Assembly: GCA_017560425.1 (NCBI GenBank)
Contig: JAFZEX010000006.1
Location: 1 to 42,049 of the forward strand
DNA length: 42,049 nucleotides
Direction of reading: 5' to 3'
Source of the DNA: Alistipes sp.
Lineage (GTDB): Bacteria > Bacteroidota > Bacteroidia > Bacteroidales > Rikenellaceae
The position numbers and the translations under genes are program-made. Below the pieces are notes generated by a model. The model was not told the DNA's origin and did not search any database. It saw only the letters and a list, made by a program, of their open reading frames with translations. Positions 1 through 42,049 of this stretch are shown here, in pieces (the stretch's first letter is position 1; the number at the start of each line of letters is the position of its first letter).

Positions 1-8
1 CGGCAAGA

Positions 9-227
9 GTGATTGAAGCCGTGGAAAAGAAGATGGAAAGATTAGCTGAGGAGCAGAGTTCTCCATACATCTGCGGGATAGATGGTCTTGCTCGTTACTT
101 AGATATTGGGGAAACAGTCGCCCAGGAGATTAAAAACAACAAAGAAATTCCCTACTCGCAACGAGGTAGAAAAATTTGGTTTGAGAAAAAAGAAGTGGAT
201 AAATTTATGCGACGATATAGGGCGTAG
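9..227 (+). CDS. Small excisionase-like / winged-helix DNA-binding protein (may extend off the left edge)
   Basis: This 72-residue reading frame looks like the small helix-turn-helix proteins (excisionase or DUF3853 type) found on Bacteroidetes mobile elements. Residues about 22-55 hold a GLARYLDIGETVAQEIK helix-turn-helix, followed by a short basic wing containing RGRKIWFEKKEVDKF. The first codon in the window is GTG at 9. The frame stays open to base 1, so the true start may lie outside; an internal ATG is at 33. The gene stands alone and upstream of tRNA-Cys, a common place for integrated elements. Its family role would be DNA binding in excision or integration control. That role is inferred from size and fold only. 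Confidence 0.6.
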   Translation: MIEAVEKKMERLAEEQSSPYICGIDGLARYLDIGETVAQEIKNNKEIPYSQRGRKIWFEKKEVDKFMRRYRA

Positions 228-259
228 ACTTGCTATATTAAGGGGTTTTGCCTATTTTT

Positions 260-269
260 GAGGTCTGAA
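260..269. repeat. 10-bp copy of the tRNA-Cys 3' end (possible attachment-site remnant)
   Basis: GAGGTCTGAA at 260-269 repeats, in the same orientation, the bases at 347-356 that encode the discriminator and 3' acceptor strand of tRNA-Cys. Both copies are preceded by a run of four or more T. tRNA 3' ends are frequent targets of tyrosine recombinases, and an excisionase-like gene sits 33 bases to the left. Calling this an attachment-site remnant is inference, because no integrase gene is visible. Confidence 0.3.
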
Positions 270-301
270 ATGCGTGCCACATTAGGCGTAAATTTAGGCG
301 T

Positions 302-344
302 AAAAAAAGTAAATCCCCTCCACACTGCTGTGTAGAAGGGATTT
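302..344 (-). terminator. Rho-independent terminator of tRNA-Cys
   Basis: AAATCCC (311-317) pairs with GGGATTT (338-344), with further inner pairing between CACAC and GTGT around the loop. Reading the minus strand, the hairpin is followed by a run of seven T (302-308). It starts four bases after the 3' end of tRNA-Cys, so it is well placed to end that transcript. Confidence 0.8.
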
Positions 345-347
345 TAG

Positions 348-419
348 AGGTCTGAAGCGGATTCGAACCGCTGTAGACGGTTTTGCAGACCGTTGGTTAA
401 GCCACTCGCCCATCAGACC
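348..419 (-). tRNA. tRNA-Cys (anticodon GCA)
   Basis: On the minus strand the 7-bp acceptor stem GGTCTGA/TCAGACC, a 5-bp anticodon stem ACGGT/ACCGT around the loop CTGCAAA, and a 5-bp T stem AGCGG/CCGCT around TTCGAAT are all perfect. The anticodon is GCA, which reads Cys codons. The discriminator base is U, the known identity base for cysteinyl-tRNA synthetase. CCA is not encoded. It has its own promoter and terminator, so it appears monocistronic. Confidence 0.95.
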
Positions 420-437
420 ATTTGTCTAACCGAGGTG

Positions 438-468
438 CAAAGATATGCAATATTTCTCAATATGCAAA
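438..468 (-). promoter_or_regulatory. Bacteroidetes-type promoter of tRNA-Cys
   Basis: Read on the minus strand, TTTG (468-465) is separated by exactly 19 bases from TATCTTTG (445-438). This is the full consensus TTTG-N19-TAnnTTTG recognised by the Bacteroidetes primary sigma factor. The -7 element ends 18 bases before the 5' end of tRNA-Cys, so the tRNA precursor would have a very short leader. Confidence 0.85.
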
Positions 469-509
469 ATTTTTCGCAATAATTTGCAATTATTATCCTC
501 GATAACAGA

Positions 510-548
510 AAATAGGGCTATCTGAAACATCGTCAGAGAGCCCTATTT
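510..548 (-). terminator. Terminator after the ompH operon
   Basis: AAATAGGGCT (510-519) and AGCCCTATTT (539-548) form a perfect 10-bp inverted repeat, with inner CTGA/TCAG pairing. It lies 16 bases past the stop codon of the second ompH gene and is followed on the minus strand by TTTTCTG. The T-run is modest, but the position fits the end of the uppS-bamA-ompH-ompH transcript. Confidence 0.75.
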
Positions 549-564
549 CTATCGTGTGTAGCAA

Positions 565-1104
565 CTACTTCTTGATAGTTATGCCGAGCTCCTTAGCTAC
601 ATCTGCTGTGATGTCGGTGAGCTGCTCTGGGTCGAAGTAAGCAAGTCCTGCTGAGGCTGCCATGTCGTTCTCAGTGCTAAAGATGGCGATGTAGCCACCC
701 TTCTTTGCTACGGTCTCAACAGCCTTGTTGGCCTTCTCGAGGATAGGTGACATAAGCTGTGTCTGTCGCTGCTGGAGGTCCTGGCCTGCAATCTGCTCGA
801 ACTCCTGAATGCGCTGGCTTAGCTGCTGCAACTCGCTCTCCTTAGTCTGGCGGATAGTGTCGCTATATGAGTTCAGGTTCTTCTGGTAGTCAGCGAGCTT
901 CTGGTTGAACTCAACCTGCATCTGCTCGAGCTGATCCTGAAGCTCCATGCCATAGGCGTTAAGCTCCTTGCCTGCCTGCTCAAACTCAGGCATGTTAGGA
1001 ATGATTGCTGAGAGGTTTACACGGCCAAACTGCTGTGCGTTAGCCGCTGATGCACCAACAAAGAGAAGTGCTACGGCAAGAGTTAGTTTTAGAAACTTCT
1101 TCAT
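565..1104 (-). CDS. ompH: OmpH/Skp-family periplasmic chaperone (second copy)
   Basis: Skp/OmpH proteins are periplasmic trimeric chaperones that hold unfolded outer-membrane proteins on their way to the BAM complex. From the start chosen here (ATG at 1104) the protein has 179 residues. It opens with a signal peptide (MKKFLKLTLAVALLF, cleaved after ANAQ), followed by a Gln/Glu-rich coiled coil and a C-terminal beta segment with an AIFSTEND-like strand. A start 11 codons upstream abuts the preceding gene, but it would put a Lys/Asn-rich tail before the signal peptide, so the internal ATG is preferred. It is the last gene after bamA and the first ompH copy, and a terminator follows. Confidence 0.93.
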   Translation of the reverse strand: MKKFLKLTLAVALLFVGASAANAQQFGRVNLSAIIPNMPEFEQAGKELNAYGMELQDQLEQMQVEFNQKLADYQKNLNSYSDTIRQTKESELQQLSQRIQEFEQIAGQDLQQRQTQLMSPILEKANKAVETVAKKGGYIAIFSTENDMAASAGLAYFDPEQLTDITADVAKELGITIKK

Positions 1105-1137
1105 TTTAATCTTGTTTTTATTAATTACATTCTTCAT

Positions 1138-1644
1138 TTATCGCAATGCGTTGATAATCTTCTGCGTGAAGTCTACCTTCGACGAGTAGTAGAGCACTGT
1201 TGGGTTGGCTGAGATGTCGATAACAAGGTCGTAGCCATACTGCGTAGCGATGCGCTCGATGGCGTTAAACACCCTCTGCTGGATAGGCTGAATAAGCTCC
1301 ATGCGCTTCTTCATAAGCTCGCCATCAGAGCCGAATAGCGACTCTTGGTATGCTGCTGCCTCCTGCTCCTTTTGGAATATCTGCTGCTCACGCTGCTGGC
1401 GTGTTGTCTCGCTGAGCGATGCACGCTGCTGCATATAGCTGTTGTAGAGGCGCTCAACCTCCTGGAACTTAGCATCCACCTTTGCCTGATACTGCTCGGC
1501 GAGGTTGTCGATCTGAGTCAAGGCATTGTTGTATGCTGCGAGCGACTTGAAAATCTTCTCGCTATCAACCACCATATAGTTTTGTGCCGATACGGCTGCT
1601 ACGCTGAGAACCATTGCTACAAGAGCTACAATCATTCGTTTCAT
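1138..1644 (-). CDS. ompH: OmpH/Skp-family periplasmic chaperone (first copy)
   Basis: This 168-residue protein has a signal peptide (residues 1-20, ending AAVSAQ), an N-terminal strand YMVVDSEKIFKSL, a long Gln/Glu-rich coiled coil typical of the Skp tentacles, and a C-terminal beta part (YDLVIDISANPTVLYYS). The expected role is periplasmic holdase for outer-membrane proteins delivered to BamA, whose gene is immediately upstream. Tandem ompH genes after bamA are a standard Bacteroidetes arrangement, and the two copies here have diverged clearly. A TAAATTTG box (1700-1693 on the minus strand) in the 79-base gap might give an internal promoter, but no clear -33 element accompanies it. Confidence 0.93.
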   Translation of the reverse strand: MKRMIVALVAMVLSVAAVSAQNYMVVDSEKIFKSLAAYNNALTQIDNLAEQYQAKVDAKFQEVERLYNSYMQQRASLSETTRQQREQQIFQKEQEAAAYQESLFGSDGELMKKRMELIQPIQQRVFNAIERIATQYGYDLVIDISANPTVLYYSSKVDFTQKIINALR

Positions 1645-1723
1645 ATTCCTAAGGTTTTTAGTTATACGTTACTAATATAATGTTTTACACCTCAAATTTA
1701 TTGCCACATGTCGTAGCTTTTAG

Positions 1724-4282
1724 CTAAAATTGCTGTCCAAGCACGAAGTGGAACTGTGAGCCGCTGCGCTCGGTCTTGCCATATGCTGGGTCGAAGCCCC
1801 AACCCCAATCTACGCCAATCATACCTACGATAGGGAGATACAAGCGCACGCCGAAACCTGCCGAACGCTTAATCTTAAATGGCGAGAACTCCTTCCACGA
1901 GTTAAAGCCGTTACCACCCTCCAAGAATCCGAGCACGTAGATCGACGAGCTTGGCTTCAGGATAACGGGGTAGCGAAGCTCCATGGTGTACTTGTTGTAT
2001 GCCACAGAGTAGTAGCTCGATGGATCCAAGGCGCCGTCCTCGTAACCACGCAATGCGATAATATCGACACCATATATATTATATCCTGTCATGCCATCGC
2101 CACCAATCTCGAAGCGCTCGAATGGCGACACCTTATTCTTGTTGTAGTGACCCAAGTAACCCATCTCGGCACCGAGCATGAGCACAAGGTTTTGGTTCTG
2201 CGTGAGAGGGAAGTACCAGCGGCCCTTGAGTCGCCACTTGTGGTACTCGATCCATCGATAGCGATCCTGGTCCGAGAGATTTGTGTCGGAGTAGTCCTTG
2301 CCGTCCCATAGCGAGAAGGGTGGTGTTACCTGCAACGATAACGAGAACTCGGAGCCCGAGCGTGAGAAGAAAGGAGCATCTACCGACGAGCGCTGCAAGT
2401 TAAGCTTGAGGGCGAGGGTGTTTGCCACACCGTCGCTGATGATGAAGGTGTCCCAGCCCTTAAGACCGTAGCGCTGATAGCCAAGCTCGCCATAGAACGT
2501 GAAGTATGGGTCGGGCCACTGCAAGCGCTTGCCGAAGCCCACAGCAAGACCCATTGAGCGGTAGTGCATCGAGGCGTCCTGCCATACGTAGTATGCGTTG
2601 TTCTGCTCCGAGATATATCCCGACACGGTGAACGAGTTAGGACGCTTGCCACCCAACCATGGGTCGGTGAAGCTCAACGATAACGCTTTGTAGTATGTTC
2701 CGTTTGTCTGTCCCGAGATTGCGAGCTTTTGGTTCTGTCCCGAGGGGTATGGTCGCCATGCGCCCTTCTTGAAGAAGTCACGCATAGAGAGGTTGTTGAG
2801 CGTGATGCCCACCGAGCCCACGAATGTGCCTGAGCCCCAACCGCCGGCGATGTTAAACTGATCGGAAGCCTTCTCTGAGAGTGGCCAATTTACATCTACC
2901 AACTCATCGCTCACAGGCTGAATGTCGGGAATGATAGCCTGCTCGTCGAAGTGACCCATGCTCATCAGCGTGCGCATGGTCTGCATGAGAAGGCCTCGGT
3001 TGTATAGCTCGCCAGGGCGTACGTATAGCTCGCGGCGGATAACCTCGTCGTTCACTCGCAGATTTCCCGATATGCCTACGTTGTTCACGGTGAAGGGCTT
3101 GCCCTCGAAGATGCGGATCTCGAGGTCGAGCGAGTCGGGGCCTACAATCATCTCGGCAGGCTCGATCTGCGACATTAGGTATCCGTTGTTCTGATAGAGC
3201 GACGAAATAGATATCTCGTCGGGGTTCATCTCACGGCCGATGCCGAGGCGCTTGTGCAACGACTTCTTGTCGTAGACATCGCCCGAAGCAATGCCGAGCA
3301 TGCTCTCGAGGCGTGAGGTCTCGTAGATGGAGTTGCCCACCCAATTGATGTTGCGAATGTAGAAGCGGTTGCCCTCCTCCACCTCGATGTCGAGGCCGAG
3401 GGTCTCGTCGTCGATAAAGTACAACGAGTCACGCACGATGTTGGCGTTGCGGAAGCCCTGCGAGTTGTAGAAGTCGAGCAGCTTGAGCTTATCCTCCTCG
3501 TAGTCCTCTTCGAGGAGCTTGCGGTTTTGGAAGAAGAGAATGCTCTTCTGATGTGTCTTCTTGAATGTTCGGCGTAGGCGCTTGTCGTCGAACTCCTCGT
3601 TGCCGATAAAGTTAATCTCGCCAATGCGCACCTTAGGACCTTTGTCGATTACGAAGGTCACGTTCACGCACTGCTCATATATCGAGTCGTTGTCGATGCG
3701 AATATCTACGTTACATGTGCGGAAGCCCTTCTCGGCATAGTGCTCCTTGATAAGTTTTATGTTCTTGTCGATGACATAGTCCGAGAGCTCGGTGTTGCGG
3801 CGCAGCTTAAGCACCTCACGCAAGTCGTCGCTCTTGCTCTTTGTCACACCCTCGAACTTCCATGTGAGGATGCGTGCACGCTCCTTGAGGAATACCTCCA
3901 AGTCTACCGAGTCACCCTCGATGGTTGCACCAATCTGCACATTCGAGAAGTAGCGGGGAGCCCACAAGCGCTGCATGGCGTTGGGGATAAAGTTGCTTGG
4001 CAAGTATATCGAGTCGCCCTCGACGAGTCCTGCCGACGACTTCAATATGCTGTGGTTTAGATACTTTACGCCGTGGAGGTTTACCTTGCGAATGTAGTAT
4101 AGCTTAGGGGTCTTATCCTCGAGCATTGGGGCATTGGGGTCGAACAGTGCGCTATCGACACTTTCGCCGCCAAACTCACTACCGAGGGTATATGTCGTGC
4201 TACGCTGCTGTGCTACGCCATGGGGCATAAAACAGAGAGCGGCAAGAGTGGCTAAAATATATATTTTGATGCTTCTTATCAT
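1724..4282 (-). CDS. bamA: Outer membrane protein assembly factor BamA
   Basis: BamA is the Omp85 core of the beta-barrel assembly machine in the outer membrane. The 852-residue protein has a signal peptide (about 1-24), a run of POTRA domains over roughly residues 60-440 (for example KVRIGEINFIGNEEF and PFTVNNVGISGNLRV, the repeated strand-G-N pattern), and an Omp85 barrel to the C-terminus. It ends in aromatic Phe (FHFVLGQQF), as expected for a barrel recognised by BAM itself. Its start codon overlaps the uppS stop by four bases (ATGA type), indicating translational coupling. The two ompH chaperone genes follow. The length is usual for Bacteroidetes BamA. Confidence 0.97.
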   Translation of the reverse strand: MIRSIKIYILATLAALCFMPHGVAQQRSTTYTLGSEFGGESVDSALFDPNAPMLEDKTPKLYYIRKVNLHGVKYLNHSILKSSAGLVEGDSIYLPSNFIPNAMQRLWAPRYFSNVQIGATIEGDSVDLEVFLKERARILTWKFEGVTKSKSDDLREVLKLRRNTELSDYVIDKNIKLIKEHYAEKGFRTCNVDIRIDNDSIYEQCVNVTFVIDKGPKVRIGEINFIGNEEFDDKRLRRTFKKTHQKSILFFQNRKLLEEDYEEDKLKLLDFYNSQGFRNANIVRDSLYFIDDETLGLDIEVEEGNRFYIRNINWVGNSIYETSRLESMLGIASGDVYDKKSLHKRLGIGREMNPDEISISSLYQNNGYLMSQIEPAEMIVGPDSLDLEIRIFEGKPFTVNNVGISGNLRVNDEVIRRELYVRPGELYNRGLLMQTMRTLMSMGHFDEQAIIPDIQPVSDELVDVNWPLSEKASDQFNIAGGWGSGTFVGSVGITLNNLSMRDFFKKGAWRPYPSGQNQKLAISGQTNGTYYKALSLSFTDPWLGGKRPNSFTVSGYISEQNNAYYVWQDASMHYRSMGLAVGFGKRLQWPDPYFTFYGELGYQRYGLKGWDTFIISDGVANTLALKLNLQRSSVDAPFFSRSGSEFSLSLQVTPPFSLWDGKDYSDTNLSDQDRYRWIEYHKWRLKGRWYFPLTQNQNLVLMLGAEMGYLGHYNKNKVSPFERFEIGGDGMTGYNIYGVDIIALRGYEDGALDPSSYYSVAYNKYTMELRYPVILKPSSSIYVLGFLEGGNGFNSWKEFSPFKIKRSAGFGVRLYLPIVGMIGVDWGWGFDPAYGKTERSGSQFHFVLGQQF

Positions 4283-5010
4283 TTTGCTTCTTTATCTTCA
4301 ATAACAAGGCCATAGCGGCGCTCACGTGAGGCGTAGACATCGAGAGCCCTCTTGAACTCGGCATCGTCGAAGTCGGGCCATAGTACCTCGGGGAAGTAGA
4401 ACTCGGCGTATGATGCCTGCCATAGTAGGAAGTTGCTCAAGCGACACTCACCACTTGTGCGCACGATAAGGTCGGGATCGGGCATCGAGCGGGTCATGAG
4501 GTGGTCGGCAATAACCTCCTCGTTAATCTCGTCGCTACGTAGCTCGCCTCGTGCCACACGCTCGCTGATGGCCTGTGTTGCAAGCATCAGCTCACGGCGT
4601 GACGAGTAGTTGAATGCCAAGACGAGGGTCAGTGTCTTGCCCTCGGCTGTGCTCTGCTCAATCTGGTCGATCATCTTAAGCACAGAGTCCGAGAAGTGGG
4701 TCTTCTCGCCAATGATCTGCACCCTCACACCCTGCTTGATGAGCGCTGGCGACTCTGCCACAACGCTCTTGCAAAATAGCTCCATGATGGCATTCACCTC
4801 GGCAGTGGGGCGACCCCAATTCTCGGTAGAGAAGGCGTACAACGTAAGCCACTTAACGCCATACTTTGCGGCAGACTCCACCGCACGACGTACCGACTCG
4901 ACACCGGCGATATGTCCCTCATATCGCTCCTTGCCATGCTGCTTAGCCCAACGGCCATTGCCGTCCATGATGATGGCTACATGCTCAGGTATGTGATGTT
5001 TGTTGCTCAT
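4279..5010 (-). CDS. uppS: Isoprenyl transferase (undecaprenyl diphosphate synthase)
   Basis: The enzyme condenses isopentenyl units into undecaprenyl diphosphate, the lipid carrier for peptidoglycan and surface glycans. The 243 residues carry the family hallmarks: IIMDGNGRWA with catalytic Asp16, the LTLYAFSTENWGRP motif, and the C-terminal DLIVRTSGECRLSNFLLWQ block that ends in the diphosphate-binding arginine region. The length matches bacterial UppS. It heads the uppS-bamA-ompH-ompH run and overlaps bamA by four bases. A TACATTTG box lies 10 bases before the start codon. Confidence 0.97.
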   Translation of the reverse strand: MSNKHHIPEHVAIIMDGNGRWAKQHGKERYEGHIAGVESVRRAVESAAKYGVKWLTLYAFSTENWGRPTAEVNAIMELFCKSVVAESPALIKQGVRVQIIGEKTHFSDSVLKMIDQIEQSTAEGKTLTLVLAFNYSSRRELMLATQAISERVARGELRSDEINEEVIADHLMTRSMPDPDLIVRTSGECRLSNFLLWQASYAEFYFPEVLWPDFDDAEFKRALDVYASRERRYGLVIEDKEAK

Positions 5011-5020
5011 AATAATCTCA

Positions 5021-5028
5021 CAAATGTA
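5021..5028 (-). promoter_or_regulatory. Possible -7 element before uppS
   Basis: On the minus strand TACATTTG fits TAnnTTTG. No exact TTTG is found 18-20 bases upstream, where the sequence reads TTGTG. The box ends 10 bases before the ATG, so a transcript from it would have almost no leader. It is a weak candidate. Confidence 0.35.
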
Positions 5029-5060
5029 AACAATTTAATTAAATTTTCACAATTCCGAAA

Positions 5061-5139
5061 CCACTTTTTATCACGTGTGCGCACAGGCACGAGGTGTATT
5101 GTGTTAATACTCAGCGATATGACGATTATAAAAAAGTGG
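5061..5139. repeat. Long-range inverted repeat between nadK and uppS
   Basis: CCACTTTTTAT (5061-5071) and ATAAAAAAGTGG (5128-5139) are inverted copies differing by one T, separated by 56 bases. They lie just after the nadK stop codon in the 146-base gap to uppS. This may be a loose terminator or processing structure for nadK. The large loop makes a classical terminator unlikely. Confidence 0.4.
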
Positions 5140-5156
5140 TGTTTGCGGGGTTGTGC

Positions 5157-6023
5157 TTAGCGGTTATCTACGCCCCACATCATCTTTTCTCTTAACGTGT
5201 CGTAGAACGTATTATTATGTGGCGTAGCCAAAATTAGCGACTCCTCGGCTGCGGCAAGCTCCACGGTGGCACTATTGTTGAGCCTATATGTGCGGTTGTC
5301 GAGCGAGAGCGATGCCTCGCCGTCACGAGCATTTAGCTTGAGGGTGATGCGGCTGCTGTCGGGCACCACGATAGGTCGCATGGTGAGGTTGTGGGGCGCA
5401 AGTGGCGAGAGCACAAAGCAGCGACACATGGGGTCTACAACAGGGCCTCCTGCCGATAGCGAGTAGGCTGTTGAGCCCGTAGGTGTCGAGACAATTAGTC
5501 CGTCGCCATGATATGTTGCTATTGTCTTGCCATCTATCTGAGCCTCAACCGATATCATCGTTGCGCCATGACGCAAAATGGTCACCTCGTTGAGTGCCAG
5601 CGGCATGAAATCCTCGGTGGGGTTCATCACTCTGAGCATGCGTCGCTCCTCGAACTTAAGTCCACCCGTGGCGATAAGGTTGAACAGCTCCTCAATTCCC
5701 TCGCCCTTGTCGGCAGTGAGGTAGCCCAAGCGCCCGCAGTTGATGCCCACAACGGGTGTTGTTGGCGTGGGGCGTAGCGAGAGCGCATCGAGCAGTGTTC
5801 CGTCGCCGCCATAGGTAACAAGCACGTCGTTGCCTACGGAGCGTGGCGAATTTGTGTAGCGATGCTCGGCGCTTATGCGTATCTCGGTGAGTGCCTCGAT
5901 CATGTTCGCAAAATCCTCATTTATAGAGTATTCGAACCCGTGACGCTCGATCGCCGCAAACATTGTGAGTAGCTGCTCAGGGCGATGTTTTAGCTCCTTG
6001 CGAGAAAAAAGTATAATGTTCAT
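5157..6023 (-). CDS. nadK: NAD kinase
   Basis: NAD kinase phosphorylates NAD to NADP in the cytoplasm. The 288-residue protein has the conserved GGDGT motif (residues 72-76), the NE pair at 145-146, GDG at 173-175, and the glycine-rich TPTGSTAYSLSAGGP stretch at 180-194 that forms the nucleotide and metal site. The length is normal. It is divergent from pdxJ, and the intergenic space holds overlapping promoter-like boxes for both. The gap to uppS is 146 bases, so it may or may not be co-transcribed with the bamA cluster. Confidence 0.96.
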   Translation of the reverse strand: MNIILFSRKELKHRPEQLLTMFAAIERHGFEYSINEDFANMIEALTEIRISAEHRYTNSPRSVGNDVLVTYGGDGTLLDALSLRPTPTTPVVGINCGRLGYLTADKGEGIEELFNLIATGGLKFEERRMLRVMNPTEDFMPLALNEVTILRHGATMISVEAQIDGKTIATYHGDGLIVSTPTGSTAYSLSAGGPVVDPMCRCFVLSPLAPHNLTMRPIVVPDSSRITLKLNARDGEASLSLDNRTYRLNNSATVELAAAEESLILATPHNNTFYDTLREKMMWGVDNR

Positions 6024-6046
6024 TATCGCAGAATGAAAAAAAATAT

Positions 6047-6068
6047 TAACTTTGCTTTTGCAAAGATA
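6047..6068. promoter_or_regulatory. Face-to-face -7 boxes between nadK and pdxJ
   Basis: TAACTTTG on the plus strand (6047-6054) points to pdxJ. TATCTTTG on the minus strand (6068-6061) points to nadK. They face each other across six bases. Both fit TAnnTTTG, but neither has an exact TTTG at the -33 position. If both are used, the two open complexes could not coexist. Confidence 0.45.
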
Positions 6069-6076
6069 TGAAAATT

Positions 6077-6811
6077 ATGACAAAACTAAGCGTTAATATC
6101 AATAAGATTGCCGTAGTGCGCAATTCCCGAGGTGGAAATATGCCCAATTTGTTGAAGGCAGCACTCAATATCGAGCAGTTTGGCGCTGACGGCATCACCG
6201 TTCACCCACGCCCCGATGCACGACATATTCGCTACTCCGACGTGCGAGAGCTTAAGGCAAATATCAAGACCGAGCTCAATGTCGAGGGTAACCCTATCGA
6301 GAGCTTCTGTCAGCTTGTCGAGGAGGTGCGCCCAGCACAGGTTACACTCGTGCCCGATGCCGAGGATGCCATTACCTCGTCGGCAGGTTGGGACACTATC
6401 CGCAACCGTGACTTCTTGAAGGCTATGGCTGACCGCTTTCACAAGGCGGGTATTCGTGTGTCAATCTTCGTAGACCCTGTTGTTGAGATGGTTACAGCGG
6501 CCAAGGAGTGTGGTGCCGACCGTGTTGAGCTATATACCGAGGCATATGCTGCGGGCTATTCGGAGGATCGTGAGGCAGCCATTGCACCATATGTTGCTGC
6601 TGCCGAGGAGGCACGCCGTGTGGGTCTTGGCCTAAATGCTGGTCACGACCTTAACACCGAGAATTTGCAGTACTTCATTGAGCGCATTCCTTGGGTCGAT
6701 GAGGTATCTATCGGTCATGCCCTTATCAGCGATGCCCTCTATTGGGGTTTGGAGAACACTGTGGAGATATATCAGCGCTGCATACGTCGTGCTCACAACA
6801 TTGAGAAATAG
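6077..6811 (+). CDS. pdxJ: Pyridoxine 5'-phosphate synthase
   Basis: PdxJ closes the ring of pyridoxine 5'-phosphate from 1-deoxyxylulose 5-phosphate and aminoacetone 3-phosphate in the DXP-dependent vitamin B6 pathway. The 244 residues form one TIM barrel with the expected landmarks: [18 protein letters not shown] at the start, [15 protein letters not shown], the conserved E in [15 protein letters not shown] and the phosphate-binding [11 protein letters not shown]. The ATG at 6077 is chosen because it gives the family-typical [10 protein letters not shown] start; an in-frame ATG at 6068 would add MKI. The cca-like gene follows after 11 bases. Confidence 0.96.
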
Positions 6812-6822
6812 AGCTATTTAGA

Positions 6823-8220
6823 ATGATTGAGCCGCTAAAGCAACCAATATTTAAGCATATCATGGAGGTCGTCGATGACATGGGCTTGGAGGCCTATGTT
6901 ATCGGTGGCTATGTGCGTGATTACTACCTGCGTCGCCCCTCGACCGACATCGATGTTGTGGTGGTGGGTAGCGGCGTTGCTGTTGCCGAGGAGTTAGGCA
7001 GGAGGCTGAGCGCCAAGGTAACGATATTCAAGACCTATGGCACGGCAATGCTTCGTTGGCGAGATACCGAGGTTGAGTTTGTTGGCGCACGCCGCGAGAG
7101 CTATACTCCCGAGTCACGCAACCCCCAGGTGGAGCCAGGTACGTTGGAGGACGACCAGCGCCGTCGTGACTTCACGATAAATGCCCTTGCCTGGTCGCTC
7201 AACAAGGCTACATTTGGCGAGTTGGTCGATCCGTTTGGTGGCATCGACGACCTCGAGGATTGCATTATCCGCACCCCTTGCGAGCCCGACACAACCTTCT
7301 CCGACGACCCGCTGCGCATGATGCGTGCTGTGAGATTTGCCTCGCAGCTCGGCTTCGACATCGACGACGAGACCTACGACGGCATATGTCGTCAGGCGGA
7401 GCGAATAAACATAATTACTAAGGAGCGTATCTCGGTGGAGCTCAGTAAGATAATGGCATCGCCTGTGCCATCTATTGGTCTTACCCTGATGCGTAACTCG
7501 GGCCTATTGAAGCACGTCCTTCCCGAGCTCGACCGCATGGGTGGCGTGGAGCGCCGTGGCAAGCATGCCCACAAAGATAACTTCGAGCATACGATGAAGG
7601 TGCTCGACAACCTCGCCAAGCGCACCGACGACATATGGCTACGCTGGGCAGCCCTCTTCCACGATATTGGCAAGCCACAGACAAAGGCATACGACCCTCA
7701 CCACGGCTGGACATTCCACCAGCACGAGGCTGTGGGCTCGAAGATGATACCTCAGCTCTTCCGCCGCTTGAAACTGCCGATGAACGAGCCTATGCGCTTT
7801 GTGCAGAAGATGGTCTTCTTGCATATGCGTCCGATAGTCCTCTCCGAGGATTTGGTTACCGACTCTGCCGTGCGCCGTCTGTTGTTCGAGGCGGGCGACG
7901 ACATCGAGAAGCTGATGATGCTCTGCGAGGCAGACATCACCTCGGGAATTGATAGCAAGGTGCAGCGCTATCTCCGTAATTTTGAGCTTGTTCGCAGCAA
8001 GATGAAGGATCTCGAGGAGCGTGATCGTGTGCGTAACTTCCAGCCACCAATCACGGGCGAGATAATAATGAAGACCTATAACATTCCACCTTGCGCCGTT
8101 ATTGGCGAGATTAAGGAGGTGATTAAGAATGCTATCCTCGATGGCGTTATCCCCAACGACTACGACGCTGCCTACGCCCTTATGGAGCAGGAGGCTGAGC
8201 GCCGAGGACTTCATAAATAG
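6823..8220 (+). CDS. CCA-adding-type tRNA nucleotidyltransferase with HD domain
   Basis: A class II polymerase-beta-fold nucleotidyltransferase that adds or repairs the 3' CCA end of tRNAs. The 465 residues begin with the catalytic domain: YVIGGYVRD, the metal-binding DIDVVV, and RRDFTINALAW for nucleotide selection. An RNA-binding middle part (DDPLRMMRAVRFASQLGF) follows, then a C-terminal HD domain with LFHDIGKP, which in relatives has phosphatase or phosphodiesterase activity. The alternative, a poly(A) polymerase of the same family, is less likely because the NTP-binding motif is CCA-like. It sits between pdxJ and a phosphoesterase with 11-15 base gaps, so it is probably co-transcribed. 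Confidence 0.93.
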   Translation: MIEPLKQPIFKHIMEVVDDMGLEAYVIGGYVRDYYLRRPSTDIDVVVVGSGVAVAEELGRRLSAKVTIFKTYGTAMLRWRDTEVEFVGARRESYTPESRNPQVEPGTLEDDQRRRDFTINALAWSLNKATFGELVDPFGGIDDLEDCIIRTPCEPDTTFSDDPLRMMRAVRFASQLGFDIDDETYDGICRQAERINIITKERISVELSKIMASPVPSIGLTLMRNSGLLKHVLPELDRMGGVERRGKHAHKDNFEHTMKVLDNLAKRTDDIWLRWAALFHDIGKPQTKAYDPHHGWTFHQHEAVGSKMIPQLFRRLKLPMNEPMRFVQKMVFLHMRPIVLSEDLVTDSAVRRLLFEAGDDIEKLMMLCEADITSGIDSKVQRYLRNFELVRSKMKDLEERDRVRNFQPPITGEIIMKTYNIPPCAVIGEIKEVIKNAILDGVIPNDYDAAYALMEQEAERRGLHK

Positions 8221-8234
8221 CTCTTTTTGGCGAT

Positions 8235-9329
8235 ATGTGGATATACGGAGTTCTACTCTTAGCAATATATTTGGGTGCTAATGCCTACCTTTTTTGGCGG
8301 GTGTTAGCACTCATTTCTAGTTTGCCTCTTGCGCTACGCATAGGCATAAGTGTGGTGTTCTGGCTCGCTGCGCTCATGCTCTTTGTGGCTATGGCTCTCC
8401 GTAATGTCGATATATCGGCAGTTGTGGCACGCACCATGTTTAATATTGGCTCCGTATGGCTTGTGTTTCTGCTCTATGCCGTGCTGCTGACCCTGCTTTT
8501 CGACCTGGTTCATATTTTCCTCCCAGCATTTAGCCACGGTACTCCTATTGCGCTATGTATCACGCTATTGATAATGGTCGTAGGCTATGCCAACTATCGC
8601 AATCCTCGTGTCGAGGAGATAGAGATCGAGAGCGACAAAATAGAGCAAGAGTTGCGCCTTGCTGTTATTAGCGATGTTCATCTTGGGCATGGCACAACTC
8701 GACGAATGTTTGACGAGTATGTCGAGCTTATCAATCGTCAGAATGCCGATATTGTGCTTATCGTTGGCGATTTGATTGATAACTCGCTACGCCCTGTGCG
8801 TGAGCAACATATGGAGGAGATCTGTGCGCAGATTAAGAGCACAAAGGGTATATATATGGTGCTTGGCAACCACGAGTATATAAGTGGTGTAGATGATGCT
8901 GTGGCATTTATCAATGATACCCCAATCTCACTACTTCGCGATAGTGTTGCCCTCCCTTGCGAGAGTGTTGCCATTATTGGTCGTGACGACCGCATAAATC
9001 GTCATCGCAAGTCTCTCGAAACACTTGTCAGTGAGGTAGATAGCGCCTTGTTTAAGATTGTTCTCGACCATCAGCCCTACGATATTGCCATAAGCAATAG
9101 CCTCGGTGTCGATTTGCATCTATCGGGCCATACTCACCGTGGTCAGGTGTGGCCACTAAGCTGGTTGGTTGATGCTATGTATGAGCAGGGCTATGGCTAT
9201 CGCAAGTGGTCGAACACCCATGCCTATGTCTCTTCTGGCCTTTCGCTCTGGGGACCTCCCTTCCGCATTGGCACACGTAGCGAGATTGTTGTAATCACGC
9301 TAAAACTTCTACGTCAAGCTCGTCAATAG
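8235..9329 (+). CDS. Membrane-anchored metallophosphoesterase
   Basis: The 364-residue protein has about four hydrophobic segments in its first 130 residues, then a calcineurin-like phosphoesterase domain. All metal-ligand blocks are present: SDVHLGHG, VGDLIDN, LGNHEY and LSGHTHRGQ. Relatives of the YaeI type act on lipid phosphates or nucleotide lipids at the membrane; the substrate here is unknown. The final 35 bases overlap the 3' end of the convergent pseudokinase/WG gene, and no terminator is seen between the two operons. Confidence 0.92.
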   Translation: MWIYGVLLLAIYLGANAYLFWRVLALISSLPLALRIGISVVFWLAALMLFVAMALRNVDISAVVARTMFNIGSVWLVFLLYAVLLTLLFDLVHIFLPAFSHGTPIALCITLLIMVVGYANYRNPRVEEIEIESDKIEQELRLAVISDVHLGHGTTRRMFDEYVELINRQNADIVLIVGDLIDNSLRPVREQHMEEICAQIKSTKGIYMVLGNHEYISGVDDAVAFINDTPISLLRDSVALPCESVAIIGRDDRINRHRKSLETLVSEVDSALFKIVLDHQPYDIAISNSLGVDLHLSGHTHRGQVWPLSWLVDAMYEQGYGYRKWSNTHAYVSSGLSLWGPPFRIGTRSEIVVITLKLLRQARQ

Positions 9330-10257
9330 CCTCCCACTCGGTGAGCTGCTTTCCGAGGTAGTCAAAGCGTGCAGCCTTGTCGCCAAGAAACACCCACGAC
9401 TCGCCGCTCTCAACATCGTACTTTATGGTGTCGTACTCGGTGGCTATTATCTCGTTGCCATCGATATCCACGACTCCCATACGATGATTTGGCAGGGTGA
9501 CAACTGAGCGATGCTCAACAAAACGTGTTGCACTAAGATATTTACACTCAATAACTTTGTTGCCACTCTCATCGGCAAAACCGACAAGCCCATTCTCCTC
9601 TATTTTGCGACGGTGCTCGTGCATTGGCTCCGTTGTTGTATACTCCGACAACGCCTCGCCAAGGCATTGTGAGTTGATGTTGCTGAGCGCATTTCGCTCG
9701 ATTAGCTGACGTAGGCTCTCAATGGCGTTTGCGTCGTGCGAGGGGCTTGACGTGGTGTAGTATTGGTGTGTCAGGTGCCACCTGCCGAGGTTGTCCACTA
9801 TTATGTTCTCCGCCTTGAGGTTGTTTAGGCTGATATTATTCTTATTAAGCATCTCGCTAAGTGCCTCAAGTTCTGCAAGCAATGTGCTTTGTGACCAGGT
9901 GTATATCGCCTCGCTAAGGGGTTGTCCCCATGCCACCCACTCAACAAACACAGAGCATGTTGTGCCACCTGCACGCCTTAGCTCTGAGGCATGGAGCGTA
10001 AGCTCGCTACATAGCCTCGATGCGGTGTTGCGCAGTAGGGGTATGGCGCTATGCATGAGCGTTGTCGCCTCGGGCGATATTGGGGCATAGATAATGGCGT
10101 TGCGCCCATCAATCGTTGCTCTACACTCGGCAAAATGGCGTGAGCGACAGATGGTTACGGTGTCGGCTTCTATGTTTCGAAGTGTGCATAGGTGCACGTC
10201 GGGCTCGCACAAAGCGTTGCGAAACTCCACGATAGAACAGATATCCATACTATGCAA
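9295..10257 (-). CDS. Pseudokinase-like protein with C-terminal WG repeats
   Basis: I recognise two parts in this 320-residue cytoplasmic protein. Residues about 100-200 resemble a protein-kinase C-lobe: LNNLKAENIIVDNLGRWHL at 144-162 aligns with the HRDLKPENI catalytic loop, but His is Leu144 and the catalytic Asp is Asn146. No DFG follows, so the domain should be inactive as a kinase. Residues about 223-312 contain WG-type repeats (GLVGFADESGNKVIE, RMGVVDIDGNEII, then a degenerate third), which normally mediate protein contacts. The gene overlaps the upstream VWA gene by eight bases, so the two products are probably made together. The kinase assignment is by eye and moderately secure; the WG repeats are clearer. 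Confidence 0.7.
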   Translation of the reverse strand: MHSMDICSIVEFRNALCEPDVHLCTLRNIEADTVTICRSRHFAECRATIDGRNAIIYAPISPEATTLMHSAIPLLRNTASRLCSELTLHASELRRAGGTTCSVFVEWVAWGQPLSEAIYTWSQSTLLAELEALSEMLNKNNISLNNLKAENIIVDNLGRWHLTHQYYTTSSPSHDANAIESLRQLIERNALSNINSQCLGEALSEYTTTEPMHEHRRKIEENGLVGFADESGNKVIECKYLSATRFVEHRSVVTLPNHRMGVVDIDGNEIIATEYDTIKYDVESGESWVFLGDKAARFDYLGKQLTEWEAIDELDVEVLA

Positions 10258-11110
10258 GGTTTATGCTCTCCGAGCCTATGTTGAGTATTGTGAGTAGCTC
10301 GCATGGCGAGGCGTTGAAAGCCATTGCTCGATGCCTGCCGCTCGACGCAGGCTTGGCGATGGATGCCACCAACGAGTCGAGTTGCTCGGGCAGCGTGCTC
10401 GACATCTCGAAGAGCGTGCGGTAGTGTGGCGAGAGGTTAGCTCTCGATAGCTCCGTAGGAAATATCTCGCTTGGTAGCTCGTCGTAGGGGCTTAGGTGTA
10501 TGTTTATAAGCAGGGTGTTGCCATCCTCGGTCGAGGTGTTGCAGATGCTCTTGGCGATCGAAACAAGGTCGGCATCGGAGGCATCGTTGCACTCGCCATC
10601 GGTGATGTGGAAGATGATGGGTGGGAAACTTTGGCGGTTGTTGGCTTTGGCGCACCACGCCTCTACCATATTATACGCACGTGATAGCGCCTGAAACATT
10701 GGGGTCTTGCCATGCGCCTCGGGCTTTATCCACTCACGTAGCGTGAAGGTGGCATCTGTCGTGCGACCATCGTCGGTATGCTGCTCGAAGACTATTGTGC
10801 GAGGCTTGGGTGCTGCCTCTGCAAGGCGGTTGATTGCCACAAAGCCCGTGTCGGTGTCGATAGGTAGCATCGATCGTACCTCCGTTCCAGCATATCCAAG
10901 CACGGCAATATCGTAGTAGTTGCGCACCTCGTCGTGGCGCTTGGCACGCTCCAAAAGTTCATCAATGAGGTAGTTGCATACGGTGGCTACCGCCTCGATC
11001 TTGCGCATGGGCACACGGTTGAGCAATGTCTGCTCCTGCATCGACATCGAGCAATCGACAACCATGATAATAGCACCTCGGTTTAGGTGGGTTATAGGTT
11101 TCGAATACAT
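10250..11110 (-). CDS. VWA-domain protein with intact MIDAS site (TerY-like)
   Basis: A 286-residue soluble von Willebrand factor A domain protein. The metal-ion-dependent adhesion site is complete: DCSMS (Asp19, Ser21, Ser23), Thr136 in GKTPMF and Asp171 in ITDGE. No signal peptide or membrane segment is seen, so it is probably cytoplasmic. It resembles the VWA partners (TerY type) encoded beside kinases and phosphatases in stress and phosphorylation-linked gene sets. Here its partner is the overlapping pseudokinase-like/WG gene. It is separated from the upstream amidohydrolase gene by 18 bases. Its biological role is not known to me. Confidence 0.85.
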   Translation of the reverse strand: MYSKPITHLNRGAIIMVVDCSMSMQEQTLLNRVPMRKIEAVATVCNYLIDELLERAKRHDEVRNYYDIAVLGYAGTEVRSMLPIDTDTGFVAINRLAEAAPKPRTIVFEQHTDDGRTTDATFTLREWIKPEAHGKTPMFQALSRAYNMVEAWCAKANNRQSFPPIIFHITDGECNDASDADLVSIAKSICNTSTEDGNTLLINIHLSPYDELPSEIFPTELSRANLSPHYRTLFEMSSTLPEQLDSLVASIAKPASSGRHRAMAFNASPCELLTILNIGSESINLA

Positions 11111-11128
11111 TGGAGGTTCGGGTTAAGG

Positions 11129-12259
11129 TTATAGTATTCTGCGTGTTCGGCTCTCGGGGGTAAGCCTTAGGTTGTGCAGATCGCAGTTCTCGAGTAGCAC
11201 GATGCCTGGTGTTTTGCCCACCTCGATGGTTCCAAGCTTAGCGTCAAGGCCCATCGCCTCAGCGCCATTTTTTGTTGCCCACCTAAGCAGCTCCGTGAGA
11301 GGCACATCGCCCAAGAGGCGCATGTTTTCCACCATCGACAGCTCACGTGCCGAGGCTAACGAGTCGGTGCCTATGGCTATTTTAGCGCCCTTTGTGCGTA
11401 GTAGCTCTACGGGTGGTTTACTGCCTGATATATAGCGGTTTGACTCGGGGCATAGTGCCCATGTGGCAGGTGTTGCAAAGTGTTTGGCTATGCGCTCTAT
11501 GTCGGTTGCTGTTGCCTCGCAACCGTGCACCAACACCACTCGCTTCTCAGGTGCTATGCTTGCGGTGATGCGCTCGGCGGGTGTGGCGTAGTGCAGAAAG
11601 TCGCACTCCCAGCCCATTTTGTCGTACCACTGCTTAAGCGAGCCCTCGTTGTGGTATAGCTCCACCTCATCTTTCGACTCGAGAAGGTGAACCGATATTG
11701 TTTTGTCGTTTGCCTCCACGGCACTACGAAATATGTCGTCCTGAAGCGAATATGTCGAATGTGGTGTTACACTTGACTGCTTCCACTTAGACGCCATATA
11801 TTTGTGGTTGTCAATATTTTGTGTGGTTAGCCCAAACACCTCAAATAGGGTTAGATACTCGATGCGTGAGCGCTCCTTGATGGGCATTACCAGCTCGTCG
11901 TTGGCAATATCCAAGACCGCCTCCACGCCCTGCTCCCACATCTCGGCATCTGCCACCGAGGCGGCATGTAGGCGCTCCTCTGTCGAAAAGTTGTTGCGCA
12001 CAGCACCTATGGCTCGGGCAAAGCCCGCAAAGCCACTACCCTCGGCAATAGCACCACGCAAGTAGGCAAGCTCGAGGTGGCAGTGTGCATTGACCATTCC
12101 TGGGATAAGTATTCCCGGGAAGAACTCAACGCTGGCACAGCTATCCAACTGCTCTACCTGGTCGATGCCAACTATTTGGCGGTTGTCATCAACGCTTAGG
12201 ACGATATTACGTCGTAGCTCGCCACCAATTAGTGAGTAGTGTGCTGCTATCTTTCTCAT
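11129..12259 (-). CDS. Amidohydrolase (chlorohydrolase/deaminase type)
   Basis: A 376-residue TIM-barrel metal-dependent hydrolase. The metal and catalytic ligands are visible: His59 and His61 (NAHCHLE), His167 (TPHS), His191 with Glu194 (SVHLLE), His245 (LVHG) and Asp299 (IGTDS). This set matches the TrzN/SsnA/aminodeoxyfutalosine-deaminase branch, which deaminates nucleobase-like or nucleoside-like substrates using one metal. The exact substrate cannot be read from sequence; deamination of 6-amino-6-deoxyfutalosine for menaquinone synthesis is one possibility. It lies two bases after the stop of the DUF4296-like gene. Confidence 0.87.
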   Translation of the reverse strand: MRKIAAHYSLIGGELRRNIVLSVDDNRQIVGIDQVEQLDSCASVEFFPGILIPGMVNAHCHLELAYLRGAIAEGSGFAGFARAIGAVRNNFSTEERLHAASVADAEMWEQGVEAVLDIANDELVMPIKERSRIEYLTLFEVFGLTTQNIDNHKYMASKWKQSSVTPHSTYSLQDDIFRSAVEANDKTISVHLLESKDEVELYHNEGSLKQWYDKMGWECDFLHYATPAERITASIAPEKRVVLVHGCEATATDIERIAKHFATPATWALCPESNRYISGSKPPVELLRTKGAKIAIGTDSLASARELSMVENMRLLGDVPLTELLRWATKNGAEAMGLDAKLGTIEVGKTPGIVLLENCDLHNLRLTPESRTRRIL

Positions 12260-12261
12260 TG

Positions 12262-13161
12262 TTAGCGCTTTGTTTTTGCCTCCTCCTTCGGTTTTGTGTC
12301 ACTTGTCTTGGTTTTGCCCTTGGTGCGCTTCGACCTAACATCCTTCTTAAAGCTCATGAGCTTATTGTTGAAGAGTATTGGGCCCATCTGATCCTCGAAG
12401 AGGCTATCTACGGCTTGCTCTTTGGGGAGTATGCGTGTGATTGTCAGGTTGCGAATTACGATGCTTGGGCGCTTCGACTCCTCATTCTTGGGGTGGTAGT
12501 ACATATTTAAATGTAGCTCCTTGTGAATGGTGTCGGCGATGAACTTGCGCTGATAGTTCGACTCACGGTAGCGTGAGAGCATCATGGTGTGGCGTGCCGT
12601 CATGCTGCTGTCGCTCAGGGTTAGATATGCCTCGATGCGTGAGTTGCGATTTTGGTCGGCAGTGTCGATTAGATAGTTGAATGCCACGTTGTACTCGCCA
12701 GGCTGAAGGTCACGAAGCACGATATGTAGCTTTGTTGTGTCCTTGAGGCGCTTGGCGGTAATCAGGCTGTCGCTATATATGATGCGTGTGTATTTGCGCT
12801 TGGCGATGTTGTCGATGGTGTCGAGCACCACAAGCTGGTAGCTGTGCTCCTTCGACTCCTCCTCCAACATGCGGCTTGCCTCGCCCACAAGGTCGCTAAG
12901 ACGGCTACTCTTGCGCTGAGCAATCGTCTGCACCGTATATTGCATATCCTCGACGGTGTAGCCGTGGCGAGCAAGGATAGGCTCGTAGAGCAGTAGCGAG
13001 TCGTCGTTTATGACGCACTCCGTGAAGTAGGCATTTGCCACGAAGGCATCGTGAAAGATCTTCACGAGGTCTTTGTCCGAGATAGCCTTAGGGCCACTAC
13101 AACCTATCGAGATAGTGGCGCATAATGCCAATGCGGCGTATGTTATCTTGTTGAGTTTCAT
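12262..13161 (-). CDS. Lipoprotein with DUF4296-like N-terminal domain
   Basis: A 299-residue predicted lipoprotein. The signal peptide ends with ISIGC, so Cys21 would be lipidated. Residues about 28-115 match the look of DUF4296, a Bacteroidetes-only domain (DKDLVKIFHDAFVANAYF, RHGYTVEDMQYTVQ). The rest is a less conserved beta-rich part that ends in a very basic Lys/Arg-rich tail. Its function is unknown. It sits between the FtsX-type permease and the amidohydrolase genes with gaps of 12 and 2 bases. The N-terminal domain assignment is fairly secure. Confidence 0.8.
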   Translation of the reverse strand: MKLNKITYAALALCATISIGCSGPKAISDKDLVKIFHDAFVANAYFTECVINDDSLLLYEPILARHGYTVEDMQYTVQTIAQRKSSRLSDLVGEASRMLEEESKEHSYQLVVLDTIDNIAKRKYTRIIYSDSLITAKRLKDTTKLHIVLRDLQPGEYNVAFNYLIDTADQNRNSRIEAYLTLSDSSMTARHTMMLSRYRESNYQRKFIADTIHKELHLNMYYHPKNEESKRPSIVIRNLTITRILPKEQAVDSLFEDQMGPILFNNKLMSFKKDVRSKRTKGKTKTSDTKPKEEAKTKR

Positions 13162-13173
13162 ATCGTTTTAGGT

Positions 13174-14379
13174 TTATCGTCGTAGTTTAGCGCCTACCGT
13201 CAGGCGTGATATTATCCAGCCAGCAACCATCACCACCATGGCAACCATCACCACGTCGCCCATGGTAAGCTCCACAGGGTAGCTCTCAAAAATCATGTTG
13301 CCAGGTATCTTCACCCAGCCAAAATACTCCTGACCGAGCGTGAAGCCGATGCCGATGCCGAGTCCTATCAGGCAGCCGAGGAGCGTAAGTAGCATGCCCT
13401 CGCCCACGAAGATGTTACGTATAAGTCTTTGGTTGCCACCCATCGAGCGAAGTGTTGTTATGTCACGTCGCTTCTCGGTGATGAGCATTATCACTGCGCC
13501 CACTATCGAGAAGGCTGCCACTATGGCTATGAATGAGCCGATAAGTATTATCGCAAAACGCTCAAGGCGTATCAGCGCATTCATCGAGGCATTTTTCTCG
13601 TTGCGAGTTCTTACGATGAACTCCTCGCCAAGCATCTCTCTGAGGCTCTGTTGCACCGCCTCGGGTGTGTAGCCATCGTCGAGCTTTATCGCTATGCTCG
13701 ATATGCGACCCGGGTAGTTGAGTAGGCTCTGCGTGAAGCCCAGCTCGGCAAGTGCCAACTCGGCATCTATCTCGGCATTTATGCTCACCACGGCTGCCAC
13801 CTCTGCCTTCTTGCGCGAGAAGCCACTTGTGGGTAGCAGCGACGATAGCTGTCGGCGGTTTAGCGCATATAGCTCTACGGGGTGGCCAACGCTCTGAGCA
13901 CCAAGCGTATATGCTGCCGCTGTGCCCAGCACAATCTTGCCCGCACTAAGGTTGTTCACGCTACCACGATAGACAAAGTCGCTCACAGGAAGCACGCTGT
14001 GATAGCTGCTGTCGATGCCTCGCAGAGTGAGTGTTGTGCGGTGCTGTGCCGTTGTTGCCACAATGCTCTGCTCGAGGTATGGCGCACAATGCTTTATGCC
14101 TTTGGTCGATAGTAGCTCTTCGATGCTTATTGCCTCGGCATCAAATGTTTGACCACGTGAGGCCAAAATCTCGATGTCGGCATCTACCGACTTGTAGAGT
14201 GTGTCGATGGTTTGGCTTATGCCTCCGAACATGGCAAGGAGTATAATCATGGCGGCGGTGGGTATTGCCACAGCAATGACGCTCACCATAGATATGATGT
14301 TAATCACCGAGTGCGACTTCGGCGAGAACATATACCTGCGTGAGATCTTAAGCCACAATAATCCTCTATCGATGTTCAT
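13174..14379 (-). CDS. FtsX/LolCE-type ABC transporter permease
   Basis: The 401-residue protein has the FtsX permease layout: one transmembrane helix at about 24-52, a periplasmic domain of some 210 residues, then three helices near 270-300, 322-348 and 372-393. The cytoplasmic coupling sequence EKRRDITTLRSMGG after the second helix is the typical contact with the ATPase. Such proteins extract lipoproteins (LolC/E) or work as mechanotransmitters. No ATPase gene is adjacent, so it must pair with one encoded elsewhere. It follows rbfA by 18 bases. Confidence 0.9.
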   Translation of the reverse strand: MNIDRGLLWLKISRRYMFSPKSHSVINIISMVSVIAVAIPTAAMIILLAMFGGISQTIDTLYKSVDADIEILASRGQTFDAEAISIEELLSTKGIKHCAPYLEQSIVATTAQHRTTLTLRGIDSSYHSVLPVSDFVYRGSVNNLSAGKIVLGTAAAYTLGAQSVGHPVELYALNRRQLSSLLPTSGFSRKKAEVAAVVSINAEIDAELALAELGFTQSLLNYPGRISSIAIKLDDGYTPEAVQQSLREMLGEEFIVRTRNEKNASMNALIRLERFAIILIGSFIAIVAAFSIVGAVIMLITEKRRDITTLRSMGGNQRLIRNIFVGEGMLLTLLGCLIGLGIGIGFTLGQEYFGWVKIPGNMIFESYPVELTMGDVVMVAMVVMVAGWIISRLTVGAKLRR

Positions 14380-14397
14380 CGGCGGAGTCTTTAACTG

Positions 14398-14736
14398 CTA
14401 CTTGTTGAGTAGGTTATCGATGTTGTTGATATACTCCAACGAGTCGTCGATGAAGAACTCCAATTCAGGAACCACCTTAAGCTGATTGCGAATGCGGCCA
14501 CCGAGGAGCTTGCGCACCAACCAGCCCTGCTCCTTGATTGTAGCCAACACCTGCTCGCTACGCTCAAATGGGAATATGCTGATGTAGATCTTTGCATATG
14601 CCAAGTCGGGCGACACACGCACGGTGGTCACGGTTACGAGCGAGCCACGTAGTGCGTCGGCTAACTCCTTCTGAAATATCTCGGCGATGTCACGCTGAAT
14701 CTGTCGAGCAATCTTTTGTTGACGTGTTGAATCCAT
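14398..14736 (-). CDS. rbfA: 30S ribosome-binding factor A
   Basis: RbfA is a KH-fold assembly factor that binds late 30S precursors near helix 1 of 16S rRNA and is needed for cold adaptation. The 112 residues show the family pattern: RQQKIARQIQRDIAEIFQKEL, then VTVTTVRVSPDLAYAKIYISIF, and the C-terminal PELEFFIDDSLEYINNIDNLL. The length is normal. It is followed by the FtsX-type permease and preceded, after 37 bases, by a beta-barrel protein gene. Confidence 0.95.
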   Translation of the reverse strand: MDSTRQQKIARQIQRDIAEIFQKELADALRGSLVTVTTVRVSPDLAYAKIYISIFPFERSEQVLATIKEQGWLVRKLLGGRIRNQLKVVPELEFFIDDSLEYINNIDNLLNK

Positions 14737-14773
14737 AATATCTTCTGTTTTTAGTTATTTGCGTTAAGAGTTG

Positions 14774-15658
14774 TTATCGGCGTGCTGGCTGTGCTCCTGG
14801 CTTAGCTCCTGGCGCTCCGCCACCCAGCCCCGGCTGGTTTGTGGCGCTGCTAAAGTTGAAGCCCTCGAGGCGCTTGGTGCGCTCAGGACGCTTCACAAAC
14901 CACTCGTTGAAGCCTCGCTTGTTAAATCGCCAACCAATAGTGAGTGAGAATGTTAGGTTGTCTACGGGCGAGCGTAGTGGCGAGTAGCGGAAGGGGTTCT
15001 CTTTGCCATCGGTGTCGTTCGAGTAGTACTTGTTGCGGTTCTTCATCAGGTCGGAATAACCGAAGTTGTAGCGTGCCTTGAAGCCCAGCTCAAGCTGTCC
15101 GAGAAGCACGGCAAAGCCCGCACCACCATTTAGGCCATAGCCAAAGCGGTTGTCACGAGGCACCTTCCACTCGTACTTGCCTGCAGGGTAGCGGTCGTTT
15201 TCGTAGCTATACTGCGACGAGATGTTGAACGATAGCACAAAGGCTGCCTCGACAAACAAGCGTAGCTTGTTGTCAAGCAGATAGAAGTGGGGTTGCCACA
15301 CCATGGGCAACATCAGCGTCTGCACATCACGGCGGTAGAACTGATAGTGGCGTATCTCCTTGTCGTTGATAAACTCCGAGGTGTAGGCATATCCCATCAT
15401 GAAGCCTCGCTCCATATATTCGAGATCGACACCCACAGCACCCACAAAGCGTGGCGAGTCGCTATAGTAGCGCCAAGCAAGGCCGTAGCTCTCGGCACCC
15501 CATAGCCACTTGGTCTCTTGTGTAGGGTAGAAGCGGGCATATGAAGCTCCCGAGCCACCCATGAGTGTGAGTGTGTGCTGTGCCATAGCCCTTGTGCCAC
15601 AGCATATTGCAAGGAGCGTGAATGCGGCTCCTACCAAAAGTCTCTTTATCTTGCTCAT
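14774..15658 (-). CDS. Predicted outer-membrane beta-barrel protein
   Basis: A 294-residue protein with a signal peptide (about 1-26, ending RAMAQ). The body is rich in alternating aromatic and polar strands (GVDLEYMERGFMMGY, LELGFKARYNFGYSDL, LTFSLTIGWRF), as in porin-family or PorT-like eight-to-ten-stranded barrels. The last 22 residues form an unusual Gly/Ala/Pro tail (GLGGGAPGAKPGAQPARR), which would extend beyond the barrel. The upstream neighbour also ends in a Gly-rich tail. Function unknown. It lies four bases after the Ig-like protein gene. Confidence 0.75.
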   Translation of the reverse strand: MSKIKRLLVGAAFTLLAICCGTRAMAQHTLTLMGGSGASYARFYPTQETKWLWGAESYGLAWRYYSDSPRFVGAVGVDLEYMERGFMMGYAYTSEFINDKEIRHYQFYRRDVQTLMLPMVWQPHFYLLDNKLRLFVEAAFVLSFNISSQYSYENDRYPAGKYEWKVPRDNRFGYGLNGGAGFAVLLGQLELGFKARYNFGYSDLMKNRNKYYSNDTDGKENPFRYSPLRSPVDNLTFSLTIGWRFNKRGFNEWFVKRPERTKRLEGFNFSSATNQPGLGGGAPGAKPGAQPARR

Positions 15659-15662
15659 AACT

Positions 15663-17786
15663 CTATCGCATGTTTACGTTGCCTGTGCCCGAGCGTAGTC
15701 CTCCGGTACCCAAGCCGCCGCCAAGACCGCCGCCAAGACCGCCACCAAGACCGCCACCGAGACCACCGCCCATGCCGCCGAAGCCCATGCCGCCTTGACC
15801 CTGGTTGTTGTTCTTGTTCTGCTCCTTGCGCTTCTTGGCATTATCCTCCTCGAGCTTCTTGAGGCGCTCGTCCTCACGGTCGTTGAGCATCTTGATAACC
15901 GACTCCATGGTTACTGGCGCAAAGAGCTTGCTTAGGTTAATCTCCACGTCGAACTCCCAATTAGCCTTGGTTGATATTAGCTCCACGCCCTCCTCGTTTT
16001 TGTAGATCTCGGTGCGCTCGGGCTGACGCATGAGCACCATGTCGCCACTATCCCACTTGCCGTTGTTGTTCATATCCTCAACAACACGTATCATCACGTC
16101 GCCTGGGTTTACAAACTCGAAGCGGTAGCTGCCATTCTTCACGCCAAGAATCTCCTTCTGAGTCTTACCCTGAGCGTTGGTTAGCTGCACGATGTAGCTT
16201 GCGCCAGGCTTTGCACCCACCACCTTCACGTTTAGTAGTGCATACTTCTCGGGGTCAGAGCCTGTGTACGAGCACTTTATAGTGTCGTTTTGCTCACGGG
16301 CTATGTTGTTGAACACTCCCGCAGGTATCACAAGTTCATACTTAGCCTTGCTCTCCCACTTAGCCCTGAGCTCGTAGCGGCGCTTGTTTACGGTGTCCTG
16401 CACGAAGTGGTACGCCACCTTTTGTGGCTCGCTAATCTGCTCTGTGGTCTTGGTGAGGACTATCTGCGCCGAGTCGAACTTGGTTAGCGGATAGTCGAAC
16501 TCGAGGTTGATGTGCTTATCCTTGTTCACCTCGCCCGATGTGGTCATAGTCACCTTGAAGGGGTTTGGCTTCTCGGGCTCCTGGAAGCTCTCGCCATTCT
16601 TCTCGGCACGCTCGCGCTCCTTCTCTATGCGCTCACGCTCCTTCTGCTCCTCCTTCGACTCAACATATTTCCATGCGAAGCGTAGCTTGTCGCTCGACTC
16701 CACAAGGTTGTTCACCGAGTCGTGCTTGAAGTAGGTGATTGTGCCCTTGATGGTGTCGGGAAGCTCCTCGGCAGGGATGTCGAACCATAGCGCCACGGTA
16801 TCCTTGCCGATGGTCTGTGGGTCGTAGATAATCTTGTCGGAAGGTATCGAGTCGAGCTCAATCTTTGTCACCTGGGGGTTCTTATCGCCAAAGTAGAGTA
16901 GTGCCTTGTGGCGTGACTTACGCTCGTGACCCGTTAGTGTCTGGCGAGCAAAGCGGCGATCCTTAAACATTCTGAAGTAGAGCTGTGGATCTGCCGATGG
17001 GTAGTGGCGCAACGAGTCGAACCATATGCTAAAGCCCGGCATGTAGCGTGGGTTGTAGACCGTGTCGAGGAAGCCGATTTGGTCTACCGAGGGCTCGTAG
17101 AGCATATTGTTGTTAGTATCTTCGAAGGCATATATGCGGTAGTTCACAGGCTTAAGGTTCTGCGCAATGAAGATACCGTTCTTCTCGGCACGTGCTATGA
17201 CGTGGGGCTTATACTTAAACATTGTCGAGTCGTACTCTGTAGGAGTATCTACCGAGTCGGCAATGAAGAAGTAGATGAACGACTTGCCGACGGAGTCTGC
17301 CTTATACGAGTCGGCAGTATATCCCGACATATACATCGAGTCTATCTTGTCGCCCGTGGAGAATACGTAGCGCATGGCATGGAGTGGGTTGCCCTCGTTG
17401 TTATCGGCGATAGATGCTCCGAAGTTAATGGCGTAGGTGATGTCGGGGCGTAGCGTATCCTTGATTGTGATCAAGATGCCCTTGCCACGGCGCACCACCG
17501 ATGGTTGCTTCTTCATCGCTGGCGAGGTGTATAGCTCCTTCTGCAAATCCTTGATCTGGACATACTCGTCAAACTCCACGTAGATCTTTGGTGGGTGGAG
17601 CGTGTCGATGCGTGTCGAGAAGTTGTCGGGATTCATGTAGACAATAACGGGGGGTATGGTGTCCTTAGGACCTCCCGTAGGTGTCATTGTCGAGGCACAC
17701 TTCGTGAATAGTGCGGCACCAAAGAGCAGTATGAAAAATGCCGATAGTGCCGATGTTATGCGTTGCGATATGGTGTTACGTCTCAT
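15663..17786 (-). CDS. Surface lipoprotein with N-terminal Ig-like domain and Gly-rich tail
   Basis: A 707-residue predicted lipoprotein. The hydrophobic leader is followed by FTKC, placing the lipidated Cys near residue 29. Next comes the Bacteroidetes Ig-like (Big_5 type) domain with the hallmark TPTGGPKDTIPPVIVYMNP and a strand-rich body to about residue 150. The middle is unassigned, with a Glu/Arg-rich charged helix (KEEQKERERIEKERERAEK). The C-terminus has another charged segment, then a GGLG tandem tail of about 30 residues, encoded by a 12-bp tandem repeat. Function unknown; cell-envelope location likely. It is flanked by a small lipoprotein gene and a beta-barrel gene. Confidence 0.8.
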   Translation of the reverse strand: MRRNTISQRITSALSAFFILLFGAALFTKCASTMTPTGGPKDTIPPVIVYMNPDNFSTRIDTLHPPKIYVEFDEYVQIKDLQKELYTSPAMKKQPSVVRRGKGILITIKDTLRPDITYAINFGASIADNNEGNPLHAMRYVFSTGDKIDSMYMSGYTADSYKADSVGKSFIYFFIADSVDTPTEYDSTMFKYKPHVIARAEKNGIFIAQNLKPVNYRIYAFEDTNNNMLYEPSVDQIGFLDTVYNPRYMPGFSIWFDSLRHYPSADPQLYFRMFKDRRFARQTLTGHERKSRHKALLYFGDKNPQVTKIELDSIPSDKIIYDPQTIGKDTVALWFDIPAEELPDTIKGTITYFKHDSVNNLVESSDKLRFAWKYVESKEEQKERERIEKERERAEKNGESFQEPEKPNPFKVTMTTSGEVNKDKHINLEFDYPLTKFDSAQIVLTKTTEQISEPQKVAYHFVQDTVNKRRYELRAKWESKAKYELVIPAGVFNNIAREQNDTIKCSYTGSDPEKYALLNVKVVGAKPGASYIVQLTNAQGKTQKEILGVKNGSYRFEFVNPGDVMIRVVEDMNNNGKWDSGDMVLMRQPERTEIYKNEEGVELISTKANWEFDVEINLSKLFAPVTMESVIKMLNDREDERLKKLEEDNAKKRKEQNKNNNQGQGGMGFGGMGGGLGGGLGGGLGGGLGGGLGTGGLRSGTGNVNMR
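15711..15770 (-). repeat. 12-bp tandem repeat encoding (GGLG)n
   Basis: About five copies of a 12-bp unit near CCGCCGCCAAGA on the plus strand encode the Gly-Gly-Leu-Gly tail of the Ig-like protein. Copies differ only at third positions, for example CCGCCG against CCGCCA. The unit length is a multiple of three, so changes in copy number would keep the frame and alter tail length. Confidence 0.85.
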
Positions 17787-17789
17787 GCG

Positions 17790-18335
17790 TTACTCTTGTG
17801 TTTCGTTATTTTCGTCCCCCTCTACAAGCGACTCGCGCTCCTCGTCGGGGAAGGGGTTGGTCACTGTCCAGCCATTTGCCGTGCCTGACTTGCGCCATGC
17901 GTAGAGGTGTAGCTGTGCGTAGGTCACAGGAATATTCATCGGCGTGTCGTAGTAGCGTGTGGCAAAAACCCTGTTTGTGCGGTCCACAACAACCATGAAT
18001 ACCGACTCCGACCACATGTCGAGCTCAACCTGATACTCTGCCTCGGCATCGAATGTGCCGATTACCTCGGGGTCGTTGCGCTGCTCCTTGCGCTCGGTGT
18101 TTGTTATGCGACACTCGAGGGCATCCTCCCACGACGACACCTCCCACTTGCTCTTCTCAGGAACGTAGAAGGCGTAAGAGTCGATCTCGGTGGTGGTCTT
18201 GGTTATAGGGTCGCTGCTCACATTTTGCGAGTATACTGCAATCTTGAGCAGTGTGCCCTGGTTCTCCTCCTTGAAGCATGCGGTGAGGCATAGAAGGAGA
18301 GTTGCGATGGTCAATATCTTTGTTAAATGCTTCAT
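17790..18335 (-). CDS. Small predicted lipoprotein of unknown function
   Basis: A 181-residue protein. The leader ends LTAC, so Cys19 should be lipidated and the protein anchored in a membrane. The rest is beta-rich with a YAFYVPEKSKWEVSSWEDAL segment and ends in an acidic tail (EERESLVEGDENNETQE). I do not recognise the family. It is encoded directly upstream of the Ig-like surface protein and the beta-barrel protein, with gaps of 3-4 bases. The three may form a cell-envelope set, which is inference from position only. Confidence 0.75.
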   Translation of the reverse strand: MKHLTKILTIATLLLCLTACFKEENQGTLLKIAVYSQNVSSDPITKTTTEIDSYAFYVPEKSKWEVSSWEDALECRITNTERKEQRNDPEVIGTFDAEAEYQVELDMWSESVFMVVVDRTNRVFATRYYDTPMNIPVTYAQLHLYAWRKSGTANGWTVTNPFPDEERESLVEGDENNETQE

Positions 18336-18337
18336 AT

Positions 18338-18835
18338 CTACTCATTTGTTAGGCGCTCAAGCATCTCACGTGGCGTGAGTCTAAGCGCTGGGTGCTCTCT
18401 CTCGGGGGCTATCTCCACTACGGGGCGCAAGGCATACTCACGCTCATCGAGGAAGTGATAGGGTATCACAAGCCTGCTATCCTCAAACGTTTGGTCGCCA
18501 TAGAAAATTATGTCTATGTCGATAGGTCGTGAGGCATATCTCTCGCCACGCTCCTCACGCACCCTAAGCTCCTCGGCTCTATCTCTGCCGAGTAGCGCCT
18601 CGATGCAGTTTATGCGGCGCAACACCTCGTAGGCATCATGCTCGGTTGTTATCTCCACAGCCCTGTTTATAAACTCACGCTCGGAGCTAAAGCCGTAAGC
18701 CTCGGAGCGGTACTCCTCGGAACATTTTACAACCTCGCCCACGGCGATGCCTATCACCGCCACAGCCTCGTTGATGATTTCGGCGGCATGCTCGTCGTTC
18801 GAGCCAAGGAGTAGTATTACGCTCTCGGTAGCCAT
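18338..18835 (-). CDS. folK: 2-amino-4-hydroxy-6-hydroxymethyldihydropteridine pyrophosphokinase
   Basis: FolK transfers pyrophosphate from ATP to 6-hydroxymethyl-dihydropterin in folate synthesis. The 165 residues show the family start VILLLGSNDE and the metal-binding and catalytic RPIDIDIIFYG (Arg103, Asp106, Asp108). The C-terminal YHFLDEREYALRPVVEIAP block closes the active site. The length is close to the usual 160. It overlaps the holB stop codon by one base, so translation is probably coupled. Confidence 0.93.
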   Translation of the reverse strand: MATESVILLLGSNDEHAAEIINEAVAVIGIAVGEVVKCSEEYRSEAYGFSSEREFINRAVEITTEHDAYEVLRRINCIEALLGRDRAEELRVREERGERYASRPIDIDIIFYGDQTFEDSRLVIPYHFLDEREYALRPVVEIAPEREHPALRLTPREMLERLTNE

Positions 18836-19980
18836 TACTTGAGTCGGTTTATCTGCTTCGACACGGCGAGTGCGAAGTGTGTGAATACTATGCGTGGTGC
18901 GCCATTCTGCATTATCTGCATCATTGCTCGCTCGATCTCCTCCACCAATATCTCGATATTTTGGTTGCCGATAAATGGTGCAAACTTACGACAGAAGTCG
19001 GCCTCCTCGCCCCATAGGTAGCTTATCGAGCCGAGGCCCGCATGTATCATGTAGCTCTCACGCAGCAGACGCACGCTATGAAGGAAGAACTGACGCTGGC
19101 TCTCACGTGTGAGCGCCGTAAGGTCGTCGGCCCACTCGAAGAGCTCGAGGTGGCGGTCGTTGTAGCTTAGGCGCATAAGGCGTGTGAAGAGCTCGAAACA
19201 TTGGTGGCGCATCTCGTCGCTCGAGCCCTCTAACAATGCTCGAAGCTCAAGCAATGAGCCACCCGCAAGGCGTGACATGTTGTGTGCCTCCACCTGGGAT
19301 TTGCCCTCCGCCAACGCCACTTGCTCAAGCACCTGAGGCTCGATGCGTGGCACGCTCACCTCCTGTGTGCGTGAGGTGATGGTGGCAAGCAGCTGCTCGG
19401 GCTGCTCCGACACGAGGATAAAGAGGGTCTTCTCCCATGGCTCCTCAAGTATCTTGAGTATCTTGTTTGCAGCCTCCTGGTTCATAGCCTCGGGAAGCCA
19501 TATGATCATCGCCTTATACTCCGACGAGAAGCTCTTGAATTGCAGCTTCTTGATAATCTCCTCCGACTCCTTGGCGGTGATAAGACCCTTCATGGTCTTG
19601 CCAAGGTCGAGGCGTGAGTACCACTCCTCGGCAGTGAAGATGCCCTGCTTCTCGCTCCATATCTGTCGCCACTTGTCGAGGAACATGTCGCTGATTACCA
19701 CCTCGCCCGACTTCTTCTCACGCTTGTTCACGGGGAAGACAAAGTGTAGGTCGGGGTGTGCCAAAGCCGATAGCTGCTGGCACGAGGGGCATACGCCACA
19801 CGAGTCGCCATCGTGGCGGTTGGGGCAGAACAGATACTGCACATATGCCAAGGCGAGGGGTAGCGTGCCATAGCCCGCCAAGCCCGTGAAGAGCTGAGCA
19901 TGGCTCACACGCTCTGCGTCGATTTGGTGTGCAAGGCGGCGTTTAAGCTCGTCGTGTCCTATGATATCTGAAAACTTCAT
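18835..19980 (-). CDS. holB: DNA polymerase III delta' subunit
   Basis: The delta' subunit is the rigid, non-ATPase arm of the clamp loader that places the sliding clamp on DNA. The 381 residues have an AAA+ core whose P-loop is GLAGYGTL (33-40), without the lysine, as expected for delta'. There is a four-cysteine zinc module (Cys52, Cys61, Cys64, Cys67), the LKILEEP motif and the TSRTQ region of the SRC position. The gene overlaps both neighbours (flippase by four bases, folK by one base). Nothing suggests loss of function. Confidence 0.94.
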   Translation of the reverse strand: MKFSDIIGHDELKRRLAHQIDAERVSHAQLFTGLAGYGTLPLALAYVQYLFCPNRHDGDSCGVCPSCQQLSALAHPDLHFVFPVNKREKKSGEVVISDMFLDKWRQIWSEKQGIFTAEEWYSRLDLGKTMKGLITAKESEEIIKKLQFKSFSSEYKAMIIWLPEAMNQEAANKILKILEEPWEKTLFILVSEQPEQLLATITSRTQEVSVPRIEPQVLEQVALAEGKSQVEAHNMSRLAGGSLLELRALLEGSSDEMRHQCFELFTRLMRLSYNDRHLELFEWADDLTALTRESQRQFFLHSVRLLRESYMIHAGLGSISYLWGEEADFCRKFAPFIGNQNIEILVEEIERAMMQIMQNGAPRIVFTHFALAVSKQINRLK

Positions 19981-21458
19981 CGTATAAACTTTCCTAAAGC
20001 GGCCTTAGCTAAAGCCTTAACATCAATCTTTTCACGCCAGATGGCATATAGGAGCATTGTGCCAAAGAGCACAACATTTAGACCAAGCCACATGCCGTGT
20101 GCAAGGTGTGGTAGTGCCAGCTCCGAGAGCAGGTAGAGTAGCGCCGTGAGGGCTACATACTCGCCAATGCGTCGTAGGTCGTAGGGCATGGGGTAGTATT
20201 TGCGACAAAGCATGTAGCTCCACACCACCATAGCCGCCTCGGCAGCAAGGCGCACCCATGCAGCACCCCTGAAGCCCATCTTGGGCACAAGCACGAAGCT
20301 TAGACCGAGCGTCACGGCAAGTCCCAAGAAGGTGATATATGCGGCAAACTTGGTCTTCTCCTCACGCTTATACCAAAACGAGAGGTTGAGCCACACGCCA
20401 CACAGCACGTTCGAGGCAAGGACAACGGGGAGTATGTCGATGCCCGCTCTGAAGCGTGAGCCTACGATAAGGGCAAACATATCACGGAAGAGCACGATGC
20501 CCAAGAATATGAGCATCGAGGCAATTATGAAGTACTTCATCGCCGCAGCATTTGCCTCCTTGAACTCCTCCTTCTTAAATCCCGAGAGGAAGAAGGGCTC
20601 GGCAGCAAGGCGATACATCTGCGTGAAGAGCGTCATCACCACGGCAATCTTCACGATAGCGCCATATACGCCCAGCTGAGCCATCGCCTCAGCATCTGTG
20701 CCTGGCGTGAGGTACTTGATCATCTGACGGTCGATAAACTCGTTGGCAGTACCCGCAATGCCGCTAATGAGCAGCGGTAGCGAGTAGACGAATATCTTGC
20801 TCAGCAACGCTCCGTCGATGCGTGGCACCACACGGTCGGTTGATGGGAGTATGGCGATGAATGTTACGAGGCTGGCGATAAAGTTTGCCACAAGCACCCA
20901 GCCCACGCCAAACGATGTGGAGTACAATCCTGCAACGCCAAAGGCGATGGCGAGCGATAGGTTGAGTAGCATGCTCAGCGCCTTGAGCATAACAAAGCGC
21001 ATGGCACGGCCCTGCTCACGAAGGCGAGCAAAGGGGATGATAGCCCATATGTCGAGCATGATGATGGCTGCCACGATGGTCACATACTCGGGGTGTGCCA
21101 CATATACCTCGCCCATAGCACGAGATATCGGCATGTTGAGCACCCAAATAAGTGCAAAGAAGAGTGTTGCGGCAAGCGATGTTATGCCCCATGTTGTGGC
21201 AAACACCTTGCGCTTGGCACCCTTAACGTCGCCACCCTCCTCCTCGGCACGTGTGGTGAAGCGGAAGTAGCTCGACTCCATGCCCATTGACAAGAGCACG
21301 AGGGCAAAGGGGATAAGGGCATAGATGTCGGTAACTATGCCATACTCGCCCTGGTCGAATATGCGGGTGTAGTAGGGTGTCAGCAGGTAGTTCAAGAAGC
21401 GAACGACAATCGTGCTGATGCCATATATTGCGGTCTGTTTAGCTAATTTTTCTATCAT
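19977..21458 (-). CDS. Polysaccharide flippase (MATE/MOP superfamily, Wzx-like)
   Basis: The chosen start at 21458 gives 493 residues opening MIEKLAKQTAIYGISTIVVRFLNY. An upstream extension of 46 codons reads through the promoter region and is rejected. The protein has about 14 hydrophobic helices and the LLTPYYTRIF motif typical of oligosaccharide-flippase proteins, which move undecaprenyl-linked sugars across the inner membrane. No glycosyltransferase cluster is nearby. The substrate could be an O-antigen-like unit or lipid-linked peptidoglycan precursor; this cannot be told from sequence. It is the first gene after a clear promoter. Confidence 0.92.
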   Translation of the reverse strand: MIEKLAKQTAIYGISTIVVRFLNYLLTPYYTRIFDQGEYGIVTDIYALIPFALVLLSMGMESSYFRFTTRAEEEGGDVKGAKRKVFATTWGITSLAATLFFALIWVLNMPISRAMGEVYVAHPEYVTIVAAIIMLDIWAIIPFARLREQGRAMRFVMLKALSMLLNLSLAIAFGVAGLYSTSFGVGWVLVANFIASLVTFIAILPSTDRVVPRIDGALLSKIFVYSLPLLISGIAGTANEFIDRQMIKYLTPGTDAEAMAQLGVYGAIVKIAVVMTLFTQMYRLAAEPFFLSGFKKEEFKEANAAAMKYFIIASMLIFLGIVLFRDMFALIVGSRFRAGIDILPVVLASNVLCGVWLNLSFWYKREEKTKFAAYITFLGLAVTLGLSFVLVPKMGFRGAAWVRLAAEAAMVVWSYMLCRKYYPMPYDLRRIGEYVALTALLYLLSELALPHLAHGMWLGLNVVLFGTMLLYAIWREKIDVKALAKAALGKFIR

Positions 21459-21512
21459 CGTTTGTGGTTTTGTTTCCTGCGTACACGCTATGTATGCGTA
21501 CGCACAATGCCA

Positions 21513-21542
21513 CAAAGATAGCGAAATTTTTCTAAATACAAA
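21513..21542 (-). promoter_or_regulatory. Promoter of the flippase-holB-folK run
   Basis: On the minus strand TTTG (21542-21539) is followed after 18 bases by TATCTTTG (21520-21513), 54 bases before the flippase ATG. The TTTG is the end of the T-run belonging to the upstream terminator, so the two signals share bases. Confidence 0.8.
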
Positions 21543-21543
21543 A

Positions 21544-21569
21544 AAAGAGGGAGCTATGCTCCACTCTTT
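21544..21569 (-). terminator. Terminator of the cvpA-rsgA-trmH-aminotransferase run
   Basis: AAAGAG-GGAGC (21544-21554) pairs with GCTCC-A-CTCTTT (21558-21569) around a TAT loop, with one bulged base. On the minus strand it is followed directly by a run of seven T (including the end of the stem). It lies about 50 bases past the aminotransferase stop codon. It is a strong intrinsic terminator. Confidence 0.85.
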
Positions 21570-21621
21570 GCCCTGTCGTGCAATCTCTTGCAACAAGAAA
21601 ATAATTCTCTAAATATCTCGG

Positions 21622-22815
21622 TTAAAGTCTATCGAGTGCCTCGTGAATAAGCGTGCAACACTCCTCGATTTCTGCCTCCGAGATGGTTAGTGGTGGCGAG
21701 ATGCGGAAGGCGGTGTCGCAGTATAAAAACCAGTCGCTCATGATGCCCACCTCCTTGAATATCTCCATGAGTCGGTAGAGGTACTCCGACTTGCCCAATT
21801 CAACGGCAAGCAAAAGTCCCGAGCGACGAATTTCTAAAACTTTGCTGTGCTTCGATACTCGCTCCTCGAACATAGCACCTTTGCGCTCCACCTGTTCAAC
21901 AATATTGTTGTTTATTAGATAGTTGAGTGCGGCGAGTCCTGCGGCGCAACATACGGGGTGACCACCAAATGTGGTGATGTGACCAAGACATGGGTTATGC
22001 GTAAAATCGTCGAGAATTTGCTTTTTTGACGCTACGCCACCAAGGGGCATTCCGCCACCAAAAGCCTTCGCCAAGCAGACGATGTCGGGCTCGATTCCGT
22101 ACTTCGCCGATGCGAACATAGCACCCGTACGACCCATGCCTGTTTGTATCTCGTCGAATATGAGCATTGCACCCACCTCGGTGCATCGCTCACGCAGCGC
22201 CTTGAGCCATTCGGGGTTAGGAAGGCGCACGCCCGCCTCGCCTTGAACAACCTCACATAGCACGCCCGCAGTGCGCTCGGTGATCTGCTCCAAGTCTTCG
22301 AACGAGTTGAAATTGATGGACTTAACATCAGGGAGTAGTGGTCGAAACTCCGCCTTCCACTCCTCGCCCTCGGGTGTGCCCATCATCGACATAGCGCCAT
22401 GTGTTGAGCCGTGATATGCTCGGCGCATAGATATCAGCTCGGTGCGTCCCGTGTGGCGCTTAGCGAGCTTTAGTGCTACCTCCACAGCCTCGGCTCCCGA
22501 GTTCACGAAGTAGACGCAGTCGAGATCGCCTGGCAATAGCTCGGCAATGCGTCGAGCATACTCCACCTGTGGTCGCTCAACCATCTCGCCATACACCATA
22601 ACGTGCATATAGTCAGCTGCTTGCTTCTGCACTGCCTCGACAACCTCTCGATTGCCATGACCCACATTGCTTACCGACACTCCTGCCACAAGGTCGAAGT
22701 AGCGCTTATTCTCGGGGGAGTAGAAAAATGAGCCCTCGGCACGTGCCACCTCCACCATCATGGGAGCTGGTGAGGTCTGACCCACGTGCTGTAGAAATTG
22801 TTTGCGTAATATCAT
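21622..22815 (-). CDS. Class III PLP-dependent aminotransferase
   Basis: A 397-residue fold-type I aminotransferase of the acetylornithine/ornithine group. PLP lysine is Lys250 in CLAKAFGGGMPLGG. The DEIQTGMGRTG block (221-231) holds the Asp that contacts the pyridine nitrogen, and NSGAEAVEVALKLAKR (105-120) binds the phosphate. Substrate specificity is not clear: no arginine-biosynthesis genes are adjacent, and it instead follows trmH by five bases. The annotation should stay at family level. Confidence 0.92.
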   Translation of the reverse strand: MILRKQFLQHVGQTSPAPMMVEVARAEGSFFYSPENKRYFDLVAGVSVSNVGHGNREVVEAVQKQAADYMHVMVYGEMVERPQVEYARRIAELLPGDLDCVYFVNSGAEAVEVALKLAKRHTGRTELISMRRAYHGSTHGAMSMMGTPEGEEWKAEFRPLLPDVKSINFNSFEDLEQITERTAGVLCEVVQGEAGVRLPNPEWLKALRERCTEVGAMLIFDEIQTGMGRTGAMFASAKYGIEPDIVCLAKAFGGGMPLGGVASKKQILDDFTHNPCLGHITTFGGHPVCCAAGLAALNYLINNNIVEQVERKGAMFEERVSKHSKVLEIRRSGLLLAVELGKSEYLYRLMEIFKEVGIMSDWFLYCDTAFRISPPLTISEAEIEECCTLIHEALDRL

Positions 22816-22820
22816 GATAA

Positions 22821-23543
22821 TTAATACTCTGCGGTTAGTGTTCCGTCCTCCTCGGCACGGCGCAAAATGCGCTCATAATCTCTCACCGACGACATTGTCC
22901 AGCGTGTGAGAAGTTTTAGTTTCTGCTCCTGGGTAAGCTGCCAGCCATCAACAGTTTGGCGTATGCGCTCCGAGAGCATATAAATAAGTATGGCTGCCGA
23001 TGCCGATACGTTGAGGCTCTCGACCATGCCACACATAGGAATCATCAAGAAGTCGTCGGCAGCAGCGATAACCTCGTCCGAGATGCCGGCATGCTCCGTG
23101 CCAAAGACAAGGGCAAACTTGCCCTTAGTAACGTCGAATGTCTCGGGCGTTGCGCTACAACGGTGCGGTGTGGTTGCCACAATGCGGTAGCCCTCAGCCT
23201 TGAGTGCTGCCAAAGCCTCGGCTGTGGTGTCGTGGTGCTCCACGTCTACCCACTTCTGCGTGCCTCGCACAATGTTTACCGAGGGGTCGAACTTGCAACG
23301 ATCCTCGACAGTGTGTATCTGCTGAATGCCAAATGCCTCGCAGTGGCGCATTATGGCGCTGGCATTCTGAGGGTGGAACATGTTCTCGGTGAGTATGCGC
23401 ATATAGTGTGTGCGGCTATTCACTGTGCGCTCGAGCACCTCACGGCGCTCGTCGGTAATAAACTTGGTTAGGTAGTCGAGCCTCTCACGTAGCCACTCCT
23501 CGGAGTGCTCTTCTGTGCGTAGCCTACTTGCGATATTTGTCAT
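22821..23543 (-). CDS. trmH: tRNA/rRNA 2'-O-ribose methyltransferase, TrmH type
   Basis: A SPOUT (knotted) methyltransferase of 240 residues. Visible motifs are the substrate motif ENMFHPQNASAIMRHCEAFGI, LVFGTEHAGISDEV and MVESLNVSASAAILIYML, which form the trefoil knot and bind S-adenosylmethionine. TrmH methylates G18 in the tRNA D-loop. The C-terminal extension after the knot is typical for TrmH rather than RlmB. It overlaps the upstream rsgA gene by 20 bases, so they are translationally linked. Confidence 0.92.
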   Translation of the reverse strand: MTNIASRLRTEEHSEEWLRERLDYLTKFITDERREVLERTVNSRTHYMRILTENMFHPQNASAIMRHCEAFGIQQIHTVEDRCKFDPSVNIVRGTQKWVDVEHHDTTAEALAALKAEGYRIVATTPHRCSATPETFDVTKGKFALVFGTEHAGISDEVIAAADDFLMIPMCGMVESLNVSASAAILIYMLSERIRQTVDGWQLTQEQKLKLLTRWTMSSVRDYERILRRAEEDGTLTAEY

Positions 23544-24450
23544 CTTCGTCTAATATTTTCAGGTAACTCTCGTAGCGTGACCATGCCACGATGCCCTGCT
23601 TCACACCCTCCTGCACGGCGCAGCCTGGCTCGTGGGTGTGTGTGCAGTTGTAGAAGCGGCAGTCGGGGGCAAGGCGCATCATCTCGGGGAAGTAGCGGCA
23701 TAGCTCCTTCGAGTCGATGTCGATGAGTCCGAAGCCCTTGATGCCTGGAGTATCTATGATATATCCCTCCTCGATGCGATACATTGTCGAGAAGGTTGTT
23801 GTGTGCTTGCCCTTGTGGTGGCTCTCCGATATCTCGCCCGTGCGAATGTCGAGCTCGGGGTCGATTACGCTCACGAGTGTCGATTTTCCTACGCCCGAGT
23901 TGCCCGCAATAAGCGTTGTGTGACCCTTGAGAAGCTCACGTATCTGAGCAATACCCTCGCCCGTGGTCGATGATAGGCGTATAAGGTCGTAGCCTGCATC
24001 TTGGTATATCGCCGTGAACTCCTCGGCCTCTGCCTCGTGCTCGCCGGTGAGGGTGTCGGCCTTGCCAAGGACTATTGTCACGGGGACGTTGTATGCCTCG
24101 CACGTAACCAAGAAGCGATCGACAAACTCAACAGGCGTAGATGGCGAGTGGAGTGTCACGATGAGTAGTGCTCGGTCGATGTTTGCGCCAATGATGTGCG
24201 ACTCCTTCGAGAGGTTTGAGGCACGACGTATGATATAGTTGCGGCGTGGCAAGATCTCGACAATTGCCGAGCTCTCGTCGTCGGGCTCAACCATAACACG
24301 GTCGCCCACAACAACGGGGTTTGTCGAGCGTATGCCCTTGAGCCTCAGGCGACCACGTATTCTGCAGTCGAGCTCTCCGTTCTCTGTCGCCACACGATAC
24401 CAGCTACCCGTAGAGCTGATTACCACACCTTCGATGCGTTGCTGTTCCAT
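23524..24450 (-). CDS. rsgA: Ribosome small-subunit-dependent GTPase RsgA
   Basis: RsgA is a circularly permuted GTPase that checks late 30S maturation. The 308 residues start with an OB fold (GVVISSTGSWYRV). Then come the G motifs in permuted order: GKAD at 129-132 (usual NKxD has Gly in place of Asn), P-loop GNSGVGKS at 183-190 and DTPG at 233-236. The C-terminal zinc site has Cys264, Cys269, His271 and Cys277. The Asn-to-Gly change at G4 might alter base specificity slightly. It sits between cvpA and trmH. Confidence 0.96.
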   Translation of the reverse strand: MEQQRIEGVVISSTGSWYRVATENGELDCRIRGRLRLKGIRSTNPVVVGDRVMVEPDDESSAIVEILPRRNYIIRRASNLSKESHIIGANIDRALLIVTLHSPSTPVEFVDRFLVTCEAYNVPVTIVLGKADTLTGEHEAEAEEFTAIYQDAGYDLIRLSSTTGEGIAQIRELLKGHTTLIAGNSGVGKSTLVSVIDPELDIRTGEISESHHKGKHTTTFSTMYRIEEGYIIDTPGIKGFGLIDIDSKELCRYFPEMMRLAPDCRFYNCTHTHEPGCAVQEGVKQGIVAWSRYESYLKILDEDDKYRK

Positions 24451-24461
24451 GCTCTGTGGGG

Positions 24462-25115
24462 TTATTTATTGAGGAATACTTCTTTGTCTATTGTGCGCTC
24501 TGCCTCCTCGCGTATCTTGCCATCGAAGTGCTTGATAGTAGGTATGATGCGAGTGCCAAACTTGGCAAGTGGGAAGAACGATATAGACCTCTCAAGCGTC
24601 TCGTAGCTTATGAACTTATGCTCGAAATACTCACGCATCTCGTCGTCGATGTCGGCTTGGCTGAGCGCCAAGACACGCTCACGCAGGTCGCCATCACCCT
24701 CGCCATGGTTCTCCACCATCTCGAAGAGCTTCTCTTGCTTGATGTTGGGGCTAAGGTTTATGCGGTCGAAAATCGAGAAGAGGGCAGCAATCACGATAAG
24801 CGATGTGGCGATGTTGAGCACACCACCCATAACAGTGTCGATGCCCTTCATTGGCTTCCACACAACAACAGCCTTGACGATAGGTGCGATAACCCATATC
24901 AGAAGGAGCGCTGCTGCCACGATTATGACAAATCCAGCGAGGTATGCCTTGCCAGGATCGTCCATGAGAAGTGAGCCAACATTAGAGGCAAAGCGTGGGG
25001 CAATGAGCATTGCCATGTATAGGCCAACGAGGTGGCATAGCTGCACAACAAGACCTCGCTTGATGCCCAAGATAAATGCCCATACGAGGGCTATGATAAC
25101 TATTACATCGATCAT
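24462..25115 (-). CDS. cvpA: CvpA-family membrane protein
   Basis: The 217-residue protein opens MIDVIVIIALVWAFILGIKRGLV, the typical CvpA start. It has about four hydrophobic helices in the first 120 residues, followed by a charged cytoplasmic tail. CvpA proteins are linked in other bacteria to colicin V production, biofilm and envelope stress; the molecular role is unresolved. It is the first gene of the cvpA-rsgA-trmH-aminotransferase run and is divergent from the GH2-fold gene. Confidence 0.88.
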   Translation of the reverse strand: MIDVIVIIALVWAFILGIKRGLVVQLCHLVGLYMAMLIAPRFASNVGSLLMDDPGKAYLAGFVIIVAAALLLIWVIAPIVKAVVVWKPMKGIDTVMGGVLNIATSLIVIAALFSIFDRINLSPNIKQEKLFEMVENHGEGDGDLRERVLALSQADIDDEMREYFEHKFISYETLERSISFFPLAKFGTRIIPTIKHFDGKIREEAERTIDKEVFLNK

Positions 25116-25132
25116 TATTTAGCTAAATTTGC

Positions 25133-25147
25133 CTGCACAAAGTGCAG
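25133..25147. promoter_or_regulatory. Perfect short palindrome between cvpA and the GH2-fold gene
   Basis: CTGCAC-AAA-GTGCAG is a perfect inverted repeat with 6-bp arms, 18 bases before the cvpA start codon on the minus strand. It could be an operator for a dimeric regulator or a 5' hairpin in the cvpA transcript. It lacks a T-run, so it is not a terminator. Confidence 0.4.
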
Positions 25148-25186
25148 ATATTTCGCACGAAGTTAGCAATTTTTTTTCTTTATTCG

Positions 25187-25194
25187 TATATTTG
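25187..25194 (+). promoter_or_regulatory. -7 element before the GH2-fold gene
   Basis: TATATTTG fits TAnnTTTG and lies 17 bases before the ATG at 25212. No exact TTTG is present at the -33 position, where there is a T-run instead. Confidence 0.5.
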
Positions 25195-25211
25195 CAAATA
25201 ATTTCCACTTT

Positions 25212-27218
25212 ATGAGACGCATTATAACTCTATTCCTGCTCCTTGTTGCGGTCGTGGCACAAGGTGCGGAGTCGCCCCAAAGAACAACATATTCGCTCAA
25301 CGAGGATTGGCAGTTTTGCTTTGCTGAAGAGGGCATTGCCTCGGCAGAGTATGTGCGCTTGCCACACACGTGGAGCGACGAGGAGTGCATCGCCACAACA
25401 GCCTACTATGTACGTCATATGTCGGTGCCCGCCACCATGCGTGGCAAGCGCCTCTTCTTGCGCTTTGGCGGTGTGCAGAGTGTTGCCGAGGTCTTTGTAA
25501 ATGGTCGTTATGTGGGTGAGCATCGTGGCGCTTATACCGCCTTCACGCTCGAGATTACCGACAAGGTGCGCTATGGCGAGAATAATATCATCACGGTGAT
25601 TGTGTCGAACAACCGACGTGCCGACGTGCTGCCCCTAAGCACCGATCAGAACCTCTATGGTGGCATCTATCGTGATGTGGAGCTGCTGGTGACTAATAAA
25701 AATGTTATCTCGCCAATGGCATATGGCACCGACGGAGTCTTTGTCGAGCAGCGTGAGGTGACCAAGGAGCGTGCCTCGGGTGTTGTCAAGATCCACCTGT
25801 CGGCAAAAGATGATGGCGCTCACATGGTGAATATGCGTATTATCGATCCTGATGGCTACGAGGTGTGTAGCTCCTCTGTAAAGGGCACTAAGGCAGATAG
25901 CTCACAGCCTATCGAGCTGCCGTTTGCAATCGACTATCCTGTGCTATGGAGCCCCGAGCGCCCAATATTCTATCGTGTTGAGGCGAGCGTGGGAAATATC
26001 GATAATCCAACCGATAAGCTTGTCTTTACCGTAGGCTTTAGAAGTGTTACCATTAACAGCAAAAACCGCCTCTGCATCAATGGCAAGGAGTGCGATGTGC
26101 GTGGCGTAAACCTCGCTCACGACCGTCAGGGTGTGGGTGTGGCGCTGAGCAACGAGCATCTCGACGAGGATTTTGCCACAATATGCGACATGGGTGCCAA
26201 TGCCCTGCGCTCGTTGTCGGGTCCTCACCGCTCGCACCTCTACGACAGATGTGACAGAGAGGGTGTGTTGGTGTGGATAGATCTTCCGCTTAGCTGCTCG
26301 CTGATAAACTATAACGACATATACTACTATCCCACCACAGCTTATAAAACCAATGGTTTAGAGCAACTTGCGGAGATAGTATATCAGAACTATAACCACC
26401 CCTCGGTTGTTATGTGGGGCTTGTTCTCGTTGCTCTCGGTTCGTGGCGACGATGTTGTGCCATATGTGCGTGAGCTCAACGACATGGTGCACAAGATCGA
26501 CCCCTCACGCCTAAGTGTTGCGTGTAGCAACCGTGATGGCGAGCTTAACTTCATCACCGACCTTGTTGTCTTGCGTCAGGATGTGGGTTGGACAAAGGGC
26601 TCGTATGACGATGTTGCTGTGTGGTGCGACCAGCTCAAGGCAAACAAGAAGTTTAGCAAGCTACGCTTCGGCGTGTGCTATGGCGAGGAGGGTGTCGTGG
26701 AGCATGCCACCGACGAGGTGCGTCGCACGGAGATTGGTGCAACCTATCTTCCTGAGCGCAACCAGACACTTATGCACGAGAAATATATGGCACTAATCGC
26801 CGAGCACAACGTATTTTGGGGTGTGTGGATTGATAATATGTTTGACTACGCCTCAAGCACTTCTGCCAACGGCTTGCGTGAGTCGGGCGTGGTGTGCTAC
26901 GACCACACGACAAAGAAGGATGCCTACTACCTATATCGTGCGTTGTGGAACAAGGCTGAGCCTACACTCTATATTGCTGAGCGCAAGTGGCAGCGACGCT
27001 CCGATGCGCAGCAGAGCGTCAAGGTATATAGCTCGGTTGGTTGCCCCGAGCTAACTGTAAACGACGAGAGCGTTGAGCTTAAGGAGGTTATGCCATGTGT
27101 GTGGTCTGCCGACTCAATTAGGTTCGACGACACTACGCTTATTTATGTCGAGGATGCCTCGAAAAAATACTACGACAACGCCACGATTATAATTGACAAG
27201 CTGCGAGTACGTCGTTAG
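25212..27218 (+). CDS. Secreted glycoside-hydrolase-family-2-fold protein, probably catalytically inactive
   Basis: A 668-residue protein with a signal peptide (about 1-19) and the beta-galactosidase/glucuronidase-like GH2 order: sugar-binding jelly roll (LPHTWSDEE, VFVNGRYVGEHRGAY), Ig-like domain, then TIM barrel (VRGVNLAHDRQGVG onwards). Family members have NHPSxxxWxxxNE with the acid/base Glu; here NHPSVVMWGLFSLL has Leu407 there. The nucleophile motif SEYG reads VCYG, with Cys489 in place of Glu. The usual H-Y-P motif reads LSGPH. The frame is intact over the full length, so this is not a simple pseudogene. Binding rather than cleaving a glycan is an inference. Its 3' end overlaps the convergent wbqC-like gene. 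Confidence 0.88.
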   Translation: MRRIITLFLLLVAVVAQGAESPQRTTYSLNEDWQFCFAEEGIASAEYVRLPHTWSDEECIATTAYYVRHMSVPATMRGKRLFLRFGGVQSVAEVFVNGRYVGEHRGAYTAFTLEITDKVRYGENNIITVIVSNNRRADVLPLSTDQNLYGGIYRDVELLVTNKNVISPMAYGTDGVFVEQREVTKERASGVVKIHLSAKDDGAHMVNMRIIDPDGYEVCSSSVKGTKADSSQPIELPFAIDYPVLWSPERPIFYRVEASVGNIDNPTDKLVFTVGFRSVTINSKNRLCINGKECDVRGVNLAHDRQGVGVALSNEHLDEDFATICDMGANALRSLSGPHRSHLYDRCDREGVLVWIDLPLSCSLINYNDIYYYPTTAYKTNGLEQLAEIVYQNYNHPSVVMWGLFSLLSVRGDDVVPYVRELNDMVHKIDPSRLSVACSNRDGELNFITDLVVLRQDVGWTKGSYDDVAVWCDQLKANKKFSKLRFGVCYGEEGVVEHATDEVRRTEIGATYLPERNQTLMHEKYMALIAEHNVFWGVWIDNMFDYASSTSANGLRESGVVCYDHTTKKDAYYLYRALWNKAEPTLYIAERKWQRRSDAQQSVKVYSSVGCPELTVNDESVELKEVMPCVWSADSIRFDDTTLIYVEDASKKYYDNATIIIDKLRVRR

Positions 27219-27789
27219 CGGCGGGACCCTCGCACATTATTAGGTCGTAGATCGACATGCGGGGCTCGAATTCAAGCCTATCGCTAAACACCTGAACGTA
27301 GGGCTCGGCAACAAATGTCGAGCCTCGTTTTTTGTCACGCAGGTCGATGTCGTTCTCCGAGGCGATGATGTAACTTTCCGAGATGCGAGGCACGGGCATC
27401 TTCAAAATTGAGCATACAGCCTCCAATGCGGCATAGTTTAGATCGGCGAGATACTTCCACTCTCTGTCGTATAGCTTCATAAAGCGCTCGGCATAGTAGT
27501 CGTAGTAGGGCGACGAACGGTATGCCGACTCCATGGCTACAAGGTGCTGGTGCTGCCAGCGCTTCGAGTAGTCGATCTGCATCGAGCGCATGGGCTGGCG
27601 TGGCTTGTTGGCATGGCATAGCTGCACCGAGAGCTGCATAACGCCCCCCGAGGTCATTATCTCGGTGCGGTTGCGCTCCGAGCGCTTCACGTAGTTCTCG
27701 CCAAGGTCGATGACCACGTCGTCGCCACCCTTGCGAATGGCTGTCCAATACTCCGTAGAGCCAAAATATGCCGATGGAAGAATTATCAT
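27187..27789 (-). CDS. WbqC-like family protein
   Basis: A 200-residue protein with the WbqC-like pattern: opening LPSAYFGSTEYW, the GQNYVKRSxRNR-like block (here GENYVKRSERNRTEI), a Lys/Pro-rich HANKPRQPMRSMQIDYSKRWQHQH segment, and AYRSSPYYDYYAERF. WbqC proteins appear in some O-antigen clusters, and the biochemical role is not established. Here it is next to prmA and not in a glycan cluster. The last 32 bases overlap the end of the GH2-fold gene on the other strand. Confidence 0.85.
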   Translation of the reverse strand: MIILPSAYFGSTEYWTAIRKGGDDVVIDLGENYVKRSERNRTEIMTSGGVMQLSVQLCHANKPRQPMRSMQIDYSKRWQHQHLVAMESAYRSSPYYDYYAERFMKLYDREWKYLADLNYAALEAVCSILKMPVPRISESYIIASENDIDLRDKKRGSTFVAEPYVQVFSDRLEFEPRMSIYDLIMCEGPAANDVLAACQL

Positions 27790-27799
27790 AGCGTTAGGT

Positions 27800-28642
27800 C
27801 TATTTCGTAAGTTTTAGTGCCACCCACTCCTCCTCTTGGAGCTTGGCTACAAGCTTGAGGTTTAGGGCGTTGGTGGCTGCAAGAATATCATCAACATCAC
27901 CCTCGAGGAAGCCACTTAGTAGTAGGGTGCCTCCGTCGTTGAGCGCCGCCTCGTAGCGGGCAATATCATTGAGAATAATGTTGCGGTTGATGTTCGCCAT
28001 AACAAGATCGTATGTGCGACCCTCGATCATTTCCACCGTGCCGAGGATAATCTCCATCTTATGGCTAATGGCGTTGAGCTCTGCCGCCTCACGGGCACTC
28101 TCGGTAGACCATATATCTATATCTATGGCATCTACCCACTCTGCACCACACTTTAGCGCCGCTATCGACAACACTCCCGTGCCACAGCCCACGTCGAGAG
28201 CTCTGCCCGAGGGCTTGCACTCGAGAATGTGGCGACACATCATGCGTGTTGTGTGGTGGTGGCCCGAGCCAAACGACATCTTGGGGGTGACGATAACATC
28301 TATTGTTGTAGGGTCGGCTGGTGCTGGGTGATGGGGCGCACGAATTACTATCTTGCCGTCGATATCAACCCTCTCGAAGCTCTCCGCCTCCCATGTCGAG
28401 TTCCAATTCTCGTCCTCGATCTCTCGCTCGCTACGTAGCTCACCAAACTCGGCAATAGCCTCCAGAGCCTCCTCACGGCATGCTGTCCACTCCTCCTTAC
28501 GGCGGTAGGCAAAGAGCATGGTGTGCTCAGCCTCGGGCGCAGTGTCGAAGCTCTCGAACTCGTAGTCGGCCAGATAGGCGGTTATAATCTCTGCCATATC
28601 CTCATTTGGACAGGCTATCTGTAGCTCAACGTATTGTTTCAT
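27800..28642 (-). CDS. prmA: Ribosomal protein L11 methyltransferase
   Basis: PrmA trimethylates amino groups on ribosomal protein L11. The 280 residues have an N-terminal substrate-binding domain (to about 100), then a Rossmann methyltransferase domain with ALDVGCGTGVLSIAAL (SAM motif I), the acidic IDIDIWS and the MANINRNII block (the family N-x-N motif). The FGSGHHHTTRM segment before motif I is diagnostic for PrmA. It is divergent from xerD and followed by the wbqC-like gene after 10 bases. Confidence 0.94.
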   Translation of the reverse strand: MKQYVELQIACPNEDMAEIITAYLADYEFESFDTAPEAEHTMLFAYRRKEEWTACREEALEAIAEFGELRSEREIEDENWNSTWEAESFERVDIDGKIVIRAPHHPAPADPTTIDVIVTPKMSFGSGHHHTTRMMCRHILECKPSGRALDVGCGTGVLSIAALKCGAEWVDAIDIDIWSTESAREAAELNAISHKMEIILGTVEMIEGRTYDLVMANINRNIILNDIARYEAALNDGGTLLLSGFLEGDVDDILAATNALNLKLVAKLQEEEWVALKLTK

Positions 28643-28688
28643 AGCGGCTAAAATTTGGTAAACTATGATATTATTATCTGAAATTTTT

Positions 28689-28710
28689 GTATCTTTACCG
28701 ACAAAGATAC
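28689..28710. promoter_or_regulatory. Face-to-face -7 boxes between prmA and xerD
   Basis: GTATCTTT-ACCGAC-AAAGATAC is a perfect inverted repeat with 8-bp arms. It contains TATCTTTA on the plus strand (28690-28697, towards xerD) and TATCTTTG on the minus strand (28709-28702, towards prmA). No exact -33 TTTG is seen for either. It may be two overlapping promoters or an operator. Confidence 0.45.
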
Positions 28711-28717
28711 GAATATT

Positions 28718-29623
28718 ATGTCAGAGAGTGCTAAAAAGTGGGGGAAAATTAATGGCGAGTATCGTCGATACATCAAGTTCGAGCGACGACTATCGGACAA
28801 TAGTGTCGATGCCTATATGCGCGATTTCGAGGAGTTTAGCCACTTTGTGATGCGCCATTGGGATATAAATCCCGAGTCGGTGGCGCAGGAGCACATCGAG
28901 CGATATATGGCGTGGTTGTACGACGAGGGACGTAGCAGCGCCTCGCAGGCACGCCGTCTAAGTGGCGTTAAGAGCTTCTACAACTTCCTGCTTTTGAAAG
29001 ATCGTGTCGAGCAGCTACCCACCGAGGGTGTGGTAACGCCTAAGGCGGGACGTATGCTCCCCGACACGCTCACCATTGAGGAGATTGATGCCATGCTTGC
29101 CACGTTCGATATTCGTGAGTCGAAGGGGTGTCGCAATAGCGCCATTGTCGAGGTGTTGTACTCGTGCGGACTGCGTGTCTCGGAGCTCACGTCGCTACGC
29201 CTCCAAGACCTCTTCTTTGGCGAGGGTTATATCCGTGTTATCGGCAAGGGCGACAAGCAGCGCATAGTGCCCGTGAGCTCGGCGGCACGTGACAAGATAC
29301 AGCTATATATGGAGTTTCGCAAGCCTAAGCGTAGCTCCGAGCCTGTACTCTTCCTTAACAACCGAGGCACGCCACTAACACGTGTCATGGTATTTAACAT
29401 CATCAAGACGGCGGCAAGCAATGCTGGCATCGACAAGCAGATTAGCCCACACACCCTGCGCCACTCCTACGCCACACACCTCCTCGAGGGTGGTGCTAAC
29501 ATTCGTCAGGTGCAGGAGCTACTCGGCCACGAGAGCATCGAGACCACAGAGATATATACCCACCTCAATAGTCGTCGCCTGCGTAGTGTTGTCGAGGACT
29601 CGTTCTCAGATGTTGAACTGTAA
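28718..29623 (+). CDS. xerD: Site-specific tyrosine recombinase XerD
   Basis: XerD, with XerC, resolves chromosome dimers at dif. The 301-residue protein has a SAM-like N-terminal core-binding domain (to about 100) and a catalytic domain with the full set: Arg153 (CGLRVSEL), Lys177 (GKGDKQR), His245 and Arg248 (SPHTLRHSYATHLL), His271 (LLGHESIETTEIY) and nucleophile Tyr280. The 301-residue length and isolated chromosomal context favour XerD over a mobile-element integrase. It heads a plus-strand run that continues to the TIR gene. Confidence 0.93.
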   Translation: MSESAKKWGKINGEYRRYIKFERRLSDNSVDAYMRDFEEFSHFVMRHWDINPESVAQEHIERYMAWLYDEGRSSASQARRLSGVKSFYNFLLLKDRVEQLPTEGVVTPKAGRMLPDTLTIEEIDAMLATFDIRESKGCRNSAIVEVLYSCGLRVSELTSLRLQDLFFGEGYIRVIGKGDKQRIVPVSSAARDKIQLYMEFRKPKRSSEPVLFLNNRGTPLTRVMVFNIIKTAASNAGIDKQISPHTLRHSYATHLLEGGANIRQVQELLGHESIETTEIYTHLNSRRLRSVVEDSFSDVEL

Positions 29624-29634
29624 AAATGTAGATT

Positions 29635-30600
29635 ATGAAACGACTTACTATACTTGTTGCCCTGCTGCTTAGCTCTACTATGCTATTTGCACAAGTTGCT
29701 GAAACAGAGGTTACTATAAAGTGTGATTGGGGCACGCTCAGCGCTACGCTTGCCCAAGGCGAGGCGCATAGCGATACGGCTATTGTGATTGTTGCTGGCT
29801 CGGGACCAACTGATAGAAATGGTAACTCGGCACTCAACCTAAACACATATTGCTACAAGCTCCTTTCAGACGCACTTGTTGCTGACGGTTATGCTGTGTT
29901 GCGCTACGATAAGCGAGCTATTGGGCAGAGTGCAATTCCGATGGAGCAGATTCCAAACCTCGTTTTCGACGACTATGTCGATGATGTTGAGGTGGTGGTA
30001 GATTACCTACGTGGGGAGGGCTTCAAGCGAGTAGTTGTCGCAGGACATAGCGAGGGTGGTCTTATCGCCCTTGTGTTGGCTAATCGTGGTGTCGAGGTCG
30101 ATGGCTTGGTTCTGCTTGCTGCGCCAGGATATGCCATGGACGAGATCTTGCGCACGCAGCTTCGAGCACAGCTTATGCCTCAGTATATGGCACTTATGCT
30201 CCAAGCCGACGTAATCTTGCGCTCGCTCAAGGCGGGCAAAACATATCCCGACGATAAGATTTCGAAGGAGCTCGTGTCGTTGTTCCACTCCTCTGTGCAG
30301 CCATTTCTGATTAACTGCATGCAGTACGACCCTCAGCAGTTGGCAAAGGGTGTTGAGTGCCCAATGTTGGTGGTGTGTGGCGGTAACGATATCCAGGTGA
30401 GCAGAGATAACGGCGAGGTGATTGTGAAGGCTCAGCCGAAAGCCGAGTTTGTGGTGTTCGAGAATATGACACACGTCTTGAAGGATTGGGCATCGGACGA
30501 CCGTATCGATCAGCTTGTAAACGTATATGTAAACTCGTATTTGCCTCTTACCGAGGGTCTTGTAGCAGCAATATCGCAATTTGTAGAAAACATAAAATAG
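29635..30600 (+). CDS. Exported alpha/beta hydrolase (esterase-like)
   Basis: A 321-residue protein with a signal peptide (about 1-19, LSSTMLFAQ). The alpha/beta-hydrolase core shows the oxyanion region VAGSGPTDRNGNS, the nucleophile elbow GHSEGG (Ser139), Asp252 in CGGNDIQVS and His280 in ENMTHVLK, a complete triad. Relatives are periplasmic serine esterases of unknown substrate. It follows xerD by 11 bases. Confidence 0.9.
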   Translation: MKRLTILVALLLSSTMLFAQVAETEVTIKCDWGTLSATLAQGEAHSDTAIVIVAGSGPTDRNGNSALNLNTYCYKLLSDALVADGYAVLRYDKRAIGQSAIPMEQIPNLVFDDYVDDVEVVVDYLRGEGFKRVVVAGHSEGGLIALVLANRGVEVDGLVLLAAPGYAMDEILRTQLRAQLMPQYMALMLQADVILRSLKAGKTYPDDKISKELVSLFHSSVQPFLINCMQYDPQQLAKGVECPMLVVCGGNDIQVSRDNGEVIVKAQPKAEFVVFENMTHVLKDWASDDRIDQLVNVYVNSYLPLTEGLVAAISQFVENIK

Positions 30601-30608
30601 TTAAGCCT

Positions 30609-31331
30609 ATGTCATTCCTATCAAAACTCTTTGGTGGCAAGCCCGCCACGCCAGCCTATACCAGCGACGAGCTAACAATCAATGGCAAGCGTGTAAAGTT
30701 CACCTTCTTTGCCCACGCCTCGGTGGCGTTGGAGTATGAGGGTAGACACATATATATCGACCCCGTTATGGAGAATGCCGAGTACGACAAGCTCCCCAAG
30801 GCAGATATGATTTTGGTGACGCACTCGCACTACGACCACTTCGACATGGCGGCTATCGAGGCGTTGCAGACACCCGATACTCGCATACTCCTTGACAAGA
30901 CCTCTGCCGAGGGCTTCCATGGCGACTGCTACACAATGTTGCCAGGTGCTAAGGCTGAGCCATTTGCGGATATCAAGGTTGAGGCTGTGGCTGCCTACAA
31001 CACCTCAGAGAATCAGCTTCAGTTCCACCCCAAGGAGCGTGAGGATTGTGGCTATGTGGTGGTACTCGACGATGCTGTGCGCATCTACTTCTCGGGCGAC
31101 ACCGAGCCTACGCCCGAGATGCGTGCATTGCAGTTTATCGACATCGCCTTTGTGTGTGTAAATCAGCCATATACCATGAAGCCTGAGCAGGCTGTCGAGG
31201 CTGTCAAAGCGCTTAAGCCACAGATATATTACCCTTATCACTATGGTCAAGTAGACGAGCCTACCGACGTAGAGGCGTTGGCACGTATGCTTGAGGGCGT
31301 GTGTGATGTTAGAATTCGAGAATTGGCATAA
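30609..31331 (+). CDS. MBL-fold metal-dependent hydrolase (UPF0173/YtkL-like)
   Basis: The chosen ATG at 30609 gives 240 residues and removes an upstream extension that overlaps the hydrolase gene. The metallo-beta-lactamase metal site is THSHYDHFD, with later ligands expected in YFSGDTEPTPEM and in the C-terminal YYPYHYGQVDE. Members of this group are soluble hydrolases related to UlaG; the substrate is unknown. The end overlaps the start of comEC by 26 bases. Confidence 0.9.
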   Translation: MSFLSKLFGGKPATPAYTSDELTINGKRVKFTFFAHASVALEYEGRHIYIDPVMENAEYDKLPKADMILVTHSHYDHFDMAAIEALQTPDTRILLDKTSAEGFHGDCYTMLPGAKAEPFADIKVEAVAAYNTSENQLQFHPKEREDCGYVVVLDDAVRIYFSGDTEPTPEMRALQFIDIAFVCVNQPYTMKPEQAVEAVKALKPQIYYPYHYGQVDEPTDVEALARMLEGVCDVRIRELA

Positions 31332-32796
31332 TGGTTTCTCGCTTGAGAGCTTAGGGCGTCGACTGCGGTCGGTGCCCCTCTTTTTATTGCTCATACCCTA
31401 TGTGCTCGGCATCCTCCTCGCCGATATGGTTGTTGTGCCCGATTGGGCGCTCGTGGTGGCGTTTCTATTAGCCGTTTTTATTGTCGAGCGTGGCAAAAAT
31501 CGAGTCCTCTCGATGGTGGCGGTGGCGGTTGCGGTGCTCGGCTTTGGATATATGACAACCACGCTGCTGCGCCCTACGTGCAATATTGTCGATGGAGGCT
31601 ATGTTACTGCACGTGTGCGAGTTAAGGATATTCCAACAGAGCGTGATGGCTACCGCCTATCGCACGGCGTTATCGAGGCGTGGCAGAGCGATTCGCTGTC
31701 GGAGAGCTCGAATTATGCGGTGGTGCTGTGGATACGCAACGACTCTATTCGTGAGGGCGACATCGTCGAGCTGCGTACTAAGTTTCATAGCCGTATGTCG
31801 CGCCACGAGGCGTACGATAGGCTGCTGCGCAACCGAGGCTTTGTGGGAGGTGTAGGTATTAACACGGATAACGTTATCAGCGTTGAGCGGTCGGGAAGGC
31901 AGACCCTGCAAAGCAGGGCTATACGCAAGCTCGAGCGCTCAATGCGTGATAGTATGAGCCACGCCACGGTCGAGGCTATGGTGGTTGGCTCACGTCGCCT
32001 CGAGAGTGGGGCTCTGCGTGAGTCATACTCCCGCACAGGGCTATCGCATCTTATGGCGCTCTCGGGACTCCACCTCGGCATTGTGGTGATGGTCCTAACG
32101 TTGCTCCTCACGCCCATAATACTCATTAGGCACGGACACCGTTGGCATAATGTAGCCGTTATTGTGGTGCTGTGGATATATGTTGCCATGTCGGGAGGTT
32201 CGGCATCGTTAGTGCGCTCAGCGCTTATGTTTAGCGTGATGCACCTCGCCATGCTATCGTCGATGCGCTACAACTCGCTAAATGCCCTCGCCACAGCGCT
32301 CTTTGCCATGCTCATCTACCGCCCGTCGTATATCTATGATGTTAGCTTTCAGCTCTCGGCAATGGCTGTAATAGGCATTGTTGTGTGGGGTGTGCCCCTT
32401 ATGCGCCTTGTGGCTCATCGAGGATTTATCCTCAGGTCGTTGCTCACCACGCTAATTATCGGCATCACGGCAACAATGTGGACAATGCCCATCGTGTCGC
32501 ACACCTTCGCAAATATCCCATACATGGGTGTTGTGGTAACGCCCGTGGCTATGCTAACTGCTTATGCCATTGTCTGTTGTGGAATATTTGTGCTTCTGCT
32601 TCCCGGAGTGCTCGCTATGCCCTTTGGCTGGGTTATGGAGCATGCTGCATGGGTGCAAAATAGCTTTGTCGAGTGGGTTGCTCAGTGGGAGTGGGTGGTA
32701 GTAAGCTACCAACTCTCAGGGGTGGGAGTAGCAATTATTTATGCCCTCTTTGCGATAATTACCCTCGGAGTATGGTCGTTATGCGAAAAAAATTGA
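31306..32796 (+). CDS. comEC: ComEC/Rec2-family DNA-uptake channel protein
   Basis: The start is ATG 31306 (a TTG at 31291 lies further into the MBL gene). The 496-residue protein has N-terminal hydrophobic segments, a DUF4131-like OB region (about 60-190) and the Competence domain with YSRTGLSHLMALSGLHLG and many transmembrane helices. No C-terminal metallo-beta-lactamase domain is present, as in many Bacteroidetes. The protein is expected to form the inner-membrane channel for single-stranded DNA in transformation. Whether this organism is competent cannot be told from here. Confidence 0.9.
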   Translation: MLEFENWHNGFSLESLGRRLRSVPLFLLLIPYVLGILLADMVVVPDWALVVAFLLAVFIVERGKNRVLSMVAVAVAVLGFGYMTTTLLRPTCNIVDGGYVTARVRVKDIPTERDGYRLSHGVIEAWQSDSLSESSNYAVVLWIRNDSIREGDIVELRTKFHSRMSRHEAYDRLLRNRGFVGGVGINTDNVISVERSGRQTLQSRAIRKLERSMRDSMSHATVEAMVVGSRRLESGALRESYSRTGLSHLMALSGLHLGIVVMVLTLLLTPIILIRHGHRWHNVAVIVVLWIYVAMSGGSASLVRSALMFSVMHLAMLSSMRYNSLNALATALFAMLIYRPSYIYDVSFQLSAMAVIGIVVWGVPLMRLVAHRGFILRSLLTTLIIGITATMWTMPIVSHTFANIPYMGVVVTPVAMLTAYAIVCCGIFVLLLPGVLAMPFGWVMEHAAWVQNSFVEWVAQWEWVVVSYQLSGVGVAIIYALFAIITLGVWSLCEKN

Positions 32797-32804
32797 TAAC
32801 TTTG
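32797..32804 (+). promoter_or_regulatory. Possible -7 element before the methyltransferase gene
   Basis: TAACTTTG fits TAnnTTTG and lies seven bases before the ATG at 32812. No -33 TTTG is found. If it is used, the transcript would start at or next to the start codon. Confidence 0.35.
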
Positions 32805-32811
32805 TAGGTTG

Positions 32812-33972
32812 ATGAGCGACATTTACAACATAGCAATACTCTCCACCACGGAAGTGCGTGAGGCTGTGGAGCGCAATGTTGAGCGTGATTCTTCGGCTGT
32901 TGCGCTCGATAGGCGTGTGCCCCATTCGTCGGTTGTGGCTACCCAAATAAAGTATCTGCAACGTGCACGCCGTAAGCTGCCACGCATGTATGAGGCTCGC
33001 TGCATAATCCCGCCACGTGCCTTCGAGCAGTCGTCGAGCGAGGAGTCGGCAGAGCGTAAGCCTATGTCGGGTGGCTCGGTGCTCGACCTTACGTGTGGCC
33101 TCGGAGTCGATACCATGGCTCTTGCACGTAGGTTTGAGCGTGTGGTGTCGCTCGAGCGTGACGAGGCGTTAGCAGAGGTTGTGCGCTATAATCTCGACCT
33201 GATGGGCATCACAAACGTAACCGTCGTTAGCTCCTCGGCAGAGGAGTATGTGGCTACATGTGACGAGAAGTTCGATTGGGTGTTTATCGATCCCGACCGT
33301 CGCTCGGCAGAGGGTAATAAGATGGTCTGCCTGGAGGATTGCTCGCCCAACATCGTTCATCTGATGCCAAAGCTTCGGGATATTGCCACACGCATTGCCA
33401 TTAAACTCTCGCCAATGTTCGACTGTGCCGAGGCATTTAGGCTGTTGTCCCCCTCTGAGGTTGAGGTGGTTAGCCTTGGTGGCGAGTGCAAGGAGCTGAA
33501 CATATACACAGGTGCCGAGCGCAATATGTTGCGTGTTGCTGTAGTGGGTAGTGGCGAGTGGTGCTTCGGGCCTGAGGCTATGTGTGCAATGCCCAATGGT
33601 GGTAGTGTCGAGGGGGGCGATTGGCGCTATCTGCATCTTCCCGACGTAGCCTTGCAGAAGGCTCGTGTTGCCATCGCTCAGCTTGCCCCCTATGCCTCGA
33701 TTTGGAGCAACAACGGCTTTGCGCTATCGTGTGAGCCGCTGCCCTGTGAGCTTGGCTGTCGCAGCTACGAGATAGTGAGCATTGAGGAGTATCGCCCCAA
33801 GGAGCTTAAGCGCCGATATAAGGGCAAGGGCATCGACCTTATCAAGCGTGACACCACGCTCTCGGTAGATGCTGTGCGCAAGGCTCTCGGTGCTCGTGCT
33901 GGTAGCGAGGCGCTTATGGCAATAACGACGATAGATGGCACGAACTACGTCATAACACTGAAGAATAGATAG
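32812..33972 (+). CDS. Class I SAM-dependent methyltransferase with THUMP-like domain
   Basis: ATG 32812 gives 386 residues. The Rossmann part shows VLDLTCGLGVDTMALARRF (SAM motif I), the acidic VVSLERDE end of strand two, and FIDPDRRSAEGNK. The C-terminal part (RPKELKRRYKGKGIDLIKRD onwards) matches the THUMP-like domain, so an RNA substrate, probably tRNA or rRNA, is expected. The exact target is unknown. It lies between comEC and the YihY fusion. Confidence 0.87.
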   Translation: MSDIYNIAILSTTEVREAVERNVERDSSAVALDRRVPHSSVVATQIKYLQRARRKLPRMYEARCIIPPRAFEQSSSEESAERKPMSGGSVLDLTCGLGVDTMALARRFERVVSLERDEALAEVVRYNLDLMGITNVTVVSSSAEEYVATCDEKFDWVFIDPDRRSAEGNKMVCLEDCSPNIVHLMPKLRDIATRIAIKLSPMFDCAEAFRLLSPSEVEVVSLGGECKELNIYTGAERNMLRVAVVGSGEWCFGPEAMCAMPNGGSVEGGDWRYLHLPDVALQKARVAIAQLAPYASIWSNNGFALSCEPLPCELGCRSYEIVSIEEYRPKELKRRYKGKGIDLIKRDTTLSVDAVRKALGARAGSEALMAITTIDGTNYVITLKNR

Positions 33973-33986
33973 TTACAACCCAACAT

Positions 33987-35702
33987 ATGGATCTAAAACG
34001 ACTTGCTAAATACGTCGAGTACACCGTTCACCGCCGTCTGCTGAGCTTTGCGCCTGATGCCAGCCGTGTGCACAATCTCTTTGTGCATGGCTATCGTCAG
34101 ATGTACTACACCATTCGTAGTCGCAAGCTCCACCGCACCTTTGTGGATAGTGCCGCCCTCACGCTACAAACGCTCTTTGCAACAATCCCGCTCCTCGCCT
34201 TTGTGCTTATCATTCTCAGCCGCTTGGGTGCGTGGCAGCCTGTCGAGGCAAGCCTGCGTAGTGGCTTTAGCGAGTGGGGCAATTTGATCGACTCGTTGCT
34301 CACAGCAGCAAATAGTGCAGCCCAGAACCTACCTAACGGCATCTTTATGTTCATCGGTCTTGGCTCGATGATGTGGTTCATATTCATCGTCTTTCGTGGG
34401 GCTGAGGGGGCGTTCAACCATATATGGGGTGTGCGTGCCAAGCGAGGGTTTATAAAGCGCTATATCTCTTATACACTGATTGTTATCTTAGTTCCTATAC
34501 TTTGGGGCTTTGCAACAACATTCACGATGGATGCCTTTCTGTGGTCAGGCCTCTCGAACGATATTAGCCGAGGCGTGTCACGCCTTATCTCTATCGCCAT
34601 CACCGCCTTTAGCACGGCGCTGCTATATAAGTTTCTGCCACACGCCTATGTGCGTTGGCGCTATGCCCTCGGCATAGGTACTCTTGTGGGCGTGGTGCTC
34701 ATGTTTTGGCAGTGGGGCTACGTATATATCCAGGCATACATGACCGCCTACAACGCCATCTATGGTAGTTTTGCTGCTATTCCGTTGTTTATCATCTGGT
34801 TGCAGGTGTCGTGGAACATCATCTTGTTTGGCTGCGAGCTCTGTTGCGTATGGCAAAATGCCGACTACTACGAGACTATCGACGCTCGTAGGTTGGGCAT
34901 GAAGAGGCTACGTGGCACACAGCCTGTGAGGGTTGTTGTAGTGGGCTCGGGCAATGTTGCCGAGGCCTTTGCCTTGGCGCTGAGTGGTAATAAGAGTGTC
35001 GTTCTTAGGCAGATATATGCCCGCAACGAGGAGCGTGGTCGCTACCTCGCAACGCTAACAAATAGCCATTGGACCAACAAGCCTGAGGCGCTTGCCGAGG
35101 CAGACATATATATAATCTCGGTTAGCGATCGTGCTGTCGAGCAGGTGGCGCACTCTCTGAGCTTTAAGCCAGGCTCTATTGTGGTGCACACGGCGGGTAG
35201 TGTGCCTCTTGCGGTGCTTCCAAATGAGGGTGTCAGCCGAGGTATATTGTATGCCTTTCAGAGCTTTACGGCGGGTCGTCAGATGTCGCTTAGCAAGGTG
35301 CCTATCTTCATTGAGGCGGAGGACGAGGCCACGAAGGAGCGCCTTAAGGAGTTTGCGCACTTCATCTCGGAGCGTGTTGCCGAGGCTGATAGCGAGCGCC
35401 GTAGGTCGATACACCTTGCCGGAGTCTTTGTTAATAACTTTACCAACCAGCTATATGCCCTCGGTGGCGATGTTATGCTTGAGGCAGGTCTTAGCTTCGA
35501 CATGCTCAAGCCCCTTATCGAGGAGACTGCCTCTAAGGCGGTGGCGAGTGCCGACCCACGTAGTGTGCAGACAGGCCCTGCTGTGCGTGGCGATAGAGCG
35601 GTGTGCGACAAGCACTTAGAGATGTTGGCAGATGACGAGCGAATGCAGAAAATATATAAAGATATAACTGAGAGTATATGGGAAACTTCAAAGAAGATAT
35701 AG
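33987..35702 (+). CDS. Fusion of a YihY/BrkB-type membrane protein with a DUF2520 Rossmann protein
   Basis: One uninterrupted 571-residue frame joins two families that are usually separate genes. Residues 1 to about 290 are YihY-like (former RNase BN): a helix-rich part with six hydrophobic segments and motifs ALTLQTLFATIPLLAF, GAEGAFNHIWG and YGSFAAIPLFIIWLQVSW. After a linker (about 291-313), residues 314-571 form a Rossmann domain with VVVVGSGNVAEAF (Gly320, Gly322, Asn323) and a helical DUF2520 dimerisation domain (VFVNNFTNQLYALGGDVM). DUF2520 proteins bind NAD(P) and are usually beside the HAD gene that follows here; the two genes overlap by 25 bases. A membrane-tethered oxidoreductase is inference. 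Confidence 0.88.
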   Translation: MDLKRLAKYVEYTVHRRLLSFAPDASRVHNLFVHGYRQMYYTIRSRKLHRTFVDSAALTLQTLFATIPLLAFVLIILSRLGAWQPVEASLRSGFSEWGNLIDSLLTAANSAAQNLPNGIFMFIGLGSMMWFIFIVFRGAEGAFNHIWGVRAKRGFIKRYISYTLIVILVPILWGFATTFTMDAFLWSGLSNDISRGVSRLISIAITAFSTALLYKFLPHAYVRWRYALGIGTLVGVVLMFWQWGYVYIQAYMTAYNAIYGSFAAIPLFIIWLQVSWNIILFGCELCCVWQNADYYETIDARRLGMKRLRGTQPVRVVVVGSGNVAEAFALALSGNKSVVLRQIYARNEERGRYLATLTNSHWTNKPEALAEADIYIISVSDRAVEQVAHSLSFKPGSIVVHTAGSVPLAVLPNEGVSRGILYAFQSFTAGRQMSLSKVPIFIEAEDEATKERLKEFAHFISERVAEADSERRRSIHLAGVFVNNFTNQLYALGGDVMLEAGLSFDMLKPLIEETASKAVASADPRSVQTGPAVRGDRAVCDKHLEMLADDERMQKIYKDITESIWETSKKI

Positions 35703-36217
35703 CGCAGGTCGAGGCCATTGTCCTCGATGTTGATGGTGTGATGACCGACGGCGGTATCATCCCCACGCCCGAGGGCGACTTTATCCGTCGCTACAACGCT
35801 AAAGATGGCTATGCCATAGCCTCAGCCTTGCGTGAGGGCATGAAGATATGTGTTATCTCGGGTGGTCGTGGTCGCATGTTGGAGAATAGGCTCACGATGC
35901 TCGGCGTTACGAAGATGTACCTTAACTGCATGGATAAGGTGGCGGCGATGCACGAGTTTTTCGAGGAGCATGGCATTGATGCTCAGAATGTTATCTACAT
36001 GGGTGACGACATTCCCGACTTAGAGTGTATGCGCCTTGTGGGTATCCCTGTGTGTCCTGCTGATGCCTGCATGGAGGTTGTCGAGGCATCACGCTACGTG
36101 TCCGAGTTTAATGGCGGTCATGGCGCTGTGCGTGATATCGTCGAGCAGGTTATGCGAGCACAAAACAAATGGGCGAAAAACCTAAAGGGAGTCTTAGGCT
36201 TGCCAGCGTCACATTAG
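35678..36217 (+). CDS. HAD phosphatase, KdsC-like (3-deoxy-octulosonate 8-phosphate phosphatase type)
   Basis: A 179-residue capless HAD phosphatase. Motif I is LDVDGVMTDG (Asp17 nucleophile, Asp19 acid/base), motif II is VISGG, and motif III-IV are Lys in NCMDKVAA and MGDDIPD. This short C0 form is that of KdsC/YrbI, which makes free Kdo for lipopolysaccharide; a related sugar phosphatase role is possible. Its start overlaps the fusion gene by 25 bases. The TIR gene follows after 16 bases. Confidence 0.9.
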   Translation: MGNFKEDIAQVEAIVLDVDGVMTDGGIIPTPEGDFIRRYNAKDGYAIASALREGMKICVISGGRGRMLENRLTMLGVTKMYLNCMDKVAAMHEFFEEHGIDAQNVIYMGDDIPDLECMRLVGIPVCPADACMEVVEASRYVSEFNGGHGAVRDIVEQVMRAQNKWAKNLKGVLGLPASH

Positions 36218-36233
36218 TAACTATTTGCCCAAT

Positions 36234-37316
36234 ATGAACAGCAAGATATATGACATATTTATAAGCTACTCATCTCATGATAAGGAGCGGGTGATGGAGC
36301 TATGCAACTATATCGAGCAACATGACCTACGCTGTTTTGTTGCACATCGTGACATTCCTCGTGGCGTGGTGTGGGCAAGGTCTATCGTTGAGGCTATTGA
36401 GAGCAGTCGCATGATGCTTGTTGTATTCTCCAAGTCGTTCAACGAGTCGGAGCAGGTAGATCGTGAGATTGAGCTTGCGTGCGAGGCGAAGATGCCGATA
36501 TTGTCGGTAAGGCTTAGCGGGGACCAATATACGGGTGCTAAGCGTTACTATCTGAATAATATAAATTGGATAGATGCCTTTCCAGAGCCATGCCGTGTTT
36601 ATGCCGATGTGATGAGTAGCATATTGAGCCTTCTTGGTGATGTTCGTAATAACAATATTAAGGCTCCAGCCATAGCCCCAGAGGTGGCTAAGCAGAGCAG
36701 ACGACGTTGGTCGCCTCGCATCATCATGTTTATTGCTCTATTGTTGGCATTTTGTCTTGGTGCGCTATATTGGACATTCGATAGGTCGGAGGCTCGTCAG
36801 GGCGCAGAGCCATGCTATAAGGTTGGCGACTACTATAACGAGAATAACAAGGAGGGCGTGGTATTCCAGGTGTGGGACGATGGTCGTCATGGCAAGATCG
36901 TGAGCTTAGACGAGGCGGAGCTAAAGTGGTGTAGCGACGAGCAGTATCGCAAAAAGGTTGCCGTAGATGCCTCTAACCGAACAGATGGCAAGGCAAATAC
37001 CGATAGGGTTGTCTATCATGCAGATGCAACGCAATATCCCGCCTTTAGTTGGTGCAGAGCCAAGGGTGGCGACTGGTATCTGCCCGCTATTGACGAGTTG
37101 GTGCGCTTTACCCTTGACAAGGAGGCAAGAGGGGTTATCAATCTGACACTTAAGGCTAAGGGATTTAGAGAGTTAGATGGTTGGTATTGGTCATCAACCG
37201 ACTATGCTGACTACGAGCCCGATGCCTGTGCTTGGTATGTGTGGATAGCGAGTAACGAGACGCGTGGAGCTGATAAGAATAAGGAGGCGTATGTTAGAGC
37301 AATAGCCACATTCTAG
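36234..37316 (+). CDS. TIR-domain protein with one transmembrane helix and a C-terminal DUF1566-like domain
   Basis: ATG 36234 gives 360 residues; the TTG 9 bases earlier is less likely. Residues 1-135 are a TIR domain: YDIFISYSSHDKERV, then RCFVAHRDIPRGVVWARSIVEAIESS, and FSKSFNESEQVDREIELA, where Glu78 aligns with the NAD-cleaving glutamate of active bacterial and plant TIRs. A basic stretch (SRRRWSPR) precedes a transmembrane helix at about 163-182. From about 192 onward there is a DUF1566-like domain (CYKVGDYYNENNKEG, AFSWCRAKGGDWYLPAIDEL, WYWSSTDYADYE, VRAIATF). With positive-inside topology, TIR is in the cytoplasm and DUF1566 in the periplasm, like a receptor. NADase activity is inference from the motif. 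Confidence 0.9.
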   Translation: MNSKIYDIFISYSSHDKERVMELCNYIEQHDLRCFVAHRDIPRGVVWARSIVEAIESSRMMLVVFSKSFNESEQVDREIELACEAKMPILSVRLSGDQYTGAKRYYLNNINWIDAFPEPCRVYADVMSSILSLLGDVRNNNIKAPAIAPEVAKQSRRRWSPRIIMFIALLLAFCLGALYWTFDRSEARQGAEPCYKVGDYYNENNKEGVVFQVWDDGRHGKIVSLDEAELKWCSDEQYRKKVAVDASNRTDGKANTDRVVYHADATQYPAFSWCRAKGGDWYLPAIDELVRFTLDKEARGVINLTLKAKGFRELDGWYWSSTDYADYEPDACAWYVWIASNETRGADKNKEAYVRAIATF

Positions 37317-37374
37317 CCAAGATCAACTATCATAGTAGGGCGATAGAGCCTATTGCTCTAATTGCTATAGCTTG

Positions 37375-37389
37375 ATGGGAATTTCCCAT
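37375..37389. terminator. Palindrome in the convergent gap after the TIR gene
   Basis: ATGGGAA-T-TTCCCAT is a perfect inverted repeat with 7-bp arms, between the plus-strand TIR gene and the convergent SDR gene. TAGAGC and GCTCTA form a second weak hairpin nearby. The stem could act in both directions, but there is no clean T-run. Confidence 0.35.
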
Positions 37390-37439
37390 TTATCCCATCT
37401 ATCCCATTAATCCCGTGCGAAGCACACCTTACCTTTCAC
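37384..37439. repeat. Intergenic repeat, copy 1 (9-bp tandem units plus 34-bp core)
   Basis: Three 9-bp units (TCCCATTTA, TCCCATCTA, TCCCATTAA) at 37384-37410 run into a 34-bp core at 37406-37439 containing CGTGCGAAGCAC. The core matches copy 2 at 41859-41892 in 28 of 34 positions, counted by eye, and copy 2 is also preceded by 9-bp TCCC-led units. GTGC-GAA-GCAC forms a small hairpin. The core's TTTCAC supplies the stop codon of the SDR gene on the minus strand. Confidence 0.75.
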
Positions 37440-38272
37440 CTTGTCAGCGGTGAGTCAGGTTCATGTGACATCACCATGTAGAATAGTCTATCGACCAGCC
37501 CGGGGAAGAACTTCTTGAGAAGGTGTGTCATGCGGCCCTCCCACTCCATGAGGCATAGGCGCTTACGACGCTTAATGCCACGTGCTACGAGGTGCGCCAC
37601 ACGCTCTGCGGTCATCATCTTTGCCTCGTTGCGGGGTGTTGCGCCCTGCACGGTGCCATCGGCGGTGAGTGCCGAGAAGCGCACGTTCGAGGCGGTGAAG
37701 CCAGGGCATGCCGTCATCACATGAACACCCTTTTTGAGGTTCTCAATGCGTATGGTGTCGAGAAATCCCGTCATGGCATATTTCGATGCCGAGTAGCCCG
37801 TGCGTGCGGGTAGACCGTGAATGCCCGCTACCGACGATATGCCGACAAGCGAGCCTCGTGACTGCTGTAAGTGGGGTAGTGCATACTTGGTGCAATTTAC
37901 TGTGCCCCAAAAGTTTACGTTCATGAGGCGATGAAGCACGCTAAGGTCGCAATCATCGAACAGAGCACGCATCGACAAGCCAGCATTGCATATCATTATA
38001 TCTATTCTGCCGAAACGCTCGATGGCAACCTCTATGAGGTGCTTGCACTCCTCCTCTTTTGTTACGTCGCACACGCAGTATGCCACCTTTCCGCCCTGAG
38101 CCTCAATCTCTTGAGCTATGCGTACAAGCTCGTCGCCACGGCGGGCAGCCATAACCACATTTGCCCCCATCTTGGCATACTCACGTGCCATAGCCTCGCC
38201 AATGCCCGACGAAGCGCCTGTTATAACGATAACCTTGTCGCTCAAAAATTTTCTCATACTTTCCTTACTCAA
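37436..38272 (-). CDS. Short-chain dehydrogenase/reductase
   Basis: A 278-residue classical SDR with a Rossmann cofactor site TGASSGIG (18-25), the NAG motif (CNAG, 96-98) and the catalytic Ser146/147, Tyr160 and Lys164 in SSVAGIHGLPARTGYSASKYAM. The Arg pair after the second strand (AARRGDEL) suggests NADP(H). Substrate unknown. The C-terminus has a hydrophobic and basic stretch (RRKRLCLMEWEGRM, HLLKKFFPGLVDRLFYMV) that may contact membrane. It overlaps the MBL gene by eight bases and its stop lies in the intergenic repeat. Confidence 0.9.
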   Translation of the reverse strand: MSKESMRKFLSDKVIVITGASSGIGEAMAREYAKMGANVVMAARRGDELVRIAQEIEAQGGKVAYCVCDVTKEEECKHLIEVAIERFGRIDIMICNAGLSMRALFDDCDLSVLHRLMNVNFWGTVNCTKYALPHLQQSRGSLVGISSVAGIHGLPARTGYSASKYAMTGFLDTIRIENLKKGVHVMTACPGFTASNVRFSALTADGTVQGATPRNEAKMMTAERVAHLVARGIKRRKRLCLMEWEGRMTHLLKKFFPGLVDRLFYMVMSHEPDSPLTR

Positions 38273-39056
38273 TCTCTACCGTCAGCCCATCGTAGGCAAA
38301 CGCCACACCCTCCTTCTCGAGCCATTGTTGCGCCACGGCGTGAAGACCTATCTCGTGTGACATATGTGTCAAAAAGGCTTGCTTTGGAGCAACCCTCTCT
38401 ACGACCTCTAAAGCCTGAGCCACCGAGAAGTGTGAGCTATGCTTGGTCCAGCGCAAGGCGTTGATAACCAGGTATTCTACGCCTACTAACTTGCTTAACT
38501 CCTCCTCGCTAATAGCGTCAAAGTCGGTGAGGTAGGCGAGCTTGCCGAGGCGGTAGCCAAAGACCGTGAAGCGGTCGGAGTGGCGACCCTCGATAGGTGT
38601 AATCTCGATGCCCTTAACTTTAAAACTGCTATCTCGAGCGATGGTGTGTAGCTCTATAACGGGCACACCTCGGTATTTATTTTGTGCAAAGGCGTAGTCG
38701 AAGTCCTTTGTTATGGTGGCTATTGTTGGCTCGTTGCCGAAGATGTGCATCGAGTGTATCGTTGGAAAGTCCACAAAGTTGAAGGCACGCACATCGTCGA
38801 TGCCCGCAGTGTGGTCTTTGTGCTGGTGCGTGAGGAGTATGGCATCGAGGTGGCGCACGCCCTCACGCAGCATCTGCTGGCGAAAGTCGGGGCCCGCATC
38901 GATGACTATGCGCACGCCCTCGCACTCGACCATTGCCGAGGTGCGCAGACGCTTATCACGACTATCTGTCGATTGACAAACGGCACACTCACAGCCTATT
39001 ACGGGCACACCTTGCGATGTTCCTGTGCCCAAGAATGTTAGCTTCATCGTTGCCAT
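38265..39056 (-). CDS. MBL-fold phosphodiesterase, PhnP-like
   Basis: A 263-residue MBL-fold hydrolase. It begins LTFLGTGTSQGVPVIGCECAVC, the PhnP-type opening with the Cys-rich loop (Cys22, Cys24, Cys27) for a structural zinc. The catalytic metal site is THQHKDH (His77, His79, Asp81, His82). PhnP opens cyclic ribose phosphates in phosphonate breakdown, but no phosphonate genes are near, so a more general cyclic phosphodiester role is likely. It is between a small membrane-protein gene and the SDR gene. Confidence 0.9.
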   Translation of the reverse strand: MATMKLTFLGTGTSQGVPVIGCECAVCQSTDSRDKRLRTSAMVECEGVRIVIDAGPDFRQQMLREGVRHLDAILLTHQHKDHTAGIDDVRAFNFVDFPTIHSMHIFGNEPTIATITKDFDYAFAQNKYRGVPVIELHTIARDSSFKVKGIEITPIEGRHSDRFTVFGYRLGKLAYLTDFDAISEEELSKLVGVEYLVINALRWTKHSSHFSVAQALEVVERVAPKQAFLTHMSHEIGLHAVAQQWLEKEGVAFAYDGLTVEIE

Positions 39057-39059
39057 GCG

Positions 39060-39254
39060 TCACTCGTTTTGTGCCTCTGCAGCCTCGATTTGTGCATCGT
39101 AGGCCTTTAATTGGTTGCGTGTTGAGCGGGGGTGAAACATCTCGGTGAGCACCAATATGGCGATGATCACTATTGCCGCTAAGATATATGCCCAGCGAAT
39201 AGGCTGCTTAGCGCCCTCGGGGCTAATGTTTTGGTTGTTTGCGTTGTTCTCCAT
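39060..39254 (-). CDS. Small single-pass membrane protein of unknown function
   Basis: A 64-residue protein with a hydrophilic Asn-rich start, one transmembrane helix (about residues 21-39, WAYILAAIVIIAILVLTEM) and a charged tail with a short amphipathic helix (RNQLKAYDAQIEAAEAQNE). It resembles the small FtsL/FtsB-like or anchor proteins only in layout, and I do not recognise a family. It is the first gene of a three-gene minus-strand run, three bases before the PhnP-like gene. A TATCTTTG box lies four bases before its ATG. Confidence 0.65.
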   Translation of the reverse strand: MENNANNQNISPEGAKQPIRWAYILAAIVIIAILVLTEMFHPRSTRNQLKAYDAQIEAAEAQNE

Positions 39255-39258
39255 ACTA

Positions 39259-39266
39259 CAAAGATA
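39259..39266 (-). promoter_or_regulatory. -7 element abutting the small membrane-protein gene
   Basis: TATCTTTG on the minus strand matches the -7 consensus and ends only four bases before the ATG at 39254. A CAAA on the plus strand (TTTG on minus) lies 23 bases away, longer than the usual 18-20. The transcript would be leaderless or the true start would be downstream. Confidence 0.4.
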
Positions 39267-39301
39267 GCAATTTTCTAAAATATCGCCACCAAATCACATT
39301 T

Positions 39302-39325
39302 TTAAGAAATAATTTCTTAACTTTG
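39302..39325 (+). promoter_or_regulatory. Promoter -7 box overlapped by a 19-bp perfect palindrome before the ABC operon
   Basis: TTAAGAAAT-A-ATTTCTTAA (39302-39320) is a perfect palindrome with 9-bp arms. It overlaps the -7 box TAACTTTG (39318-39325) and fills the spacer of the promoter, 31 bases before the ABC ATPase ATG. This is the usual place for a repressor operator, so the exporter is probably controlled by a dimeric regulator. No regulator gene is adjacent. Confidence 0.65.
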
Positions 39326-39356
39326 TTAAAATGCAATATCATACATTAATAAAACA

Positions 39357-40286
39357 ATGGACTCAATACTAAGTGTTCAGCATGTGACAAAGAGCTACAC
39401 GGGGCATGTGGCGCTCGACGACGTGTCGTTGGAGGTGCCTCGTGGCTCGGTATATGGCTTGCTCGGCCCTAATGGTGCGGGCAAGACCACGCTAATACGT
39501 GTAATCAACCGTATAACCCTTGCAGACCAAGGCAGGGTGATGCTTGATGGTAAGGAGATATCGGTCGATGACATCTTCCACATCGGCTATATGCCCGAGG
39601 AGCGAGGACTATATAAGAAGATGCGTGTTGGCGAGCAGGCGATATTCTTTGCCCGCCTCAAGGGGCTTGATAAGCGTGATGCCGAGCAGCGCCTACGCCA
39701 TTGGTTTGAGCGCCTCGACATTGCCGATTGGTGGAACCGCAAGGTGGAGGACCTATCGAAGGGCATGGCGCAGAAGGTGCAGTTTATATCTACCGTGCTA
39801 CACGAGCCTAAGCTCCTTATATTTGACGAGCCATTCTCGGGCTTCGACCCTATAAATGCCAACCTGCTCAAGGAGGAGATCCTCGGCTTGAGGGATAGGG
39901 GTGCTACGATCATATTCTCGACACACAACATGGCATCGGTGGAGGAGATATGCGACCACATCACGCTTATCAACAAGTCACGCAACATACTCTCGGGCCC
40001 CGTTGAGGAGATTCGTCGTGCAGCGGGTGGCAACACCTTCGAGATTACGCACCGTGCTACGCACGAGGCCTTTGTGGAGGCTGTGGGCGAGCTTGCCAAC
40101 GTCATTGGCGAGAGCCGTGGCGTGGTGGGTGGCTACACCGCAACGAAGATAGATGTGCCTCGCAACGAGGATATCCGTGAGGTGGTGGCACGCCTTAACG
40201 ATAGGTGCGAGCTACGTGCCATGCAGGAGCTTATGCCCTCGATGAACGACATATTTATTCGTGCCGTGAACGGAACACTTAAATAA
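39357..40286 (+). CDS. ABC exporter ATPase (NatA-like)
   Basis: A 309-residue ATP-binding protein. It contains Walker A GPNGAGKTTLIR, a short signature LSKGMAQKVQF (in place of LSGGQ), Walker B LLIFDEPFSGFDP and the switch STHNM. A C-terminal domain of about 80 residues follows, as in ABC-2 drug or sodium exporters. It pairs with the permease encoded 10 bases downstream. The substrate is unknown; Na+ or small toxic molecules are typical for the NatA/NatB-like branch. Confidence 0.93.
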   Translation: MDSILSVQHVTKSYTGHVALDDVSLEVPRGSVYGLLGPNGAGKTTLIRVINRITLADQGRVMLDGKEISVDDIFHIGYMPEERGLYKKMRVGEQAIFFARLKGLDKRDAEQRLRHWFERLDIADWWNRKVEDLSKGMAQKVQFISTVLHEPKLLIFDEPFSGFDPINANLLKEEILGLRDRGATIIFSTHNMASVEEICDHITLINKSRNILSGPVEEIRRAAGGNTFEITHRATHEAFVEAVGELANVIGESRGVVGGYTATKIDVPRNEDIREVVARLNDRCELRAMQELMPSMNDIFIRAVNGTLK

Positions 40287-40296
40287 CGAATGCACT

Positions 40297-41583
40297 ATGA
40301 GAAAGATATACCTAATCGTGGCTCGTGAGTTTACGGAGCGAGTACGCAAGAAGTCGTTTATAGTAACCACGCTCATCATGCCCCTCTTTATGGTTGGCAT
40401 GATGGTGGCACCCTCGCTCATGATGCTCTATGGCGGTAGCGAGCAGAAGCAGGTGGTTGTCGTTGATAAGTCGGGCTTTGTTGCCGAGCGCATGCAATCT
40501 TCCGAGGAGGTGGTGTTCTCTCAGCAGAACAACCTCACGAAGGAGGAGGCGTGCCAGATTTATAACACCGAGAGCGGTGTGTTTGGCATACTATATATAA
40601 ATGAGGCGGTCAAAGAGAGTGGCAATGTGCAGTTTATCACCAACTCATCGTCGTCGCTCATGCTCGAGGAGCTTATCGAGTCGCAGCTGAAGAATATCAT
40701 TGAGCGTGAGAAGCTTAAGGAGCGCTACAACATCGACAACCTCGACCAGATGTTGGCAGATGTTGCTACGCCTATCGTGCTCAACACCTTCGAGAATAAC
40801 GGCACGGGCAACGACGACGAGATGGAGAGCACCTCGGCGGGCATCAACTACATATTGGGCATTGTGCTCGGCATGTTGCTCTATATGGTCATCATCATCT
40901 ACGGACAGATGGTCCTTACGTCGGTTGTCGAGGAGAAGTCGAGCCGTGTTATTGACGTTATGGTAACCAGCTGCTCGCCCTTCCAGCTTATGATGGGCAA
41001 GATTCTCGGTATCGCCTCAGTTGCCCTCACGCAGATAGCCATCTGGGCGGTGCTCGTCATCTCTGCCTCTAAGTTCCTTATCCCTGCCCTCTTCTCGGCA
41101 GATGTTGCTGCTACGAGCGACATGATGCTCCAGGGTGTTATGGGCACGCTTGGCGACACGGGATATATCACCATGCTCTTTGCCTACCTCGCCTTGTTTA
41201 TCCTTGGCGGCTTCCTGCTCTACGCCTCGTTGTATGCAGCAGCAGGCTCGGCGGTCGATTCGGTGCAAGATGGTCAGCAGTTTAACACCATAATCATGAT
41301 GCCTATCATTCTTGCGATGATTGTCATGATGTCGGTATTCAACGACCCTAACTCGCCCATCGCCTTTTGGGCGTCGATGATACCATTTACCTCGCCCGTG
41401 GTGATGATTGCTCGCATACCTTTCGGCATCCCTACATGGGAGGTTGTGGTGTCGCTCGTGGTGCTCTACCTAAGCTTCATCCTCACCACCTATCTCTCGG
41501 CAAAGATCTACCGCATAGGCATCTTTATGCATGGTAAGCGACCTTCGTGGGGGGAGCTTGGACGTTGGATCCGCATGAAGTAA
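40297..41583 (+). CDS. ABC-2-type exporter permease (NatB-like)
   Basis: A 428-residue permease. It has a first transmembrane helix after RKKSFIVTTLIMP, a large extracytoplasmic domain of about 140 residues (QKQVVVVDKSGFVAER to about GNDDEMEST) and five further helices from about residue 190. EEKSSRVIDVMVTSCSPFQLMMGKILG is the typical ABC-2 coupling region. It forms the exporter with the ATPase upstream. A strong hairpin follows about 40 bases past the stop codon. Confidence 0.92.
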   Translation: MRKIYLIVAREFTERVRKKSFIVTTLIMPLFMVGMMVAPSLMMLYGGSEQKQVVVVDKSGFVAERMQSSEEVVFSQQNNLTKEEACQIYNTESGVFGILYINEAVKESGNVQFITNSSSSLMLEELIESQLKNIIEREKLKERYNIDNLDQMLADVATPIVLNTFENNGTGNDDEMESTSAGINYILGIVLGMLLYMVIIIYGQMVLTSVVEEKSSRVIDVMVTSCSPFQLMMGKILGIASVALTQIAIWAVLVISASKFLIPALFSADVAATSDMMLQGVMGTLGDTGYITMLFAYLALFILGGFLLYASLYAAAGSAVDSVQDGQQFNTIIMMPIILAMIVMMSVFNDPNSPIAFWASMIPFTSPVVMIARIPFGIPTWEVVVSLVVLYLSFILTTYLSAKIYRIGIFMHGKRPSWGELGRWIRMK

Positions 41584-41619
41584 TTTGTTGTGATAAGGGG
41601 TCATCTTCGACCTATCCCA

Positions 41620-41675
41620 AAAAGTTGAGCACCCGAGGCTGTACGTTTGAGTACTATCCTCGGGTGCTCACTTTT
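41620..41675 (+). terminator. Long hairpin after the ABC exporter operon
   Basis: AAAAGT-T-GAGCACCCGAGG (41620-41638) pairs with CCTCGGGTGCTC-ACTTTT (41658-41675) over 18 bp with one bulged T, and GTAC/GTAC pair within the loop. It is 36 bases after the permease stop codon. The T-rich 3' arm (CTTTT) supports a terminator role in both directions. GATAAG flanks it on both sides (41592-41597 and 41678-41683). Confidence 0.65.
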
Positions 41676-41703
41676 GCGATAAGCCAAATCTAACCCCTTC
41701 TGA

Positions 41704-41720
41704 CAAGAAATTGTTTCTTG
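41704..41720. promoter_or_regulatory. 17-bp palindrome similar to the ABC operator candidate
   Basis: CAAGAAA-TTG-TTTCTTG is a perfect inverted repeat with 7-bp arms. Its inner 15 bases, AAGAAATTGTTTCTT, differ from those of the palindrome at the ABC promoter (AAGAAATAATTTCTT) at only two central positions. The two may bind the same regulator. Confidence 0.45.
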
Positions 41721-41753
41721 CAGATTAAGGTGGGCTGGGGCATGGAAAGGAGT

Positions 41754-41780
41754 ACAGAGACAACAGAGACAACAGAGAAA
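41754..41780. repeat. Three 9-bp purine-rich tandem units
   Basis: ACAGAGACA, ACAGAGACA and ACAGAGAAA follow directly on one another. The 9-bp period is the same as that of the pyrimidine-rich array 38 bases downstream. Confidence 0.8.
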
Positions 41781-41817
41781 CTCGGGTATCAAAAAATAAT
41801 CTCTGCTCTCTCCGCTG

Positions 41818-41892
41818 TCCCTATTTTCCCTATTCTCCCTATTTTCCCTACTCTCCTTATTAACCTCGTGCAAAGCGCACCGCACCTTTCAC
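41818..41892. repeat. Intergenic repeat, copy 2 (9-bp tandem units plus 34-bp core)
   Basis: Five 9-bp units (TCCCTATTT, TCCCTATTC, TCCCTATTT, TCCCTACTC, TCCTTATTA) at 41818-41862 run into the core at 41859-41892, which contains CGTGCAAAGCGCACC. It matches copy 1 at 37406-37439 at 28 of 34 positions. GTGC-AAA-GCGC keeps the small hairpin through a G-U pair in the plus-strand RNA. Confidence 0.75.
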
Positions 41893-41909
41893 TTTCTAAA
41901 CAAAAAAAG

Positions 41910-41950
41910 AACCTGTCTAACAAGTTTTTTGTTAGGCAGGTTTTTGTTTT
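41910..41950 (+). terminator. Intrinsic terminator near the right edge
   Basis: AACCTGTCTAACAA (41910-41923) pairs with TTGTTAGGCAGGTT (41929-41942) over 14 bp with one G-U pair and a 5-base loop, followed by TTTTTGTTTT. An A-rich stretch before it could make it work in both directions. Its T-run contains the -33 TTTG of the next promoter. Confidence 0.85.
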
Positions 41951-41973
41951 ATATAGAAAAGTTTGTATCTTTG
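41943..41973 (+). promoter_or_regulatory. Consensus Bacteroidetes promoter reading out of the window
   Basis: TTTG (41943-41946) is followed after exactly 19 bases by TATCTTTG (41966-41973). Start of transcription is expected near 41980. The transcribed gene lies beyond base 42049; no start codon with a long frame is visible in the remaining 70 bases. Confidence 0.85.
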
Positions 41974-42049
41974 TATTGCGAGCTGTTCAGCTTTATCGGA
42001 AACTAAAAGAGAAAAAATAATATTTGATTGTTCAGCCGGGACTGTACGC

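Follow-up and report, generated by a model that had tools for sequence, protein, structure and literature searches.

C-type-lectin-like folds are known targets of diversity-generating retroelements (DGRs). In cyanobacteria, the accessible text of PMC7517822 describes DGR targets with C-type-lectin (CLec) heads on kinases and, less often, on TIR-like domains, with remote copies. As far as that text goes, the genes analysed here resemble the cyanobacterial CLec proteins in their C-terminal lectin module on signalling domains, Ser/Thr kinases being the commonest, in the dispersal of the targets in the genome and in the reported TIR-like domains. They differ in that they belong to gut bacteria of the Alistipes group, that single-pass membrane TIRs and kinases are common among them, that the matching template is phage-borne, that 24 of the 35 target-bearing genomes are without a reverse transcriptase (RT) match, and that the gene at the centre of this study appears to be fixed. 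DGR-targeted antigen sensors with TIR-bearing targets are described for Thiohalocapsa and other multicellular bacteria in the portion of PMC10907252 at hand, and related conflict systems in that of PMC7159879. The likeness to the Thiohalocapsa sensors lies in the CLec heads on conflict effectors, including TIR and CHAT; those systems, as far as the same portion covers them, are mostly multi-gene NTPase systems with many targets predicted to be cytoplasmic, whereas the receptor described below is a single polypeptide, and none of the eight scanned neighbours was recognised as an NTPase partner. The Hankyphage of Bacteroides (PMC6199706, in part) resembles the phage cassette described below, as a temperate Bacteroidales phage with an RT, a small Avd-like ORF, a template and a C-type-lectin target, but its target is a phage protein and the text at hand mentions no host receptor target. 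The main text of the global DGR survey (PMC8144416), in the form accessible to us, contains neither 'TIR' nor 'kinase'. In a literature search covering titles and the beginnings of abstracts among the matches listed (most subscription papers and all preprints lay outside it), we found no membrane TIR receptors as Bacteroidales DGR targets and no phage DGR writing host receptors.

Two further comparisons concern the TIR domain. With Thoeris ThsB and other defence TIRs the protein shares the TIR domain, a conserved Glu and a score above the cut-off of the Pfam ThsB_TIR model (27.8 bits against 21.2), but no ThsA-like NAD effector was found among the eight neighbouring proteins and the NCBIfam defence models remain far below cut-off (23–33 bits against 220–600), and membership of Thoeris was rejected on these grounds. 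With animal Toll-like receptors it shares a predicted layout of ligand domain outside, one helix and TIR inside; yet the domain order is reversed, the ligand domain is a lectin-like module and there are no leucine-rich repeats, and the likeness is an analogy only.

Domain architecture of the window protein

The gene lies in the window, by which we mean the whole stretch of 42,049 nucleotides of Alistipes sp. that was analysed, and encodes a protein of 360 residues (Table 1). A preliminary description made from the DNA letters had proposed the order TIR domain, basic stretch, one transmembrane helix and DUF1566-like domain, which the open reading frame, the TIR_2 profile (PF13676, E = 1e-19, 71.6 bits, cut-off 28) and the helix confirmed. 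The helix is the sole hydrophobic segment of the protein, with a mean hydropathy of 2.35 in the simple Kyte–Doolittle scan by which helices were called, and the orthologues in genomes G118 and G042 have one hydrophobic segment each, at residues 165–183. The DUF1566-like assignment stood with a reservation: Lcl_C (PF07603), which we take to be the former DUF1566, matches at E = 2.5e-7, but its score (31.4 bits for the whole protein, 33.3 for the module alone) falls just below the Pfam cut-off of 34.9. The same family is matched at E ≤ 0.01 by 55 of 56 modules. Searched against the PDB, the module returned just two hits, both weak (4eps and 8q4e), and a search of phage records with the window protein gave one match, covering the TIR only.

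Table 1. Features of the receptor gene and its upstream neighbour in the window
Feature	Position	Strand	Basis
KdsC-like HAD hydrolase	35678..36217	+	Hydrolase_3 2.3e-7; 16 bases upstream of TIR gene; name KdsC by eye
TIR - helix - Lcl_C-like receptor gene, 360 aa	36234..37316	+	ATG at 36234, stop ends 37316; orthologues in synteny
TIR domain, aa 8-116	36255..36581	+	PF13676 TIR_2 1e-19
Glu78 codon	36465..36467	+	alignment column Glu in 102/106 distinct TIR rows
Basic stretch KQSRRRWSPR, aa 153-162, predicted cytoplasmic flank of helix	36690..36719	+	sequence
Single hydrophobic helix, aa 163-181	36720..36776	+	Kyte-Doolittle scan
C-terminal Lcl_C / C-type-lectin-like module, aa 194-360	36813..37313	+	PF07603 2.5e-7; module HMM
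Segment equivalent to paralogues' DGR variable region, aa 331-360	37224..37313	+	not DGR-shaped here; strong purifying selection

Glu78 stands at what we take to be the position of the catalytic Glu of NAD-cleaving TIRs, as had been proposed, and it is conserved in homologues: when the TIRs of the fetched loci are aligned (106 distinct rows), 102 rows have Glu in this column and the other 4 have a gap. The same Glu also occurs in non-enzymatic TIRs and is insufficient by itself to define the NAD-cleaving class. The nearest solved TIRs by sequence profile are the animal signalling TIRs TRR-2, MyD88 and TLR6, with weaker matches to plant resistance TIRs, and near Glu78 the window TIR has Gln74 at the position where the enzymatic TIR SARM1 presumably has Trp. 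The TIR might accordingly be a non-enzymatic scaffold that recruits partners on ligand binding, as animal Toll and MyD88 TIRs do, and the nearness to animal TIRs keeps weight on such a role. Against it stand a column that is Glu wherever a residue is present and the eight scanned neighbours, among which no partner TIR or effector was recognised, a result that favours a TIR acting by itself. We regard the scaffold role as unlikely and prefer a putative NAD-cleaving output.

Gene neighbourhood

The 16-base gap after the KdsC-like gene and the alignment with xerD and comEC, both part of the preliminary description, hold: the KdsC-like ORF ends at 36217, and the upstream genes on this strand include those for an XerD-type integrase and a ComEC-type protein. 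The term 'housekeeping operon' survives only in part. The TIR gene directly follows kdsC in the window, G118 and G042, but among 20 kdsC loci checked, out of 30 fetched, it follows kdsC at one (G118) and is absent at 19. Two of these 19 (L255 and L267) end 388 and 155 bases past kdsC and carry little information; the remaining 17 have varied genes or none downstream within the locus. Since G118 alone among the 20 has it, the TIR gene looks like an accessory at the operon end in a small clade and not like a conserved operon member.

Two other genes of the window were recorded in passing. A 571-aa ORF (33987–35702) fuses a BrkB/YihY-type membrane domain (residues 50–291) to an F420-oxidoreductase-like part (from residue 315) and DUF2520 (to residue 564), a fusion that is full length in G118 and G042 too. 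A metallo-beta-lactamase-fold protein (38265–39056) gives a weak match to the anti-Pycsar protein Apyc1 (23.7 bits, cut-off 50) and is probably an ordinary hydrolase.

A C-terminal module shared across the genus

Residues ~190–360 are, among the matches listed, far more widespread in the genus than the whole protein. In the fetched loci, which are the best-ranked module matches (60 regions and earlier ones) and no random sample, the module is carried by 87 distinct ORFs. Kinase motifs occur on 19 of them, 14 with a hydrophobic segment between kinase and module; the best NCBIfam match of one such protein is the PknB/Stk1 PASTA kinase model, below cut-off. The other carriers are TIRs of several kinds and proteins in which a signal-peptide-like start precedes the module alone, and signal-peptide-like starts with PEGA-like repeats (by eye) carry one to three modules. 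The TIR subfamily of the window protein is likewise joined to SEL1-type repeats or other C-terminal parts (by eye, among 80 relatives retained out of 308). By eye, it occurs on SEL1-repeat proteins of ~1300 residues (L050 in G109, L051 in G107 and others), on FISUMP-like domains and, in L170, before a methyltransferase-like part.

Over all fetched loci, TIR and module occur together in 30 distinct proteins, of which 15 have a helix joining the two domains and 15 do not; one of the 30 is truncated by the end of its contig, and the module match is partial in some. The module is thus not obligatorily periplasmic and probably works on either side of the membrane; that of the window protein is placed in the periplasm on the strength of its own helix and basic flank, which together predict the TIR inside and the module outside. 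The receptor-like architecture put forward in the preliminary description is supported by this helix and flank and by the occurrence of the same module behind signal-peptide-like starts and behind kinase plus helix, though it does not extend to the 15 proteins without a helix. Like these relatives, the window protein could have both domains in the cytoplasm and a hydrophobic segment that is never inserted. We consider this quite improbable, for the segment is strong, is flanked by basic residues and is kept in both orthologues despite the fast-evolving linker around it.

A phage-borne DGR cassette

The module has a fold that DGRs are known to target, which led us to examine 20 RT-bearing contigs, chosen from the RT matches in the genus. 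Six of the 20 contain a repeat pair with mismatches all or nearly all at one base type, as is seen between template and variable repeats: 16/16 in L120, 15/15 in L130 and 23/23 in L128, with further pairs in L116, L124 and L126. One 8.75-kb contig, G065:C16, carries in order a 384-aa target ending in the module, an Avd, a template repeat and an RT, which together make up a DGR cassette. The template repeat reads FCAWNVNMNNGNTNNNNKNNNNYVRAVSEF, and 17 of its 20 mismatches to the target are at template A. The Avd matches PF22296 at 2.2e-14 and scores 54.3 against a cut-off of 40 for Pfam bAvd, and 43.7, below the cut-off of 80, for NCBIfam. The NCBIfam matches of the RT are sub-threshold, the best being a group II intron RT, so the case for a DGR rests on the Avd and on the template/target pair. 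The contig is assigned to a phage because of a baseplate-hub match (phrog_4930, 1.4e-80); the RT matches phrog_1423 (1.4e-85). The PHROG of the target itself is of unknown function, and from its position we infer a tail fibre.

A template matching the G065 type was found in three of the 180 genus genomes. In G073 the RT protein and flank are identical to those of G065, the RT of G080 is 95% identical, and an IMG/VR contig (L245) has the same gene order, again with a target ending in the module. In G080 the template at the start of contig C63 (L243) also differs from the host genes at non-A bases, and the end of contig C42 (L280) holds a 33-base template fragment with a better fit to the genes of that genome; the two different templates at contig ends are perhaps two related prophages. 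A first template pattern also matched G057:C1, a candidate that was dropped since the sequence there is unlike a template; the reversed control of that pattern gave one match too (G118). A second template type, NAWNQNYNTSNPGNQNNNNKNNNNYVRAVRR, occurs in three other IMG/VR contigs (L244, L246 and L247): an ORF in the RT position lies downstream of it, a small ORF takes the Avd position, and L244 and L246 also have an upstream target (names by eye).

That the same module forms the C-terminus of a phage DGR target, and that module-only proteins with signal-peptide-like starts exist, could indicate a decoy or adhesin, that is, a phage-protein-like lectin occupying phage receptors or binding glycans, with the TIR secondary. 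The coupling to kinases and TIRs points instead to a signal output, and a module tethered in the periplasm would be unable to mask surface receptors, which makes a decoy or adhesin improbable compared with the signalling head that we favour.

Template imprint on host genes

Thirteen positions of the module are AAY in the template, and the imprint was scored as NNY, i.e. a third base C or T, at these variable codons. All of them are NNY in 59 of 99 modules (58 at 13/13, one at 12/12), against a background of 0.54 in the rest of the same modules. Compared with the 75 bases of the G065 template, the 59 modules have a mean of 15.4 mismatches at the 31 A and 4.7 at the 44 non-A bases (non-A median 3, range 2–18), and the other 40 have means of 17.3 and 18.9. 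This comparison is ungapped, so that genes with an indel score badly though all their codons fit; five of the 59 (L019, L029, L086, L091 and L098) have 10 to 18 non-A mismatches. We call such modules DGR-shaped, a term for a sequence pattern that is distinct from proof of present activity.

Three further features separate the two classes. The first concerns the third position of conserved codons, with modules split post hoc at no more than 6 versus 15 or more non-A mismatches: in the 56 DGR-shaped modules its most frequent base reaches 0.906 inside the variable region and 0.626 upstream of it, and in the 34 others 0.542 and 0.590. The motif TTAGG[CT]T lies within 40 bases past the stop in 42 of 54 DGR-shaped genes and in 5 of 29 other genes. 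Module pairs at least 85% alike upstream share 11% of their variable codons if DGR-shaped (10 pairs) and 86% if not (5 pairs, which are not independent, three coming from one genome pair and two being the window orthologues), with a split again set post hoc, at most 10 versus at least 15 non-A mismatches. In whole genomes, a pattern of the invariant template bases, with two mismatches allowed, gave 92 matches in 35 of the 180 genus genomes and none in any of the 180 with the reversed control. Across the order, a sample of 198 genomes, made up of the window's own genome and 197 from other genera, gave no match. The only match in G073 is the template itself, and those in G065 are the template and the phage target.

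The imprint is found on signalling proteins of both kinds: 17 of 19 kinase modules are at 13/13 NNY, as are 7 of 18 TIR-labelled modules, two of these with a helix (L005 and L042), and the TIR-like L073, also with a helix. Three proteins with a helix (L005, L042 and L073) and three without (L009, L013 and L110) are DGR variable proteins by this pattern, each at 13/13 NNY and with 2, 5, 3, 6, 6 and 3 non-A mismatches of 44, respectively, to a template from another genome. Within one genome, the modules of L073 (G062:C13, TIR-like) and of the kinase L083 (G062:C33) are 88% identical upstream of the variable part and share only 15% at their 13 variable codons, which suggests that heads have been swapped. 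Genome G031, 98% complete, carries template-phased ends at 14 places, six or more of which belong to kinase proteins, and has one RT match (a 289-aa frame); no template was found in the RT neighbourhood L112 of this genome. An identical 63-base variable end, among the few common to two genomes, occurs at G076:C74:1688 and G080:C42:3153.

We infer from these patterns that the binding face of most sampled members of the module family was written by a DGR with a phage-like template. The DGR-shaped host ends might also have arisen through gene transfer or gene conversion involving phage genes, or be the work of an unseen host DGR, with no writing in trans by a phage. The distribution of cassettes leaves room for this: the matching template is confined to the three genomes mentioned, and an RT match is present in 11 of the 35 genomes with template-phased ends compared with 50 of the 145 others, figures on which RT presence was rejected as a marker of target-bearing genomes. 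Nearly all genomes are draft assemblies, so that binning may have lost an RT or template that seems to be absent, or placed phage contigs in the wrong genome. G080 points the same way. Against its 33-base fragment the host genes mismatch at 7 to 12 of 12 A and, of 21 non-A bases, at 3 (TIR L216), 4 (L226), 4 (TIR L228), 9 (L220) and 17 (L224, probably due to an indel shift), whereas the phage target L231 mismatches at 7 A and 0 non-A bases; a further ORF of C42 (L233) mismatches at 6 A and 2 non-A bases. By this sequence comparison, the link between host genes and template is weaker within G080 than across genomes. Such origins would nevertheless have to account for third bases that keep to the phase of the template in one gene after another while the remainder of the module varies, and for amino acids at the variable codons that differ in nearly every gene, and we hold them somewhat unlikely. 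The cassette missing from most genomes with DGR-shaped ends could reflect phages that only visited, a loss that followed the writing, gene transfer or losses in binning.

The window copy and its orthologues

The window gene is at 6/13 NNY, the chance level (its G118 and G042 orthologues are at 7 and 7), and its mismatches to the G065 template number 17 at the 31 A and 22 at the 44 non-A bases, so that it is not a DGR variable protein. In its genome (G000; 1.84 Mb, 50 contigs, about 90% complete) no RT was found at E ≤ 0.001, against 61 of the 180 genus genomes with an RT match, and both template patterns were without a match there. The full-length orthologues, among the matches listed from the 180 genus genomes including the window's own, are those of G118 and G042, at 79% identity. 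Neighbouring proteins are 84–97% identical in G118 and 65–96% in G042, and the TIR gene about 78%. Across these three species residues 331–360, the equivalent of the variable region, are identical at 28, 29 and 29 of 30 positions in the three orthologue pairs, with synonymous change present and dN/dS of 0.017, 0.013 and 0.037; elsewhere dN/dS is 0.37–0.59 in linker plus helix and 0.12–0.14 in the TIR. This segment is the most conserved part of the window protein across the three species.

The window gene could itself be a live DGR target whose template lies beyond the assembled part of the genome: it belongs to the same module family, and L005 and L042, of the same architecture, are DGR-shaped. 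This is nonetheless highly improbable, and the candidate was rejected: besides the codon and mismatch counts, its Trp, Glu and Lys at variable positions are unreachable from AAY, the segment is conserved across species despite synonymous change, and its genome gave no RT or template match. By its sequence, the window module is a fixed member of the family, with a binding face that appears free of retroelement imprint.

In a tree of the module part upstream of the variable region, the three orthologues join a group of 44 members, 29 of them DGR-shaped (support 0.79), and the next nodes hold 45 members (support 0.73) and 49, with 30 DGR-shaped (support 0.97); here DGR-shaped means at most 10 and other more than 10 non-A mismatches, a split set post hoc. 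This nesting in a group mostly of DGR-shaped members suggests that the window copy derives from a DGR target and lost diversification, an order of events that midpoint rooting leaves unproved.

Proposed mechanism and significance

We hold it, on balance, probable that the window protein is a single-chain membrane TIR receptor, putatively NAD-cleaving, and a fixed member of an otherwise DGR-diversified module family. The chain would have its TIR in the cytoplasm, cross the membrane once through the helix and expose a ligand-binding, C-type-lectin-like module in the periplasm. A bound ligand would bring chains together or change their orientation, and the TIRs would then assemble and cleave NAD. 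Sensing would thus probably be periplasmic, the output NAD-cleaving and the specificity fixed. Genus-wide, the modules would act as interchangeable receptor heads on TIRs, Ser/Thr kinases and secreted proteins, and a DGR with a phage-like template would write the binding face of most sampled heads. The window module would probably recognise one constant ligand, because its binding face is without imprint and is the most conserved part of the protein.

More tentatively, and as a possibility that we would not yet call probable, Alistipes of the ruminant gut may hold an adaptive repertoire of TIR and kinase receptors that is rewritten in trans by a temperate-phage DGR, phage protein and host receptors being written from one template, with the window gene fixed by selection. 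The findings as a whole would give bacterial TIRs a receptor context that takes two testable forms, hypervariable and fixed, among the species of a single genus. The question raised is whether a phage retroelement edits the receptors of its host, and the fixed window copy may offer one constant ligand to look for.
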